Positions 1 to 64,000 of a stretch of DNA of 64,000 nt are shown here, in pieces. The stretch is taken from assembly GCF_021800405.1 (NCBI RefSeq), contig NZ_CP084550.1:1550001-1614000 (forward strand), written 5' to 3'. Both the position numbers and the translations under genes were made by a program. A model generated the notes under the pieces. That model was not told the DNA's origin, did not search any database, and worked only from the letters and a program-made list of their open reading frames with translations. Within the stretch, counting starts at the first letter, position 1. The number at the start of each line of letters is the position of its first letter. The DNA is from Arthrobacter sp. FW306-07-I (GTDB taxonomy: Bacteria > Actinomycetota > Actinomycetes > Actinomycetales > Micrococcaceae).

Positions 1-2
1 GC

Positions 3-659
3 CCCACACTGGTGGTCAACGTCGAGACCCTGGCCCAGGTGGCCTTGATCGCCCGCTATGGCGCGCAGTGGTTCCGGCAGGCGGGCACCGCCGCAGACCC
101 TGGCACCAGGCTGGTGTCCGTCTCCGGGCCAGCCCCGGTACGGGACGTGGTGCTGGAGGTACCCGGCGGGGTGCAACTTTCCGCCGTCCTGAAGGAAGCG
201 GGAATGGATCCCGGTTACTTGTCCGCCGTCCTAGTGGGCGGGTACCACGGCCGGTGGGTGCGGCCGGCAGACCACGCCCTTGCACCCGCGGGACCGCCGG
301 GCCGGACGGTCCGCCCCGGAGCGGGAGTGATCCACGCCCTGGACCTGCAGACCTGCGGCATCCAGGCCACGGCCGGGATCGTCAGCTACTTGGCCGGCCA
401 GTCCGCCCGGCAGTGCGGCCCCTGCATGTTCGGCCTGCCGGCCATGGCATCAGTCCTCAACCGGATCGCGGGAGGGGAAACGAATCCGCGGCTTACCGTC
501 GAGCTGGACCGCCTGGGGCGGCTGGTCTCCGGGCGGGGCGCATGCCGCCACCCGGAGGGGACCACGGGACTGGTCAGCAGCGCACTGGAGGTCTTCGCCG
601 CTGACTTCCGCGCCCACCTGGCCGGGTACTGCGCAGGCCCGGGACGCGTGGCGGCATGA
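3..659 (+). CDS. NuoF-like [Fe-S] subunit, C-terminal part (5' end outside window)
   Basis: Open from the first complete codon of the window, so the N-terminus is missing; 218 residues remain. The start resembles the NVETLA segment of the 51-kDa (NuoF) flavoprotein family, and the C-terminus holds the iron-sulfur region: QCGPC, then GRGACRHPEGT. In complex I NuoF four cysteines bind cluster N3 in the pattern CxxCxxC...C. Here the first position is alanine (ARQCGPC), leaving three. I infer a stand-alone electron-transfer protein, not part of a complete complex I operon, because the next gene is a small ferredoxin overlapping it by 4 nt. Partner and substrate cannot be told from this fragment. 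Confidence 0.85.
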   Translation, partial: PTLVVNVETLAQVALIARYGAQWFRQAGTAADPGTRLVSVSGPAPVRDVVLEVPGGVQLSAVLKEAGMDPGYLSAVLVGGYHGRWVRPADHALAPAGPPGRTVRPGAGVIHALDLQTCGIQATAGIVSYLAGQSARQCGPCMFGLPAMASVLNRIAGGETNPRLTVELDRLGRLVSGRGACRHPEGTTGLVSSALEVFAADFRAHLAGYCAGPGRVAA

Positions 660-916
660 AAACGTACCTGCACATCGACTGGACCAGCTGCGATGGCCGC
701 GGCCTGTGCTCGGAACTGCTTCCCGGTGTGCTCGACCGGGACGACTGGGGGTACCCCGTGGCGCGCGGCAAGGTGGGCGGTGAACGCACGGACGTTCCGC
801 TGCGGGACGCTGACCTGGACGCGGCGCAGGAGGCCGTCTTCCTCTGCCCGAGGCTGGCACTCAGCCTGGTGCAGCGGACGGCGCCCGAACCGGGACAGCG
901 GACACCCGGCAGGTAG
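656..916 (+). CDS. Small ferredoxin
   Basis: An 86-residue soluble protein starting inside the stop of the upstream NuoF-like gene (ATGA overlap), so the two are translationally coupled. Cys12 and Cys18 (SCDGRGLC) and Cys64 followed by proline (LCPRL) give the C-x5-C...CP arrangement of single-cluster actinobacterial ferredoxins of [3Fe-4S] or [4Fe-4S] type. It is likely the one-electron partner of the NuoF-like protein. The proline/arginine-rich end is unremarkable. Confidence 0.85.
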   Translation: MKTYLHIDWTSCDGRGLCSELLPGVLDRDDWGYPVARGKVGGERTDVPLRDADLDAAQEAVFLCPRLALSLVQRTAPEPGQRTPGR

Positions 917-946
917 GCCGGGCCAGTGGCACCAAGCCAGTGACAC

Positions 947-952
947 TAAGAT
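947..952 (+). promoter_or_regulatory. -10 element (TAAGAT) of dnaG, leaderless
   Basis: TAAGAT is followed by exactly 6 nt and then the GTG start of dnaG. No Shine-Dalgarno sequence precedes the GTG and no clear -35 is visible. This is the geometry of leaderless transcripts in actinobacteria. Confidence 0.6.
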
Positions 953-958
953 TGCTGT

Positions 959-2938
959 GTGGCTGGGCTGATCAAACGTGAAGATATCGATGAAGTACGC
1001 CAGCGCACGGACATCAAGGAAGTTGTTGACGGCTACGTAACGCTGAAAGGCGCCGGGCTGGGAACCTTCAAGGGTCTGTGCCCCTTCCACGATGAGCGCT
1101 CGCCGTCCTTCACCGTCCGTCCCCAGGTGGGCCGGTACCACTGTTTCGGCTGCGGTGAGGACGGGGACGTCATCGCCTTCGTGCAGAAGCAGGACCACAG
1201 TTCCTTCCAGGAGGCTGTGGAAAAGCTCGCCGCGCGGATCGGGTACGAGCTGCGCTACGAGGACGGCGGAACCGGGCCTAACCGCGAGGAAGTGGGCCGG
1301 CGCCAGCGGCTGCTTGACGCGCACAAGATCGCCGACGAGTTCTTCCGCGCCCAGCTGCTCACCCCCGGCGCGGCCGAGGCCCGCAACTTCCTGTTCGGCC
1401 GGGGCTTCGACCGGGCAGCCGCGGAACACTTCGGCTGCGGCTACGCGCCGCAGGGCTGGGACGGGCTCCTGAAGCACCTGCGCGGCCGCGGCTTCACCGA
1501 TGCCGAACTCAAGCTCACCGGCATGTTCAGCGAGGGAAACCGGGGCATCTATGACCGCTTCCGTGGCCGCCTCATCTGGCCCATCAAGGACATCGCCGGC
1601 GACACCATCGGCTTCGGCGCCCGGAAGCTCTATGAGGACGACCAGGGCCCCAAGTACCTCAACACCCCGGAGACCACGCTCTACAAGAAATCCCAGGTCC
1701 TCTACGGTATCGACCTGGCCAAGAAGAGCATCGCCAAGGACCGCCAGCTGGTGGTGGTGGAGGGCTACACAGACGTCATGGCCTGCCACCTTGCAGGAAT
1801 CACGACGGCGGTGGCCACCTGCGGCACCGCGTTCGGCACCGAGCACATTAAGGTCGCCCGGCGGCTTCTGTCCGATGACGGCACCGGGGGAGAAGTGGTG
1901 TTCACCTTCGACGGCGACGCCGCCGGGCAGAAGGCAGCCCTGCGCGCCTTCGAGGAGGACCAGCGGTTCACCGCCCAGACCTTCGTGGCCGTGGAACCCA
2001 CCGGAGCCGATCCCTGCGACCTGCGGCTCAGCAGGGGGGACGAGGCAGTGCACGCCCTGATCCAGTCCCGGCGGCCCCTGTTCGAGTTCGCCATCCGCAC
2101 CACACTGAAGCAGTTCAACCTGGACACCGTGGAGGGCCGCGTCCAGGGCCTGAAGGCTTCGGTGCCGGTGGTGGCGGCCATCCGCGACGGTTCCACCCGG
2201 ACCGGCTACTGCCAGGCGCTGACCGGCTGGCTGGGCATGCCCGACCCCAATGAGGTCCTGCGCATGGTCAATGCCGAGGTGAAGAACGCAGCGAAACGGG
2301 GGGACGCCGGAGGTCCCGGCGGCCAGGGCACCACCAACCGTGGACAGCAGCAGCGCAGCCAAGGCTACGAGGGCAGGGGATTCGAGGGCCAAAACGGCCA
2401 GGCACCTGCCGGCGGCCCCGGCGTGGCTGCCGGGCCGTCGTCGGGCGCTGTCCCTTCCTTCCACCGTCCCGACCCGCGCGACCCCGTAGCCTCCATGGAG
2501 CGGCAGGCGCTGGAGGTGGCCCTGCAGCAGCCGTCGCTGCTGGCCGGCGACGTTTGGGACCGCTTCGACGCAGCCCGCTTCTCCACCCCTGCCTTCCAGG
2601 CCGTGCATGACGCCATGCGCGCCACCGGGCCAGGACTGGTGGGTGACCCCGTGCGCTGGGTGGAACACGTCATGCATGAGGTCCCGGAACCGCTGCGGCC
2701 GCTGGTGTCGGAACTTTCGGTGGTGCCGCTTCCGGCCCATACGGAGGAGGCGGTGCTGAAGTACTGCCGCGACATCCTGTCCCGGCTTTTCGAACTCCAG
2801 ATCACCCGGATCAAGGCGGACAAGATGGGCCAGCTGCAGCGCCTCGACGCCGCGGCCGACCCGGAAACGTACCAGCGGCTCAACCGCGAACTGATGATGC
2901 TTGAGATGGAACGCCGGGCACTGCGGGCCGAGGCATAG
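959..2938 (+). CDS. dnaG: DNA primase DnaG
   Basis: A 659-residue primase that makes RNA primers at the replication fork. The N-terminal CHC2 zinc-binding domain has Cys41, His44, Cys62 and Cys65 (CPFH...CFGC). The TOPRIM catalytic domain is seen around residues 264-330 (VVVEGYTDVM, then FTFDGDAAGQ). A glycine/glutamine-rich linker near residues 445-500 leads to the helicase-binding C-terminal domain. Length fits actinobacterial DnaG. The GTG at 959 is preferred because the next in-frame residues, AGLIKREDI, are the usual N-terminus and the -10 hexamer lies 6 nt upstream. It precedes two tRNA-Asn genes. Confidence 0.98.
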   Translation: MAGLIKREDIDEVRQRTDIKEVVDGYVTLKGAGLGTFKGLCPFHDERSPSFTVRPQVGRYHCFGCGEDGDVIAFVQKQDHSSFQEAVEKLAARIGYELRYEDGGTGPNREEVGRRQRLLDAHKIADEFFRAQLLTPGAAEARNFLFGRGFDRAAAEHFGCGYAPQGWDGLLKHLRGRGFTDAELKLTGMFSEGNRGIYDRFRGRLIWPIKDIAGDTIGFGARKLYEDDQGPKYLNTPETTLYKKSQVLYGIDLAKKSIAKDRQLVVVEGYTDVMACHLAGITTAVATCGTAFGTEHIKVARRLLSDDGTGGEVVFTFDGDAAGQKAALRAFEEDQRFTAQTFVAVEPTGADPCDLRLSRGDEAVHALIQSRRPLFEFAIRTTLKQFNLDTVEGRVQGLKASVPVVAAIRDGSTRTGYCQALTGWLGMPDPNEVLRMVNAEVKNAAKRGDAGGPGGQGTTNRGQQQRSQGYEGRGFEGQNGQAPAGGPGVAAGPSSGAVPSFHRPDPRDPVASMERQALEVALQQPSLLAGDVWDRFDAARFSTPAFQAVHDAMRATGPGLVGDPVRWVEHVMHEVPEPLRPLVSELSVVPLPAHTEEAVLKYCRDILSRLFELQITRIKADKMGQLQRLDAAADPETYQRLNRELMMLEMERRALRAEA

Positions 2939-3035
2939 GCCGCGGCGTCCGCGCGGCACCAGGAAGTGGGGGAGGTCACGTCCCGCCCGATTTCGTTTCC
3001 GCCGCGGGTGTTTGCTAGGCTGGTACCCGCTTCAT

Positions 3036-3108
3036 TCCTCCTTAGCTCAATTGGCAGAGCATTCGACTGTTAATCGAAGGGTTGCTGGTTCAAGTCCAGC
3101 AGGAGGAG
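3036..3108 (+). tRNA. tRNA-Asn (GTT), copy 1
   Basis: A 73-nt cloverleaf: acceptor TCCTCCT/AGGAGGA with discriminator G, D-arm GCTC/GAGC, anticodon stem TTCGA/TCGAA with loop CTGTTAA (anticodon GTT), and T-arm GCTGG/CCAGC with loop TTCAAGT. No CCA is encoded. Identical to the copy at 3244-3316. The stretch TTTGCTA...GCTTCAT just upstream is shared by both copies and probably includes the promoter. Confidence 0.97.
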
Positions 3109-3113
3109 CTTCC

Positions 3114-3150
3114 AATCCCCGTTCCGGCTTCCGGAACGGGGATTTTTGTT
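3114..3150 (+). terminator. Rho-independent terminator of tRNA-Asn copy 1
   Basis: A perfect 13-bp stem (3115-3127 with 3131-3143, ATCCCCGTTCCGG) with a 3-nt loop, followed by a T-rich tract. Confidence 0.9.
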
Positions 3151-3243
3151 GCCCGTTTTGTACGCCGTGAGGCTTGCTGTGGCCCGGAAAACCGCCGATT
3201 TCCCTTGGGCCGGAAACCTTTGCTAATGTCATACCTGCTTCAT

Positions 3244-3316
3244 TCCTCCTTAGCTCAATTGGCAGAGCATTCGACTGTTAATCGAAGGGTTGCTGGTTCA
3301 AGTCCAGCAGGAGGAG
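3244..3316 (+). tRNA. tRNA-Asn (GTT), copy 2
   Basis: Identical in all 73 nt to copy 1 and placed 208 bp downstream, with similar 5' flank (TTTGCTA...CTGCTTCATTCC). Anticodon loop CTGTTAA, discriminator G, no encoded CCA. It has its own terminator, so the pair is a tandem duplication of whole transcription units and not one co-transcript. Confidence 0.97.
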
Positions 3317-3322
3317 CGCTAC

Positions 3323-3366
3323 GAAAAATCCCCGTTCCTCCAACTGGAGGAACGGGGATTTTTTCT
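3323..3366 (+). terminator. Rho-independent terminator of tRNA-Asn copy 2
   Basis: Stem CCCCGTTCCTCC (3330-3341) with GGAGGAACGGGG (3346-3357) and a 4-nt loop. A-run before and T-run after the stem allow termination from both sides, so it may also serve the minus-strand gene ending at 3405. Confidence 0.9.
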
Positions 3367-3404
3367 TGCCGCGGGCCTGGAAGCCTGGGATGGGGAAGAT
3401 GGGC

Positions 3405-3812
3405 TCACACGAAGTCCATTTCCACCTGCAGGAACCTTTCGGCCTCGGCGATGGCTGACTCGAACGCTTCCCGCTCGGTGGGGGACTTTCGGGGTTCGCG
3501 CGGATTCCATTCGTGCGGGGCCGAGTGGATCCGGACAAACCCGGCATCAGGCGGGGCGTAGAAGATGCCAAAGCGCTGCACAGGCCATTCCGGCGAGGTT
3601 TCCGGGGCCACCAGCAGGGCGGCCTTGAAGGCTGGGTTGAACCATTGGGCGATGGGCCGGCGCCGGTCCTCCGTGAACAAACCTGCCGCATACAGCGCCG
3701 CCGACTGCTGGCCTGTCTGCGCGCACAGCCGCTCCCACCACAGTGGCAGGATCCTGGCGTCGCACCGTTGCCATGTGGCCGGAAGAGGCGGTTGGTTCTG
3801 CCAGCTGGACAC
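3405..3812 (-). CDS. Conserved hypothetical protein
   Basis: A 135-residue soluble protein, rich in Trp and Pro (WWERLCAQ, WFNPAF, FGIFYAPPDAGFVRIHS), with an acidic helical C-terminus (EREAFESAIAEAERF). No motif gives a function. It starts with GTG at 3812; TAAAAT sits exactly 6 nt upstream, so the mRNA is probably leaderless. Convergent with the tRNA-Asn unit. Confidence 0.75.
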   Translation of the reverse strand: MSSWQNQPPLPATWQRCDARILPLWWERLCAQTGQQSAALYAAGLFTEDRRRPIAQWFNPAFKAALLVAPETSPEWPVQRFGIFYAPPDAGFVRIHSAPHEWNPREPRKSPTEREAFESAIAEAERFLQVEMDFV

Positions 3813-3818
3813 GCGATC

Positions 3819-3824
3819 ATTTTA
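3819..3824 (-). promoter_or_regulatory. -10 element (TAAAAT) of the 3405-3812 gene, leaderless
   Basis: TAAAAT on the minus strand, 6 nt before the GTG start at 3812. No Shine-Dalgarno between them. Confidence 0.55.
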
Positions 3825-3904
3825 TCGCGCTGGGCTCTATCGCGCAGTGCCGCCGCAAGCCAGGAACGGCGGGCGTCAACCGGCAAGTCCGGCAGCAGGA
3901 GCAG

Positions 3905-4084
3905 TCAGCGGCGGTTGCGGCGGCCCGGATTCACCCGGTACAGGAGTGCGGCGCCCGCCAGCGTCCCCAGGATGATGCCCCAGGCGGGGTTGCCCACGGC
4001 ACGGCCGGCAAAATAGCCCGCCACGGCGCCAAGCACCGCCCCGAGGAAGAGCCCCCTGCCATTGCGGTGCGGTTTGCGGGCCAT
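3905..4084 (-). CDS. Small glycine-zipper membrane protein (59 aa)
   Basis: A 59-codon frame. It begins ATG at 4084 with a good ribosome site (AGGAAGG) about 7 nt upstream and ends TGA at 3905. The start is basic (ARKPHRNGR), followed by a hydrophobic stretch with glycine every fourth residue (GAVLGAVAGYFAGRAVG), then a second hydrophobic stretch (WGIILGTLAGAALLYRV) and a basic tail (GRRNRR). This suggests a two-helix membrane protein. Codon use is as GC-rich at third positions as in neighbouring genes. Function unknown. Confidence 0.75.
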   Translation of the reverse strand: MARKPHRNGRGLFLGAVLGAVAGYFAGRAVGNPAWGIILGTLAGAALLYRVNPGRRNRR

Positions 4085-4150
4085 GTGCTGCCTTCCTGGT
4101 GCCTGGCGGCTGCGGTCAGTGGATTGAAGTCCCTGATGGATCGAGGGTAC

Positions 4151-5374
4151 TTAGTGAATGGAAGGAACCGTGCGCGGCCGGACCACCAGCCAGAGTGCTC
4201 CAATGGCCACCAGGATGCACGATGCCTGAACCGCCCCCATGGGTGCCGCGCTGGTGATGCCGACCCAGCCCACCACGGGGGAGATCAGCCCGGCCATGAG
4301 GAATGTGGCCGCGCCGAGCAGGGATGCCGCGGTTCCCGCTTGGGAGGCGTGGCTTGCCAGGGCCAGCACCTGCACGCAGGGGAACATGAAGCCGGTGCCC
4401 AGGATGTAGAACCACAGGGGCACCATGACGCCCCAAAGCCCCAGGCCCAGCTGGTCCAGGACCACGATCAGCACGGCCATCAGGAACATCCACGCTGTGG
4501 CACAGGCCAGGATCCACTGCGGCGGGACGATCCTGATAAGCCGCGAGCTGGTCTGCACGCCCGCCACGATGCCCAGCGAGTTGATGCCGAAGAGCAGCCC
4601 GTACTGCTGGGCCGAGAACCCGAAGACGTCCTGGAAAAGGAACGGGGAGGCGGACAGATACGTAAAGAGGCCGCCGAAATTAAAGCCGGCCACCAAGAGC
4701 AGCCCCACGAAGATCCGGTCGCTGAAGAGCGCCTTGTAGCGCTGCCTGGCCGTCATGCCGCTCTGGCCCCGCTTCTCCGGCGGAAGCGTTTCACGCACCA
4801 CGACCAGGGCCGCCACGATGACCAATGTCCCGTATGCGGCCAGGAACACGAAGATGCCGGGCCACGGCATCACCAGGAGCAGCTGTGAACCAATCACCGG
4901 TGCCAGGATGGGCGCCAGCCCGTTGACCAGGGCCATCCGCGAGAACATCCGCACCATGGCGTACCCGGAGAACAGGTCGCGCACCATGGCCATGGCCACC
5001 ACGCCGCCGCCGGCCGCGCCCACGCCCATGAGGACACGGAACACCCCCAGCGTGGCGATGTCAGTGGACAGGGCTGCACCCATCGACGCTGCGATGTGCA
5101 CTGCAGTGGCAAGGATCAGCGGGGTCCGTCGCCCGAACTTGTCGCTGAAGGGGCCCACCACCAGCTGGCCGAACGCAAAACCGACGGTGGTGCCAGCCAG
5201 GGTGAGCTGAACCTGCGCCTCGGTCACCCCAAGGCTCGCCTCCAGCGCGGGGAAGGCGGGCAGGTAGAGGTCGATGGTGAACGGACCGAGGGCTGTCAGG
5301 GCGCCCAGGAGGAGGATGTAGAGGAGCTTGCGGCGGCGGCTCAGCAGGTCGCCCGGATTGGGGGGATTGGTCAC
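4151..5374 (-). CDS. Bcr/CflA-family drug resistance MFS transporter
   Basis: A 407-residue, 12-helix major facilitator protein. The DHA1/Bcr features are present: FTIDLYLPAFPAL in helix 1, the loop GPFSDKFGRRTPLI between helices 2 and 3, and GVGAAGGGVVAMAMVRDLF in helix 4. Members of this family export drugs such as bicyclomycin by proton antiport; the substrate here is unknown. Start chosen at GTG 5374 (TNPPNPGDLLSRR): a frame opens further upstream, but family similarity begins here and a TAGGAT -10 lies 8 nt before it. Divergent from the holin-like gene. Confidence 0.9.
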   Translation of the reverse strand: MTNPPNPGDLLSRRRKLLYILLLGALTALGPFTIDLYLPAFPALEASLGVTEAQVQLTLAGTTVGFAFGQLVVGPFSDKFGRRTPLILATAVHIAASMGAALSTDIATLGVFRVLMGVGAAGGGVVAMAMVRDLFSGYAMVRMFSRMALVNGLAPILAPVIGSQLLLVMPWPGIFVFLAAYGTLVIVAALVVVRETLPPEKRGQSGMTARQRYKALFSDRIFVGLLLVAGFNFGGLFTYLSASPFLFQDVFGFSAQQYGLLFGINSLGIVAGVQTSSRLIRIVPPQWILACATAWMFLMAVLIVVLDQLGLGLWGVMVPLWFYILGTGFMFPCVQVLALASHASQAGTAASLLGAATFLMAGLISPVVGWVGITSAAPMGAVQASCILVAIGALWLVVRPRTVPSIH

Positions 5375-5382
5375 GGAGAACA

Positions 5383-5388
5383 ATCCTA
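5383..5388 (-). promoter_or_regulatory. -10 element (TAGGAT) of the MFS gene
   Basis: TAGGAT on the minus strand, 8 nt before GTG 5374, with no Shine-Dalgarno between. A leaderless or nearly leaderless message is likely. Confidence 0.45.
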
Positions 5389-5554
5389 GGCCCGGCCAGG
5401 ACTGTTTTTGCAGCGTTGTAGGCCGCGCCGTCCGGCAAGCCCCCAAGTTCGCCCTGAACCTGAATGGTAGTTTTGGTGGCGTGGACTGTGCGGCTGCACA
5501 TTTCCGCAGCAAACGGAAGCAGTATCGACCCATGAAACCAGTAAGGCGGAACCG

Positions 5555-6406
5555 ATGAGCGGACGTCACAGCGGGCGTACCAGCCCGGGATTGCGCATCA
5601 CTGCGCTGCCCGGAACGGCAAGACTCCTTTTTCGGTTGGCCCCACGCCAGCTCAACGACGAGATCGCCTTCGCCAAGATCGAACTCAAACGCAAGGGCAT
5701 CCAGGTGGGGGTGGCCGCGGCCTTCTTCGCGGTGGCACTCCTCTTCCTGGCCTTCCTGGTTGTTGGCCTGATCGTCGCGGCCATCATGGGCCTGGCCACC
5801 ATCATGCCTGCCTGGCTGGCAGCCCTCCTGGTCTCCGCGGCCTTCCTGCTGATAGCGCTCGTCGGCGGACTGATTGGCCTCGCGCGGTTCAAGAAGGCCA
5901 TGCCGCTGATGCCCGAGGAAACCATCCGCGGCATCAGGCACGATATCGGCGTTGCCCGGGAAGGCTCCGCGTTCAACCCCGCCATCCTGGATCCGGAGAG
6001 CCCCGAGGCGAAGGCTGCGAAGGCGGCCAAGGCCGAGGCCGCGGCCAAGGCGAAGGCTGAAAAGGAAGCGAAAGCGGCCCGTGAGCAGCAGGAGTTCCCG
6101 CACGCCTCCGAACCCGAGCTGGCGCGCCGCCTGAGCCAGCGGCGGCACCACCTCACAGAGGTCCGCGACGAACTCGGTACTGAGCTGGACTTCAAGACCC
6201 AGGCCCGCTACCTGCTGGCCGCTGCGCAGGTCAAGGTGCGCGAAGGCCAGGTGCTGGCGCAGCACGGCGTGGACGCGGCGGGCGAAAGGCTCGCGGCGTT
6301 GTCCGGTTCCACGGACCTCTCCAGGCGCTGGAAGCCATTGGCCGCCTTCGTGGCCGCGGGAACCGTCCTGGTTGTCCTCCTCCGCAGGTTGTTCCGTTCC
6401 AACTAG
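5555..6406 (+). CDS. Phage-holin-family (Holin-X type) membrane protein
   Basis: 283 residues. Residues 25-115 form the actinobacterial holin-like domain: an amphipathic start (RQLNDEIAFAKIELKRKG), two long hydrophobic helices and an arginine/lysine turn. A charged Ala/Lys/Glu-rich helical linker (about 150-185) follows, then a segment resembling the short DUF3618 module and a final C-terminal hydrophobic helix. Despite the family name there is no phage gene nearby; such proteins are common chromosomal envelope proteins. ATG with AAGGCGG upstream. It begins a same-strand series of envelope genes. Confidence 0.85.
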   Translation: MSGRHSGRTSPGLRITALPGTARLLFRLAPRQLNDEIAFAKIELKRKGIQVGVAAAFFAVALLFLAFLVVGLIVAAIMGLATIMPAWLAALLVSAAFLLIALVGGLIGLARFKKAMPLMPEETIRGIRHDIGVAREGSAFNPAILDPESPEAKAAKAAKAEAAAKAKAEKEAKAAREQQEFPHASEPELARRLSQRRHHLTEVRDELGTELDFKTQARYLLAAAQVKVREGQVLAQHGVDAAGERLAALSGSTDLSRRWKPLAAFVAAGTVLVVLLRRLFRSN

Positions 6407-6489
6407 CCTGCTGCTCCACAAGCACTCCCGGCACACAATCAATCACTGAAACACCGCGCTCCGGCGCAGCAGGAAGGAGAGGGGGACGG

Positions 6490-7113
6490 GTGAAATTCAT
6501 TGGTGCAGGCGCCCGCCCCGGCCGTCCCCAGGTGGACCACGACCTCGTGTTCACCATCCCCAACCTGCTCACAGTGGTGCGGTTCATGGGTGTTCCGCTC
6601 TTCATGTGGCTGGTCCTGGCCCAGAAGGAATACGGCGCCGGCGTGATCGTCCTGGCCGTCATGGCCGGTACGGACTGGATTGACGGCTACATCGCCCGGC
6701 GCTTTGACCAGGCCTCCAAGCTCGGCAGGGTCCTGGACCCGATCGCCGACCGGCTGGCCCTGCTGGCCGTGGCTTTCACCCTGGTGATTGCCGGCGTCGT
6801 GCATTGGCTCTACCTGGCCGCGCTGGTGGTCCCTGATGCCGTGCTGCTGGCCCTGACGCTGTCCTTCTTCCATGGCCATCCGGACCTTCCCGTCAGCGTG
6901 GTGGGCAAGGTGCGGACCGGCCTGCTGCTCCTGGGCACCCCGCTGCTGGTCCTCTCCCGCCTGGATACCGGCGCTTCGGACCAGCTCTTCGTAGCCGCCT
7001 GGGTGGTATTGGGCCTTGGCCTGATCGGCCACTGGATTGCCGCGTACAACTACTTCTGGGCCATCCTGCGAAAGGGCAGGGAACTTAAACGGCACGACGG
7101 CGGGAACGGCTGA
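6490..7113 (+). CDS. CDP-alcohol phosphatidyltransferase family protein
   Basis: A 207-residue membrane enzyme. Around residue 60 it has the full family signature DG-x2-AR-x8-G-x3-D-x3-D (DGYIARRFDQASKLGRVLDP onward). These enzymes transfer a phosphatidyl group from CDP-diacylglycerol to an alcohol such as glycerol-3-phosphate or inositol. The exact acceptor cannot be read from sequence; PgsA-like phosphatidylglycerol-phosphate or cardiolipin-type synthesis is plausible. GTG start. Its stop overlaps the next start (TGATG). Confidence 0.9.
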   Translation: MKFIGAGARPGRPQVDHDLVFTIPNLLTVVRFMGVPLFMWLVLAQKEYGAGVIVLAVMAGTDWIDGYIARRFDQASKLGRVLDPIADRLALLAVAFTLVIAGVVHWLYLAALVVPDAVLLALTLSFFHGHPDLPVSVVGKVRTGLLLLGTPLLVLSRLDTGASDQLFVAAWVVLGLGLIGHWIAAYNYFWAILRKGRELKRHDGGNG

Positions 7114-8021
7114 TGGTGTGGCTTGCCGTCGGCCTGGCGGTGCTCGGCGCCTTCTGCCTCGCCCTGGGTGCCCAGCGCCAGGGCAGCGCCGTCAAAGCCG
7201 ATACCGGCGGACTCGCCCTGAGTTCCAACGGCTTCCTGCGCCTTCTCCGCAATCCCCGGTGGATGCTCGGGCTCCTGCTGCTGTGCACCGGCATGGCGTT
7301 GAACGCCGTAGCCCTGGTGTCCGCGCCGCTCACGGTGATCCAGCCCATCGGCGCCATCGCCCTGGTAATCACCACCGTGGTCAACGCCCGCGACCAGGAC
7401 CTGTCCATCAACCGCGCCACCGCCGTCTCCATCGGCGCCTGCGTCACCGGCTCGGCACTCTTTGTCCTCTTGGCGGTTAACGTCACCCAGGAAAACCATC
7501 ATGTGAGCCCGGAGGACGAGCTCACCATCGTGTTGCTGCTGGCCCTGGCTGTGGGGCTGTTCGGCACGCTGGCAGTGACGTTCAGGCACCGGATGAATGC
7601 GTTCATCTACATCCTGGGCGCGGGCATCCTCTTCGGCTTCGTGGCGGTCCTTACCCGGATCATCGGCAAACACCTCCTGGACCCCAACGGACTCTTCCTG
7701 CTCAACGTCCAGTGGTACTCAGTGGTGGCCATCATCGCGGCCGGCGGCCTGGGCTCGTGGTTCGTGCAAAGCGCCTACTCCACAGGGCCGCCCGACCTGG
7801 TCATCGCCGGACTCACGGTAATCGATCCCATGGTGGGCATTGCCATCGGCATCATCATCCTGGGCGAACTGCGTCCCGACGTCCATGCGGTCATGGCCAT
7901 TGCGATGGGAACGGCTGCGTGCCTTGCTATCGTTGGGGTAATCGCCCTTTCCCGGCACCACCCGGAGGTCACCAAGCGCAAGAAGGACGCGCGCAAGGCC
8001 GCCGGCAGGCCGTCCCACTAG
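7113..8021 (+). CDS. DMT-superfamily (NIPA/EamA-like) transporter
   Basis: 302 residues with about nine hydrophobic helices and the two-fold repeat of drug/metabolite transporters; GAIALVITTVVNARD and LTVIDPMVGIAIGIIILGE are equivalent points of the two halves. Substrate unknown. It overlaps the phosphatidyltransferase stop by one base, so it is translated in the same operon. Cytoplasmic tail is basic (RHHPEVTKRKKDARK). Confidence 0.85.
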   Translation: MVWLAVGLAVLGAFCLALGAQRQGSAVKADTGGLALSSNGFLRLLRNPRWMLGLLLLCTGMALNAVALVSAPLTVIQPIGAIALVITTVVNARDQDLSINRATAVSIGACVTGSALFVLLAVNVTQENHHVSPEDELTIVLLLALAVGLFGTLAVTFRHRMNAFIYILGAGILFGFVAVLTRIIGKHLLDPNGLFLLNVQWYSVVAIIAAGGLGSWFVQSAYSTGPPDLVIAGLTVIDPMVGIAIGIIILGELRPDVHAVMAIAMGTAACLAIVGVIALSRHHPEVTKRKKDARKAAGRPSH

Positions 8022-8131
8022 CCCATTTCCGTCCAGATTCAGCAACCCACGAGGCCTGCGCCCCTGCGCCACCGGCCAACCGTGCTGTCAGTTACATGCT
8101 GTCCGCACCGTGACCATCAGGAGTACTCCCC

Positions 8132-9328
8132 ATGACCACGCCAGCCGACCAGCGTCCCCTGACCATCCTCATCGCCGCCGACACCTATCCGCCGGACGTC
8201 AATGGTGCTGCCCAGTTTGGCTACCGCCTGGCCAAGGGCATGACTGCCCGAGGCCACAACGTCCATGTCCTGGCGTCCCGCGACAGCAAGGGAAAGAGCT
8301 TCACCGAGTTCCGCGAGGAAGCAACCGTGCACCGGCTCCGCTCGCACAAGGCGTTCACCCACGAGAGCTTCCGCCTCTGCTTCCCGTGGGAAATCAAGAA
8401 GGAAATCAGCCTCCTCTTTGACCGCGTGAAGCCTGACGTCGTGCACATCCAGAGCCACTACATGATTGGCGAGCACGTGCTCTACGAGGCCGTAAAGCGC
8501 GGCGTCAGGATCATCGCCACCAACCACTTCATGCCCGAAAACCTCAACCCCTTCCTGCCGTTCCCGCAGTGGTTCAAGGACATCATCGGGCGGGTTTCCT
8601 GGAAGGACATGGGCAAGGTCATGGGCCAGGCCGACGTGGTGACAACCCCCACGCCGCTTGCCGCCCGGGCCATGCACGAGCACGCCTTCCTGCGGAAGGT
8701 GCTCCCGTTGTCCAACGGCATCGACTCAACGGCCTATGAGTTGCAGCCCGGCGAGCACATCGAACCGCATGCCCATCCCACCGTCCTGTTCGCCGGCCGC
8801 CTTGCGGAGGAAAAGCATGTGGACGTGCTCATCGAGGCCATCGCGAAGACGCCGCCCGAGTTGAACGTTCACCTGGAAATCGTGGGCGGGGGAGAGGTGC
8901 GCCCTGCGCTTGAGGACCTGGTGCGGCGGCTCGGGCTCAGCAGCCGGGTCAAGTTCCTGGGCCTTGCCAGCGACGAAGAACTGCGCAAGGCGTACATCCA
9001 GGCGGACCTGTTCTGCATGCCCGGAACGGCTGAGCTGCAGTCCCTGGTCACGCTGGAGGCCATGTCCGCTTCCACCCCGGTGGTCCTGGCCGATGCCATG
9101 GCCCTGCCGCACCTGGTGCGCGATGGCGAGAACGGCTACCTCTTCACCCCCAACGACAGTGACGACCTCGCCAAGAAGATCACCCAGGTCCTGCAGCTTC
9201 CCAAGGACCAGCAGCGCGCCATGGGCCGGGCCAGCCGGCAGATGGTGGAGCCGCACAGCCTCCAGGGAACGCTGCAGACCTTCGAGGACCTGTACCGGGG
9301 CGCCACGTACGAGGACAAGGTGGTCTGA
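8132..9328 (+). CDS. GT4-family glycosyltransferase
   Basis: 398-residue GT-B fold enzyme, cytoplasmic or membrane-associated. The N-terminal half starts ILIAADTYPPDVNGAAQFGY, typical of lipid-linked GT4 mannosyl/glucosyltransferases. The C-terminal nucleotide-sugar half has VLFAGRLAEEKHVDVLIEA and the E-x7-E region (GTAELQSLVTLEAMSASTP). With the upstream phosphatidyltransferase and a transporter it suggests glycolipid synthesis, but the acceptor is unknown. ATG with AGGAG about 9 nt upstream. Followed by a tRNA gene. Confidence 0.9.
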   Translation: MTTPADQRPLTILIAADTYPPDVNGAAQFGYRLAKGMTARGHNVHVLASRDSKGKSFTEFREEATVHRLRSHKAFTHESFRLCFPWEIKKEISLLFDRVKPDVVHIQSHYMIGEHVLYEAVKRGVRIIATNHFMPENLNPFLPFPQWFKDIIGRVSWKDMGKVMGQADVVTTPTPLAARAMHEHAFLRKVLPLSNGIDSTAYELQPGEHIEPHAHPTVLFAGRLAEEKHVDVLIEAIAKTPPELNVHLEIVGGGEVRPALEDLVRRLGLSSRVKFLGLASDEELRKAYIQADLFCMPGTAELQSLVTLEAMSASTPVVLADAMALPHLVRDGENGYLFTPNDSDDLAKKITQVLQLPKDQQRAMGRASRQMVEPHSLQGTLQTFEDLYRGATYEDKVV

Positions 9329-9403
9329 ACCAGTTCCCGGGTTTGCTAGAGTGTTTTTGCCCTGCTGGAGCGTGGTGTTCCATTACGTATACGCAGGGTT
9401 TGG

Positions 9404-9477
9404 GGGGCTATAGCTCAGCTGGTTAGAGCGCGGGACTCATAATCCTAAGGTCCTCGGTTCAAGTCCGAGTAGCCCTA
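9404..9477 (+). tRNA. tRNA with CAT anticodon (elongator Met or Ile2)
   Basis: A 74-nt cloverleaf: acceptor GGGGCTA/TAGCCCT (first pair G-U), D-arm GCTC/GAGC, anticodon loop CTCATAA, T-arm CTCGG/CCGAG, discriminator A. Not the initiator: it lacks the 1:72 mismatch and the three G-C pairs next to the anticodon loop. With CAT it could be elongator Met or the lysidine-modified Ile2; sequence alone does not settle this. The anticodon stem has an unpaired outer C-A and a G-U. Confidence 0.93.
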
Positions 9478-9482
9478 CCGCC

Positions 9483-9535
9483 AACCAGGAAGAACCGCGC
9501 ACGACAGTCTTCGTCGGACGCGGTTCTTCTTGGTT
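9483..9535 (+). terminator. Long hairpin after the CAT tRNA
   Basis: 17-bp stem (9483-9499 with 9519-9535, AACCAGGAAGAACCGCG) with one G-U pair; the 19-nt interior can form a further CGAC/GTCG pairing. No T-run follows, so it may act as a processing or weak termination signal. Confidence 0.6.
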
Positions 9536-9555
9536 AACCCGGACCCCTGCGGTAA

Positions 9556-9571
9556 GTTACTGCCCAGTAAC
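9556..9571. promoter_or_regulatory. Palindromic operator upstream of acyl-CoA dehydrogenase
   Basis: Perfect 16-bp inverted repeat GTTACTG-CC-CAGTAAC, 54 nt before the ATG of the acyl-CoA dehydrogenase. It fits GTTAnTnnnnAnTAAC, the pattern of the two sites in front of the carboxylase operon at 30816-30857. Confidence 0.7.
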
Positions 9572-9625
9572 ATTCCGTGCCCGGTTCCGCTGCACGGCCA
9601 GCGCTGATCACCAAAGAAGGTACCC

Positions 9626-10816
9626 ATGGCAACCTCCGCAGCCGAATCCCACGAGCTTCCCTACGCCGACGGCGACTTCTTCGCCTTCGAGCAGCTTCTG
9701 TCCGGCAAGGAACAGGACAGGCTCGCCGAGGTCCGCGACTTCCTGGCGCGCGAGGTCAAACCCCTTGCCGTGGACTGCTGGAACCGCGGAGAGTTCCCGA
9801 TGGAGCTGGTGCCCAAGTTCGCCGACCTGGACCTGGTCAGCCCGGTCCGGCGGCAGGGATACTCGAACCTCTTCGCGGGAATGCTGCATGCCGAGGTCAC
9901 GCGTGCCGACGCATCGATCGCCACCTTCCTGGGGGTACACGACGGGCTTTTCACCGGCTCCATCGAGCTGTTGGCATCCCAGGAGCAAAAGGACGAGTGG
10001 CTGCCCGACATCTATGCCCTGAAGAAGATTGGCGCCTTCGGCCTGACCGAGCCGCTGGGGGGCAGCGACGTGGCCGGCGGAACCCGCACCACGGCGCGCC
10101 GGGACGGCGGCAACTGGATCCTCAACGGGGCAAAGCGGTGGATCGGCAACGCCACCTTCTCCGACTGGGTGGTCATCTATGCCCGCGATGTTGCGGACAA
10201 CCAGGTCAAGGGCTTCCTGGTGGACACCACCCTGGCTGGATTCAGCGCCACAAAGATCGAAAACAAAATCTCCCTGCGCACCGTCCAGAACGCCGACATC
10301 GTCCTGACGGACGTGGTTGTCCCGGACCACTTCAAGCTGGCCAACGCCAACAGCTTCCGCGACGTCAACAAGGTACTCAAGGCCACCCGGCTTTCCGTTG
10401 CCTGGCAGGCCGTTGGGCTCCAGCTGGCCGCGTTCGATGTTGCCCGCCGCTATGCCGTGGAGCGGCACCAGTTCGGACGGCCGCTTGCCTCCTTCCAGCT
10501 CATCCAGGACCAGCTGGTCCGGATCCTGGGCAATACCGTCAGCTCCATGGGCATGATGGTGCGCCTCTCCCAGTTGGAGGACGCGGGCGCGGCCAAGGAC
10601 GAACAGTCCGCCCTGGCCAAGGCCTTCGCCACCGGCCGCATGCGGGACAGCGTGGCCCTGGGCCGCGGCATCCTGGGTGGAAACGGCATCGTGACCGACT
10701 ATGAGATGGCCAAGATCTTCGCCGATGCCGAGGCCATCTACTCCTATGAGGGCACCGCCGAGATCAACACCTTGGTAACCGGCCGGGCCATCACAGGCAT
10801 CTCAGCCATCGTCTAA
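9626..10816 (+). CDS. Acyl-CoA dehydrogenase, glutaryl-CoA dehydrogenase-like
   Basis: 396-residue FAD enzyme. It shows the acyl-CoA dehydrogenase signatures GAFGLTEPLGGSDVAGG (FAD/substrate site) and, near the C-terminus, YSYEGTAEIN, whose Glu is the catalytic base position of the family. KRWIGNATFSDW and KISLRTVQNADI resemble the glutaryl-CoA dehydrogenase/ACX4 branch. It oxidises an acyl-CoA and passes electrons to ETF; the true substrate is not proven. ATG with AAGAAGG upstream. The palindrome at 9556-9571 suggests TetR-type control. It stands alone between a tRNA and the convergent M23-like gene. Confidence 0.92.
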   Translation: MATSAAESHELPYADGDFFAFEQLLSGKEQDRLAEVRDFLAREVKPLAVDCWNRGEFPMELVPKFADLDLVSPVRRQGYSNLFAGMLHAEVTRADASIATFLGVHDGLFTGSIELLASQEQKDEWLPDIYALKKIGAFGLTEPLGGSDVAGGTRTTARRDGGNWILNGAKRWIGNATFSDWVVIYARDVADNQVKGFLVDTTLAGFSATKIENKISLRTVQNADIVLTDVVVPDHFKLANANSFRDVNKVLKATRLSVAWQAVGLQLAAFDVARRYAVERHQFGRPLASFQLIQDQLVRILGNTVSSMGMMVRLSQLEDAGAAKDEQSALAKAFATGRMRDSVALGRGILGGNGIVTDYEMAKIFADAEAIYSYEGTAEINTLVTGRAITGISAIV

Positions 10817-10849
10817 ACAGGAAACCCCTCTGCTGCTTTTCTTGCCGGC

Positions 10850-11431
10850 CTACGGCGGGCCGGGCAGGGGAAGCAGGATGGACGGGCGAAGGTCCAGGAC
10901 AAATTGCAGGGGATTGACGTAGTCCTCTCCTTCCCGCACTCCCCAGTGCAGGCACTGCGCCGCGGGGCAGTGGCCGGGGATGGCGGTCCCGATCACCTGG
11001 CCGGCCGCCACGGTGGACCCTGCGACCAGCGTGCTGTCCACCGGCTCGAAGCTGCTGCGCAGCCCGCCGCCGTGGTCGATGGTGATCACGGGGCGGTCCA
11101 CCACCGCGCCCACAAAGCTGACCGTTCCGGCCGCCGGTGACACAACCTGTGTTCCCGCCGCGAAGTCCAGGTCCACGCCGCGGTGCCCGCTGAGCCATGG
11201 CTTGGGCGGGGGATCGAAGCCCCGCAAGACCCGCGGGCGCGGTGCCAGCGGCCACTGCCAGGAAGGCCTGGCACCCACCCCGGCAGCCGTCGTCGTCCTT
11301 TCCTGCTGGGTGCCGGCGGATTGGGACAGGGAAGGCTGCCCGTGAGCCGCGGTGTACTGGAAGGCCGGGCCGGGTGAGGCCACGGACGCCGGCAGCAGCA
11401 GGAGCGCCGCCAGGAGGACCGGTGGTTTCAT
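10850..11431 (-). CDS. Secreted M23-like (LytM-fold) protein
   Basis: 193 residues with a signal peptide (residues 1-20, VLLAALLLLPASVAS). The M23 domain covers about 75-180: GHRGVDLDF supplies the first His and Asp, and CLHWGVREGEDYVNPL is the C-terminal motif. Active LytM endopeptidases have HxH where this has C-L-H, so one zinc ligand is replaced by Cys and hydrolase activity is doubtful. Related proteins lie upstream of rpsB in other actinobacteria. It is divergent from rpsB; ATG at 11431. Confidence 0.88.
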   Translation of the reverse strand: MKPPVLLAALLLLPASVASPGPAFQYTAAHGQPSLSQSAGTQQERTTTAAGVGARPSWQWPLAPRPRVLRGFDPPPKPWLSGHRGVDLDFAAGTQVVSPAAGTVSFVGAVVDRPVITIDHGGGLRSSFEPVDSTLVAGSTVAAGQVIGTAIPGHCPAAQCLHWGVREGEDYVNPLQFVLDLRPSILLPLPGPP

Positions 11432-11880
11432 GCCACCAGCCTGCCCGGCCGCCTGCGGGGCCGGCAGCCCCGGTTCCGGCTATGTGGACAACGCCTCCGG
11501 CGGGGCACTTTCCTGTCCAGCAGCCGGGAGTGCCTGTAGTACACTTGATGGAGCAGTTTGCTGCGCCCTCAACGCTTCCCGTCCAAGTGGCCCACCCTCG
11601 TGGTGCATCGCCCTGTCCGGATTGCGTCGGCACATCTCATTCAGGAGTGTGGGGGAGCGGCGGCTGACTACGCGCATCCAGCCCTCCGGCAGGCAACGCC
11701 CCGGCGTCGCCATTGGAGGACCGCACTTCCTGCGGTCAGGCTTTGTTCCTGATGGGAAGAACGGTGGATGCCAGGAGCACGGCCCAACCGGGCCACGCTA
11801 ATCAACCGTCAACTATTGGCAGGGTAAGAAGCCTCCGGGTTTTCTCATGAATGACCTGCCGGAAAATAAGGAGCGCCGGA
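11432..11880 (+). promoter_or_regulatory. rpsB upstream region: promoter and long leader
   Basis: 449 nt without a convincing gene. A possible -10 TACACT lies at 11540-11545, giving a leader of about 330 nt. Two hairpins are visible inside it: GACCGCA/TGCGGTC (11719-11737) and GGCCC/GGGCC (11781-11794). Ribosomal protein leaders often carry autoregulatory structures, but I do not recognise a defined family here. The short frame 11558-11752 looks non-coding. A good ribosome site (AAGGAG) precedes the rpsB ATG. Confidence 0.5.
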
Positions 11881-12756
11881 ATGCCCGTCGTAACCATGCG
11901 CCAGCTGCTTGACAGCGGCGTCCACTTTGGACACCAGACCCGCCGTTGGAACCCGAAGATGAAGCGCTTCATCTTCACCGAGCGCAACGGCATCTACATC
12001 ATCGACCTGCAGCAGTCGCTGTCCTACATCGACCGCGCCTACGAGTTCGTCAAGGCCACTGTTGCCCACGGCGGCACCGTGCTCTTCGTCGGCACCAAGA
12101 AGCAGGCCCAGGAAGCAATTGCCGAGCAGGCAACCCGCGTGGGCCAGCCCTACGTCAACCAGCGCTGGCTCGGCGGTATGCTGACCAACTTCCAGACGGT
12201 CGCCAAGCGTATCCAGCGCATGAAGGAACTCGAAGAGATCGACTTCGACGACGTCGCCGGTTCCGCTTACACCAAGAAGGAACTGCTGCTCCTCAAGCGC
12301 GAGCTCACCAAGCTGGAGTCCAACCTGGGCGGTATCCGCAACCTGACCAAGGCACCGTCCGTGCTGTGGGTTGTCGACACCAAGAAGGAACACCTCGCCG
12401 TTGATGAGGCCAAGAAGCTGAACATCCCGGTTGTGGCCATCCTGGACACCAACTGCGATCCCGACGAAGTTGATTTCCCGATCCCGGGCAACGACGACGC
12501 CATCCGCTCCGTGAACCTCCTGACCCGCGTTGTCGCCGACGCCGTTGCCGAGGGCCTGATCGCCCGCAACAACCGCGGCACGGGCGCCACCGAAGCTCCG
12601 GAAGAGCCGCTGGCCGAGTGGGAGCGCGAGCTCCTCGAAGGCAGCAAGGCAGAAGCCGCCGCCGCTCCGGCAGAAAACGCTGAAGCTCCGGCTGCCGCCG
12701 AAGCTCCCGCTGCCGAGGCTCCCGCTGCCGAGGCTCCCGCCGAAGACGCCAAGTAA
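11881..12756 (+). CDS. rpsB: 30S ribosomal protein S2
   Basis: 291 residues. The N-terminus [20 protein letters not shown] is the standard S2 start, so ATG 11881 is chosen over an in-frame start 30 nt upstream; AAGGAG precedes it by 9 nt. S2 binds the 30S head late in assembly. The C-terminal 60 residues are an Ala/Glu/Pro-rich tail ([18 protein letters not shown]) with repeated PAAEA units, as is usual in actinobacteria. Paired with tsf downstream. Confidence 0.99.
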
Positions 12757-12802
12757 GACATCTAAATCCGGATTCTCCGCGCTGTCCGCAGCCGGAGCTG
12801 CT

Positions 12803-12842
12803 GACAGGATGGCAACCCGCACCCGTGGGTTGCCGTCCTGTC
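12803..12842 (+). terminator. rpsB-tsf intergenic hairpin (attenuator)
   Basis: 16-bp stem with one U-G pair (12803-12818 with 12827-12842) and an 8-nt loop, without a following T-run. Its place between rpsB and tsf suggests attenuation or processing that sets the S2:EF-Ts ratio, as known for this pair elsewhere. Confidence 0.6.
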
Positions 12843-12883
12843 GGTCCGTACACCACCACACATTTCTAGACAGAGGGGTTCAC

Positions 12884-13720
12884 ATGGCGAACTACACTGC
12901 CGCTGACATCAAGGCCCTGCGCGAGCGCACCGGCGCCGGCATGATGGACGTCAAGAAGGCTCTTGACGAGGCCAACGGTGACGCCGAGAAGGCCATCGAG
13001 ATCATCCGCATCAAGGGCCTCAAGGGCGCTACCAAGCGTGAAGGCCGCTCCACCGCTGAGGGCCTCGTGGCCGCCAAGGTCAGCAACGGCGTCGGCGTCA
13101 TGATCGAGGTCAACTGCGAGACCGACTTCGTTGCCAAGGCTGACAAGTTCATCCAGCTGGCCGACAAGGTCCTGGCCGTTGCCGTCGAGTCCGGCGCTGC
13201 CGACCTCGACACCCTGCTGGCAACCGACGTTGACGGCAAGCCGCTCTCCGAGGTGGTCGTCGAAGAGGGCGCCATCCTGGGCGAGAAGGTTGTTGTCCGC
13301 CGCATCTCCCGCATTGAGGGTGCAACGGTCGACGCTTACCTGCACAAGACCTCCAAGGACCTCCCGGCCCAGGTCGGCGTGCTGTTCGCAGTTGACGGTG
13401 AAGGCGAAGCCGCCGCCGCCGCCGCCCACGACGTCGCCGTCCACATTGCCGCCATGGCTCCGAACTACCTCACCCGCGAGGACGTTCCGGCCGAGCTCGT
13501 TGAGTCCGAGCGCCGCATCGCCGAAGAGACCGCCAAGGCCGAAGGCAAGCCCGAAGCCGCCCTCACCAAGATTGTGGAAGGCCGCGTGACGGGCTTCTAC
13601 AAGGGTGAGGTCCTGGTTGACCAGGCATTCGCCAAGGACGCCAAGAAGTCCGTGGCACAGGTCCTCGAAGAGGCCGGTGTCAAGGGAACCGCGTTCACGC
13701 GCTTCCGCGTCGGCTCCTAG
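12884..13720 (+). CDS. tsf: Elongation factor Ts
   Basis: 278 residues; nucleotide exchange factor for EF-Tu. The N-terminal UBA-like domain is clear ([20 protein letters not shown]), followed by [20 protein letters not shown] and ETDFVAK, the conserved core contacts with EF-Tu. Start at ATG 12884 (MANYTAADI) with AGAGGGG upstream; an earlier in-frame start would add a non-conserved segment. A terminator follows at 13732. Confidence 0.99.
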
Positions 13721-13731
13721 TCGAAACTGCA

Positions 13732-13762
13732 GGGGGTGGCCACTTCGGTGGCCGCCCCTTTT
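13732..13762 (+). terminator. Rho-independent terminator after tsf
   Basis: 11-bp stem GGGGTGGCCAC/GTGGCCGCCCC (one G-U) with a TTCG tetraloop and TTTT after it. Confidence 0.92.
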
Positions 13763-13869
13763 GCATGCGCGCAAACCACTGGAAGTCCAGTCCATCTGGG
13801 GCGCGGCCGGTTCCGGCTACCGGATCCGGCACGATACCCTTTTTTCAGAGTCACCAACGGGAAGGCACC

Positions 13870-14607
13870 ATGGAAGCCGTCAACACTGTCACGCATTCAG
13901 AGAAGAGCCGGCGGCGCGTCCTCCTGAAGCTCTCCGGCGAGGTCTTCGGCGGCGGAAAACTGGGTGTCGACCCCGAAACCGTCCGCGACGTTGCCAAGCA
14001 GATCGCAGCCGCTGTCCCGCAGGTGGAGGTGGCCATTGTGGTGGGCGGCGGCAACTTCTTCCGCGGCGCCGAACTGTCCCAGAGCGGCATGGACCGCTCC
14101 CGGGCGGACTACATGGGCATGCTGGGCACGGTCATGAACTGCCTGGCCCTCCAGGACTTCCTGGAGCAGGCAGGCGTTGAAACCCGCGTGCAGAGCGCCA
14201 TCACCATGGGCCAGGTGGCCGAGGCCTACATTCCGCGCCGTGCCATCCGGCACATGGAGAAGGGCCGTGTGGTCATCTTCGGCGCCGGCGCCGGCCTGCC
14301 ATACTTCTCCACCGACACTGTTGCCGCGCAGCGGGCCCTGGAGGTCCACGCCGACGTGGTCCTCATGGCCAAGAGCGGAGTGGACGCCGTCTACACCGCG
14401 GACCCCAAGAAGGACCCCACCGCAGAGCGCCTGGAAAAGCTCAGCTACGACGATGCCCTGCGCCGCGACATCCGCGTCATGGACCAGACCGCCATGACCA
14501 TGTGCAAGGACAACAACCTTTCCATGGTGGTCTTTGGCATGGAGGGTGAAGGCAATGTCACCCGCGCCATCCTTGGCGAGAAGCTGGGCACCCTGGTCAC
14601 TGCCTAG
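13870..14607 (+). CDS. pyrH: UMP kinase
   Basis: 245 residues; converts UMP to UDP with ATP. Amino-acid-kinase fold: [13 protein letters not shown] (phosphate loop), [10 protein letters not shown], the uridylate kinase segment [20 protein letters not shown], and [13 protein letters not shown]. The start at ATG 13870 ([20 protein letters not shown]) is chosen because it has AAGG upstream and puts the kinase motif at the usual position. Head of pyrH-frr-cdsA. Confidence 0.98.
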
Positions 14608-14633
14608 CTGCGGCTAGGATGATTTCAGGACAG

Positions 14634-14665
14634 TTCCGTCCCCGCCCTTCCCGGCGGGGACGGAA
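14634..14665 (+). terminator. Strong hairpin between pyrH and frr
   Basis: Perfect 13-bp stem TTCCGTCCCCGCC/GGCGGGGACGGAA with a 6-nt loop and no T-run on the plus strand. It may be an attenuator or mRNA-stabilising structure. frr starts 72 nt later with its own ribosome site. Confidence 0.55.
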
Positions 14666-14737
14666 AACAGCAACCAAGAACCACGTGAGTGCAGATAACC
14701 GGCGCCCCGGACCGCACCAGAACCGTCAGGAGAGACC

Positions 14738-15295
14738 GTGATCGAAGAAACCTTGCTCGAAGCCGAAGAAAAGATGGACAAGGCGGTTGAGGTAGCCAAG
14801 GAAGACTTCGCTTCCGTCCGCACCGGCCGCGCCAACCCCGGCCTGTACAACAAGGTCCTGGTGGACTACTACGGTTCCCCCACGCCGCTGCAGCAGCTGG
14901 CTTCCTTTGCCATCCCGGACGCCCGGACCATCCTGATCACCCCGTTCGACAAGTCCGCCATGCGCGACATCGAGCGTGCCCTGAGCGACTCCGAGGTCGG
15001 CGCCAACCCGTCCAATGACGGCAACGTCATCAGGATCACCATTCCCGAGCTGACCAAGGAACGCCGCAAGGAATACGTCAAGATCGTCAAGACCAAGGGC
15101 GAGGACGCCAAGATCTCCATCCGCAACATCCGCCGCAAGGCCAAGGAGACGCTGGACCGCCTGGTCAAGGACGGGGAAGCCGGGGAGGACGAAGGCAACC
15201 GCGCCGAAAAGGAACTGGACAGCCTCACCAAGGCCCACGTGGACGGCATCGACGAGCTGCTTAAGCGCAAGGAAGCAGAGCTGCTCGAAGTCTGA
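14738..15295 (+). CDS. frr: Ribosome recycling factor
   Basis: 185 residues; splits post-termination ribosomes together with EF-G. Typical RRF features: [40 protein letters not shown], and C-terminal [23 protein letters not shown] start with CAGGAGAG upstream. Its TGA overlaps the ATG of cdsA (TGATG). Confidence 0.98.
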
Positions 15296-16215
15296 TGGGC
15301 CAGGCAGATCAGGCCCCCACGCCCAGGGCGCGCACACGGGGGAAGCAGCCCAGGAGCAACCCGACACCAAAGGCCGGGCGCAACCTGCCTGCCGCCGTCG
15401 TGGTGGGCCTGGCCATGCTCATCGCCGTCCTGGGCGGGCTGCTGTTCCTCCCGCTGGTTTTTGTCGCCATCGTCACCGCCTTCGCGGTGTTCGGTGTTTG
15501 GGAGATCTACCGGGCGCTGGAAGCCAACGGTACAAGGATGCCCATTGTTCCGGTCATGACCGGAACCCTGGCCATGCCGTTCGCGGCCTATTTTGGCGGG
15601 ATTGAAAGCCAGCTCTTTGCCCTGCTGCTGAGCGCCGTGGCGGTCCTGCTCTGGCGGTCCATCGAAAGCGCCGCCGGATCGGCCAACAGCATCTTCGCGG
15701 GCGTCTTCACCCTGGGCTGGGTGCCGTTCTTTATCAGCTTCGCCGCCCTGCCTTTGCATGCCGCCGGCACAACGCCGCTGGGGCTGTGGCCCGGGGGCAT
15801 GGCGCCCATCGGAGCGTGGGAGATCGCCGTCATGCTGCTGCTGGTGGTCTCCAACGACACCTTCGGCTACCTGGTGGGGGCGTCCATCGGAAAGCACCCC
15901 ATGGCGCCGAAGATCAGCCCCAAGAAATCCTGGGAGGGGTTCGGAGGATCGGTGGCAGGCGCCATGCTGATCGGCATCCTCGCCGCCCTTTTCGTGTTGG
16001 ACAAGCCGTGGTGGGTCGGAGTGGTGCTGGCCGTGGGAACGGTGGCTGCCTCTACCGCCGGCGACCTCGCCGAATCCATGGTCAAGCGTGAGCTGGGCGT
16101 CAAGGACATGAGCAGCATACTGCCCGGCCACGGAGGCGTGATGGACCGGCTGGATTCGATCGTGTTCGCCGCGCCCGTGGCCTTCATCCTGTATGGGCTT
16201 GTGGCCGGCGCTTAG
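15295..16215 (+). CDS. cdsA: Phosphatidate cytidylyltransferase
   Basis: 306 residues, about eight membrane helices. It makes CDP-diacylglycerol from phosphatidate and CTP. The family signature is complete near the C-terminus: GDLAESMVKRELGVKDMSS then LPGHGGVMDRLDS. A basic, proline-rich cytoplasmic N-terminus (about 30 residues) precedes helix 1. Coupled to frr by start/stop overlap. It supplies the substrate for CDP-alcohol phosphatidyltransferases such as the one at 6490. Confidence 0.97.
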   Translation: MGQADQAPTPRARTRGKQPRSNPTPKAGRNLPAAVVVGLAMLIAVLGGLLFLPLVFVAIVTAFAVFGVWEIYRALEANGTRMPIVPVMTGTLAMPFAAYFGGIESQLFALLLSAVAVLLWRSIESAAGSANSIFAGVFTLGWVPFFISFAALPLHAAGTTPLGLWPGGMAPIGAWEIAVMLLLVVSNDTFGYLVGASIGKHPMAPKISPKKSWEGFGGSVAGAMLIGILAALFVLDKPWWVGVVLAVGTVAASTAGDLAESMVKRELGVKDMSSILPGHGGVMDRLDSIVFAAPVAFILYGLVAGA

Positions 16216-16336
16216 GTCCCTCCAGCCCGGCGAGGCCCGGGTATTGACACAAACAGGGGTCCGGGCGGGCGCACCAGGCCCGGCACCCTAAACTGGTGCG
16301 GAAGCACTACGGCTGAAGAGCATTGAAGGAATCGAA

Positions 16337-16921
16337 GTGGCATTGGACATTCATCGGCAGATCCCTGCGTCCTTTGAGCGCGTGGAGCGCAGCGAGTACG
16401 GCTACAACGCCAAGCAGGTGGACCAGTTCCTGCAGCGGGCACGGGTCTCCCTGGAAACGCCGGAAGCTGCCACGGACCCCGTCAAGAGCTCCGATGTGCG
16501 GGCGGTGTCCTTCGATCCGGTCAAGGGCGGCTACTCGGCTGCCGTTGTGGATGCAGCGCTGGACCGGCTCGAGGATGCCTTTGCCCGACGGGAGCGGGAC
16601 GAATTGATCGCGGCGAGGGGCGAGGAAGCCTGGCTGCGCGAAATCGGAAACCTGTCCGGCATCCTCCGGGGACGGCTGCACCGGCCGGACGGTGACCGCT
16701 TCCGCCGGCCCAGCCAGAAGAAGGGGCGCAGCTACAACACGCACGACGTCGACCGGCTGTGCCATGAGCTCATCGCCTACCTTGAGCAGGACAAGCCGCT
16801 GAGCGTGGACAGTGTGCGGCGTGCAGTCTTCCGTCCTGCCGTGGGCCAGGAAGGATACGAGGAATCCCAGGTGGACGCCTTCCTGGACCGCGTTGTCGAA
16901 CTGATGGCTGCCATTGACTGA
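16337..16921 (+). CDS. DivIVA-domain protein
   Basis: 194 residues, cytoplasmic. Three copies of the short DivIVA-type motif are visible: SEYGYNAKQVDQFL, KGGYSAAVVDAAL and QEGYEESQVDAFLDRV, with a further SYNTHDVDRL unit. DivIVA domains bind curved membranes and recruit cell-pole or division proteins. It is shorter than Wag31/DivIVA and lacks the long coiled coil, so a different partner role is likely. GTG start. TAAACT at 16289-16294 is a weak promoter candidate. Follows cdsA by 121 nt. Confidence 0.85.
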   Translation: MALDIHRQIPASFERVERSEYGYNAKQVDQFLQRARVSLETPEAATDPVKSSDVRAVSFDPVKGGYSAAVVDAALDRLEDAFARRERDELIAARGEEAWLREIGNLSGILRGRLHRPDGDRFRRPSQKKGRSYNTHDVDRLCHELIAYLEQDKPLSVDSVRRAVFRPAVGQEGYEESQVDAFLDRVVELMAAID

Positions 16922-16942
16922 GGGGGCTTCCGCCGGTGCTGG

Positions 16943-17662
16943 CTATTCCCCGGCCGACGGCGTGGGGGACAAGGGCGTAAAACGGCGCCACACGTCGCGG
17001 TAGCTCCGGTACCCCCGGACCGCGGATGCCGCCAGGAACCCGGTTCCGCATACGGCGCCCGTCACCGCGGCCGGTCCCATACCGGCGCCGGCGAGCGTCA
17101 CCAGCAGGCCAGCCAGGATGGCAATCAAGGCAGCGTTCGCCGTCGTTATGAAGATCATGCTGCTGCCCGCCACGTGGCTGAAGCTGCCGCGGTTGCCGAA
17201 AAAATAGTAGGTCTGCACTGAGCCGGCCTCGTCGTCGTGGTGGGCTGCCATCAGGTAGGGCGCCACGCCCGGGTCAAGGTCCACGTAGGCGGCCCGCAGC
17301 CTGTTCATGGCTGTGACGTACATGAGGTCCTCGTGGGCCACGTTGTTCACCCGGAGCTGGGTCAGTAGCCCGATCGCCGCGTTGATGAACAACACCACCA
17401 CCCCCAGCAGGACGAACGCGTCCGAAAACCCGGTGGCCTGGCCCACCAGCGCCACGCTGACCACGCTGGCGGACGTGAAGGTGAGGAACATGCTGATGCG
17501 GGTCAGCACCTCCGCCTGCGCCGTGCTGCGTGATGCCAACAGGCCCCAGTGTTCCGTGGCGAGCAGCTGCGCCCGCACGGAGGCCGGGACCCCGCTGTCC
17601 TGGTGGAAGCGGTCCTGGTGGAAGCCGTGCTGGTGGGACGTGCCGCCGTCCTCGGTGGACAT
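16943..17662 (-). CDS. Predicted membrane protein with His-rich N-terminus
   Basis: 239 residues, no recognised family name. The N-terminal 25 residues carry a repeated His/Gln/Asp segment (HQHGFHQDRFHQD) coded by 15-bp tandem repeats. Four hydrophobic helices follow (about 56-75, 84-105, 168-190, 196-216) with a soluble loop between the two pairs and a basic C-terminus. ATG at 17662, 19 nt after the symporter stop, so it is probably the last gene of the lytS-lytTR-symporter operon. Role unknown. Confidence 0.75.
   Translation of the reverse strand: MSTEDGGTSHQHGFHQDRFHQDSGVPASVRAQLLATEHWGLLASRSTAQAEVLTRISMFLTFTSASVVSVALVGQATGFSDAFVLLGVVVLFINAAIGLLTQLRVNNVAHEDLMYVTAMNRLRAAYVDLDPGVAPYLMAAHHDDEAGSVQTYYFFGNRGSFSHVAGSSMIFITTANAALIAILAGLLVTLAGAGMGPAAVTGAVCGTGFLAASAVRGYRSYRDVWRRFTPLSPTPSAGE
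17598..17642 (-). repeat. 15-bp tandem repeat (3 units) in coding sequence
   Basis: Three adjacent 15-nt units: the first two differ at one base, the third is diverged. They encode the His-Gln-Asp-rich N-terminal repeats of the membrane protein. Confidence 0.8.
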
Positions 17663-17681
17663 GGCGTTATTGTCCTCCCGA

Positions 17682-19148
17682 TCACCGTTCGGTTGCCAGC
17701 GGCCGTTCCGGGGTGTGCAGCCGGGTCATGATCCTTGGCATGCTGGCCGGGATCCGGCCGGCGGTGGCCCGCGAGACGATGACCATCACGGCGAACGCGG
17801 CGGGCACGCTCCAGGCCGCGGGTTGTGCCAGCCAGGCCGGTGCCGGACCCGAACCGGGGAGGGCCCCGGCGATCATTGCCCCGCCGCACAGCACACCGCC
17901 GGTCACCATTCCGGCAATGGCGCCGGCGTCGGTCAGTCCGCGCCACCAAATGCCCAGCAGCAGGACCGGGCACACCGTGGAGGCGGTAAACGCGAACACC
18001 AGCCCGACGCTGCCGGCCAGTGCCAGGGAACCGGTCATGAAGGCGAAGCCAAGGGGGACGACGGCGGACACGACGGCCGCGAGCCGGAACCCCCGCACGC
18101 TGCCGCCCAGGACGTCCTGGCTGATGACGCCGGCCAGGGACACCACCAGGCCTGAGGTAGTGGACAGGAAGGCGGCAAACGCCCCTGCCACCACCAAGGC
18201 GGTCAGCATGTCGCCGGCCATCCCGCCGACGAGTTCGCCGGGCAGCCTCAGGACCATGGCATCCGGCTGTCCGGACCGGGCGAGGTCCGGGGCGAACATC
18301 CGGGCCACCAGGCCATAAGCGGTGGGGAAGAGGTAGAACACGGACAGCAGGCCCAGGACGATCAGCGTGGTGCGCCGTGCCGAGTGCCCGTCCGGGTTCG
18401 TGTAGAAACGCACCAGCACGTGCGGCAGGCCCAGGGTGCCGAACAGCAGCGCCACCAGTAAGGACACGTTCTGGTAGGGCCCGGCCGGTGCCAGGCCCGT
18501 CGGGTTGACGGCCGGCGGGGACTGCGGCTCGACCCCGTGCCCGGCCAGCACGAAGATGATGAACAGGATGGGCACGGCCAGGGCTGTCAGCTTGAGCCAG
18601 TACTGGAACGCCTGGACAAAGGTGATGGAGCGCATCCCGCCGGCAACCACCGTCAGGCACACCACCACCACGACGGCCACGGACCCCACCCAGGACGGCA
18701 GGCCAGTGGCGATATGGATGGTCAGCGCGGCGCCGTGGAGCTGCGGCACGATGTACAACCACCCCACCATCACCACTACAAGGCTGGTGACGCGGCGGAC
18801 CGTCCGGGAAGCGAGGCGAGACTCGGTGAAGTCCGGAATTGTATAGGCCCCAGACCGGCGGAGCGGGGCGGCGACGAAGAGCAGCAGCATCAGGTACCCG
18901 GCGGTATAGCCTACGGGGAACCAGAGCGCGTCGGTCCCGGACAGCAGGATGAGTCCGGCCACGCCCAGGAAGCTGGCGGCGGACAGGTACTCCCCGCCGA
19001 TCGCCGATGCATTCCACCAGGGCCGAACGGTCCGCGAGGCAACGTAGAAGTCTCCCGTGGTGCGCGAGATCCGGAGCCCGTAGAACCCGATGATGGCGGT
19101 GGCGAGGGACACCACGGTGACGGCGGTGATGGCGACGCCGGCATTCAC
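17682..19148 (-). CDS. Sodium:solute symporter (SSS) family transporter
   Basis: 488 residues, about 13 helices. Family features: FYVASRTVRPWWNASAIGGE YLSAASFLG at the N-terminus and the GTLGLPHVLVRFYT segment seen in acetate/monocarboxylate permeases such as ActP and MctC. Substrate inferred as a small organic acid. GTG start 7 nt after the small partner protein gene, which ends at 19156. It belongs to the lytS-lytTR operon, unlike the second symporter at 22016, which is divergent from it. Confidence 0.9.
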   Translation of the reverse strand: MNAGVAITAVTVVSLATAIIGFYGLRISRTTGDFYVASRTVRPWWNASAIGGEYLSAASFLGVAGLILLSGTDALWFPVGYTAGYLMLLLFVAAPLRRSGAYTIPDFTESRLASRTVRRVTSLVVVMVGWLYIVPQLHGAALTIHIATGLPSWVGSVAVVVVVCLTVVAGGMRSITFVQAFQYWLKLTALAVPILFIIFVLAGHGVEPQSPPAVNPTGLAPAGPYQNVSLLVALLFGTLGLPHVLVRFYTNPDGHSARRTTLIVLGLLSVFYLFPTAYGLVARMFAPDLARSGQPDAMVLRLPGELVGGMAGDMLTALVVAGAFAAFLSTTSGLVVSLAGVISQDVLGGSVRGFRLAAVVSAVVPLGFAFMTGSLALAGSVGLVFAFTASTVCPVLLLGIWWRGLTDAGAIAGMVTGGVLCGGAMIAGALPGSGPAPAWLAQPAAWSVPAAFAVMVIVSRATAGRIPASMPRIMTRLHTPERPLATER

Positions 19149-19155
19149 CCCTGCC

Positions 19156-19527
19156 TCACTGTTCCCCCGCCAGGTCCCGGTACCGTGCCTCGTTCCGGGC
19201 CGCCGTCCTGACGTACAGCCACGCGCTCAGCCCGATGACAGGGTAGATGCCGGCGCCCAGCAGCAACCAGCCAAAGGGGATCCCGGCGATGCGGGCGTCG
19301 GCGAGGCCGGGAACCACCACCAGGATCAGCGGGAACGCGGCAAGGATCAGAAGGAAGCCACCCGCCACCACCAGGGCCAGCCGCAGCTGGGACCGGATCA
19401 GCGAGCGGACGAACACCTGCCCAACGTCGGATTCCTGCGCCGCTTCGCGCGACTCCAGGGGCTTTGACGCGCCACGGGCCTGGGTGAGCGGTGACGCGTG
19501 CGGGGCCGTGACGCGGACCCGGGTCAT
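19156..19527 (-). CDS. Small membrane partner of the SSS transporter
   Basis: 123 residues with two hydrophobic helices (about 46-70 and 76-99) and a basic C-terminus (RTAARNEARYRDLAGEQ). Short two-helix proteins of this sort (DUF485-like) are usually encoded just before SSS acetate-type permeases. ATG at 19527 overlaps the stop of the LytTR regulator by 4 nt; longer upstream extensions of the frame are the shadow of that gene. Confidence 0.8.
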   Translation of the reverse strand: MTRVRVTAPHASPLTQARGASKPLESREAAQESDVGQVFVRSLIRSQLRLALVVAGGFLLILAAFPLILVVVPGLADARIAGIPFGWLLLGAGIYPVIGLSAWLYVRTAARNEARYRDLAGEQ

Positions 19528-20240
19528 GCGTGCGGCCTGATCCGGGTGGCCTCCAGCCTCTCCCGCACGATGGGCAGGTGCCTGCGGCTGATGGGCAGGC
19601 CTGCGCCGGCCACCGTGACGCGCGGTCCGTCGGCCGCCAGCTTCATGGAGGACACATGCTTCAGGGCCACCAGGTAGGAGCGGTGGGTGCGGATGAACCC
19701 GGCGTCTGCCCACTGCTGTTCCAGGTCGGCCAGCGGGACCCGGATGAGGTAGCTTGCGTCGGCGGTGTGCAGCCGCGCGTAGTCCCCCTGGGCCTGGACG
19801 TACGTGACGTCATCGCGGCGGATCATCCTGGTGGTTCCGCCCTGGTCCACTGTGATCATCTCAGGCGCCGCCCCGCCGTCGCGCAGTTCGCTGATCCGTC
19901 CCACGGAACGGGCAAGGCGCTCGGCGCGCACAGGCTTGAGCAGGTAGTCCACGGCGGCGAGTTCGAAGGCGGCCAGGGCGTGGTCCTCGTCGGCGGTGAC
20001 AAAGACGACGGCGGGCGGGTTGCTGCTCCGGGCGATCGCGCCGGCGATGTCCAGGCCGGACACGGCGGGCATGTGGATATCCAGGAAGACGGCGTCGATG
20101 CTGGCGGAGGACAGGGCCGTGAGTGCTTCGGCGCCTGACGTGGCCCGCAGCACCTTTCCGATGCGTTCGTCCCTGCCCAGCAGGAAAGCCAGTTCCTCAA
20201 CGGCGGGCAGCTCATCGTCAACGACGAGGACGTTAATCAT
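19524..20240 (-). CDS. LytTR-family response regulator
   Basis: 238 residues. Receiver domain 1-120 with acidic Asp8/Asp9, phosphoacceptor Asp54 (FLDIHMP) and Lys102 (LLKPV). C-terminal LytTR DNA-binding domain from about 135 with VTYVQAQGDYARLHT and FIRTHRSYLVAL. LytTR regulators bind 9-bp direct repeats about 21 bp apart; a matching pair lies at 21477-21506. Forms a two-component system with the upstream LytS-type kinase. 32 nt separate them. Confidence 0.95.
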   Translation of the reverse strand: MINVLVVDDELPAVEELAFLLGRDERIGKVLRATSGAEALTALSSASIDAVFLDIHMPAVSGLDIAGAIARSSNPPAVVFVTADEDHALAAFELAAVDYLLKPVRAERLARSVGRISELRDGGAAPEMITVDQGGTTRMIRRDDVTYVQAQGDYARLHTADASYLIRVPLADLEQQWADAGFIRTHRSYLVALKHVSSMKLAADGPRVTVAGAGLPISRRHLPIVRERLEATRIRPHA

Positions 20241-20272
20241 TCTCCTAGGGTACTTCCAGCGGGAGGCCGGCC

Positions 20273-21454
20273 TTACGCATCATGGCCGGGCTGGGACTTG
20301 GGCACCCGCATGGTGATCAGCGTTCCCTCGCCCGGCGCCGTTTCCACCACCAGCCCGTGGTCGTTGCCGTACACCTGCCGGAGGCGCGCGTCCACGTTCC
20401 GCAGCCCAACGTGGTCCCCGTCGGTGTGGCCGGCCAGGACCGATCGGAGCTGCTCCGGATCCATTCCCACGCCGTCGTCCTCAATGGTGACCTCGGCGAA
20501 GGCACCCGCGTCCTCCGCCGTGATGCTGATATGCCCCGGACCTGCCTTGGCCTCCAGCCCGTGCCGGACGGCGTTTTCCACCAGCGGCTGGAGGCTGAGG
20601 AACGGGATGACGGTGCTGAGGACTTCGGGCGCCACGCGGAGGCTGACCTGGACCCGGTCGCCGAACCGGGCGCGCTCCAGGAGCAGGTAGCGGTCGATGC
20701 AGCGCAGTTCCTCGGCCAGCGTGGTGAAGTCGCCGTGCCGCCGGAATGAGTAGCGGGTGAAATCGGCGAACTCCACTACGAGTTCCCTGGCCCGTTCCGG
20801 GTCCGTGTTGATGAAGGACGCGATGGCGTTGAGTGAGTTGTAGATGAAGTGCGGGCTGATCTGGGCCCGCAGCGCCCGGACCTCCGCTTCCATGAGCAGC
20901 GTGCGGGAGGCGTCCAGTTCGGCCAATTCCACCTGGACGGCCACCCAGTCCGCCACTTCCCCTGTCGCCCTGACCAGGCCGGCCCCCGCGGAAGGAGCAA
21001 AGGCGGCAACCGCACCCACCACCCGGGTGCCCGCCCGCACGGGGGCGATGACGCCGGCAAGCCGGCCGCCGGTACCATCGCCTCCCGCGGGCAGTACGGC
21101 CGCCCGGCCCGAAGCCAGGACCTCGGCGGCGAGGTCCATCAGGCGCGGCCTGATGTCCTCGCCGCCGCCGTCCCAGGCCAGGACGCCCGAGGTGTCGGTG
21201 ATCGCCAGGGCATCGCAGGCAAGCAGGGCGCGGAGCTGGCGGCTGGCCTTTGCGGCTCCGGCCGGGTTCAGGCCCCGCCGCAGGTGCTGCCCTGCCTGGG
21301 AGGCCGCGTGGAGCGTGTGGTAGGTGGCGCGTTCGGCATCAGTGCCCAGCTCACGGAAGGAACGGAGCACCTTCAGGCCCACGCCGACGACGACGGCAAT
21401 GGCCATGGCGATCACAGCCACGGCCGCGGCGGTGAGGAGGGGGGAGTCCGGCAT
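20273..21454 (-). CDS. LytS-type sensor histidine kinase
   Basis: 393 residues. One N-terminal membrane helix (about 5-28), a GAF-like sensor region (about 70-190), then the His_kinase domain: LRAQISPHFIYNSLNAIASF with the phosphorylated His, and ATPase motifs LVENAVRHGLE and EDDGVGMDPE. It lacks the multi-helix sensor of classical LytS, so it may sense a cytoplasmic signal through the GAF-like part. Start chosen at ATG 21454, where a TACGCT -10 lies 7 nt upstream, over an in-frame ATG at 21493. Confidence 0.92.
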   Translation of the reverse strand: MPDSPLLTAAAVAVIAMAIAVVVGVGLKVLRSFRELGTDAERATYHTLHAASQAGQHLRRGLNPAGAAKASRQLRALLACDALAITDTSGVLAWDGGGEDIRPRLMDLAAEVLASGRAAVLPAGGDGTGGRLAGVIAPVRAGTRVVGAVAAFAPSAGAGLVRATGEVADWVAVQVELAELDASRTLLMEAEVRALRAQISPHFIYNSLNAIASFINTDPERARELVVEFADFTRYSFRRHGDFTTLAEELRCIDRYLLLERARFGDRVQVSLRVAPEVLSTVIPFLSLQPLVENAVRHGLEAKAGPGHISITAEDAGAFAEVTIEDDGVGMDPEQLRSVLAGHTDGDHVGLRNVDARLRQVYGNDHGLVVETAPGEGTLITMRVPKSQPGHDA

Positions 21455-21461
21455 GCTGCCC

Positions 21462-21467
21462 AGCGTA
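21462..21467 (-). promoter_or_regulatory. -10 element (TACGCT) of lytS-lytTR operon
   Basis: TACGCT on the minus strand, 7 nt before the lytS ATG, no Shine-Dalgarno. Supports a leaderless start at 21454. Confidence 0.45.
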
Positions 21468-21476
21468 GCGGCGGGT

Positions 21477-21506
21477 GCCGTTGGCCGCAGCATCGCGACC
21501 GTTGAG
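21477..21506. promoter_or_regulatory. Candidate LytTR binding site (direct repeat)
   Basis: GCCGTTGGC (21477-21485) and ACCGTTGAG (21498-21506), start-to-start 21 bp. The second fits the published LytTR 9-mer pattern [TA][AC][CA]GTTN[AG][TG]; the first differs at its two outer bases. The site overlaps the -35 zone of lytS and lies upstream of yjcH-actP, so both divergent units could be controlled. Confidence 0.55.
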
Positions 21507-21554
21507 CGACGGTGGGGGCCGATGTGCTGGAACCGGCGGCACCCACGGCGGCAG

Positions 21555-21570
21555 AGTGATTGGTGTCACA
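21555..21570. promoter_or_regulatory. Candidate CRP/GlxR-type site upstream of yjcH-actP
   Basis: AGTGA-TTGGTG-TCACA, one base from the TGTGA-N6-TCACA consensus, 69 nt before the yjcH ATG. Acetate/monocarboxylate uptake genes are known CRP-family targets in corynebacteria. Confidence 0.5.
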
Positions 21571-21638
21571 TCTGCGGTGCCCCTGTGTGATCAGGGACTG
21601 CCGCCCGGTGTGTTCCGGCAACTCAATGAGGAGGAACG

Positions 21639-22019
21639 ATGGGTAACGATGCCCATACTCCGGACGCAGCGGCGTCCGTGGACTTTGAACAAGTCCAGTC
21701 GACCGGGCAGTTCCAGGAATTGCGCAAGCGTCACCGCAGCTTTGTCTTCCCCATGGCAGTGGCCTTCCTGCTGTGGTACTTCGCCTATGTCCTGCTTGCC
21801 GACTATGCGGTGGGATTCATGTCCACCAAGGTCTGGGGCAACATCAACATCGGCCTGATCCTGGGCCTGCTCCAGTTTGTCTCCACCTTCGCCATCACCG
21901 GCTGGTACGTGCACTACTCCAACAAGCGGCTGGACCCCATCGCTTCGGAGATCAGGCACGAGATCGAGGGGCATGAATTCGATAAGAACGGAAACCGAGT
22001 GGGCGGAGCCAACAAATGA
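21639..22019 (+). CDS. yjcH: DUF485 family small membrane protein
   Basis: 126 residues with the DUF485 pattern: QELRKRHRSFVFPMAVAFLL, WYFAYVLLADYAVGFMSTKV and a second helix GLILGLLQFVSTFAITGWYV. Two membrane helices. This family precedes ActP cation/acetate symporters. ATG with GAGGAGG upstream. Its stop overlaps the actP start by 4 nt. Confidence 0.93.
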   Translation: MGNDAHTPDAAASVDFEQVQSTGQFQELRKRHRSFVFPMAVAFLLWYFAYVLLADYAVGFMSTKVWGNINIGLILGLLQFVSTFAITGWYVHYSNKRLDPIASEIRHEIEGHEFDKNGNRVGGANK

Positions 22020-23632
22020 TCGCAATTCCCGCAGCGGTGGACGTCGCCGCCCTCAAGGACACCACCCTGCTGAACATGGGCATCTTCGGCCTGTTCGTGG
22101 CGGTCACCATGGTGATCGTGTTCCGCGCCAGCCGCAACAACAAGACCGCCGCCGACTACTATGCGGCAGGACGGTCGTTCACCGGCTCGCAGAACGGCAC
22201 CGCCATCGCCGGCGACTACCTGTCGGCAGCATCCTTCCTGGGCATCACCGGGGCCATCGCCATCAACGGCTACGACGGGTTCATGTACTCCATCGGCTTC
22301 CTGGTGGCCTGGCTCGTGGCGCTTTTGCTGGTGGCTGAACTGCTGCGCAACACCGGCAAGTTCACCATGGCTGACGTGCTGTCCTTCCGGCTGAAGCAGC
22401 GCCCGGTCCGGATCGCCGCCGCCATTTCCACCCTCGCGGTCTGCTTCTTCTACCTGCTGGCCCAGATGGCCGGTGCAGGCAGCTTGATCTCCCTGCTGCT
22501 GGGCATCAGCGACTGGGGCGGCCAGGCCCTGGTGATCATCGTCGTCGGCGCCCTCATGATCATGTACGTCCTGATCGGCGGCATGAAGGGCACCACCTGG
22601 GTCCAGATCATCAAAGCCATGCTGCTGATCGCCGGTGCCGCCGTCATGACCCTGTGGGTCCTGGCCATTTACGGCTTCAACCTTTCCGCCCTGCTGGGCG
22701 GTGCCGTGGAGACCGCCAACAACCCTGCGGTCCTGAACCCGGGCCTCCAGTACGGCAAGACCGATACGTCCAAGCTGGACTTCATGTCCCTGGGCCTTGC
22801 CCTGGTGCTCGGCACGGCAGCCCTGCCGCACGTCCTGATGCGCTTCTACACCGTCCCCACAGCCAAGGAAGCACGCAAGTCCGTGGTCTGGTCCATCTGG
22901 CTGATCGGCCTGTTCTACCTCTTCACCCTGGTGCTTGGCTATGGAGCTGCGGCCCTTGTGGGCGCGGACACCATCAAGTCCGCACCCGGCGGCGTCAACG
23001 CCGCCGCCCCGCTGCTGGCCTTCCACCTGGGCGGCCCGCTGCTGCTCGGGTTCATCTCGGCGGTCGCGTTCGCCACCATCCTGGCTGTGGTGGCCGGCCT
23101 GACCATTACAGCGGCGGCATCCTTTGCCCATGACATTTACGCCAACGTCATTGCCAAGGGCAAGGCCGACGCCGCCACCGAAGTCCGGGTAGCCCGCCGC
23201 ACCGTAGTGGTGATCGGCATCCTGGCCATCCTGGGCGGCATCTTCGCCAACGGCCAGAACGTAGCCTTCCTGGTGGCGCTCGCCTTCGCGGTTGCCGCTT
23301 CGGCGAACCTGCCCACCATCATCTACTCGCTGTTCTGGCGGAAGTTCACCACCCAGGGCGCCGTGTGGAGCATGTACGGAGGTTTGGCGGCGGCCATCCT
23401 GCTCATCGTGTTCTCGCCGGTGGTTTCCGGTGCCAAGACCTCGATGATCCCGGGTGCCAACTTCGCGCTCTTCCCGCTGAGCAACCCGGGCATCGTGTCG
23501 ATTCCGCTGGCCTTCTTCCTGGGCTGGCTGGGCACCACCCTGGATAAGAGGCGCGAAGATCCTGCCAAGCAGGCCGAAATGGAAGTCCGGTCGCTCACGG
23601 GCATCGGAGCCGAGAAGGCCGTGGACCACTAA
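22016..23632 (+). CDS. actP: Cation/acetate symporter (ActP-like)
   Basis: 538 residues, SSS family, about 13 helices. Signatures include DYYAAGRSFTGSQNGTAIAG, DYLSAASFLGITGAIAINGY and LPHVLMRFYTVPTAKEARKS, typical of ActP/MctC permeases that import acetate and related monocarboxylates with sodium or protons. ATGA overlap with yjcH. Compared with the symporter at 17682 it keeps all usual ActP segments. A strong bidirectional terminator follows. Confidence 0.93.
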   Translation: MIAIPAAVDVAALKDTTLLNMGIFGLFVAVTMVIVFRASRNNKTAADYYAAGRSFTGSQNGTAIAGDYLSAASFLGITGAIAINGYDGFMYSIGFLVAWLVALLLVAELLRNTGKFTMADVLSFRLKQRPVRIAAAISTLAVCFFYLLAQMAGAGSLISLLLGISDWGGQALVIIVVGALMIMYVLIGGMKGTTWVQIIKAMLLIAGAAVMTLWVLAIYGFNLSALLGGAVETANNPAVLNPGLQYGKTDTSKLDFMSLGLALVLGTAALPHVLMRFYTVPTAKEARKSVVWSIWLIGLFYLFTLVLGYGAAALVGADTIKSAPGGVNAAAPLLAFHLGGPLLLGFISAVAFATILAVVAGLTITAAASFAHDIYANVIAKGKADAATEVRVARRTVVVIGILAILGGIFANGQNVAFLVALAFAVAASANLPTIIYSLFWRKFTTQGAVWSMYGGLAAAILLIVFSPVVSGAKTSMIPGANFALFPLSNPGIVSIPLAFFLGWLGTTLDKRREDPAKQAEMEVRSLTGIGAEKAVDH

Positions 23633-23666
23633 GGCAGGGTTCCTGAAGAGGGTCCACTGCCAACCA

Positions 23667-23687
23667 GCGCCGGGATTTTTCCGGCGC
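23667..23687 (+). terminator. Hairpin after actP
   Basis: GCGCCGG/CCGGCGC with a loop of GATTTTT; the T-run lies in the loop. It shares GGATTTTTCCGGCG with the structure at 60670. Confidence 0.5.
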
Positions 23688-23692
23688 AACGC

Positions 23693-23733
23693 GAAGAGCC
23701 TCCTGCCGCAGACTGCGGCATGGAGGCTCTTTC
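23693..23733. terminator. Bidirectional terminator between actP and convergent gene
   Basis: AAGAGCCTCC (23694-23703) pairs with GGAGGCTCTT (23722-23731), with an inner GCCGCA/TGCGGC stem. T-rich ends occur on both sides. Confidence 0.85.
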
Positions 23734-23777
23734 CGTGGGACAGGGTGCGGTCCAGCCGCGGGCGGCCCAGTGGTCGC

Positions 23778-24401
23778 TCAGTGCTGGTGGTGGCCACCCG
23801 GCGCCAGGTTCCCGTGCCCACTGTGCGGCACGGCGTACTGGCCCGCGGTGGAAGCGGCGAGTCCCGGCGTCGTAATGCCCGCCACCAGGACGGCACCGGC
23901 AAACGCTGCGAGCAACAGCCTGCCCGGCCGGTCTCCGGCCCTTTCCCCGGCTGCCTGCTGCCGCCGGCCGTCCAGCCGCTGGGTCCGTCTCAGCCACGCC
24001 AGCGAGGCGATGATCATCAGCGTCAGCAGCAACGCCGAAAGCTGCGTCAAGCCCAGCCCGGAAGTTACGAACGCAGGGAAGGCGATGGCGGCGAGGTGGG
24101 CCACGGCGGCGGCCGCCAGCGGGTACTGCACCCATCGGCCGCCCGCCGACCGGTCCCTGGCCAGGAACACCACGGCACCGGCCAGCAGGGCTGTGCCCCA
24201 TAGACCGGCCAGCACCGCGGCGATGATCCTCTCCGGCTGCGCCGAACCGGCTGCAAGGATGCTGGACGAGATGGCCAGGTTGACCGATCCCGCGCCGAAT
24301 CCCGCGAACCCGGTGACCAGGCGGACCGAAGGGTGCGTCAGGGGCGCTGGCTGGATTGCTGGAACAGTTGGCCCCGCAGGAGCCATTCCGGGCCTTGTCA
24401 T
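23778..24401 (-). CDS. Conserved membrane protein with His-rich C-terminus
   Basis: 207 residues, about five hydrophobic helices. The C-terminal 15 residues are His/Gly-rich (PHSGHGNLAPGGHHQH), which could bind metal. No family name recognised; it may be a relative of the small multi-helix DUF proteins often found beside DUF4383. Start at ATG 24401, 14 nt after the stop of the upstream gene, so both form one unit. Confidence 0.7.
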   Translation of the reverse strand: MTRPGMAPAGPTVPAIQPAPLTHPSVRLVTGFAGFGAGSVNLAISSSILAAGSAQPERIIAAVLAGLWGTALLAGAVVFLARDRSAGGRWVQYPLAAAAVAHLAAIAFPAFVTSGLGLTQLSALLLTLMIIASLAWLRRTQRLDGRRQQAAGERAGDRPGRLLLAAFAGAVLVAGITTPGLAASTAGQYAVPHSGHGNLAPGGHHQH

Positions 24402-24415
24402 GCCGCGCTGTCCTG

Positions 24416-24820
24416 CTACGCGCGGGCAGCGGCCGGGGACTTGTCCAGGGACAGGCCCACGCCGAGCAGGAGTACCGCGCTGGCCAGGTGGAGGACGTTG
24501 TCGGCCCCGTTCAGCGCGATGATGTTCAGCGGCGAGTTCAGCAGGAACAGGCCAACAATGCCCACCAGGAGGTAGACGGCGCCCACGGTGGCGTTCACCG
24601 TGCGTGCGCTGGCCGTCCCGCGGAGCCCGGCCAAGAGCAGCGCGGCGCCGATGGCCAGGTGAATGACGTTGTGCAGCGGGTTGACTTCGAAGATGATGAG
24701 GTTCGCGCCCTCGGTGCCGGCGAAACCGACGCCGGAGGTGACTGCGAAGCCCAGGAGGCCCACCAGCAGGTAGACGGCTCCGAAAATGGTGGCGATGAGG
24801 CGGTTGGGTGAGTTGCGCAT
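24416..24820 (-). CDS. DUF4383 domain membrane protein
   Basis: 134 residues, four helices. DUF4383 features: FGAVYLLVGLLGFAVTSG, VNPLHNVIHLAIGAALLLAG and the second-half copy GAVYLLVGIVGLF...DNVLHLASAVLLLG. The duplicated HN/HL pattern is typical. Function unknown. Start at ATG 24820 with AAGGA upstream; a longer frame to 24946 is not supported by similarity. Confidence 0.88.
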   Translation of the reverse strand: MRNSPNRLIATIFGAVYLLVGLLGFAVTSGVGFAGTEGANLIIFEVNPLHNVIHLAIGAALLLAGLRGTASARTVNATVGAVYLLVGIVGLFLLNSPLNIIALNGADNVLHLASAVLLLGVGLSLDKSPAAARA

Positions 24821-24977
24821 GGCCTGGATCCTTCCGATAGGGCGGGTGTGGCCACCCGCCGGTCCGTGGTCCCTGGGCGGGACCCTCGGAAGCGATTCGG
24901 ACCATGGCCGGAAGTGGATGGGTAAAAAGATCAGCACCCTTTCCACCTTCCCGAACCTTCCCGTCGTCAGGCTGGCC

Positions 24978-25583
24978 CTAGGCGGCGGGACGCAGCTTGA
25001 TGTTGGTCATCGTGAGCCGGTCGGTTCCCTGGAACTTGTAGGCCAGGTCCACCTTCTTGCCGGTGCAGCTGATCTGGCCCACCACCTCGGCCGACTTGAC
25101 GCCGTTCTCGGTGGCCACCTTCAGGTTGTTGTAGGAGGGCTGGCAGGAGCTGTCCATTTCCAGGCTCTTCACCCCGGAGATGAATGCCTCCTTGGAAAGC
25201 TGCTCCTGAAGGGCGGGGTCGAGATATTCGTCGTACGCGCCGGAGGTGTCGCCGGCGATCACCTTCTTTGTGAAGTCGTCCGCGAGGCCCCTGGCCTGGT
25301 TGGTGGCGCTGCCCACGATGTTCACCAGGATGACGACGCCGATGGTCACCAGCACCAGCACTCCGCCGATGCTGCCAAGGATGATCCACAGCTTCCGCCG
25401 GCTCCGCTGCCGGCTTCGCTGCGGGGGAGGCTCACCGGGCAGGCCGAACGGGGCCGGCTGTTCCGGCATCGGGGGAAACTGATGCGGTGTTAAGCCCGGA
25501 GGGCCCTGCTGATACGTGCCCTGCCTGTACGGTCCTTGCTGGTACGGATCCTGGGGGCTGCCCGCGTCCTGGGGACTAGTCAA
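24978..25583 (-). CDS. Membrane-anchored protein with extracellular DUF4878-like domain
   Basis: 201 residues. A Pro/Gln/Gly-rich cytoplasmic N-terminus (about 60 residues, QGPYRQGTYQQG repeats), one membrane helix (LWIILGSIGGVLVLVTIGVV) and an outer domain of about 110 residues with one Cys pair (SSCQPSYN, QISCTGKK). The arrangement resembles actinobacterial DUF4878/NTF2-like surface proteins. The start is TTG at 25583; GAAAGG lies about 9 nt upstream and no ATG or GTG fits. A -10 TATAGG is at 25683-25688 (minus strand). Confidence 0.75.
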   Translation of the reverse strand: MTSPQDAGSPQDPYQQGPYRQGTYQQGPPGLTPHQFPPMPEQPAPFGLPGEPPPQRSRQRSRRKLWIILGSIGGVLVLVTIGVVILVNIVGSATNQARGLADDFTKKVIAGDTSGAYDEYLDPALQEQLSKEAFISGVKSLEMDSSCQPSYNNLKVATENGVKSAEVVGQISCTGKKVDLAYKFQGTDRLTMTNIKLRPAA

Positions 25584-25737
25584 GTGGTGAGCCTTTCATC
25601 AAACTGGCGGCTTTCATCGAACAGGCGCTTCGGCGCCGGCGGGCGGACGGGCCGGTCCCGGCCCGCGTATGACTGAAACCAGCCTATAACCCGGCCCGCC
25701 GCCGTCGTGCTTTCAGCGCCGCCTCCAAATCCTGCCG

Positions 25738-26211
25738 CTATGCGCCCTCTGAGCCGCGGTCAAGCAGGGGCTGCACACGGAAGGGGATCAGCTCGCCCAT
25801 CGCCAGGGCCGTGTCCGCCCGCTCCACGCCGTCGCAGGCCAGGATCTTTCCGTTGATGCGGAACAGGTCCTCGGCATCCCGGGCCACCACGCGCAGCAGC
25901 AGGTCCGCCGATCCCGTCAGCCCGTATCCCTCCAAAACCTCCGGAATGGCCGCGATCTCCTCCGCCAGCCTCCCAAGTTTCTGTTGCTGGACGTGCACCG
26001 AGATGAAGGCCATGAGCGGGTACCCCAGCGCCACCGGATTGATGCGCCGTTGAAAGGACAGGAAGGCGTGCTTCTTTTCCAACTGGGCCATGCGCGCCTG
26101 GACCGTGTTGCGGGACAGCCCCAGCTTCTGGGCGAGCGCCACCACCGTCCGGCGGGGGTCCTCCGCGAGCGCCGACAGAAGGCGGGTGTCAGTGCCATCC
26201 AAAGCTTGCAT
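25738..26211 (-). CDS. Lrp/AsnC-family regulator, probable regulator of bkd genes
   Basis: 157 residues. N-terminal winged HTH (DTRLLSALAEDPRRTVVALA, LGLSRNTVQARMAQLEK) and C-terminal RAM/AsnC ligand domain with GYGLTGSADLLLRVVARD. It is divergent from the branched-chain keto-acid dehydrogenase genes, the usual place for a BkdR-type activator that senses branched-chain amino acids. Start at ATG 26211, since TAGCGT lies 8 nt upstream; an alternative start at 26229 adds 6 residues. Confidence 0.88.
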   Translation of the reverse strand: MQALDGTDTRLLSALAEDPRRTVVALAQKLGLSRNTVQARMAQLEKKHAFLSFQRRINPVALGYPLMAFISVHVQQQKLGRLAEEIAAIPEVLEGYGLTGSADLLLRVVARDAEDLFRINGKILACDGVERADTALAMGELIPFRVQPLLDRGSEGA

Positions 26212-26248
26212 AATGCGCAACGCTAGCACGGTGCCAACAGCCCTGACA

Positions 26249-26272
26249 GGGCATTTTGCTCAAAAAATGCCC
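26249..26272. promoter_or_regulatory. Inverted repeat, probable Lrp-type operator
   Basis: GGGCATTTT and AAAATGCCC, perfect 9-bp arms with a 6-nt spacer (GCTCAA), between the Lrp-family gene and bkdA. The AT-rich core with symmetric GC ends suits Lrp/AsnC binding. Confidence 0.6.
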
Positions 26273-26403
26273 GAGTGGTTGTACCCCATGGGTGTTGTGA
26301 GTAGGGTCACAGTATCTGGGGCAATGACGCCCGGAAGGCCGGTGGCGGCAGGGCCAAAAGCCCGGAAGCCACGGGTCAACGACGTACGAAGGTTGCGGCA
26401 ATC

Positions 26404-27573
26404 GTGTCTACAGACGAAACGGGCCCTGGCGGCGCACAGACCCCCGAAAGCGCAGGAAACCCGGGCAGCCCCGGGCAGGAATTTCTCCAACTGATCACCC
26501 CGGCAGGCGAGCGCATCAGCCACCCGGAGTTCGACTTCTGGGTCAGGGATATTACCGACGAGCAGTTGTGTTCCCTGTTCGAGGATATGACTGTCATCCG
26601 CCGGATCGACGTGGAGGCCACCGCGCTGCAGCGGCAGGGTGAGCTGGCCCTGTGGCCCCCGCTGCTCGGCCAGGAAGCGGCCCAGATCGGGTCCGGCCGG
26701 TCCCTGCGGGCCGACGATTTTGTGTTCTCCAGCTACCGTGAGAACGGAGTGGCATACTGCCGCGGCGTGGATCTGACCGACCTCCTCCGGGTATGGCGCG
26801 GCAATGCCTCCGGCGGATGGGACCCGTACAGCATCAACATGGCCACGCCGCAGATCATTATCGGTGCCCAGACCCTGCACGCCACCGGCTATGCCATGGG
26901 GATCCAGAATGACGGCGCCGATGCCGCAGCCATCACCTACTTCGGCGACGGTGCCACCAGCGAAGGCGACGTCAGCGAGGCCATGGTGTTTGCCGCCAGC
27001 TTCCAGGTCCCCGTGGTCTTCTTCTGCACCAACAACCACTGGGCCATCTCCGAGCCGGTACGACTGCAGTCCCATATCCAGCTCGCGGACCGGGCCACCG
27101 GTTTCGGCATCCCCAGCCTGCGGGTGGACGGCAACGATGTCCTGGCGGTCATGGCCGCTACCCGGCTGGCGCTGGACCGGGCCCGGCGCGGCGGCGGTCC
27201 CACCTTCATCGAAGCGGTCAGCTACCGCATGGGGCCGCACACTACGGCCGATGACCCAACCCGCTACCGGGACGCCAATGAACTTGAGGACTGGGCGGCC
27301 AAGGACCCCATCTCCAGGCTCGCCGGCCTCCTGGACCGGAAGGGCCTGCTCACCGCGGAACTGCAGCAGCAGGTCAAGGACAAGGCAGACGCCGTTGCGG
27401 CGGAGATGCGCCGGGGCTGCACCACCATGCCCGATCCCCAGCCCATGGACATCTTCAAGCACGTCTACAGCGCACCCAACTCCTGGCTGGAACGCCAGCA
27501 GGACCATTACGCACGTTATTTGGCGTCCTTCGGCGATCCCGCAGGAGCCGTTTCAGAGGAAGGTGCACGCTGA
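26404..27573 (+). CDS. bkdA: Branched-chain 2-oxoacid dehydrogenase E1 alpha
   Basis: 389 residues, thiamine-diphosphate subunit. The TPP motif is GDGATSEGDVSEAM...NN (about 182-210). EAVSYRMGPHTTADDPTRY is the conserved segment with the phosphorylation-loop serine region in homologs. Forms an alpha2beta2 E1 with the next gene and decarboxylates keto acids from Leu/Ile/Val; pyruvate is possible, but the neighbouring leucine genes favour branched-chain substrates. GTG start. TGATG overlap with the beta gene. Confidence 0.92.
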   Translation: MSTDETGPGGAQTPESAGNPGSPGQEFLQLITPAGERISHPEFDFWVRDITDEQLCSLFEDMTVIRRIDVEATALQRQGELALWPPLLGQEAAQIGSGRSLRADDFVFSSYRENGVAYCRGVDLTDLLRVWRGNASGGWDPYSINMATPQIIIGAQTLHATGYAMGIQNDGADAAAITYFGDGATSEGDVSEAMVFAASFQVPVVFFCTNNHWAISEPVRLQSHIQLADRATGFGIPSLRVDGNDVLAVMAATRLALDRARRGGGPTFIEAVSYRMGPHTTADDPTRYRDANELEDWAAKDPISRLAGLLDRKGLLTAELQQQVKDKADAVAAEMRRGCTTMPDPQPMDIFKHVYSAPNSWLERQQDHYARYLASFGDPAGAVSEEGAR

Positions 27574-28583
27574 TGACGCAGTTGACCTTTGCCCGTGCCA
27601 TCAACGCCGGGCTGCGCAAGTCGCTGGAAAACGACTCAAAGGTGGTCCTCCTCGGCGAGGACATTGGCACCCTGGGCGGGGTGTTCCGCGTGACGGACGG
27701 CCTGCAAAAGGATTTCGGGACCCACCGCGTGGTGGACACGCCGCTGGCCGAGTCCGCCATCGTGGGCACCGCCGTCGGCCTGGCCTACCGGGGCTACCGG
27801 CCGGTGGTGGAAATCCAGTTTGACGGGTTCATCTACCCGGCGTTCGACCAGATCGTCAGCCAGGTGGCCAAGCTGCACTACCGCACCCGCGGGGCCGTCA
27901 AGATGCCCATCACCATCCGCGTCCCCTTTGGCGGCGGCATCGGCTCGCCCGAGCACCACTCGGAATCACCGGAAGCCTACTTCACCCACACCTCCGGATT
28001 GCGGGTGGTGACAGTGGCCAATCCGCAGGACGCCTACACCGTGATCCAGCAGGCCATCTCCTGTGACGATCCCGTCCTGTACTTCGAGCCAAAGCGCCGC
28101 TATCACGACAAAGGTGAGGTGGACGAGTCCGTGGACCCGGCCATGGCCCTGCCCATGGACAAGGCCAGGGTGCTGACCGACGGCGCGGACGTCACCCTGG
28201 TGGCCTACGGGCCGCTGGTCAAGACCGCTTTGGACGCCGCCTCCGCCGCAGCGGATGAAGGCATCTCGATTGAAGTCATCGACCTGCGCTCGCTGGCCCC
28301 CGTTGACTACGAACCCGTGGTGGCCTCGGTGCGGAAGACAGGGCGGCTGGTGGTCACCCACGAGGCCGGGCAGTCCGGCGGGCTCGGCGCGGAAGTGGCG
28401 GCGAGCATCACGGAGCGGTGCTTCTACCACCTGGAAGCAGCACCCGTCCGGGTGACCGGGTTCGACATCCCCTACCCCTACTCCAAGCTGGAAATGCACC
28501 ACCTGCCGGGCCTGGACCGCATCCTGGACGGTGTGGATCGTGCCCTAGGCCGCCCCAACTCCCTGAGCGGGCTGGAAGGATGA
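27573..28583 (+). CDS. bkdB: Branched-chain 2-oxoacid dehydrogenase E1 beta
   Basis: 336 residues. Transketolase-like domains: LLGEDIGTLGGVFRVTDGLQ, FDGFIYPAFDQIVSQVAKLH, RVPFGGGIGSPEHHSESPEA, and the C-terminal THEAGQSGGLGAEVAASI. Partner of E1 alpha. The start overlaps the stop of bkdA by one base, and the stop overlaps the E2 start (ATGA). Confidence 0.95.
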   Translation: MTQLTFARAINAGLRKSLENDSKVVLLGEDIGTLGGVFRVTDGLQKDFGTHRVVDTPLAESAIVGTAVGLAYRGYRPVVEIQFDGFIYPAFDQIVSQVAKLHYRTRGAVKMPITIRVPFGGGIGSPEHHSESPEAYFTHTSGLRVVTVANPQDAYTVIQQAISCDDPVLYFEPKRRYHDKGEVDESVDPAMALPMDKARVLTDGADVTLVAYGPLVKTALDAASAAADEGISIEVIDLRSLAPVDYEPVVASVRKTGRLVVTHEAGQSGGLGAEVAASITERCFYHLEAAPVRVTGFDIPYPYSKLEMHHLPGLDRILDGVDRALGRPNSLSGLEG

Positions 28584-29968
28584 GCGCCACCATGATCAAG
28601 GAATTCCGGCTCCCGGACCTGGGTGAGGGACTCACGGAGTCCGAAATCCTCAGCTGGAAAGTGGGCGTTGGCGATACCGTCACCCTGAACCAGGTCATCG
28701 CCGAGGTGGAGACGGCCAAGGCCGTAGTGGAGCTTCCGTCGCCCTTTGCCGGCGTCATCAAGGAACTTCACGAGCAGCCCGGTTCCGTCGTGGAGGTGGG
28801 CAAGCCCATCGTCTCCTTTGAGGTGGCGGACGACGACGGCGGGTCGCCTTCGGAGGGGAACGGCCGTTCGGCCGGGCTCGGGGAACAACCGGCGGAGACG
28901 CCCAAACGGGAACCGAACCTGGTGGGGTACGGTGCCGTCGTCGAAGGATCCGGACGCCCCACGCGCCGGGCGCGCAACTTCGCGCCGGTGGCTGGGCCGG
29001 CCAAAACAAAACAGGCTGAAAGCGCGGTGCCGGTGGTTGAGCCAGTCGAAACCACACCTGTCGAAACCAGGCCGGCCGAGCGACCGCGGTCCACTCCTCC
29101 CGTCCGCAAGCTGGCCAAGGACCTGGGGCTGGACCTCGCGCAGATCCGCGGTACCGGTCCCGGCGGGCTGATTACCCGGGAAGATGTGCAGGGATTTTCC
29201 GGGCACGCGGAAGAGGCCGCCACTCCCATGGCTGGGCGGGCGGCTGCAGCTGGAGCAGGCGCGGGGGAGCGGGAGACCCGGACTCCCATCAGAGGCGTCC
29301 GGAAACACACCGCGGCCGCAATGGTGCAAAGCGCCTTCACTGCGCCGCATGCCACCGAGTTCCTCACCGTGGACGTCACGCCGAGCCTTGAGCTGCTGGC
29401 CAAACTGAAGGAGAGCAGGGTATTCGCCGGCATCAAGCTCACACCCCTGACGCTCGCCGCCAAGGCGGTCCTCATTGCCCTTCGCCGGCAGCCGGCGCTG
29501 AATTCGCGCTGGGACGAGGAAAACCAGGAGATCGTCACGTTCCATTACGTGAACCTGGGCATCGCCGCGGCCACGCCCAGGGGGCTCACCGTGCCCAACA
29601 TCAAGGACGCCGGCGCCCTGCAGCTCCCGGAGCTCGCCCAGGCCCTGGCGGAACTCGCCGAGACCGCCCGGGCGGGTAAGACCACCCCCGCGGACCTTTC
29701 CGGCGGCACCATCTCCATCACCAACATCGGTGTCTTCGGCATCGACGCCGGCACCCCCATCCTCAACCCGGGGGAGGCGGCGATCCTCGGCCTGGGCGCG
29801 GTCCGGACCATGCCGTGGGAATACCGGGGCGAGGTGGCGCTGCGCCAGGTGCTCACGCTGAGCCTGTCCTTCGACCACCGCCTGGTGGATGGGGAACAAG
29901 GCTCCCGTTTCCTGGCCGACGTCGGTGCCATCCTGGCCGAGCCGGGGATGGTCCTCACCATGGTGTAG
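28580..29968 (+). CDS. bkdC: 2-oxoacid dehydrogenase E2 (dihydrolipoyl acyltransferase)
   Basis: 462 residues. One lipoyl domain (1-80) with Lys47 in VETAKAVVEL; a Pro/Ala linker; a peripheral subunit-binding domain around 175-210 (PPVRKLAKDLGLDLAQIRGT); and a catalytic domain ending with FDHRLVDGEQGSRFL, whose His and Asp are catalytic. Start at ATG 28580 inside the E1 beta stop. No E3 gene lies nearby, so a lipoamide dehydrogenase from elsewhere must be shared. Convergent with tetR. Confidence 0.95.
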   Translation: MSATMIKEFRLPDLGEGLTESEILSWKVGVGDTVTLNQVIAEVETAKAVVELPSPFAGVIKELHEQPGSVVEVGKPIVSFEVADDDGGSPSEGNGRSAGLGEQPAETPKREPNLVGYGAVVEGSGRPTRRARNFAPVAGPAKTKQAESAVPVVEPVETTPVETRPAERPRSTPPVRKLAKDLGLDLAQIRGTGPGGLITREDVQGFSGHAEEAATPMAGRAAAAGAGAGERETRTPIRGVRKHTAAAMVQSAFTAPHATEFLTVDVTPSLELLAKLKESRVFAGIKLTPLTLAAKAVLIALRRQPALNSRWDEENQEIVTFHYVNLGIAAATPRGLTVPNIKDAGALQLPELAQALAELAETARAGKTTPADLSGGTISITNIGVFGIDAGTPILNPGEAAILGLGAVRTMPWEYRGEVALRQVLTLSLSFDHRLVDGEQGSRFLADVGAILAEPGMVLTMV

Positions 29969-30065
29969 CGGCCCATCACCACCGGCCCCAACCTGCATAA
30001 GCGGTGCTGCCAGGGCCCGGTTGTGCGGGCGGGGGCCGTTCGTGTGGTGCCCGGTGTTGGGCGGC

Positions 30066-30758
30066 TCAGGCTGAAGGCCCGCTGTCCACCATCAGGGCTG
30101 CCAGCGCCATCCGCTCCAGCAAGGGGCGGGCAACGCTGGCAGCCATCCGCCTGCCGTGGCTGCGGACGGAGTGCGGCGTGGAGTTGATCAGGCCAAAGGT
30201 GGCGTGGGCGCGCATTCGCAGTTCAGCGGCATCGATACGGGGGTGCACCTTTGCCAGGACGTCCACCCACACCTCTACGTAGCTGCGCTGCAGCGCGCGC
30301 ACGGCGGACTGGTCCTGCTCCGACAGATTGCTGAGGTCGCGGTCCTGCACCCGGATTACGTCCGGCTTGCCGAGCGCGAAGTCCACTTGGAACTCCACCA
30401 GCTGGCGCAGCGCCGCCAGGGGATCGGCGGCGTGCTCCACAACCTGGCGGCCGCCGTCGAGCAGTTCCCGGCTCACGGTGACCAGCAGGTCGGCCAGGAC
30501 CGCCTGCTTGCCGGGAAAATGGCGATAGACCGCAGGCCCGCTGACGCCCGCAGCTGCGCCGAGGTCCTCCAGGGACACCCGGTTGAAGCCGTTGGCTGCG
30601 AACAGCGAGGCCGCAGCTGTCAGCAACGCCTGCCGCCGGTTCTCCTTGGCCTTGCCGCGCTGCGTTGTGGGGACCTGCGTCGTGGGGACCTGCGTCGTGG
30701 GACCCTGCGGTGTGGGGACGTGCGTGGCAGGAACCGGCTGCACTGGATTGCTGGACAC
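30066..30758 (-). CDS. TetR-family repressor, BkaR-like
   Basis: 230 residues. A variable N-terminal tail holds PTTQV repeats (about 15-32), then the TetR HTH (FAANGFNRVSLEDLGAAAGV, SGPAVYRHFPGKQAVLADLL) and a ligand-binding domain. GTG at 30758 has a near-perfect ribosome site (AGGAGG) 5 nt upstream. Its position, divergent from the carboxylase/acyl-CoA dehydrogenase operon, matches mycobacterial BkaR (Rv2506), a repressor of the leucine-catabolic cluster. The ligand is probably a CoA thioester; this is inference. Confidence 0.9.
   Translation of the reverse strand: MSSNPVQPVPATHVPTPQGPTTQVPTTQVPTTQRGKAKENRRQALLTAAASLFAANGFNRVSLEDLGAAAGVSGPAVYRHFPGKQAVLADLLVTVSRELLDGGRQVVEHAADPLAALRQLVEFQVDFALGKPDVIRVQDRDLSNLSEQDQSAVRALQRSYVEVWVDVLAKVHPRIDAAELRMRAHATFGLINSTPHSVRSHGRRMAASVARPLLERMALAALMVDSGPSA
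30665..30724 (-). repeat. 15-bp tandem repeat (4 units) in tetR
   Basis: Four consecutive 15-nt units, the middle two differing at one base and the outer two slightly diverged, encoding the PTTQV-type repeats of the regulator's N-terminus. Confidence 0.85.
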
Positions 30759-30815
30759 TTTTCCTCCTGGGGCCGACGCAGAGTCTAGCAAGGCGCCCGT
30801 GTGTTGGACATCACA

Positions 30816-30831
30816 GTTAATCGAGACTAAC
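30816..30831. promoter_or_regulatory. TetR operator candidate 1 (GTTA-N8-TAAC)
   Basis: GTTAATCGAGACTAAC in the tetR/carboxylase divergence, 58 nt upstream of the tetR GTG. Fits GTTAnTnnnnAnTAAC. Confidence 0.6.
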
Positions 30832-30841
30832 CTGAATTTCA

Positions 30842-30857
30842 GTTATTAGTCACTAAC
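30842..30857. promoter_or_regulatory. TetR operator candidate 2 (GTTA-N8-TAAC)
   Basis: GTTATTAGTCACTAAC, with the inner palindrome TTAGT-C-ACTAA; start-to-start 26 bp from site 1, and separated from it by CTGAATTTCA. 47 nt before the carboxylase ATG, so it likely overlaps the promoter. Confidence 0.65.
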
Positions 30858-30903
30858 CGAGTTGGCGTGGAGCCGGCCCGGTGCACACAAGGACGGATCG
30901 TCA

Positions 30904-32511
30904 ATGGAGACCCTGGCCACCCGGCTCGACCCGGCAAGCGAGTCCTTCCGCGCCAACCGGGAAGCGCAGCTGGCGCTCGCGGAGGACCTGCGGAAAAGGC
31001 TGGCGGATGCGGCGCTGGGAGGTCCCCAGAAGTCGCGGGACCGGCATGTGGCCCGTGGCAAGCTGCTGCCGCGGGACCGGATCGACCAGCTCCTGGATGA
31101 CGGCAGCCCGTTCCTGGAAATCGCGCCCCTTGCCGCCAACGGCATGTACAACGGCGATGCCCCGGGCGCCGGAGTAATCGCCGGGATCGGCCTGGTGCAC
31201 GGCAGGCAGGTGCTGGTCATCTCCAATGACGCCACCGTCAAGGGCGGCACCTATTACCCAATGACGGTCAAGAAGCACCTCCGCGCGCAGGAGATCGCCC
31301 TGGAAAACCGGCTGCCCTGCATCTACCTGGTGGATTCGGGCGGGGCGTTCCTGCCCAAGCAGGATGAGGTGTTCCCGGACAGGGACCACTTCGGCCGGAT
31401 CTTCTACAACCAGGCACGCCTCTCCGGCGCCAAGATCCCGCAGCTCGCCGCCGTCATGGGGTCGTGCACGGCGGGCGGCGCGTACGTCCCCGCCATGAGC
31501 GACGAAACCGTTATTGTCCGGAACCAGGGCACCATCTTCCTGGGCGGACCGCCGCTGGTGAAGGCCGCCATTGGGGAAATCGTCACTGCTGAGGAACTGG
31601 GCGGGGGCGAGGTGCATTCCCGCGTCTCCGGTGTGACCGACCACTTGGCCGACAACGACGAACATGCCCTCCAGATCATCAGGGACATCGTTGCCACCCT
31701 GCCTCCTCCCGCCGCGCCCGCCTGGCAGGTGGAACCCGGGGTCGAACCTGCCGTCGACCCGGAGGGGCTCTACGGCGCCGTGCCCACGGACGTCAACGCA
31801 CCCTACGACGTCCATGAGGTGATCGCCCGGCTGGTGGACGGCAGCAGGTTCCACGAATTCAAGAAGGACTACGGCACCACCCTTGTCACCGGCTTCGCCC
31901 GCATCGACGGTCACCCCGTGGGCATCGTGGCCAACAACGGCGTGCTGTTCAGCGAGTCCTCGCTCAAGGGCGCGCATTTCATCGAGCTGTGCGACCAGCG
32001 CGGCATCCCGCTGCTGTTCCTGCAGAACATCTCCGGCTTCATGGTGGGCCGGGACGCCGAACAGGGCGGCATCGCCAAGAACGGGGCCAAGATGGTCACC
32101 GCCGTCGCCACGGCCCGCGTGCCCAAGCTGACCGTGGTGATCGGCGGCTCCTTTGGTGCCGGGAACTACTCCATGTGCGGCCGCGCCTATTCCCCGCGGT
32201 TCCTGTGGATGTGGCCCGCGGCCCGCATCTCGGTAATGGGCGGCAACCAGGCGGCCAGCGTGCTGGCCACCGTGAAGCGGGACCAGTATGAGGCGGCGGG
32301 GGAGGACTGGCCGGCCGACGACGAGGAAGCCTTCAAAGCCCCCATCCGCCAGCAGTACGAGGACCAGGGGAGCCCGTATTACTCCACTGCGCGGCTCTGG
32401 GATGACGCCGTCATCGACCCCGCCGATACCCGCACCGTCCTGGGCCTCGCCCTGGACGTCGTCTCCCGCACCCCCTTGCCGGAGACCTCCTTCGGCCTCT
32501 TCCGGATGTGA
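30904..32511 (+). CDS. accD1: Acyl-CoA (methylcrotonyl-CoA-type) carboxylase beta subunit
   Basis: 535 residues, carboxyltransferase. [34 protein letters not shown] region ([20 protein letters not shown]), [20 protein letters not shown] and [20 protein letters not shown] mark the methylcrotonyl-CoA carboxylase branch, not the propionyl-CoA one. It transfers CO2 from biotin to 3-methylcrotonyl-CoA in leucine breakdown. Start at ATG 30904 with AAGGACGG upstream. First gene of a seven-gene operon. Confidence 0.94.
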
Positions 32512-32518
32512 GCCAGCA

Positions 32519-34795
32519 ATGACCATGCAGACCAACACCGCCACCCAAACCACCGGCGCCGGGACCGCAGCGGCCACCGCCACCAACGACGCCACGCCGC
32601 TTTTCAGCACGGTCCTGGTGGCCAACCGCGGCGAAATCGCCTGCCGCGTCATCCGCACCCTGCGACAGCTTGGGATCCGCTCGGTGGCCGTCTACAGCGA
32701 TGCCGACGCCGGCGCCCGCCACGTGCGCGAAGCCGACACGGCGGTCCGGATCGGCCCTGCCGCGGCGGCCGAGAGCTACCTGAACGCCGATGCGATCGTC
32801 GAAGCCTGCAGGCGGTCCGGTGCCGAGGCCGTCCACCCGGGCTACGGCTTCCTCAGCGAGAACGTGGACTTCGCCAGGGCCCTTGAAAAGGCCGGCATCA
32901 CGTTCATCGGGCCGGGCGTGGAAGCCCTCAATGTCATGGGCGACAAGATCCGCGCCAAAAACCATGTGGCGGGTTACGGCGTGCCCGTGGTCCCCGGCGT
33001 TGCCAGGCCCGGTATGACGGACGGCGAACTGTCCGAGGCGGCCGCCGCCGTCGGCTATCCGCTCCTGATCAAGCCCTCCGCCGGTGGCGGCGGCAAAGGC
33101 ATGCACGTGGTGGAAAAGCCGGCGGACCTGCCCGCAGCCCTGGCCACGGCGCGGCGCGTTGCCAGTGCGGCGTTTGGCGATGACACCCTGTTCCTGGAGC
33201 GCCTGGTGACCACCCCGCGGCACATCGAAGTGCAGGTGCTGGCTGACAACCACGGCAACGTCATCCACCTGGGCGAGCGCGAGTGCTCCCTGCAGCGACG
33301 GCACCAGAAAGTCATCGAGGAAGCCCCGTCCCCCCTGCTGGAGGGCCTGCCCAACGGTGCGGAAGTGCGGGCGCGGATTGGCGAAGCCGCATGCAACGCC
33401 GCCCGCAGCGTGAACTACACCGGGGCGGGAACAGTGGAATTCCTGGTGTCCGACGACGCGCCAGATGAGTTCTTCTTCATGGAGATGAACACCAGGCTGC
33501 AGGTAGAACACCCCGTCACCGAGATGGTCACCGGCATCGACCTCGTGGAATGGCAGGTGCGGATCGCCGCCGGGGCGGAACTGACGCTGCGGCAGGCCGA
33601 CGTCGAACTGTCCGGCCATGCGGTGGAGGCGCGGGTCTACGCCGAGGTGCCGGAGAAGAACTTCCTGCCGTCCACCGGGACGGTGCTGCAGCTGGACGAG
33701 TTGCCGGGACCACAGCAGCGGCCCAGCGCTCCCGCACGGGGTGAAGTGGACCAGCCCGGCGGCCGGCTCCGCGTGGATTCCTCCCTGGTGGAAGGGCTGG
33801 AGCTTTCGGCACACTACGACCCCATGATCTCCAAGGTGATCGCCTGGGGCGCGGACCGCGGCGCAGCCCTCGCGTCCCTTGATACAGCCCTGGCCGGGTA
33901 CACCGCTCTGGGCATCGAGACCAATGTCGAGTACCTTCGGCTCCTGCTCAACGATCCCGACGTCCGCGCCGGGCGCCTGGACACCGGCCTGATCGAGCGG
34001 AAGCTGCCCGCACTCGAATTCCGCCGTATCGAAGAGCCCGAACTTGTGGCCGCCGCGCTCTACGCGCTGTCCATGGAGGCGCAGGACCATCCGGCCCCTG
34101 CGTCCGGCCCGTGGCTGGAAAGGAGCGGCTGGCGGCTTGGCGCACCAGCTCCGCGCCGGATCAGCCTAGGAATGCCCGACGGCGGCGTGAAAACCGTGCT
34201 GGTCAGCGGCAGCCCCAGCGGGGGACAGACAGTCACGGTAACGGTCGACGGCGGCGCCCGGCGGCGTGCAGCCCTGGACTGGTCCAGCCGGCACTGCATC
34301 GACCTTGACCTTGACGGCGAGCACCGGAGTTACCGGCTGGCTCCCGTCGTCACGGGGCCGGTGGAACCGACGTGGAGCAATCCACTGCCCGGTCGCCCCA
34401 CCCAACTCTTCCTCGGCAACGCCGGCTGGTCCTGCCGGATTGACGTCCTGACCCGCGAGGCGCGGCTGGAGCGGGTGCTGGCAGCCGTCCAGCGGCAGGA
34501 AGGCGCCGCCGATCCGGAGGTGCGTTCGCCAATGCCCGGCACGGTGGTGGCTGTCCCGGTCGCCGACGGGGATGAAGTCCAGGCCGGGGAAGTCCTGGTG
34601 TCCGTGGAGGCCATGAAGATGGAGCATCACTTGGTGGCCCCGCTGGCAGGGACGGTCCATCTGTCCGCCCGCACCGGTGACCTGGTGAAGGCCGACCAGG
34701 TGCTGGCCACCGTCCACCCCCATCCCACGGGTGCCGGACCCAGCTCCACGGACACAGAAACAGTTGCAGACGAAGACCAAGGCGAAGGAGCCTGA
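32519..34795 (+). CDS. accA1: Biotin carboxylase/BCCP alpha subunit
   Basis: 758 residues. Biotin carboxylase domain (about 30-480): [23 protein letters not shown]-grasp loop [27 protein letters not shown] middle domain (about 520-660) links to the C-terminal biotin carrier domain with biotinylated Lys700 in VEAMKMEH. A Thr/Ala-rich N-terminal extension precedes the core. ATG 32519 is used; ATG 32525 in the same frame is possible. Forms methylcrotonyl-CoA-type carboxylase with the upstream beta subunit. Confidence 0.95.
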
Positions 34796-34797
34796 CC

Positions 34798-35973
34798 ATG
34801 AGCGGTTTTGAACTCACCGAGGAATACCAGGACCTCAGCGACACCGTGCGCGACTTTGCGGACAACGTGGTGGCCCCGGTTTCCGCAAAGCACGACGAAG
34901 AGCACAGCTTCCCCTACGAAGTGGTGAAGCAGATGGCGGAGATGGGCCTGTTCGGGCTGCCGTTCCCGGAGGAATACGGCGGCATGGGCGGGGACTACTT
35001 CGCCCTGGCGCTTGCGCTGGAACAGCTGGGCCGCGTGGACCAGTCAGTGGCCATCACCCTGGAGGCCGGGGTGTCCCTGGGCGCCATGCCCGTGTACCGC
35101 TTCGGCACGGAAGCACAGAAACAGGAGTGGCTGCCCATGCTTGCGTCCGGCCAGGCGCTCGCCGGGTTCGGGCTCACCGAGCCGGAGGCAGGGTCCGACG
35201 CCGGCGGCACCAAGACCCACGCGAGGCGCGAGGCCGTCGGAGACAAAACACACTGGGTGATCAACGGCAACAAGGAGTTCATCACCAACTCCGGAACCGA
35301 CATCACCCGGCTGGTCACCGTCACGGCCGTCACCGGCCAGCAGGAACGCGAAGACGGGAGCATCAAAAAGGAAATCTCCACCATCCTGGTGCCAACGGAC
35401 ACCCCCGGCTTCAAGGCGGAGAAACCCTACAACAAGGTGGGTTGGAACGCCTCCGATACCCACCCGCTGACCCTGAAGGACGTCCGGGTGCCGGAAGAAA
35501 ACCTGCTTGGCGAAGAGGGGCGCGGTTACGCCAACTTCCTGTCCATCCTGGACGAGGGCCGGATCGCCATCGCGGCATTGGCAACCGGCGCGGCCCAGGG
35601 CTGCGTGGACCTGTCGGTCCGGTATGCCCGCGAGCGGCGGGCATTCGGCCACGAAATCGGCAAATACCAGGCCATCTCCTTCAAGATCGCGCGCATGGAG
35701 GCACGGGCCCACACCGCCCGGCTGGCCTACTACGACGCGGCCGCCCGGATGCTGGCAGGCAAGCCGTTCAAGACCCAGGCGGCCATCGCTAAGATGGTCG
35801 CAGGCGAGGCAGCCATGGACAACGCGCGGGATGCCACCCAGGTATTCGGCGGCTATGGCTTCATCAACGAGTTCACTGTGGCACGCCACTACCGCGACTC
35901 CAAGATCCTTGAAGTGGGGGAGGGCACCACGGAGGTCCAGCTGATGCTGATCGCCCGCGAACTGGGACTTTAG
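34798..35973 (+). CDS. Acyl-CoA dehydrogenase, probable isovaleryl-CoA dehydrogenase role
   Basis: 391 residues, FAD enzyme. GFGLTEPEAGSDAGGTKTHA is the first signature; QVFGGYGFINEF is the second; the catalytic-base Glu lies in VGEGTTEVQ. It corresponds to FadE19 of the mycobacterial cluster, which fits oxidation of isovaleryl-CoA and/or other branched acyl-CoAs to enoyl-CoAs, just before the carboxylase step. ATG two bases after the alpha subunit stop. Confidence 0.94.
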   Translation: MSGFELTEEYQDLSDTVRDFADNVVAPVSAKHDEEHSFPYEVVKQMAEMGLFGLPFPEEYGGMGGDYFALALALEQLGRVDQSVAITLEAGVSLGAMPVYRFGTEAQKQEWLPMLASGQALAGFGLTEPEAGSDAGGTKTHARREAVGDKTHWVINGNKEFITNSGTDITRLVTVTAVTGQQEREDGSIKKEISTILVPTDTPGFKAEKPYNKVGWNASDTHPLTLKDVRVPEENLLGEEGRGYANFLSILDEGRIAIAALATGAAQGCVDLSVRYARERRAFGHEIGKYQAISFKIARMEARAHTARLAYYDAAARMLAGKPFKTQAAIAKMVAGEAAMDNARDATQVFGGYGFINEFTVARHYRDSKILEVGEGTTEVQLMLIARELGL

Positions 35974-36019
35974 CCCTGCGCCTGCACAGGGCACGCAAGC
36001 CGGCCTGAAAGGATCAAGG

Positions 36020-36784
36020 ATGATTGACAAGGTTGTTGCCAGTGCTGATGAAGCCGTGGGGGACATCCCCGACGGCGCTTCCCTGGCCGTGGGCGGGTTC
36101 GGCCTCTGCGGGATCCCGGTGGCCCTGATCGATGCCCTGCACCGGGCCGGGACAACGGACCTGGAAACCGTCAGCAACAACTGCGGCGTCGACGACTGGG
36201 GACTGGGCATCCTGCTGCGGGACGGGCGTATCCGCCGCACCATCAGCTCCTACGTGGGCGAGAACAAGGAGTTCGCCCGCCAGTACCTGGCCGGCGAGCT
36301 CGAGGTAGTGCTCACCCCGCAGGGCACGCTGGCCGAGAAACTGCGTGCCGGCGGCGCGGGCATCCCGGCCTTCTACACCAAGGCGGGGGTAGGCACCCAG
36401 GTGTCCGACGGCGGCCTGCCGCAGAAGTACGACGCCAACGGAGGCATCGCGGTTGCCTCGGCCCCCAAGGAAGTGCGCCCGTTCGGCGGCGTCGACTACG
36501 TCCTGGAAGAGTCCCTCACCCCGGATTTCGGGCTGGTGCACGCGTGGAAGGGCGACCGCCACGGCAACCTGGTCTTCCACGCCACGGCCATGAACTTCAA
36601 CCCGCTGTGTGCCATGGCCGGAAAGATCACCATCGCCGAGGTGGAGGAACTGGTGGAGCCTGGCGAACTGGACCCCGAACATATCCACACCCCAGGCATC
36701 TTCGTCCAGCGCGTGGTCCATGTCCCGAATGGTGAGAAACGGATCGAAAAGCGGACGGTCGCCCTCAGCAAGGCAGGAGCATGA
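36020..36784 (+). CDS. scoA: 3-oxoacid CoA-transferase subunit A
   Basis: 254 residues. Subunit A motifs: [34 protein letters not shown] and [15 protein letters not shown]. With subunit B it moves CoA from succinyl-CoA to acetoacetate, the end product of leucine breakdown. AAAGGATCAAGG precedes the ATG. The stop overlaps the scoB start by 4 nt. Confidence 0.95.
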
Positions 36785-37563
36785 GCATGGATCCCAACAG
36801 CCCCGAGGCTCCGCGCCCGGAAGCCGTACGCCCCGAGTACCGGCGTGCAGGGTCCCAGCAGCACGCCGGCCCTGGTGACTCCACGTCGCCGGCAGACACC
36901 AAAGGCTGGAACCGCAACGAACTGGCCGCGCGGGTGGCCAGGGAACTGCGCAACGGCCAGTACGTGAACCTGGGGATCGGCATGCCCACCCTGATACCCA
37001 ACTACATCCCTGACGGGGTGGAAGTGGTGCTGCACTCCGAGAACGGAATCCTCGGCGTCGGACCCTATCCCGCTGAAGACGCCCTGGACCCGGACCTGAT
37101 CAATGCCGGCAAGGAAACCGTGACCGTCAACAGGGGAGCGGCGTTCTTTGACTCGGCAACCTCCTTCGGCATGATCCGCGGCGGCCACGTGGACCTGGCC
37201 GTGCTGGGCGCCATGGAGGTGGCCGAGAACGGAGACCTGGCCAACTGGATGATCCCGGGAAAGATGGTCAAGGGCATGGGCGGGGCCATGGACCTGGTGT
37301 TCGGGGCCAAACGGGTGATCGTGATGATGGAGCACGTTGACCGCAACGGAAACCCCAAAATCGTCCGGCAATGCTCGCTGCCGCTGACAGGCAAGGGCTG
37401 CGTGGATCGGATCATCACGGACCTGGCCGTCATCGACGTCGTCAAGGATGGCGGCGCCTCCCGGCTGGTCCTGCGCGAACTGGCTCCCAACGTCTCCGTC
37501 GAAGACGTGGTGGCCGCCACTGGAACTGACCTGTTCGAGGAAGACAGGGAACTGACCGTATGA
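36781..37563 (+). CDS. scoB: 3-oxoacid CoA-transferase subunit B
   Basis: 260 residues. The core begins at about residue 40 ([35 protein letters not shown]). The catalytic Glu lies in [13 protein letters not shown] 40-residue disordered N-terminal extension is longer than in most homologs; ATG 36787 would shorten it by only two residues. ATGA overlap at both ends gives tight coupling with scoA and maoC. Confidence 0.94.
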
Positions 37564-38129
37564 CCGGCAACAGCCCCGCGGGCAGCAATTCGGACAGCCC
37601 AACCACCGCAGCCGTTGACGGAGGCAGGCGGGTCGTCGAGCAGCGCGGGCTGTACTTCGACGAACTGGAGGAAGGCGTGGTGTATGCCCACCGGCCGGGG
37701 CGCACCGTGACCGAAGCCGACAACGTCCTGTTCACCACGCTGACCATGAACACGCAGGCCCTCCACCTGGACGCGGCCTGGAGCGCCGGGCAGCCCTTCG
37801 GCCAGCGGCTGATGAACTCCATGTTCACCCTTGCCACCATGGTGGGCCAGTCCGTCACGCAATTGACCCAGGGGACCATCATCGCCCAGCTGGGCCTGAC
37901 CGACGTGTCCTTCCCGCACCCGCTTTATCATGGCGACACGCTCTACACAGAGACCGTCGTCGCCGGCAGGCGGCCTTCCTCCTCGCGCCCCGGCCAGGGG
38001 ATCGTGACCATGGAACACACTGGCCGCAACCAGGACGGAACCGTGGTGGCCCGGGCCACGCGCAGTTGCCTGATGTGGACGCGGGATGCTCACCAGGACG
38101 CACGGAACGTTCAAAACATCGGAGAATAG
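37560..38129 (+). CDS. MaoC-family hydratase
   Basis: 189 residues, hot-dog fold. [20 protein letters not shown] then [20 protein letters not shown] gives the MaoC Asp/His catalytic layout. Counterpart of Rv2499c in the mycobacterial leucine cluster, where it is thought to hydrate an unsaturated acyl-CoA (methylglutaconyl-CoA). Starts inside the scoB stop (ATGA). Confidence 0.9.
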
Positions 38130-38133
38130 CCTT

Positions 38134-38973
38134 ATGACTTTCGTGATGGGCCCCGCCCTGCTGTTCTGCCCCGCCGACCGGCCGGAGCGCTACCAAAAGG
38201 CCGCGGCCCGGGCGGACGCCGTGATCCTTGACCTTGAGGACGCAGTGGCGCCGGCGGACAAGCAGCGCGCCCGCGGCGCGATCCTCGCCCAATTGGGAAC
38301 CACCGGGGTGGAGCCGGAACTGGAACCCAGCTGCACCATCGTCAGGGTCAACCCCGTGGGAACGGAGGACTTTGAAAAGGACCTGCACTGCCTTGCCCAC
38401 ACGCCGTACCGCACCGTGATGCTGGCCAAGGCCGAATCCGCCGAACAGCTCAAGGCCCTTGAGGGGTACCAGGTGATCGCACTGTGTGAAACGGCCCTTG
38501 GCGTGCTGAACGCCCCGGCCATCGCCGCCGCCCCCAACGTGGTGGGTCTTATGTGGGGGGCCGAGGACTTGCTGGCCACGCTTGGCGGGACCTCCAGCAG
38601 GACGGACGACGGCGGCTACCGGGCTGTTGCGCTGCACGCCCGCTCGTCAGTGCTTGTGGCGGCCAGGGCGTTCGGCAAGGAAGCTGTGGATGCCGTCTAT
38701 ACCAACATTCCCGACCTTGATGGGCTTGCGGTGGAGGCAGCCGACGCGGTGGCGTCAGGGTTCAGTTCCAAGGCGTGCATCCACCCGAGCCAGGCCGCGG
38801 TCGTGCGCAAGGCCTACGCGCCTACCGATGAGGAAGTGGCCGCGGCCCAGGCACTCCTGGCTGCGGCAGAGTCAGCAGGGTCCGGAGTGTTCCGCTACGA
38901 GGGAAAAATGATCGACGGCCCCATCCTCAAGCATGCCCAGGAGATCATCCGGCGGGCTGCCCAGAAGGTTTAG
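38134..38973 (+). CDS. CitE-like HpcH/HpaI CoA-ester lyase
   Basis: 279 residues, TIM barrel. ALLFCPADRPERYQKAAARA, AVILDLEDAVAPADK, ALCETALGVLNAP and GAEDLLATLGG provide the metal and CoA binding residues. Counterpart of Rv2498c, a beta-hydroxyacyl-CoA lyase reported to cleave HMG-CoA-type substrates in leucine catabolism. No classical HMG-CoA lyase is present in the cluster, so this gene probably performs that step. ATG 38134 with GGAGAA upstream; last gene of the operon. Confidence 0.92.
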   Translation: MTFVMGPALLFCPADRPERYQKAAARADAVILDLEDAVAPADKQRARGAILAQLGTTGVEPELEPSCTIVRVNPVGTEDFEKDLHCLAHTPYRTVMLAKAESAEQLKALEGYQVIALCETALGVLNAPAIAAAPNVVGLMWGAEDLLATLGGTSSRTDDGGYRAVALHARSSVLVAARAFGKEAVDAVYTNIPDLDGLAVEAADAVASGFSSKACIHPSQAAVVRKAYAPTDEEVAAAQALLAAAESAGSGVFRYEGKMIDGPILKHAQEIIRRAAQKV

Positions 38974-39020
38974 CCCAGGACTGAAAATTTAGCCAGCACT
39001 GAAGGTCTGGCCGGGTCCAG

Positions 39021-40499
39021 CTACCGTTGTTGTCCCTGAGAACGGCGCAGGGACGTAGGCGGGATGGGTTCGTACAGGAGGGTCCGCACCCAGCGGTTCC
39101 CCGTCTCGCGGAACTCCTTCCGGCTGGCGAAACGGTAATGGAAGCTGCGCACGCGCACCCACCGGGGCGCGGCGCCGTCGAACGGGTCACGCCGCAGCAG
39201 CCGCAGCATCTGCCGGTCCGCCGCCAGCAGCTTCGCCAGGAAGGCGTAAAACCATTCCTCGTGCACGCTGCGCAGCGGCAGGAACCACATCAGCCAGTCG
39301 AGCCGCAGGTGGTACGGGGCCCACTGCCGGGGGATCCTGCGGACATCGCCGGGCTTGCCCTTGAACCCGTACTCACGCCAGTCGGAGCTGTCGCCGGGGT
39401 CCTCGTCCAGCGTTCCCTCCACCACGATCTCGATGCGCTGCTTGGTCACGGTGCCGAACGCACCGTAGGCGTTGACCAGCTGCCACCGGTTGAAGCTTGC
39501 ATTCATCAGCTGCCGGCGGGAGAAGAGGTTCCGCAGCGGCCAGTAGCTCAGGACCAGCAGCAGGAGGGAGGCGGCCAGTGTGATGGCCAGCCACCAGGGC
39601 GGGGTCTCCCGCTGCATTCCGGTGGCCGCCTCCCAGTCCGCCGGGATGGCCGGTATCACTGCGTGCGCCACGGGGTCGCTTACCGCGGCGAACGCGAGCA
39701 CGATCGCCATCCAGTTCAGCCAGGCGAAGTTGCCACTGGCCACCAGCCACAGCTGGGTGACCACCACGACGGCGGCCGCCACGCTGGCCACGGGCTGGGG
39801 TGCAAAGAGCAGGAACGGCACCACCAACTGGGCGATGTGGTTGCCCACTACCTCGATGCGGTGCAGCGGCTTGGGTAACAGGTGCGCCTGCCTGCTGAGC
39901 GGCCCGGGCATGGGCTGGGTTTCATGGTGGTAGTACAGCGCCGTCAGGTCACGCCACTCGCGGCCGCCGCGGATCTTGATCATTCCCGCCCCGAACTCCA
40001 GCCGGAACACCAGCCACACGATGAGGATCAGGATGGTCCTCGGCGGCTCGGTCTGGTTGGAACCGAGGAAGGCAACGGTGAAACCCGCCTCCAGGAGCAG
40101 CATCTCCCAGCCGAATCCGTAAAACGTCTGGCCCACGTTCACGATGGACATGTACAGCAGCCACAGGGCCAGAAAGGCGATCAGCGGGACCCAGGGCGGC
40201 CCCATCTGCGGAATTCCGGCCACGAGCAGCGCCGACACCACCAGGCCGGCGGCGCAGACACCACGCAGCAGGCCGTCCGAGTACCGCCAGCGGAACAGTG
40301 TGAACCGGCGCATCCGGGTAAACGCCGCCAGGAACTCCGGCACCGGCAGCAGCCCGCGCTCGCCAAGCAGGGCGGGAAACTGGTTCAGCGTGGACAGGAA
40401 CGCTACGAAGTACAGTGCCGCCACACCCCGTTGCAGCACCTGCCGGGCGAATTCGTACTCCGGCGCATCAAACCATGAGAGCCAGTCCACGCAGTCCAC
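39021..40499 (-). CDS. Lipase maturation factor (LMF) family membrane protein
   Basis: 492 residues, about ten hydrophobic helices and a C-terminal soluble region. Markers of the family are WFDAPEYEFARQVLQRGVAA, FYGFGWEMLLLEAGFTVAFL, LEFGAGMIKIRGGREWRDLT, and, near the end, FKGKPGDVRRIPRQWAPYHL, RLDWLMWFLPL. Vertebrate LMF1 is an ER lipase chaperone; the bacterial role is unknown. Start chosen at GTG 40499 because similarity begins right there; GTG 40490 is an alternative. Divergent from dxr. Confidence 0.88.
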   Translation of the reverse strand: MDCVDWLSWFDAPEYEFARQVLQRGVAALYFVAFLSTLNQFPALLGERGLLPVPEFLAAFTRMRRFTLFRWRYSDGLLRGVCAAGLVVSALLVAGIPQMGPPWVPLIAFLALWLLYMSIVNVGQTFYGFGWEMLLLEAGFTVAFLGSNQTEPPRTILILIVWLVFRLEFGAGMIKIRGGREWRDLTALYYHHETQPMPGPLSRQAHLLPKPLHRIEVVGNHIAQLVVPFLLFAPQPVASVAAAVVVVTQLWLVASGNFAWLNWMAIVLAFAAVSDPVAHAVIPAIPADWEAATGMQRETPPWWLAITLAASLLLLVLSYWPLRNLFSRRQLMNASFNRWQLVNAYGAFGTVTKQRIEIVVEGTLDEDPGDSSDWREYGFKGKPGDVRRIPRQWAPYHLRLDWLMWFLPLRSVHEEWFYAFLAKLLAADRQMLRLLRRDPFDGAAPRWVRVRSFHYRFASRKEFRETGNRWVRTLLYEPIPPTSLRRSQGQQR

Positions 40500-40582
40500 G
40501 TTACGCCCGGCAACCCCGGGGTCAAGGCGCAGCAGCAGGTCAGCGGCGCGGGCCGGGGCGCGGGCGGGCCCGAAGGGTGCGG

Positions 40583-40588
40583 GATACT
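40583..40588 (+). promoter_or_regulatory. Possible -10 (GATACT) of dxr, leaderless
   Basis: GATACT, one base from TATACT, followed by 6 nt and the dxr ATG. No ribosome site is seen. Confidence 0.35.
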
Positions 40589-40594
40589 TAACCA

Positions 40595-41779
40595 ATGCAG
40601 CCACGCAGAATCGTCCTCCTCGGATCCACCGGTTCCATCGGCACCCAGGCGATTGACGTCGTCGACGGCGCCCCCCACCTGTTCGAGGTGGTGGCACTGA
40701 GCGCCGGGGGCGGCAACCTGGAACTCCTGGCCCGGCAGGCCGTCCACACCGGTGCCGCAGCCGTGGGAATTGCCGGGGGAGACCCAGCCCGGCTGGAAGC
40801 ACTTATCCGTGAAGCTGCCGCTGCGGCAGGCCGTCCCGGCTACCGGCCCCAGATCGTGGCCGGTCCGGACGCCTCCGCGCAGGTCGCGGCAGTCCAGGCG
40901 GACGTGGTGCTTAACGGCATCACCGGTTCCATCGGCCTGGCCCCCACGCTCGCGGCCCTCAAGTCCGGCGCCACCCTGGCCCTGGCCAACAAGGAGTCGC
41001 TGATCGTGGGCGGCAGCCTGGTCAAGGCCGCGGCCGCGGAAGGCCAGATTGTTCCGGTGGACTCGGAACACTCCGCCATTGCCCAGTGCCTGCGCTCCGG
41101 CACTGCCGACGAGGTGGACAAACTGATCCTGACCGCTTCCGGCGGCCCATTCCGCGGCAGGAACCGGGAGGAACTCCACAGTGTGACGCCCCAGCAGGCC
41201 CTGGCCCACCCCACCTGGGACATGGGCGTCATGGTCACCACCAATTCGGCCACGCTGGTGAACAAGGGCCTGGAAGTCATCGAGGCGCACCTGCTGTTCG
41301 ATATCCCGCTGGACCGGATCGACGTGGTGGTCCATCCTCAGTCCGTGGTGCACTCCATGGTGCAGTTCATTGACGGCTCCACCATCGCCCAGGCCTCCCC
41401 GCCGGACATGCGGCTGCCCATCGCGCTGGGACTTGGTTGGCCGTCCCGCGTACCCAAGGCCGCCAGCGCGTGCGACTGGAGCCAGGCCGCCACCTGGACC
41501 TTTGAACCGCTGGACACTGAAGCTTTCCCCGCCGTCGGCCTTGCCAAGGAAGCGGCCAAGCAGGGCAGCACGTTCCCCGCCGTGTTCAATGCGGCCAACG
41601 AGGAAGCCGTCACCGCATTCCATGCCGGCAGGATCCGCTTTACCGACATCGTGGACACCATCGAGGTCTTGCTCAGCGAACACTCAGGCTCTTCCGGGCT
41701 GACGGTGGAGTCAGTGCTGGATGCTGAAAGCTGGGCACGTGCCCGGGCCCACGAACGTTTAGCAGTCAGCAGTCTCTAG
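40595..41779 (+). CDS. dxr: 1-deoxy-D-xylulose-5-phosphate reductoisomerase
   Basis: 394 residues; second step of the MEP isoprenoid pathway, using NADPH. Start [19 protein letters not shown] is the nucleotide-binding fold; [22 protein letters not shown] and TASGGPFRG mark the metal and substrate sites. It precedes the site-2 protease, and ispG, a later enzyme of the same pathway, lies 3.2 kb downstream. Confidence 0.98.
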
Positions 41780-41796
41780 GAAGCAGCAGCACCTCC

Positions 41797-43128
41797 ATGA
41801 CCCCTGTTTTACTTTTCATCCTCGGCGTCGTCTTCGTGGCGGTGGGCATCGCCGTGTCCATTGCGCTCCACGAAGTGGGGCACCTGGTCCCCGCCAAGCT
41901 TTTCAAGGTGCGCGTCACCAAGTACATGATCGGCTTCGGACCCACGCTGTGGTCGCGCCGAAAAGGCGAAACCGAATACGGCGTCAAGGCAGTCCCGCTG
42001 GGTGGCTACGTCTCCATGATCGGCATGTACCCGCCCAACAAGGAGGACGGCTCGGTCCGGCCATCCAGCACCGGCATGTTCCAGACACTTGCCACCGAGG
42101 CCCGCTCGCAGGCCCACGAGGAAGTTGGGCCCGGTGACGAAAACCGCGTTTTCTACCGGTTGCCGGTCTGGAAAAAAATCATCGTGATGCTGGGCGGCCC
42201 GGCCATGAACATGATCCTTGGGCTGCTGTTCACGGCTGTGCTGCTCATGGGCTTCGGTGTTGCCACAGCCACCACCACCATCTCGGACGTGTCCAAATGC
42301 CAGGTGGCGGCCGGGCAAACCGTTGACCCGAATTCCGCTGACTGCCAGCTCACGCCGGCCGCGGCTGCCGGGCTCAAGCCCAATGACACCGTCACTTCCT
42401 TCGATGGCAAGGCCGTGACCAGCTGGGACCAGCTGACGGAATGGATCCGCGCTTCCGCGGGCAGGGAAGTGGCCATTACCGTGCAGCGGGATGGCAACCC
42501 AGTGTCCACCACCGTGACGCCGGTCCTTTCGGCCCGGCCGGTGATGGGAAGCGACGGGCGGCAGGCCACCGACGCCGCCGGCAACCTCCAGTACCAGGAC
42601 GTCGGTTTCCTTGGCATCGGTGCGCAAACGGCGCTGGTGCCCCAGCCGGCGTCGTCCGTCCTGCCCATGGCGGGGGAGAACATCCGCCAGGTGGCCGGCG
42701 TGGTCTTGAACCTTCCGGCCCGAGTGGTGGGCGTGGCCAAAGCCGCCTTCAGCGAGGAGCCCCGCGATCCGAACGGACCCATCAGCGTTGTGGGCGTAGG
42801 CAGGGTTGCAGGTGAAGTGGCCGCCATGGAAGCGGTGCCGCTGCAATCCCGGGTGGCAACCCTCGTTGGCCTGCTGGCAGGCCTGAACTTCGCACTGGCG
42901 GTGTTCAACCTGGTCCCGCTCCTGCCGCTCGACGGCGGCCACGTCGCCGGGGCGCTCTATGAGGGCGTACGGCGCAAGGTGGCAAAGCTGCGCGGCCGGC
43001 CGGACCCGGGAGCGTTCGACATCGCCAAGCTGCTGCCGGTTACCTACGTTGTGGCGGCGCTGCTCATGGGCATGAGCGTCCTGCTTATCTACGCGGACAT
43101 CGTCAAGCCGGTCAATCTCTTCGGTTAG
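41797..43128 (+). CDS. rseP: M50 site-2 protease (RseP/Rip1-like)
   Basis: 443 residues, membrane metalloprotease for regulated intramembrane proteolysis. HEVGH at 25-29 in the first helix binds zinc; LDGGH near residue 380 in the third helix gives the Asp ligand. A PDZ domain spans about 150-270 (AAAAGLKPNDTVTSFDGKAV). Substrates are probably anti-sigma factors and cell-envelope proteins as for mycobacterial Rip1. 17 nt after dxr, same operon. Confidence 0.96.
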   Translation: MTPVLLFILGVVFVAVGIAVSIALHEVGHLVPAKLFKVRVTKYMIGFGPTLWSRRKGETEYGVKAVPLGGYVSMIGMYPPNKEDGSVRPSSTGMFQTLATEARSQAHEEVGPGDENRVFYRLPVWKKIIVMLGGPAMNMILGLLFTAVLLMGFGVATATTTISDVSKCQVAAGQTVDPNSADCQLTPAAAAGLKPNDTVTSFDGKAVTSWDQLTEWIRASAGREVAITVQRDGNPVSTTVTPVLSARPVMGSDGRQATDAAGNLQYQDVGFLGIGAQTALVPQPASSVLPMAGENIRQVAGVVLNLPARVVGVAKAAFSEEPRDPNGPISVVGVGRVAGEVAAMEAVPLQSRVATLVGLLAGLNFALAVFNLVPLLPLDGGHVAGALYEGVRRKVAKLRGRPDPGAFDIAKLLPVTYVVAALLMGMSVLLIYADIVKPVNLFG

Positions 43129-43198
43129 GCCGCAGCCTCTGTGGAGCCGCATGGGCGGGACGCGTTGGTACTGCACTCTCCTTCTCGCAGCCGATATC

Positions 43199-43221
43199 GA
43201 CTGATTTCCCAAATATCAGTC
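43199..43221. promoter_or_regulatory. Inverted repeat upstream of the SatD-like gene
   Basis: GACTGAT and ATCAGTC, perfect 7-bp arms with a 9-nt AT-rich spacer; about 9 bp upstream of the -35 element. Candidate operator. Confidence 0.6.
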
Positions 43222-43225
43222 AAAT

Positions 43226-43258
43226 GTGATTGATTCACTGGCATCAGCCATCTATGGT
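43226..43258 (+). promoter_or_regulatory. Promoter of SatD-like gene with palindrome over the -35
   Basis: -35 TTGATT (43230-43235), 17-bp spacer, -10 TATGGT (43253-43258), then 6 nt and the ATG at 43265: a leaderless promoter. GTGA-TTGAT-TCAC (43226-43238) surrounds the -35, so a bound protein would block polymerase. Confidence 0.6.
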
Positions 43259-43264
43259 TGAGAA

Positions 43265-44020
43265 ATGTTCGTCATGACCATCGACCAGCGGGGAAGTACC
43301 GGCGGCCAGGACCTCGTCCCGGACCTTCTCGCCCGGATTGCCGCGCTGCAACCGTCCGGAACGGAGCAGACGGTCTTCGAACGTACCGTGGGTGATGAAG
43401 TCCAGGGGGTAGTGCCCAACCCTTCCGTCGTCGTGGAGATTGCCCTCCATGCACTCCGCTTCGGTCGCTGGTACGTGGGGATCGGCGTCGGAACTGTCTC
43501 CCTGGCTCCAGGCGCCAGCCCCCGCCAAGGAACCGGGACTGCGTTTGTCGCCGCCCGCAAGGCAGTTGAGCTGGCCAAGGCCGCCGGGCCGCAGGTGCCG
43601 TTGTCGGTGGTGCCGGGCATCATGGCGAAGACCGGCGGTGTCCCCGCCGGGGAGGGGAGCCAGGCATGCGCAAATGCGGAGGCGGTGCTCCGGCTGCTCG
43701 GCCGGCTTGTCCAGGACCGCACGGAGGCCCAGTGGCGGGTGGTGGATGCCCTGCGCCGCCTGGATGAAGGCCGCCTGGATGGAAGCCGCCTGGGTGCCCG
43801 CAGCCCGGGACCGGGCCGCCACGGAAGCCAGAAGCAGGTGGCGCTTGAACTCGGCATCTCGGAACAGTCGGTGAGCCGTACCGTGCTTCGGTCCGGGTGG
43901 CAGGAAGAATGGGCAGCCAGGCCCGCTGCGGCGATGCTTCTGGGCTTTGCGAACTCGCAGATTAACGGCCCCCTCAAAGACGACCGTGATGCAGACGACC
44001 CCAACGAAGGAGACAGGTGA
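43265..44020 (+). CDS. SatD-like protein fused to a helix-turn-helix domain
   Basis: 251 residues, cytoplasmic. The N-terminal 130 residues resemble SatD: acidic Asp7 (VMTIDQRGS), VGDEVQG at 42-48, and RFGRWYVGIGVGTVS then GTGTAFVAARKAVELAK. The two acidic points and order of elements recall palm/class-III-cyclase-like folds, but catalysis is unproven. A repeat-coded linker (RRLDEGRLDGSRLG) leads to a C-terminal HTH (QKQVALELGISEQSVSRTVL). Likely a sensor-regulator acting on its own promoter palindromes. Coupled by overlap to a SatE-like membrane protein. Confidence 0.75.
   Translation: MFVMTIDQRGSTGGQDLVPDLLARIAALQPSGTEQTVFERTVGDEVQGVVPNPSVVVEIALHALRFGRWYVGIGVGTVSLAPGASPRQGTGTAFVAARKAVELAKAAGPQVPLSVVPGIMAKTGGVPAGEGSQACANAEAVLRLLGRLVQDRTEAQWRVVDALRRLDEGRLDGSRLGARSPGPGRHGSQKQVALELGISEQSVSRTVLRSGWQEEWAARPAAAMLLGFANSQINGPLKDDRDADDPNEGDR
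43755..43799 (+). repeat. 15-bp tandem repeat (3 units) in the SatD-like gene
   Basis: Units begin GCCGCCTGGATG; they encode the LDEGR/LDGSR/LGARS linker between the SatD-like and HTH parts. Confidence 0.8.
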
Positions 44021-44565
44021 CCGCACTTTGGGTGGCAGTGGCCCTGGTAGTGGCCGGCTTCGCCGGCTGGCCGGTGACGGCGTTGGTGTTCAAGCTCGCG
44101 CGGACCATCGACGACCGCGCGGACGCTGCGAAGGCGGCGGATGCAGCCCGCAAGGCCGAACAGGATCCCGCGGGCGACGTTACCGTGGACGACACCCCTG
44201 CCGACGCCCCGGGGGCTGCCCTTGGAACAGCAGGCGGCGCAGCCGGCCAGGCTGTGGACGATGAGCTGACCGCCCCGCCTGTCCAGCCGCCGTCGGACGC
44301 GCCTGCCGGGCCGGCGCCCCCTACCCAGCGCATCCTGCGCGGGGGTGCCATCATTGGCGTACTGGAGCGGCTGGGCGTCTGCCTCGCCATCCTTACCGGG
44401 CAGCCCGTGGCCATCGCCTACATCGTTGCCATCAAGGGCCTGGGCAGGTTCGCCGAGCTGAAGGAAACGCCGGTGGCAGCCGAGCGCTTCATCATCGGGA
44501 CGCTCACGTCGATGCTCTGGGCGGCCGGAACCGCTGCCGCCGTCAAAGTCCTCTTCCTGCACTAG
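44017..44565 (+). CDS. SatE/DUF3307-like membrane protein
   Basis: 182 residues. One N-terminal helix (2-25), an Ala/Asp/Pro-rich cytoplasmic linker (30-105) and a C-terminal region like the end of DUF3307/SatE proteins: GAIIGVLERLGVCLAILTGQ, IAYIVAIKGLGRFAELKETP, ERFIIGTLTSMLWAAGTAAA. It starts GTG inside the stop of the SatD-like gene, matching the satD-satE pairs of other bacteria. Role unknown; in streptococci the locus relates to acid tolerance. Confidence 0.7.
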   Translation: MTALWVAVALVVAGFAGWPVTALVFKLARTIDDRADAAKAADAARKAEQDPAGDVTVDDTPADAPGAALGTAGGAAGQAVDDELTAPPVQPPSDAPAGPAPPTQRILRGGAIIGVLERLGVCLAILTGQPVAIAYIVAIKGLGRFAELKETPVAAERFIIGTLTSMLWAAGTAAAVKVLFLH

Positions 44566-44580
44566 TCCTCTTCCTGCACT
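44547..44580 (+). repeat. Perfect 17-bp tandem duplication across a stop codon
   Basis: AGTCCTCTTCCTGCACT twice in a row. The TAG stop of the SatE-like gene spans the junction; without the duplication the frame would still end at TAA. Confidence 0.9.
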
Positions 44581-44669
44581 AAGGTCATGACCGGCCCCGG
44601 ACGGTCTTGCGCGCCAAGTCGCTTCGCCCTGCCGGCCGGACGCGTACGGTACCAAGCCAGCCATGGCGA

Positions 44670-44675
44670 TAGGGT
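44670..44675 (+). promoter_or_regulatory. -10 element (TAGGGT) of YciI gene, leaderless
   Basis: TAGGGT, 6 nt, ATG at 44682; no ribosome site. Confidence 0.5.
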
Positions 44676-44681
44676 AGCGGT

Positions 44682-44975
44682 ATGACAGTTTTTGCCGTTG
44701 AGTACGTTTATGCCGCCAGCTCCACTGAAACCCGCAACGAGGTCCGGCCCGCGCACCGGGAATGGACCGCGAACCTGGCACAGGACGGCGTCATCGTAGC
44801 CAGCGGCCCGTACGGTGACGGTGCCGGTGCCCTGCTGATCTTCAAGGCCTTGGATGAAGCCGCCCTCAACTCGATCCTCAAGCAGGACCCGTTCGCCGGA
44901 GCCGGTGTGATCGCCGGAACGCGCATCACGGAATGGTCACCGGTAACCGGCATGCTGGCCGGGATTTCCGCGTAG
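44682..44975 (+). CDS. YciI-family protein
   Basis: 97 residues, YCII fold (ferredoxin-like). [30 protein letters not shown] with the conserved His, [19 protein letters not shown] and DPFAGAGVI are typical. YciI proteins are small dimers, some with dehalogenase or dehydratase-like roles; substrate unknown. Independent leaderless promoter. Confidence 0.9.
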
Positions 44976-45009
44976 CCGCCTTTTTACCCTTTCAACTCAA
45001 GGAGTCCAC

Positions 45010-46176
45010 GTGACCTCGGTCAGCCTGGGAATGCCGTCAGCACCACCGCCCGTCCTCGCGCCCCGCCGCAAGACGCGCCAGATTAAAGTCGGCTCGGTAG
45101 GCGTAGGGTCTGACTACCCCATCAGCGTGCAGTCCATGACCACCACGCCCACCACGGACATCAACGCCACCCTGCAGCAGATCGCTGAACTGACTGCGTC
45201 CGGCTGCGACATCGTCCGCGTCGCCTGCCCGTCCGCCGATGACGCCGAAGCGCTGCCCATCATCGCCCGGAAGTCCCAGATCCCCGTCATCGCGGACATC
45301 CACTTCCAGCCCAAGTACGTCTTCGCAGCCATTGAAGCCGGCTGCGCTGCGGTGCGCGTGAACCCGGGAAACATCCGTAAGTTCGACGACCAGGTCAAGG
45401 AGATCGCCGCCGCGGCGAAGGACCACGGTACCTCCATCCGCATCGGCGTGAACGCAGGCTCCCTGGAACCGGGCATCCTGAAGAAGTACGGCAAGGCCAC
45501 TCCGGAGGCACTGGTCGAGTCGGCGGTCTGGGAAGCCTCACTGTTCGAGGAGCACGGTTTCCACGACTTCAAGATTTCCGTCAAGCACAACGACCCCGTG
45601 GTGATGGTGGCCGCCTACGAGATGCTCGCGGAAAAGGGTGACTGGCCCTTGCATTTGGGCGTCACCGAAGCCGGCCCCGCCTTCCAGGGGACCATCAAGT
45701 CCGCCACGGCGTTCGGCGCGCTCCTGTCGCGGGGTATCGGTGACACCATCCGCGTGTCCCTGTCCGCGCCGCCGGTGGAGGAGATCAAGGTCGGCAACCA
45801 GATCCTCCAATCGCTGAACCTGCGGCCCCGCAAGCTGGAAATCGTGTCGTGCCCGTCATGTGGCCGTGCCCAGGTGGACGTGTACACTCTGGCGGAACAG
45901 GTCACCGCCGGGCTCGAGGGGATGGAAATTCCGCTGCGCGTGGCGGTCATGGGCTGCGTCGTGAACGGCCCCGGCGAGGCGCGTGAAGCGGACCTTGGTG
46001 TTGCATCAGGCAACGGCAAGGGCCAGATCTTCGTTAAGGGCGAGGTCATCAAGACTGTTCCCGAGAGCGCAATTGTTGAGACACTGATCGAAGAGGCTAT
46101 GCGTATCGCGGAAGAGATGGGGGAGGCCGATGGCGAAGATGCTGTCAAGGGTAGCCCCGTGGTTAGCGTCTCGTAG
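45010..46176 (+). CDS. ispG: 4-hydroxy-3-methylbut-2-enyl-diphosphate synthase
   Basis: 388 residues; MEP pathway enzyme that reductively opens methylerythritol cyclodiphosphate. TIM-barrel N-terminal part ([20 protein letters not shown]) and C-terminal iron-sulfur part with cluster ligands in [11 protein letters not shown] and [11 protein letters not shown] plus a Glu in GEAREAD. GTG start with AAGGAG upstream. The end overlaps the GNAT gene by 47 nt. Confidence 0.98.
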
Positions 46177-47029
46177 GGACGCTCCCGACCCGGCAGGGCT
46201 TTCTGTCCGTACGCTCGACGGCCAGGACACCCCCGCACTGACGGCGCTGGCCCAGCAGGACCCGGTGGCCAATGTGTTCATCCTGGCCCATCTGCGCGGC
46301 ACCGGGACGGCGGCACCCACCAGCGGCGGGGCCGGCGTCATCGGCGTTTTCGACGGCGGCATCCTGACGGGCGCATGCTGGGCCGGGGCCAATTTGGTTC
46401 CGGTCCAGCTCGATCCCGCACTGGCCCCCCTGGTAGCGGAGGCAGCCAACAGTTCCGGGCGCAGGTACGCCTCGGCTTTCGGTCCGGCCGAGGCCGTGCT
46501 GGCACTTAATGCCGAACTCACGGAACTGGGGCACCAGGCCCACGAGGTCCGGGCCGACCAGCCCCTGATGGTCATCGACGGAGCACCCCGGGTACGGCCC
46601 CACCCGGGCCTGGTGCACGGGGACCTGGCGGACTTCGACCGCATCCTTCCCGCATGCGCCGCCATGTTCGAGGAAGAAGTAGGCTACTCGCCCTATTTGG
46701 GCGGCAGGGAGTTCTACAGCCGGCGGGTGGAAGGCCTCATCAGGCAGGGGCACTCCCTGGTCCACCTCAACGAAGCCCGCGAGGTGGTGTTCAAAGCCGA
46801 GTTGGGTGCAGTCACGGACGACGTCACCCAAGTCCAAGGGGTATGGATGAATCCGGCTTTCCGCGGCCAGGGGCTCAGTGCGGCGTACATGGCGGCAGTG
46901 GTGGAAAAAGCCCAGCAGATTGCCCCGATGACCAGCCTCTACGTCAACGGCTTCAACACCAGGGCCAGGTCCACCTATGAGCGTGTGGGCTTCCGCCAGG
47001 TGGGGACCTTCGCTACAGTCCTGTTCTAG
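46130..47029 (+). CDS. GNAT acetyltransferase with N-terminal DUF4081 domain
   Basis: 299 residues. N-terminal half resembles DUF4081 ([20 protein letters not shown]); the C-terminal half is a GNAT domain with the acetyl-CoA loop [17 protein letters not shown]. This gene lies between ispG and proS in many actinobacteria. It starts inside ispG (47-nt overlap) in another frame; ATG 46139 is an alternative. Confidence 0.9.
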
Positions 47030-47069
47030 CCGGTAACTGCCGGTTCCGTGCTGGATATTGGGGGAAAAA

Positions 47070-47825
47070 TTGAAGACGTCCGTGCTTGGAACTTTCGGGG
47101 CCTGCGCCCTTCTTGCCGTTGGTGTTTCTGCGTGCGGCGGGACGTCCGCGCCACAGGCAGCGGAATCCACACCTGCCGCGCCTGCGGCCTCCACACAAAG
47201 TACGCCCACCCCAACGGCAACTCCGACGCCAACCGCCAAGGCCTACACCAGCGAGGAACTCGCTGCCATCGTCGGCCAGGTCCGGGACGCGGCAGACCGC
47301 AGGCTGTCAGTCCTGCCCAGCGCCGACATCAAAACCACGCTCGAACAAACCAAGGCAATGATTGCGTCCATTGACGTCAAGCCCGCAGAGTGCAAGGAAC
47401 TGGCCGCCGCAAGCGCCGTACCTTCCGTCGACGGAGCAACCATGGCGATGGGCATGAGCACGGACGCCGGCACCGGGGCCGCCACAGCCCTGTCCCTGAT
47501 TGCCGGCCTGGACCAAAGCTTCCTTGCCAAGGTCAAGGACCAGCCGGACCAGCTGGCGAAGTGCTCCTCCATGACCATGACCGCGTCGGGCATGGAGATA
47601 GCCGTAACCGTGACTCCGGTGCAGGGAGCCGGGAGCCTCCCCGGTACCGTTGCCTACCGCACTGACAGCGCCCTTCCCGATGGACGCAAGCAGTCAACCG
47701 TTACGGCCCAGGTGGTCAAGCAGGGCGTGGTGCTCACCTCGGTTGCGTCCGGAGGCGAGAGCGAGGCTGACGCCGTCCGCCGGGCTGGTGCCCTCCTTGA
47801 CTCCGCTGCTGCGCTGGTCAGGTAA
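47070..47825 (+). CDS. Predicted lipoprotein
   Basis: 251 residues. Signal sequence ending in lipobox VSAC (Cys at about 22), a Thr/Pro/Ala-rich spacer (STPTPTATPTPTA), then a soluble domain with one Cys pair region (PAECKELAA, AKCSSMTM). TTG 47070 is the chosen start: GGGGG lies 5 nt upstream and KTSVLGTFG gives a proper signal peptide; TTG 47058 is less well placed. Function unknown, possibly a sensor-like surface protein. Confidence 0.75.
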   Translation: MKTSVLGTFGACALLAVGVSACGGTSAPQAAESTPAAPAASTQSTPTPTATPTPTAKAYTSEELAAIVGQVRDAADRRLSVLPSADIKTTLEQTKAMIASIDVKPAECKELAAASAVPSVDGATMAMGMSTDAGTGAATALSLIAGLDQSFLAKVKDQPDQLAKCSSMTMTASGMEIAVTVTPVQGAGSLPGTVAYRTDSALPDGRKQSTVTAQVVKQGVVLTSVASGGESEADAVRRAGALLDSAAALVR

Positions 47826-48240
47826 GACAACCGCCTGTCACGTAACAACGCGTCGTCAAGGCACAACAGCGGAAGTAACGCCGCGCGACAGGTAAAGGGC
47901 ACGCGGATCCGAAAATAAAAACACTTGTCAAACGTGCGCACGATCACATAAGTTCTTTCTAGCTGCGCTGGAAGTGGGGTGGGCGGTCTCACCAGTCCTC
48001 ACCAGTACTCAGGCGATAACGGCGTTGGGCCACGCCCGGATGCGATGACCAGCCTCATTGGGGGGCCAGGGGCTTTGTATTCCCGGGCGTGGCCCTACTG
48101 TGTCCGGCCATTGCCGGGCACGCCGGCCCGGCTGCGTTCCCTGGCCCGTAATTGCCGCATGTTCCGTGCCGGTAGATTAGTATCCAGACGAATTGTCCGG
48201 CCCTGCTGACCCAGCACTTCCCCAGAAACGGATACCACCC
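47826..48240 (+). promoter_or_regulatory. 415-nt region upstream of proS with long inverted repeat
   Basis: No convincing gene. Holds perfect 13-bp arms GGGCCACGCCCGG (48027-48039) and CCGGGCGTGGCCC (48083-48095) separated by 43 nt. Candidate -10 hexamers TAGATT (48173-48178) and TAGTAT (48178-48183) lie about 60 nt before the proS GTG. I see no T-box features. Confidence 0.55.
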
Positions 48241-50052
48241 GTGGTCCTACGACTGTCCCAGCTTTTCCTGCGCACGCTGCGCGAAGACCCCGTCGATGCC
48301 GAGGTTGCCAGCCACAAACTCCTGGTCCGCGCCGGCTACATCCGCCGCGCTGCCCCCGGCATCTACACCTGGCTTCCGCTGGGACTGAGCGTCCTGCGCA
48401 AGGTCGAGGAAATCATCCGCGAGGAGATGGCAGCCATTGGCGCCCAGGAAGTCCACTTCCCGGCCCTGCTGCCACGCGAGCCGTACGAGGCCACGAACCG
48501 CTGGACCGAATACGGCGAGGGCCTGTTCCGCCTCCAGGACCGCAAGGGAGCTGATTACCTGCTGGCCCCCACGCATGAGGAGATGTTCACGCTCCTGGTC
48601 AAGGACCTGTACTCGTCCTACAAGGACCTGCCGCTGAGCCTGTACCAAATCCAGAATAAGTACCGCGACGAGGCCCGTCCCCGGGCCGGGCTCCTCCGCG
48701 GCCGCGAGTTCATCATGAAGGATTCCTACTCCTTTGACGTGGACGACGCGGGCCTGGATGCCAGCTACGCCGCCCACCGCGCCGCCTACTTGAAGATCTT
48801 TGAACGCCTGGGCCTTGAAGTAGTGCCCGTGGCAGCCACCGCGGGCGCCATGGGAGGTTCCAAGAGCGAGGAATTCCTCTTCCCCACGGAGATCGGCGAG
48901 GACACCTTTGTCCGCTCGGCCGGCGGCTACGCCGCCAACGTCGAGGCCGTCACCACGGTGGTCCCCGAGGAAATCGACTTCACCAACGCCCCGGCGGCAG
49001 AGGTCCTGGATACCCCGGACACCCCCACCATCGAGACCCTGGTTGCCGCTTCCAACCAGATCGCCCCTCGGGCAGAATCCGACGGCGGCGCCTGGACTGC
49101 AGCGGACACGCTCAAGAACGTGGTCCTCGCCGTCACGCTGCCCACCGGTGAGCGGCAGCTGGTGGTCATCGGCCTCCCCGGCGACCGCGCAGTGGACCTC
49201 AAAAGGGTGGAGGCAAACATCGGCGCCTTCCTGCCGATCGGTGGAGAGATCGGCCTGGAGCAGGCAGGCGAGGAAGACCTCAAGAAGCAGCCGCTGATCG
49301 TCAAGGGCTACCTTGGCCCCGGCCTGTCCCTCGACCAGCCGCTCCTGGGCGCCGACAGTGCCACCAAGCTGCTGTACCTGGTGGACCCCCGGGTGGTCAG
49401 CGGAACTGCCTGGATTACTGGCGCCAACGAGGCCGGCAAGCACGTCTTCGGCCTGGTGGCCGGACGCGACTTCCGCTGGGACGGCGTCATCGAGTGCACC
49501 GAAGTCCGCGCCGGCGACCCCTCCCCGGACGGCTCCGGCCCGCTGGAGACCGCCCGCGGCATCGAAATGGGCCACATCTTCCAGCTCGGCCGCAAATACG
49601 CCGAAGCACTGGACCTCAAGGTCCTGGACCAGAACGGCAAGCAGGTGGTGGTCACCATGGGTTCCTACGGCGTCGGGGTCACCCGGGCCGTGGCGGCCCT
49701 GGCAGAGGCCAACCACGATGACCGCGGCCTGGTCTGGCCCCGCACGGTGGCGCCCGCCGATGTACATGTGGTTGCAGTGGGCCGCGGTGACGAGATCTTC
49801 CAGACGGCGGAAAAGCTGTCGGCAGAACTCGAGGAAGCCGGACTGTCGGTCATCTATGACGACCGGCCCAAGGTCTCGCCGGGCGTGAAGTTCGGCGACG
49901 CCGAGCTGGTGGGCGTCCCCACCATCCTGGCCGTGGGCCGCGGCCTGGTGGACGGCGTGGTGGAGATCAAGGACCGCCGCAGCGGTGCCGCCGAGAACGT
50001 GGCGGTAGACAAGGCCGTCGACTACGTGGTCAACGCCGTCCGCAACCAGTGA
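48241..50052 (+). CDS. proS: Prolyl-tRNA synthetase (bacterial type)
   Basis: 603 residues. Class II motifs 1-3 are present: [40 protein letters not shown] and [14 protein letters not shown]. The large insertion (about 225-400) between motifs 2 and 3 is the editing domain that clears Ala-tRNA-Pro. GTG 48241 ([15 protein letters not shown]) is the usual N-terminus; an in-frame TTG at 48193 would add 16 residues and cannot be excluded. The stop overlaps the TauE/SafE start. Confidence 0.97.
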
Positions 50053-50843
50053 CCTCCGGCTTCGAGTCGATCCAGCTCACCACCATCATCCTGATCGTGG
50101 TGGCTGGATTCGCAGCCGGGTGGATTGATGCGGTGGTGGGCGGCGGAGGTCTCATCCAGCTTCCGGCGCTGCTCCTGGTCCCCGGCATCGCGCCGGTTCA
50201 GGCGCTGGCCACCAACAAGATGGGATCCATCTTCGGTACCGCCACCAGTGCTGTCACGTATTACCGGCGGGTGGGGCCGGACCTGCGGACCGCGGTGCCC
50301 ATGGCGGTGATAGCCCTGGCGGGGAGCTTCGGCGGGGCAAGCCTGGCCGCCACCCTGCCGGCCGGGGTGTTCAAGCCCATCATCGTGGTGGCCCTGGTCG
50401 CCGTCGCGCTTTTCACTGCCCTGCGGCCCAGCGTGGGTGAGCTGACGGCACTGCGCCACGAAGGCCATAAGCACTACGTCGTGGCCTGTTTGATCGGTGC
50501 TGTGATCGGCTTTTATGACGGGCTTATCGGCCCGGGGACCGGTTCCTTCCTGGTCATCGCCCTGGTGTCCGCCATGGGCTACGCCTTCCTGGAAGCAAGC
50601 GCCAAGGCCAAAATTGTCAACATGTCCACCAATGCCGGTGCCCTGTTGTTCTTCCTGCCGCACGGGTCCATCCTGTGGGGGATCGGCCTGCTGCTCGGCG
50701 GCGCCAACATGGCCGGCGGCTACCTCGGCGCCCGCACAGCCGTGAAGCAGGGCAGCAAATTCGTCCGGGTGGTCTTCCTGGCGGTCGTGGCGGCCCTGAT
50801 CGTCAAGCTTGGCTACGACGTCTGGCAGGAAAACTTCTCCTGA
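50049..50843 (+). CDS. TauE/SafE (TSUP) family permease
   Basis: 264 residues, about eight helices. Two-fold repeat with [40 protein letters not shown] and [18 protein letters not shown]. The family exports sulfite, sulfonates or related organic acids; substrate unknown. GTG start overlaps the proS stop by 4 nt. Confidence 0.92.
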
Positions 50844-50886
50844 TCCGCCCTGGAAACTGGTCCTCGTCGCGGGGACCAGCCCGGCG

Positions 50887-50892
50887 TAGCAT
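50887..50892 (+). promoter_or_regulatory. -10 element (TAGCAT) of decarboxylase gene, leaderless
   Basis: TAGCAT, 6 nt, ATG at 50899; no ribosome site. Confidence 0.5.
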
Positions 50893-50898
50893 GCAGGT

Positions 50899-52290
50899 AT
50901 GGCACACGGCGATGACGGGTTTGCCGCGGCACTGGCAGCCGCCGCAGGGTATTCGCAGGCCTGGCTGGACAGCCTTCCGCACCGCCGCGTGGGACCGAGC
51001 CGGAACGCCACAGAGCTCGCCGAAGTCTTCGGCGGACCACTGCCCCAAGCAGGAATGCCTGCAGCGGGCGTCATCGACTTCCTGGCCACTCAGGCAGAAC
51101 CTGGCCTCATGGCCATGCCCTCGGGCCGGTTCTTCGGCTGGGTGATCGGCGGCACCCTGCCGGCCGCCCTGGCCTCGGACTGGCTGGTCAGCGCCTGGGA
51201 CCAAAACGCGGGCCTGCGCTACGCTACCCCGGCCACGGCTGCCATCGAGGAAGCCGCCGGACACTGGCTGCTGGATCTGCTGGGCCTCCCATCCACCGCC
51301 GACGTCGGATTCGTCACCGGCGCCACCATGGCAAACTTCACCGGCATGGCTGCCGCCCGCTGGCGGCTGCTCTCCGATGCCGGCTGGGACCTGGACCGCG
51401 ACGGACTCTGCGGCGCACCCCGGATCCGCTGCTTTGTCGGACGGGAACGGCACGACACCGTTGACCTCGGCCTTCGCTACCTGGGCCTCGGAAAACCAAC
51501 GGAAGTCGACGCAGACGGGCAGGGCCGCCTGCTCCCCGCCGCCCTGGACGCCGCGCTTGCCGCCGGAACCGGGCCCGCCCTGGTGTGCCTCCAGGCAGGC
51601 AACCTGCACTCAGGCGCCTTCGACCCCTTTTCCCAGGCCATCGCCGTCGCACGCAAACACGGTGCGTGGGTACACATCGACGGTGCGTTCGGCCTTTGGG
51701 CTGCCGCCGCACCGGAACTGAGGCACCTCACCCGGGGCTATGAAGAGGCCGACTCCTGGGGCACGGATGCCCACAAGACGTTGAACGTGCCGTACGACTG
51801 CGGCATCGCCATCGTCCGCGACCCGTCGGCGCTGCGGGCTGCGATGGGCCTGCACGCGAGCTACCTGGTGCACGACGCGGAAGGCCCGGGCGATCCCTTC
51901 GAGAAGGTCCCGGAACTCTCGCGCCGGGCACGGGGAGTACCGGTGTGGGCCGCGCTGAAAAGCCTGGGCCGCGAGGGCGTGGCAGCCCAGGTGGGTGGTC
52001 TGGCGGGTGCCGCCGCGGCAATCGCAGAAGGAATGGCCGCCCTGGACGGCGTGGAGGTGCTCAACGACGTCTCCTACACCCAGGTGTGCCTGGCTTTCGG
52101 CGACGACGACACCACCCGCGCGGTCACGGCCCGTGTCATCCAGGACGGGAAGGTGTGGATGTCCGGGTCACGCTGGCGGGAGCGGGACATCCTTCGGGTT
52201 TCGGTGAGCAACTGGCATACGGCGGGGGAGGATGTGGGTACCGCAATCGACGCCGTGCGGTCAGCCCTGGCCGCCGTGCGGAACTCCTGA
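50899..52290 (+). CDS. PLP-dependent group II decarboxylase family protein
   Basis: 463 residues, fold type I. PLP-binding features: TGATMANFTGMAAARW, VHIDGAFGLWAAA with the Asp, and DAHKTLNVPYDCG with the Schiff-base Lys. Related to glutamate and aromatic-L-amino-acid decarboxylases; the substrate cannot be fixed. It has its own leaderless promoter. Convergent with the kinase-like gene at 52318. Confidence 0.9.
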   Translation: MAHGDDGFAAALAAAAGYSQAWLDSLPHRRVGPSRNATELAEVFGGPLPQAGMPAAGVIDFLATQAEPGLMAMPSGRFFGWVIGGTLPAALASDWLVSAWDQNAGLRYATPATAAIEEAAGHWLLDLLGLPSTADVGFVTGATMANFTGMAAARWRLLSDAGWDLDRDGLCGAPRIRCFVGRERHDTVDLGLRYLGLGKPTEVDADGQGRLLPAALDAALAAGTGPALVCLQAGNLHSGAFDPFSQAIAVARKHGAWVHIDGAFGLWAAAAPELRHLTRGYEEADSWGTDAHKTLNVPYDCGIAIVRDPSALRAAMGLHASYLVHDAEGPGDPFEKVPELSRRARGVPVWAALKSLGREGVAAQVGGLAGAAAAIAEGMAALDGVEVLNDVSYTQVCLAFGDDDTTRAVTARVIQDGKVWMSGSRWRERDILRVSVSNWHTAGEDVGTAIDAVRSALAAVRNS

Positions 52291-52317
52291 CCGTTCGCGC
52301 ACGCCTTGCCGGCCGCC

Positions 52318-53358
52318 CTACCCGTCCTGTCCCGGCTCGGGCAGTGAATGGGGATGCGGCAGGCCGTCCAGGGTTTTGCCGGCCAGGGTGCTGGAGACCC
52401 AAAGGGACCGGGCCAGGTCGCCCTGGTGTCCCTGCGCGGCGTACCCCAGCGCGTTATCCACTTCCCTGGCGATGGCCCACTGCCGGGCCACGTCAGGGTC
52501 CAGGCCGGCGGCTGTGCTGAAGTCGTGGCAACGCGTCAGCAGCGCCGCGCCGGGCCGGGACGCCGGCAGGTCCGCAAGGCGGTTCCACAGCAGCGGAGCC
52601 ACGGCAAACTCGGGTTCGCCAATCATCGGCTGGGGGTCGATGGCCGCGTATCCCGCCGCCGTCGGCGCTTCACCCGTGGCCTGCTTCCCCGGGCGCGCCA
52701 GGACATTCAGGAAATGCAGGTCCGTGTGGACCAGCAGGTCATGGGCCGACCGGCGGCCCACCGCACCGCGGGTCTGGCACACTTCAAGGGCTGCCTCCAG
52801 CAGCCACCGGGGGAACGGGCGGCCCAGCTGCTCCCAGTCCGCCGGCAGTTGGTCGCTCCACTGTTCGGCTCGGCCGGCGATGTCGGCGAACTCCCGCCAT
52901 TCAGCGCGGTGGTCCGGGGCCAGCCCCAATTGCCGCACCAGCCCTCCCCAGACAACGGCAGCGTCATCCAGGGGCACGTCCGCCAGTGACCGTCCGGCGT
53001 CGAGGCGTTCCAGGAGCATGGCGCACGATTCCGCGTCGGAGGCCAGCAATGCAACAGCGCCACGGCCGCCCCAAAGTGCCAGTGCATGCCGCTCCACCTT
53101 GGCTTCATCGTGGGGGAAAGCGATCTTCAAGGCTGCTGGTGAACCGTCGTCCTGCCGCACCGGCAGCACGATGCCGCCGTGTCCACTCCACGGCAGGCTG
53201 CCGGGCGCCAGGTCCACGTCGAGCTGCCATTGCTCCAGCCGGTCAGCCAGCAGCCCCCGAAGGCTGTCGAGCCAGGTGCGTCCTGCCCGGTCGCGCATGT
53301 AACGGGCCGTGAGGTCCGGCGGGATGGGAAGTGCCGGCACCACGGGGTCAAACAACAC
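52318..53358 (-). CDS. Aminoglycoside/hydroxyurea antibiotic kinase family protein
   Basis: 346 residues, kinase-like fold. Catalytic loop VHTDLHFLNVLA and metal-binding DPQPMIGEPEFA, as in streptomycin 6-kinase-type APH(6)/hydroxyurea kinases. True resistance is uncertain; many chromosomal members have unknown small-molecule substrates. GTG 53358 lies inside the end of the VIT1/CCC1 gene (11-nt overlap), so it is translated in that operon. Confidence 0.85.
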   Translation of the reverse strand: MLFDPVVPALPIPPDLTARYMRDRAGRTWLDSLRGLLADRLEQWQLDVDLAPGSLPWSGHGGIVLPVRQDDGSPAALKIAFPHDEAKVERHALALWGGRGAVALLASDAESCAMLLERLDAGRSLADVPLDDAAVVWGGLVRQLGLAPDHRAEWREFADIAGRAEQWSDQLPADWEQLGRPFPRWLLEAALEVCQTRGAVGRRSAHDLLVHTDLHFLNVLARPGKQATGEAPTAAGYAAIDPQPMIGEPEFAVAPLLWNRLADLPASRPGAALLTRCHDFSTAAGLDPDVARQWAIAREVDNALGYAAQGHQGDLARSLWVSSTLAGKTLDGLPHPHSLPEPGQDG

Positions 53359-54175
53359 CCGAGGCCCCCAGCAGGTTGCCGATCATGAACGTCGCCGCGA
53401 GCGCCAATGCGCCGCCCACCACCACGCGCACAGCTGCCCGCGTTTTTGAGCCGCCTCCGATCCATGCCCCCAGGGCGCCCGTTATGGCCAAGGCCACCAG
53501 GACTGCTGCAAACGTCAGCGGAACCCGGATGCCGGGTGGGGGAAGCAGGATGGCCAGCATTGGCAGAATAGCCCCGATGGTGAACGCAATGGCTGAGGCG
53601 AATGCCGCGTGCCAGGGGCTGACGATGTCCTCCTCGTCGATGTTGAGCTCGGCAGACAGGTGTGCGGCCAGGACGTCGTGGGCAGTAAGTTCGCGGGCGA
53701 CCTTGGCCGCGGTTTCGGGGGTCAGCCCCTTGGCCAGGTAGAGGGCGGTCAGTTCGGCGAGCTCCGCTTCCGGTTCTTCCTCCAGTTCGCGGCGTTCCTT
53801 CTCAATCAGGGCGCGCTGACTGTCACTTTGGCTGCTGACCGAGACATATTCGCCCAACGCCATTGACACGGCGCCCCCCACGACGCCGGCGACGCCGGCC
53901 GTGAGGATGGGCCCCAATTCGGCCGTGGCACCCGCCACGCCCACCACAATGGCGGCCACGGAGACGATGCCGTCATTGGCGCCGAGGACGCCGGCGCGCA
54001 ACCAGTTCAGCCGGTGCGCAATATCGTTGCCGTGCGGTTCCGTCTCAAGGTGGTTGTTCAGTTCCGGGCTGGCACCGGTCCCCGGGGCATCGGCTGGATC
54101 GTCGGCGTTCATCCTTTCAGGAAACCACCCCGGCCTTCCCAGTGCCACCCTCTGCGTGGTCTTCTTTACGACCAT
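53348..54175 (-). CDS. VIT1/CCC1 family iron/manganese transporter
   Basis: 275 residues. HRLNWLRAGVLGANDGIVSV is the family start; a charged cytoplasmic metal-binding stretch (EKERRELEEEPEAELAELTA) splits helices 1-2 from 3-5. It moves Fe2+ or Mn2+ out of the cytoplasm. ATG 54175 is used because it couples to the upstream gene (10-nt overlap); ATG 54112 also fits and would remove 21 residues of low similarity. Confidence 0.9.
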   Translation of the reverse strand: MVVKKTTQRVALGRPGWFPERMNADDPADAPGTGASPELNNHLETEPHGNDIAHRLNWLRAGVLGANDGIVSVAAIVVGVAGATAELGPILTAGVAGVVGGAVSMALGEYVSVSSQSDSQRALIEKERRELEEEPEAELAELTALYLAKGLTPETAAKVARELTAHDVLAAHLSAELNIDEEDIVSPWHAAFASAIAFTIGAILPMLAILLPPPGIRVPLTFAAVLVALAITGALGAWIGGGSKTRAAVRVVVGGALALAATFMIGNLLGASGVV

Positions 54176-55353
54176 TCCTTCAGTGGTGACGGCCCAGTGA
54201 GGGCCTGGGATTCCGCGGACGACGGCGCGGGGCCGGTACCGGCAGGACGTCCAGTAACTGCGGGAAGGTTGGGCAGTTGGTTAACGTCCAGGGTCAGGCC
54301 TGGAACAGCTCCGGGGTCTGTGCCCCAGCGAAGCGCCCGTCCTGCGGCAGCCTGCAGCGCTGACAGCGCCCATTTCCGGTCCTGGCCCTGGGACAGTGCC
54401 ACCAGGTCGCCGTAGGAGGCGAGCGTCGCTGCCTCGAGCCTGCCCAGGCCTGCTGCCGGTGCGGCCAGGAAGGCGGAATCGAGGACATATCCCGGCTGTT
54501 GCGGTACGGCCGTTCCACAAGCGAGCCTGAGGCGTTCCTCCCCGGCGTCGGCCAGTTCGCGGTGCCGGGCCAGGAACTCCGACGCCGGGCCGGACTCGGC
54601 GGGACCGAGGCGGGGGAGTGCCGCCTGGTACCCGTAGGCAGCCTCCTCCTCTGCGGTGACGGCAGCGGCCAGCGCCTCGCGCACGCCGGCAGCAGTGCCC
54701 GGGCGAGCGCCCCTCTGCGAGGCAGCCGCGGATGGCGAGGGGCATGGGGAAGCAGTTGCCTGGGCCGGCACCTCTTCTACCGTTGCGGCTGCCGTTGCCT
54801 CCGGGACGGGTACTCCTGTGGCGGCGGCCAGTCGGCCGGCGGCGAGGATCTGCGCGGTGCCGGCACCCGCGAGGAGGCGGGCCATGCCGCCGTCGGCTGT
54901 TTCTGCGTCCTTGAGGCGCGCGGTTCCGCTGCCGGCCAGCGCCTGGACGAGTCCGGCAACACTGGCGGGGCCGGCGGTGGAAGACGGCGTGGAAGGTGCC
55001 GGCGGCGTGGCTGCACCGGTTTCCGGTGCAGGGGACGTCAGCGCGGGGGACATCAACGCCCTGGCCTGGATGGTCAGCAAGGTCACAACGGGGTCCAGGA
55101 TGGCGGAATCCGCTGCGCCAGTGGAAGACAACTCCATCCCGGAGGCACGCAGGTCCATGGCAGCAGTGAACGCCGCCGCCCTGGCCCGTTCCGTGAACGG
55201 AGGCTCGGCGGGAGCTGGCTTTTCCGCGGGAATCAAGGCGAAACCGAGGCTCAGGACCACCAGCACGGCGAGGGCAAAGACGGCAAACCGGAACGCGCGC
55301 ACGCGCGGGTGGGTGTCCTTGAGGGGGTGTTTCACAACAGACCATGGTGTCAC
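54166..55353 (-). CDS. DUF4439 ferritin-like membrane-anchored protein
   Basis: 395 residues. N-terminal membrane anchor (about 22-42), a long Ala/Pro/Thr-rich middle, and a C-terminal DUF4439 ferritin-like helical domain (about 225-360) with EEEAAYGYQAALPRL and ASEFLARHRELADAGEERLR. DUF4439 genes lie beside rimP in other actinobacteria. Metal binding is not proven. GTG 55353 used; GTG 55332 is possible. Overlaps the metal transporter gene. Divergent from rimP. Confidence 0.82.
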   Translation of the reverse strand: MTPWSVVKHPLKDTHPRVRAFRFAVFALAVLVVLSLGFALIPAEKPAPAEPPFTERARAAAFTAAMDLRASGMELSSTGAADSAILDPVVTLLTIQARALMSPALTSPAPETGAATPPAPSTPSSTAGPASVAGLVQALAGSGTARLKDAETADGGMARLLAGAGTAQILAAGRLAAATGVPVPEATAAATVEEVPAQATASPCPSPSAAASQRGARPGTAAGVREALAAAVTAEEEAAYGYQAALPRLGPAESGPASEFLARHRELADAGEERLRLACGTAVPQQPGYVLDSAFLAAPAAGLGRLEAATLASYGDLVALSQGQDRKWALSALQAAAGRALRWGTDPGAVPGLTLDVNQLPNLPAVTGRPAGTGPAPSSAESQALTGPSPLKEWS

Positions 55354-55441
55354 GCTGAGGGGGCACCCGGGTGCACCACGGGGCCGGTAAAATAGCTACG
55401 CTAGTAAACACCACATCATCTATAGGGAGGCGGCCGGCATC

Positions 55442-56053
55442 GTGAGCAACGCAGAAGCTACGGCTTCACCAGACCACACCGGCACGGGAAGCGGAACCGC
55501 GCCGGCCCACAACCCCGAAGCTGCGCGGCTCCGGGCTCTCCTGGAACCCGCCGTTCACGCAAACCGCCTGTACCTGGAGGACGTAGCCATCATCCCGGGC
55601 TCCCACCGTGTGGTCCATGTCGTGGTGGACCTGCCGCAGGAGGAGACGGGCGGGGTCAGCCTGGACGTCATCGCGGACATCTCCAAGGTCCTCTCGGATG
55701 TGCTGGATAACGACCCCAACGACGACGGCCGGCCCTATGACCTCGAGGTGTCCTCGCCCGGCGTAGGTCGCCCCCTGACCGAACCGCGGCACTGGCACCG
55801 CGCGCGGGGCCGGATGGTCAAGGTCAACGTCACCCAGGGCGAGAACGTGACCGGCCGCATCAAGTCCGTGGACGACGGGGGAGTCACCCTCGTTCCGGAG
55901 ATCGCCGTCAAGAAGGGCATGAAGCCCCGACAGGGTGAACCCGTAAAGCTTCCTTTCGACAGGATCCGCAACGGAAAAGTCGAGATCGAATTCAGCCACC
56001 TCCCGGAGGACGGTCTGGAACCTGAACACAATGGACCTTCTGAGGAGGCCTGA
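55442..56053 (+). CDS. rimP: Ribosome maturation factor RimP
   Basis: 203 residues; 30S assembly. N-terminal alpha/beta part with [20 protein letters not shown] and [11 protein letters not shown], then [20 protein letters not shown], and a C-terminal SH3-like domain. Extended Ser/Ala-rich N-terminus. GTG with AGGGAGG upstream. TAAAAT (55388) and TACGCT (55397) are promoter candidates. TGATG overlap with nusA. Confidence 0.96.
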
Positions 56054-57033
56054 TGGATATTGACATGAGCGCACTGAGACTTTTGGAGCGTGAGCGTGAA
56101 ATCCCGCTGGACCTCCTGATCCCCACCATCGAGCAGGCGCTCCTGGTGGCCTACCATAAGTCGCCCGGCGCCTTCGAAAAAGCACGCGCCGAACTGGACC
56201 GCAAGAGCGGGCACGTGACCATTTGGGCCGTGGAGATTGACGACGACGGCGCCCCCATCGGCGAATTCGAGCACACCCCAGAAGGGTTCGGCCGCATCGC
56301 AGCCAGCACGGCCCGCCAGATCATCCTGCAGCGGCTTCGCGACGTTGAGGACGACAACGTCCTGGGCGAGTTCAAGGGCCGCGAAGGCGAGTTGGTGTCC
56401 GGCACCATCCAGCAGGGCAACAACCCGCACATGGTCCAGGTCAACCTCGGGTCCCTCGAGGCGCTGCTTCCCCCGCCCGAGCAGGTCCCCGGCGAGAAGT
56501 ACATCCACGGTAACCGCCTGCGCGCCCTGGTCATTGACGTGCACCGCGGTACCAAGGGCCCCTCCGTGACGCTGTCCCGGTCGCACCCGGGCCTGGTTCG
56601 GAAGCTCTTCGAACTCGAAGTCCCCGAGATCGCCGACCACTCCGTGGAGATTGTCGCGCTGGCCCGCGAAGCCGGCCACCGCACCAAGATCGCCGTCAAG
56701 GCGAACACCCCCGGGATCAACGCGAAGGGTGCCTGCATCGGTGAGATGGGTTCCCGCGTCCGTGCCGTCATGAACGAGCTGAACGACGAAAAGATCGACA
56801 TTGTCGACTACAGCGAGAACCCGGCTACCTTCATTGCCAGCGCGCTGTCGCCGTCGCGGGTGAATTCGGTCACCATCACCGACGAGGCCACCCGCTCCGC
56901 GCGCGTGGTGGTTCCGGACTACCAGCTGTCCCTGGCCATCGGCAAGGAAGGCCAGAATGCCCGCCTTGCGGCAAAGCTGACCGGGTGGCGCATCGACATC
57001 GTCTCCGACGCCGCGGTGGCCCGCGACAAATAA
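56053..57033 (+). CDS. nusA: Transcription termination/antitermination factor NusA
   Basis: 326 residues. N-terminal RNAP-binding domain ([20 protein letters not shown]), S1 domain (about 115-180) and two KH domains ([40 protein letters not shown]). It lacks the acidic C-terminal repeats of enterobacterial NusA, as usual in actinobacteria. Coupled to rimP. Confidence 0.98.
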
Positions 57034-57102
57034 CTGCCGGGACGCGGGTGGTTGGCGCGCCGCGGCAGCCACCCCGTTTCGGGCAGAACGGCCCCGAGGG
57101 GC

Positions 57103-57108
57103 TAGAAT
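57103..57108 (+). promoter_or_regulatory. Candidate -10 (TAGAAT) upstream of ylxR-infB
   Basis: TAGAAT lies 106 nt before the ylxR ATG, after a GGGTGG/CCACCC hairpin that follows nusA. It may give infB an internal promoter. Confidence 0.4.
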
Positions 57109-57213
57109 GGATAAGACCGCGCCTAACAGCCGGTAGCCGTGTGCCTTGGGCGTGCTCGTTTCCGCAACTGCGGGGCAGTAAAACCTGCGGCCAGCAGAAA
57201 GAACGTCAGGACG

Positions 57214-57561
57214 ATGACCGTGGCAGAAATGCTTTCCACAGGGAATCAGCCCGAGCGTACCTGCATCGGATGCCGGAAGAAGGGCCCGCGGTCGCAGTTG
57301 CTCCGGCTCGTCGCCGAAGGCAGCGGGTCAACCGCTGTCCTGGTGGATGAACGACGCCGGATGGCTGGCCGGGGTGCATGGCTGCACCCCAGCACATCGT
57401 GCCTGGCCCTGGCGGTCAAGCGGCGAGCATTCGGGCGTGCCCTTCCGGGCGCAACTGAAACAACCGCCGTCGAACGCTGGTTCACGCCAGGTCCGAACGT
57501 TGACGCCGCCCCGGTGGCTGCAACACCAACCGTCCAACCTGAAAGCGGGTCAGAAATCTGA
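57214..57561 (+). CDS. ylxR: YlxR family RNA-binding protein
   Basis: 115 residues. ERTCIGCRKKGPRSQLLRLV and AGRGAWLHPSTSCLALAVKR are the YlxR motifs; the fold is a small RNA/nucleoid-binding protein encoded between nusA and infB. ATG 57214 with CAGGA upstream is the likely start; ATG 57229 is an alternative. The C-terminus is variable. Confidence 0.92.
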   Translation: MTVAEMLSTGNQPERTCIGCRKKGPRSQLLRLVAEGSGSTAVLVDERRRMAGRGAWLHPSTSCLALAVKRRAFGRALPGATETTAVERWFTPGPNVDAAPVAATPTVQPESGSEI

Positions 57562-57713
57562 TGGAAACCCGATGAGTTCCCAGCGATGAGTGCGTAACGA
57601 TGACAACTTTGTTGCGCTCTGCAATGGGCCCCTTCGCATCAACAGCGGCTGGGGTCCGCAGTAAGAAGTAGACGGTTCGTGCCTGGCTCGGTGCGGACCG
57701 AGACAGGAGAAAT

Positions 57714-60626
57714 GTGGCCAAGGTCCGCGTACATGAGCTCGCCAAAGAGCTCGGTATAACTTCCAAAGATGCAGTGACAAAACTGCAGGAACTGGGCGAA
57801 TTCGTTCGCTCTGCCTCTTCAACCATTGAGGCCCCCGTTGTGCGCAAACTGCGCAACGCCTTCCCCGACGCCGCGGCAAAGTCCTCGGCCCCGGCCGCAG
57901 CGCCAGCCGCTGCGCCCAAGGCACCTGCTCCCGCGGCAGGAACACGCCCTTCAGCACCGGCTCCCGGTCCGGCTGCGCCCAAGGCTCCGGCCCCCAAGGC
58001 CCAGGCACCGGCTCCGGCCGCTCCCGCTGCTCCTGCACAGGCAGCAGCCCCGGCAGCCCCCGCCACGCCTGCCGCCCCCGCGGCTCCGTCTTCCGGTGCC
58101 CCAGCCGCTGGTGCCCCGTCCACCGGCGCCAAGCCCGGTGCCCGCCCGGCACCCAAGGCTGAAGCTCCGGCTCCCTCCGCCCGTCCGGGTGGTTCAGGGC
58201 CCCGCCCCGGCGGTCCCCGTCCGGGCAACAACCCGTTCGCCACCTCGCAGGGCATGCCCCGCGGCCGCGGTGGAGACGGTGACCGTGCACCCCGTCCCGG
58301 CAACAACCCGTTTGCCACCTCGCAGGGCATGCCCCGTCCGGGTGGCAGCCGCACCGACGGCGACCGCCCCGGTGGTCCCCGCCCCGCAGCAGGCGCCGGC
58401 GGACCGCGCCCCGGTGGGCCGCGTCCCGCAGCCGGTGCCGGTGGTCCCCGCCCCGCAGCAGGCGCCGGTGGTCCCCGTCCAGGCGCCCCGCGCCCCGGTG
58501 GTCCCCGTCCTACTCCGGGCATGATGCCTAACCGCACTGAGCGTCCCGCACCCGCAGGTGCAGGACGTCCCGGTGGCGGCGGACGCGGTCCAGGACGCCC
58601 CGGTGGCGCTCCCGGTACCGGTGGTCCCGGTGGCGGCGGCGGTGCACCCGCCGGCGGTGGCTTTGGCAAGGGCGGCCGCGGCCGCGGCGGCACCCAGGGT
58701 GCCTTCGGCAAGGGCGGCGCTGGCCGTGGCAAGCAGCGCAAGTCCAAGCGCGCAAAGCGCCAGGAACTTGAGCAGATGAGTGCCCCGTCGCTGGGTGGCG
58801 TGAGCGTACCCCGCGGCGACGGCAACACCGTCATCCGGCTTCGCCGTGGTTCGTCCATTACGGACTTCGCCGACAAGATCGAGGCAAACCCCGCCGCGCT
58901 GGTCACCGTGCTGTTCCACCTTGGTGAGATGGCCACCGCCACCCAGTCGCTGGACGAGGACACCTTCGCCCTGCTCGGCGAGGAACTGGGCTACAAGCTC
59001 CAGGTCGTCTCCCCGGAGGACGAGGAGCGCGAGCTGCTCTCCAGCTTCGACATCGACTTTGACGCCGAACTCGAAGCCGAAGGCGATGAGGAACTCGAGG
59101 CACGTCCGCCGGTAGTCACCGTCATGGGCCACGTTGACCACGGTAAAACCCGCCTGCTCGATGCCATCCGCAAGTCCGACGTCATGGCGGGCGAGCACGG
59201 CGGCATTACCCAGCACATCGGTGCCTACCAGGTCACGCACAACCACGAAGGCGACGATCGCAAGATCACCTTCATCGACACCCCGGGCCACGAGGCGTTC
59301 ACCGCCATGCGTGCCCGTGGTGCCAAGGTCACCGACATCGCCATCCTGGTGGTCGCAGCGGACGACGGCGTGATGCCGCAGACCGTTGAAGCCCTCAACC
59401 ACGCCCAGGCGGCCAACGTGCCGATCGTCGTGGCCGTGAACAAGATCGACAAGGAAGGCGCCAACCCGGAGAAGGTCCGCGGCCAGCTGACCGAGTACGG
59501 CCTGGTTCCCGAGGAATACGGTGGCGACACCATGTTCGTGGAGGTCTCTGCCCGCCAGAACCTGCACATTGACGAGCTGCTCGAGGCTGTCCTGCTCACC
59601 GCAGACGCAGCCCTGGACATGCGCGCCAACCCGAACAAGGACGCCCGCGGCATCGCGATCGAAGCCAACCTGGACAAGGGCCGCGGTGCGGTTGCCACCG
59701 TCCTGGTGCAGTCCGGTACCCTGCGCGTCGGCGACACCATCGTGGCAGGCACGGCCCACGGCCGCGTCCGTGCGATGTTCGACGACGACGGCAGCGCCCT
59801 GACCGAGGCCGGTCCGTCCCGCCCCGTCCAGGTGCTGGGTCTGTCCAACGTGCCGCGCGCCGGTGACACCTTCTTCGTGACCGCTGACGAGCGCACCGCC
59901 CGCCAGATCGCCGAGAAGCGTGAAGCAGCCGACCGCAACGCAGCCCTGGCCAAGCGCCGCAAGCGCATCAGCCTGGAGGACTTCGACCAGGCCGTCGCCG
60001 AAGGCAAGATCGACACCCTCAACCTCATCCTCAAGGGTGACGTGTCCGGTGCCGTCGAAGCCCTCGAAGACGCGCTGCTCAAGATCGACGTCGGCGAAGG
60101 CGTGCAGCTGCGCGTCATCCACCGCGGCGTCGGTGCGATCACGCAGAACGACGTCAACCTGGCAACGGTCGACTCCGCCGTCATCATCGGCTTCAACGTC
60201 AAGCCCGCCGAGCGGGTTGCCGAACTGGCAGACCGCGAAGGCGTGGACATGCGCTTCTACTCCGTCATCTACGCAGCAATCGATGACATCGAAGCAGCGC
60301 TCAAGGGCATGCTCAAGCCGGAATACGAAGAAGTCCAGCTCGGCACCGCCGAGGTCCGCGAAGTGTTCCGTTCCTCCAAGTTCGGCAACATTGCAGGCTC
60401 GATCGTGCGCTCGGGTGTTATCCGACGCAACGCCAAGGCCCGCGTCAGCCGCGATGGCAAGATCATCGGCGACAACCTCACCGTTGAGACGCTCAAGCGC
60501 TTCAAGGACGACGTCACCGAGGTCCGCACAGACTTCGAGTGTGGTATCGGTCTTGGCTCGTACAACGACATCACCGAAGGTGACATCATCGAAACCTTCG
60601 AGATGCGCGAGAAGCCGCGCGTCTAG
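57714..60626 (+). CDS. infB: Translation initiation factor IF-2
   Basis: 970 residues, GTPase that places initiator tRNA. IF2_N domain (1-55, [20 protein letters not shown]), then a long Ala/Pro/Gly/Arg-rich region (about 60-340) with repeated [12 protein letters not shown] and [12 protein letters not shown] units, a second IF2_N, and the GTPase core: [20 protein letters not shown], followed by domains II-IV. GTG start with CAGGAGA upstream. The low-complexity region is longer than in E. coli but usual for actinobacteria. Confidence 0.99.
58186..58520 (+). repeat. Degenerate coding repeats in infB
   Basis: Two near-identical units encoding [14 protein letters not shown] and several copies of a unit encoding [13 protein letters not shown]. 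Strong GC strand asymmetry; typical of the disordered region of IF-2. Confidence 0.8.
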
Positions 60627-60661
60627 TCTGGCCGGCCTTCGGGCTGTCAGCAGTGCCAGGT

Positions 60662-60782
60662 GCGGGGCCGTTGGATTTTTCCGGCGGCCCCGCCCCTTCG
60701 CTGGATGGCCAACGTCTGACGACGTCGGGCACCCAGCTTCGGCAGGCCCGATGCCACTCCCAGGCCGCCGGAAAAACCCAAC
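60662..60782. repeat. Long inverted repeat between infB and rbfA
   Basis: 20-nt arms at 60670-60689 and 60763-60782 match at 19 positions, with a 73-nt interior. An alternative 9-bp hairpin GCGGGGCCG/CGGCCCCGC (60662-60670 with 60685-60693) uses part of the left arm. May be a terminator/attenuator or a small non-autonomous repeat element. Confidence 0.7.
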
Positions 60783-60916
60783 GCAGGTCCGTCGTACACT
60801 CGCCATAGTGCGGGCGTCCCGGCCCCAGGTGCGTGGCAGATAACTGAAACGTCCGTTGGCTGCCCTGTTGTTGCCGTCGTACGTCCCTAATTTTTTTCTT
60901 CTTATAGGAGTTGTTC

Positions 60917-61426
60917 ATGGCTGATCCGGCACGTGCTGCCAAGTTGGCGCAGCGGATTAAGGTTGTTGTTGCTGAGGCCCTGGGCCGGAGGATCAAGGAT
61001 CCGCGGGTTGAGGGCGTTACTGTTACTGATGCCCGCGTGACCAACGACCTGCAGCACGCCACTGTTTACTACACCGTCCTCGGCGACCAGGCTGTCCAGG
61101 CCGATGCTGCCAAGGGGCTTGAGAAGGCCAAAGGTGTGCTTCGGCAGGAGGTGGGCCGGAACATCACCGTCCGCCTGACCCCCACCCTCGAATTCGTCGC
61201 CGACCAGATCCCGGTCAATGCTTCCAACCTGGAGGAGCTGCTGCGGGAGGCCCGAAAGCGGGATGCCGAGGTGGCAGCCCTTGCCGCCAACGCCCGGCAC
61301 GCAGGCGACGCGGACCCGTACAAGTCCGACGCGTCCGGCGACGTGGACATCGATGAGGACGACTTCGACGAAGAGGACCTGGACCTCAGCGACGATGAAG
61401 ACCTCAACGAGGACGGCAACAAGTAA
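60917..61426 (+). CDS. rbfA: Ribosome-binding factor A
   Basis: 169 residues; 30S maturation and cold adaptation. KH-like core: RAAKLAQRIKVVVAEALGRR, KDPRVEGVTVTDARVTNDLQ, HATVYYTVLG and LEFVADQIP. The last 40 residues form a very acidic tail (DIDEDDFDEEDLDLSDDEDL). ATG 60917 is preferred: AGGAG lies 6 nt upstream, better than TTG 60911. No truB follows. Confidence 0.97.
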   Translation: MADPARAAKLAQRIKVVVAEALGRRIKDPRVEGVTVTDARVTNDLQHATVYYTVLGDQAVQADAAKGLEKAKGVLRQEVGRNITVRLTPTLEFVADQIPVNASNLEELLREARKRDAEVAALAANARHAGDADPYKSDASGDVDIDEDDFDEEDLDLSDDEDLNEDGNK

Positions 61427-61434
61427 GACGCACA

Positions 61435-61474
61435 CCAGGGCCCGGGAGCTTATCCCGGGCCCTGGCTGCTTTTA
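61435..61474. terminator. Terminator after rbfA
   Basis: Perfect 13-bp stem CCAGGGCCCGGGA/TCCCGGGCCCTGG with a 5-nt loop and TTTT nearby; stops rbfA and perhaps also the convergent gene. Confidence 0.9.
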
Positions 61475-61514
61475 ACCCACCCCGTCCTTTAAGCCGGGGC
61501 GTTGTCACGGCCTG

Positions 61515-62642
61515 CTACCCGAGATCGGCCTTGATGACCTTTCCGGCGGGCGGCTGCATCGGGTCGCCCAGCGCGTCGACCGTGGCGTAGAGGTTGTTCC
61601 CCCTGATGTCGACGTCAGCCGGCATGTTCACCTTCAGGAACGTCGAACGGTCGCCGTCGCAGGTAAACTTCAGGATCTCGCCACCGAACAGCGACGCAAC
61701 ATACACGTCACCGTTGCCGGCCACAGCCACACCCGTGGGGCTGAGGATATGGTCGGCCCAGAGGTCCACGTCCCCGTTCCACGGATTCACCTTGAAAATG
61801 GCACCACGGGCGCCCAGTTCCGGTCCTTCCGGTCCGCCGGGCAGCGACGTCACATAGAGCATGCCGTCCGGTCCCATCGCGACGTCCGTCGGGACGGGTT
61901 CGAAGGCATACTTATGGCCGGCCACGCAGTCGGGCACCTTGAAGGTCCCGCCCTGCATGTCGGTGGGAATGACCAATCCCTTGGGAATGACCGCCGGCCG
62001 TGGAGGCAGGACAGCGAGGGTGTCGATGTCACCGTCTTTCAGGTTGACCTTGAGGACAGCGTTCATCCCGGCATCGGCGACATACGCGGTGTCGTCCTTC
62101 ACTGCCAGGGCATACGGATGCGAGTCCACCAGGCCTTTGTACTTTGCAGGCGCGAAGGCCGGCCACCCTGCAAGGCACGCTGCGCTCACGTCATTGCCGA
62201 ATCCGTAGCGCTGGTCGCCGTCCGGGTTGTGGCGCCGCTCGTAATCGGCAAAGTTTGCGATGGTGTCCACGCCGCCCTTGGCGTCGATCGACTTCAGGAA
62301 TCCGTGCAGTCCGGCCGGGTCACCCTGACCGGCGCCGACGCTTTCCAGGTAGTACGTTGTGCTGCCGCGGGTATCGGAACCGGCTACTTCCCAGCCCTCC
62401 GGCGTGCCGGTCGCCAGGTCCCCGGTTGATCCGTCCCGGTTGATGCGCGTTAGTTTCCCGGCAAAATCCTGGGACACCAGGACCGCCTTGCCGTTTCCTG
62501 CAGCGACGTGCAGCGGCGAGACCAGGCCGCCTGCAAGTACCTGGTAATCCGGCGCTTTGGTGGAAGCTGCGGCCGGGCCTCCGGACGCTATGGCAGCGGC
62601 CGAGGCGGTGATACAGGCTAAGACTGCGAGTCTTCTCTTCAT
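61515..62642 (-). CDS. Secreted ScyD/ScyE-family beta-propeller protein
   Basis: 375 residues with a signal peptide (1-27, RRLAVLACITASAAAIASGG). NHL-like six-blade propeller pattern: LHVAAGNGKAVLVSQDFAGK, RYGFGNDVSAACL, ALAVKDDTAYVADAGMNAVL, DVAMGPDGMLYVTSLPGGPE, GVAVAGNGDVYVASLFGGEI. Named after cyanobacterial scytonemin-cluster proteins; in actinobacteria the role is unknown. ATG 62642 with GGAG upstream. Convergent with rbfA. Confidence 0.87.
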   Translation of the reverse strand: MKRRLAVLACITASAAAIASGGPAAASTKAPDYQVLAGGLVSPLHVAAGNGKAVLVSQDFAGKLTRINRDGSTGDLATGTPEGWEVAGSDTRGSTTYYLESVGAGQGDPAGLHGFLKSIDAKGGVDTIANFADYERRHNPDGDQRYGFGNDVSAACLAGWPAFAPAKYKGLVDSHPYALAVKDDTAYVADAGMNAVLKVNLKDGDIDTLAVLPPRPAVIPKGLVIPTDMQGGTFKVPDCVAGHKYAFEPVPTDVAMGPDGMLYVTSLPGGPEGPELGARGAIFKVNPWNGDVDLWADHILSPTGVAVAGNGDVYVASLFGGEILKFTCDGDRSTFLKVNMPADVDIRGNNLYATVDALGDPMQPPAGKVIKADLG

Positions 62643-62806
62643 TGGGTACTCCGGGGTGCGGGGCCCTTGCGGGCCGGATATGGAAGCCTCGGCAGAGGCA
62701 AAATATGTATCCCCCGGCGCAAGAGTAGGCCCGTACCGGCGGGTAGTGTTTGCGGGCGTCCCCCCTTCCTGGCCCCCTTTCCATCCCCCAACGGGTCACC
62801 GGTGGC

Positions 62807-62812
62807 TAGGAT
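62807..62812 (+). promoter_or_regulatory. -10 element (TAGGAT) of deaminase gene, leaderless
   Basis: TAGGAT, 6 nt, ATG at 62819; no ribosome site. Confidence 0.5.
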
Positions 62813-62818
62813 CGTGCT

Positions 62819-63358
62819 ATGACCGCCGCAGACCACGGAAACAGCTCCCCGGAACACGTCGAACGGGCCCAGCGCCTCGACCGGACCCGACACGTCGAAG
62901 GGGCCCCATACCTCGAACAGGCAGTGGATCTCGCCACGGCGAACGTGGGCCAGGGCGGCGGACCGTTCGGGGCCGTGGTGGTGACGCCCGACGGACGGGT
63001 CCACTCCGGCGTCAACAGGGTGACCCGGGACAACGACCCCACCGCCCATGCCGAGGTGGTTGCCATCCGGGCGGCAGCGGCAGCAACAGCGGACTTCGAC
63101 CTCACGGGATCGGTCCTCTACGCCAGCTGCGAGCCCTGCCCCATGTGCCTGGCGTCAGCTTTGTGGGCTCGAATCGGGCACGTCTATTTCGCCGCGGACC
63201 GCCATGGCGCCGCAGCCGCGGGCTTCGACGACGCCCTCTTCTACGACTATTTCAGCGGCGCCGCACCGGAACTGATGCCGGTCACCCGGGGTGACATCCC
63301 GACGTCGGACGCCCCCTTCCAGGCCTGGCGCGCCTTTGACAGCAGGAAGGAATACTGA
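62819..63358 (+). CDS. Nucleoside/guanine deaminase family protein
   Basis: 179 residues, cytidine-deaminase-like fold. Zinc and catalytic motifs THAE-type (TAHAEVVAIR) and CEPCPMCLASALWARI. FFYDYF-like region (ALFYDYF) near the end resembles guanine deaminase of the GuaD type, so guanine is a plausible substrate. A 30-residue N-terminal extension precedes the core; it would be removed only if a later start were used, but the -10 at 62807 supports this one. Confidence 0.9.
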   Translation: MTAADHGNSSPEHVERAQRLDRTRHVEGAPYLEQAVDLATANVGQGGGPFGAVVVTPDGRVHSGVNRVTRDNDPTAHAEVVAIRAAAAATADFDLTGSVLYASCEPCPMCLASALWARIGHVYFAADRHGAAAAGFDDALFYDYFSGAAPELMPVTRGDIPTSDAPFQAWRAFDSRKEY

Positions 63359-63360
63359 CC

Positions 63361-63798
63361 ATGGAACCCACGCTGCTTGCCTGCCCCTCCTGCGGAAAGA
63401 CCAACCGCGTGCCCGCCCAGGCGTCAGGCCACCCCCGTTGCGGCAACTGCAAGGCGGACCTGCCCTGGATCGTGGCGGCGGGTGACGGCGACTTCGCTGC
63501 CGTGGCGGAGCAATCCCCAGTACCGGTGCTGGTCGATTTTTGGGCGGCCTGGTGCGGACCCTGCCGGATGGTCAGCCCGGTCCTGGACAAGCTGGCGCGG
63601 GAACGGCCCGGCAAGATCAAGCTGGTGAAGGTGGATGTGGACAAATCGCCCGGGTTGTCGCGGCGGTTCGACGTCCAGGCCATTCCCACGCTGATGGTGC
63701 TCGTTGACGGGAAGGTCGCCGCCCGCCAGGCAGGCGCCGCACCCGCAGAAGTCCTTCGGTCTTGGCTGGACAGGGCCCTCGCCGGCGCCCGCAGCTGA
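63361..63798 (+). CDS. trxC: Thioredoxin 2-type protein with N-terminal zinc ribbon
   Basis: 145 residues. Zinc ribbon at 8-30 (CPSC...CGNC), then the thioredoxin domain with the active site WCGPC (Cys65, Cys68), the cis-Pro in QAIPTLMVL and an alpha4 end. Cytoplasmic disulfide reductase of the TrxC class, often tied to oxidative stress. Starts 2 nt after the deaminase stop, same operon. Confidence 0.94.
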   Translation: MEPTLLACPSCGKTNRVPAQASGHPRCGNCKADLPWIVAAGDGDFAAVAEQSPVPVLVDFWAAWCGPCRMVSPVLDKLARERPGKIKLVKVDVDKSPGLSRRFDVQAIPTLMVLVDGKVAARQAGAAPAEVLRSWLDRALAGARS

Positions 63799-63844
63799 CG
63801 CGCCTGCCCGCGCCCGCCCGCGCCGGAGGTGAGGCCTGCCGGAC

Positions 63845-64000
63845 CTAGGACCGGGCGTCCGGCAGCCGGGAAAGTCCCGCCAGCAGGTCCTCTTTCCGCC
63901 CGCACAGCGCGATCCGCACCCAGCCCTCGCCGATGGAGCCGAACGCCGTCCCCGGAGCCAACGCCACGCCGGAGTCAGCAAGGAAGCGCCGGACCCATCC
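63845..64000 (-). CDS. Class I/II aminotransferase, C-terminal end only
   Basis: 52 codons visible; the rest lies beyond the window. FLADSGVALAPGTAFG and GEGWVRIALCGRKEDLLAGL are the usual C-terminal segments of aspartate-aminotransferase-family PLP enzymes, including the Arg of VRIAL that binds the substrate carboxylate. Ends TAG at 63845, convergent with the thioredoxin gene. Confidence 0.85.
   Translation of the reverse strand, partial: GWVRRFLADSGVALAPGTAFGSIGEGWVRIALCGRKEDLLAGLSRLPDARS

Follow-up and report, generated by a model that had tools for sequence, protein, structure and literature searches.

One of the closest described counterparts of the locus considered here is the SatD family (PF16264), known from the Streptococcus sat operon. 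Canonical satD of S. pyogenes is reported to be essential in transposon screens, yet it occurs in 178 of 249 genomes (PMC11323703). Such an essential yet accessory gene would suit the role of restraining a harmful partner, but the observation concerns canonical SatD, which belongs to another group than the protein described below. In the open-licence literature, covered mainly through titles and the starts of abstracts, we found no functional study of SatD or SatE. Class III cyclases such as Rv1900c, Rv1264 and Ma1120 resemble our SatD, itself known from its sequence and a model, in predicted fold and in two aligned metal-type aspartates. They differ from it in that SatD has an aromatic residue at the presumed transition-state Asn and a fused DNA-binding helix-turn-helix (HTH). 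Some mycobacterial proteins, Rv0386 among them, join a class III cyclase domain to an HTH, as SatD does in its predicted build, and they carry an ATPase module besides. A further relative in organization is Panoptes, also a two-gene operon of a palm protein and a membrane protein, in which OptS constitutively makes cyclic dinucleotides that keep the membrane effector OptE inactive (PMC12657218, PMC12657230). OptE comprises two transmembrane segments and a soluble beta-rich nucleotide-binding domain (PMC12657218), whereas the SatE model has no such domain; OptS is not described there as having an HTH, whereas SatD has a predicted one.

The DNA analysed, called the window, is a stretch of 64,000 nucleotides from Arthrobacter sp. 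FW306-07-I. The satD-like gene lies at 43265-44020 on the plus strand and codes for 251 amino acids, with the stop codon TGA at 44018-44020. Homologues bear out this reading frame, which a preliminary description made from the sequence alone had proposed, and the protein contains all motifs named there, i.e., Asp7, VGDEVQG (with G43-D44-E45-V46-Q47) and GIGVG. The satE-like gene (44017-44565, plus strand, 182 amino acids) starts with a GTG that overlaps the satD stop (GTGA). When start positions were assigned by an automatic start rule, satE began with the third base of the codon preceding the satD stop in 76 of 142 non-redundant loci, the window among them. The gene order is dxr, rseP, satD-like, satE-like, yciI-like (44682-44975), ispG (45010-46176), GNAT-like and proS, where the flanking genes are named by us from their sequences.

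The pair had been described as inserted between rseP and ispG, and it indeed sits between rseP and yciI/ispG. A window-type copy was found in 45 of 60 same-genus genomes, a count which includes split matches (such as G007, G031, G051 and G052). In all 15 congeners without a copy, the rseP-ispG gap measures 371-457 nt vs 1882 nt in the window, yciI is kept, and neither SatD nor SatE has a match. In 34/34 window-type loci, SatD is followed by a SatE match, which is partial in one of them (L027) at a contig end. Because the empty sites are intact and SatE always follows, satDE is an accessory two-gene unit with a fixed place in the genus. The suggested search in other genomes confirmed that the gene pair is real and conserved. 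Our A1 SatD profile matches in 174/297 genomes of the order and 66/246 of the class, weak and orphan copies counted, and PF16264 in 25/396 genomes of the phylum. In other families, the neighbours include efp/nusB and aroQ, truB/ribF, tyrS, yebC, fur, and DUF559 (20 proteins, 13 loci); hence, the address of satD differs between families. In several families, the pair or its relatives recur beside efp, nusB or aroQ (L034, L035, L036, L037, L039, L129 and L131), a recurrent housekeeping address.

Two further observations on copies were made within the genus. A second, shorter SatD paralogue with Asn7 has neither a SatE nearby nor an array (L031:5319-5915; G000:C1:192333-192914, minus strand), and similar copies occur in most of the same-genus genomes searched. 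In Arthrobacter sp. Hiyo4 (L049:4225-4887 and L110:2998-3660), satD is seemingly frame-shifted in the N-domain, as two overlapping frames match the profile.

We read satDE as a self-regulated operon and give this reading a probability of about 0.6: SatD would repress through an array of half-sites in front of its gene, its palm domain would serve as a nucleotide/metal input, and SatE would be the restrained output.

By Pfam's own rule, the window SatD is not a member of PF16264, as it scores 11.5 bits over residues 36-102 and the cut-off is 29. A relative that can be aligned with it (L040) reaches 30.2 bits over profile positions 9-195 of 211, a single profile retrieves both window-type and canonical SatD, and nine invariant columns are common to the two. 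Hence, the window SatD is a divergent relative connected to the family through intermediates. It shares with the canonical protein the palm and HTH build, the invariant columns and a SatE downstream, which was found in 14 of the 19 canonical loci that had sufficient downstream sequence. It differs in its sub-cut-off score and in a SatE without the DUF3307 half. The preliminary description pointed out the joining of a SatD domain to an HTH. This joining is not special, because palm and HTH in one protein are equally true of normal SatD and the Pfam SatD match of L040 already spans the HTH.

The C-terminal HTH itself is predicted as described, at residues 185-210 (43817-43894, plus strand) with helices 185-196 and 200-210, on the basis of the structure model and profile matches to HTH proteins; the Pfam HTH matches are weak. 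Pfam MarR_2 gives 16.4 bits (E 0.011) against the window SatD, below its cut-off of 27. In public databases, homologues (e.g., P0006, P0029 and P0055) go under the name "MarR family transcriptional regulator," which we consider doubtful for the window-type group. The likeness to MarR consists in an HTH, whereas SatD scores below the cut-off, has an additional palm domain, and is predicted to lack a wing since the model contains no strands past residue 117.

In SatE, profile matches and the model indicate a conserved C-terminal membrane module at residues 105-182 (44329-44562, plus strand). The gene had been called SatE/DUF3307-like, of which the overlap with satD and the SatE C-terminal half stand, whereas the DUF3307 domain does not: a Pfam search of the window SatE gave no match, PF11750 (DUF3307) included. 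A profile grown from the window SatE matches the C-terminal part of DUF3307-bearing proteins. One of these (L142) carries the SatE module at residues 182-257 (E 5.0e-25) and DUF3307 at 19-131 (E 1.4e-14). The SatE model (mean pLDDT 83.9) consists of helices and a disordered linker only, with no soluble nucleotide-binding domain, and a fold search with it gave no convincing match.

The N-terminal domain of SatD (residues 1-120; 43265-43624, plus strand) is predicted with high confidence to be a palm like that of class III nucleotide cyclases, and it contains both metal-type aspartates, D7 and D44. The assignment draws on an AlphaFold2 model of the domain, Foldseek, VIA and a profile match to 1ybt; in Foldseek, no match of the model reached E ≤ 0.001. 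Of the two metal aspartates in the cyclase domain of Rv1900c, the first aligns with Asp7 (codon 43283-43285, plus strand) and the second with D44, within the codons for G43-D44-E45-V46-Q47 (43391-43405, plus strand); both positions are conserved. The predicted fold thus agrees with the earlier remark that the two acidic motifs recall a cyclase-like palm. R98 is kept in 129/131 non-redundant SatE-linked loci, and position 94 is F or Y in 127/131. We take position 94 to match the transition-state Asn of class III cyclases by reading FVAAR against the motif NxAAR; the alignment with the Rv1900c cyclase domain is one residue off there and stops before the transition-state Arg.

The conservation of these residues goes with the presence of SatE. 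D7, S11, G43, D44 and E45 are present in 130/131 non-redundant SatE-linked loci, and the remaining locus, first scored as a loss of the Asp pair, is actually unaligned in its N-terminal part. Q47 is also near-invariant wherever SatE is linked. Of 14 core SatD copies without SatE, 4 retain D7, 9 retain D44 and 4 retain both. A copy counted as "without SatE" if the profile matched nowhere on its strand in the next 2600 nt downstream and no less than 1000 nt of that sequence was available; two core loci lacking downstream room were left out of the comparison. The unlinked copies without D7 show two residue patterns, either Asn7 (the orphan paralogue type) or Ser/Pro7 together with loss of D44. 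Independent losses of D7 and D44 are therefore few, judged by residue pattern rather than by a tree. On a separate note, three loci (L190, L194 and L263) keep both aspartates and a strong array, but a search of roughly 2 kb found no SatE; either SatE is elsewhere in these genomes or satD and satE are separable.

A palm of this kind in front of a membrane protein brings to mind a guard of the Panoptes type, in which the palm would be an active nucleotidyl cyclase or polymerase, continuously supplying a product that keeps SatE inactive. SatE would be freed when either SatD or this product is lost, and the HTH with its array would set the dose. The two-gene layout, the class III/GGDEF/mCpol-like fold and the five residues present in 130/131 loci are what such a guard would show, and the reportedly essential yet accessory satD of S. 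pyogenes points the same way (PMC11323703). In the Foldseek list of the SatD model, the Panoptes mCpol structure (9pd0) has rank 22 (probability 0.91), with class III cyclases ahead of it. On the other side, the SatE model lacks a soluble nucleotide-binding domain, and the position that we match to the transition-state Asn is aromatic in 127/131 loci. A PADLOC search of the window pair gave no match, the neighbours in the loci examined are housekeeping genes, and control is already accounted for by the HTH and its own operator. Hence, we consider a guard of this type unlikely.

Equally doubtful in our estimate is a plain homeostatic autorepressor, in which the palm does no more than support dimerisation, SatE is a membrane protein like any other and no signal is passed. 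It would explain why copies without the Asp pair persist with their HTH (L041, L046, L290, L292 and L293), and why L041 is still array-positive (p 0.005), but not why D7, S11, G43, D44, E45 and Q47 are near-invariant wherever SatE is linked. All five of these relatives have lost both metal-type aspartates and have no SatE nearby; L041 adjoins an elongation factor P gene.

The putative −10 element TATGGT (43253-43258, plus strand) lies 6 nt before the ATG, as the preliminary description had it. TANNNT is conserved at −12 to −7 in 91/95 window-type and 173/233 SatE-linked loci, with a background of 0.56%. The putative −35 element TTGATT (43230-43235, plus strand) precedes it at 17-nt spacing and is also conserved in position. 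A strict sigma-70 scan upstream of satD gave no promoter, and the −10 call rests on conservation. Since a Shine-Dalgarno-like motif precedes satD in few loci (17/233 SatE-linked) and TANNNT is fixed so close to the start, we read this as a conserved satD promoter, probably a leaderless one.

Two operators had been drawn at this promoter. The perfect GACTGAT-N9-ATCAGTC exists at 43199-43221, and RRCTGAT-N9-ATCAGYY occurs at this single place in the 4.56-Mb genome. As a conserved operator unit, however, it fails, because the N9 spacing is found in 1/95 window-type loci and N8 in 50/95. The second element, GTGA-N5-TCAC around the −35 (43226-43238), is present as described, but it occurs in 0/94 other window-type loci and, as the window's own copy is the only one among 95, we judge it to be chance. 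The GACTGAT palindrome is instead part of a larger array of alternating 6-bp half-sites with a 14-bp period. Counting upstream from satD, half-site 1 is GTTGAG (43257-43262, plus strand), whose end is separated from the ATG by 2 nt. Half-site 2 (43243-43248, minus strand, ATCAGC on the plus strand) and half-site 4 (43215-43220, minus strand, ATCAGT on the plus strand) point the other way. Between these lies half-site 3, ATTGAT (43229-43234, plus strand), which is found there in 77/95 window-type loci and inside which the −35 falls. Half-site 5, ACTGAT (43200-43205, plus strand), is 15 nt from half-site 4, i.e., with one extra base. With its half-sites at these positions, the array overlies both promoter elements, −35 and −10, and the spacer between them. 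In other genera, an equal array with different letters (GCTGAT, GTTGAT, CTTGAT, CTTGCA or GTTGTG) stands before satD.

The period was assessed with four consecutive half-sites in the best phase at periods of 8-21 (14 tested), and p values were obtained against dinucleotide shuffles. Where periods tied, the longer one was taken, equally for real and control rows, and the half-site register had been fixed after inspection of the sites. From 277 loci without same-place repeats, 159 were kept after removal of proteins below 150 aa, upstream regions below 110 nt and near-copies. Period 14 was best in 103/131 non-redundant SatE-linked core loci, with p ≤ 0.05 in 107/131. Among 785 control segments taken 300-900 nt away, it was best in 26. 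An array score of 23 was reached by 91/131 real loci vs 10/785 control segments. Roughly one in five SatE-linked loci has a weak array or none (24/131 above p 0.05). Nor is the array confined to copies with SatE: among the 14 non-redundant core copies without it, five have p ≤ 0.05 and period 14 is best in eight. Canonical SatD with SatE differs from the window-type group, in which the array is clear, as p ≤ 0.05 was obtained in only 4/10 of its loci.

A single half-site pair is unremarkable in the window (1 match vs 0.69 expected at up to one mismatch). No second array was found in the window's genome, where half-site pairs elsewhere are isolated. The orphan paralogues of the genus (L031-L033) have no array by inspection, and L031 and L032 none by the test either. 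Upstream of canonical-type satD of another family (L139, L140, L143, L145, L147 and L150), we noticed GAAG/CTTC inverted repeats, which are perhaps an operator of different geometry. What appears new is this phased array of operator sites, which is conserved and goes together with a cyclase-like SatD and, for the most part, with SatE.

Position 205 in the predicted recognition helix (Arg205 in the window; codon 43877-43879, plus strand) and the half-site's first base vary together. The set comprised 99 loci with array p ≤ 0.05, a usable phase and a majority first base; both the residue-205 trait and the first-base rule were chosen after viewing the sites. Where residue 205 is basic, the first base is G/A in 50/50 loci; where it is non-basic, the first base is C in 37/49, leaving 12 exceptions among the 99. 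An earlier tree was built from loci with array p ≤ 0.02 and retained the HTH; the later one used residues 1-165 with the HTH removed. On this HTH-free tree, residue and base change in the same sense in about 5.9 of 7 independent pairs and in the opposite sense in none (median p 0.03, range 0.016-0.125). No other SatD column shares as much mutual information with the first base as column 205, at 0.60 of 0.95 bits with the next column at 0.48, in a calculation that ignores kinship. As the half-site letters track residue 205, SatD is likely the reader of the array; we regard the case for SatD binding as good but not final. That another regulator reads the array while SatD acts elsewhere is highly improbable: the weak arrays of some loci and the 12/99 exceptions would fit, but the array precedes satD in many families despite the differing address, its letters follow residue 205, the orphan paralogues lack it, and no other array was found in the genome.

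In the self-regulated operon that we favour, the SatD HTH would bind the alternating, 14-bp-spaced half-sites over the −35, spacer and −10 of its own promoter. Binding at this place would repress, rather than activate, satD and the overlapping satE. Nucleotide and metal binding or turnover in the palm would alter the assembly of SatD on the array, and SatE, a small membrane protein, would be the output held in check by SatD, possibly a costly or harmful one. Since converging and diverging half-sites are equally spaced, we infer that SatD may assemble cooperatively, as a chain along the DNA. The self-regulated two-gene module of the preliminary description is thus upheld in part, by the array on its own promoter and the residue-205 covariation, whereas of the two operators drawn there one belongs to the larger array and the other is judged to be chance. 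Overall, its observation was partly confirmed and its interpretation is partly supported.

A bolder version, which we think improbable, makes SatD a DNA-bound nucleotidyl cyclase or polymerase that forms a chain on the array and whose nucleotide product keeps SatE silent. If this were true, losing SatD or the nucleotide would both derepress satE and release SatE, which would amount to a double-locked guard system. Such a system would be hidden under the name "MarR family" across actinobacteria, with canonical SatD-SatE as its other form. For the family, the analysis offers SatD a likely fold class and a likely operator of defined geometry, together with a predicted specificity residue at position 205, and the partnership with SatE is predicted to depend on the metal Asp pair of SatD.
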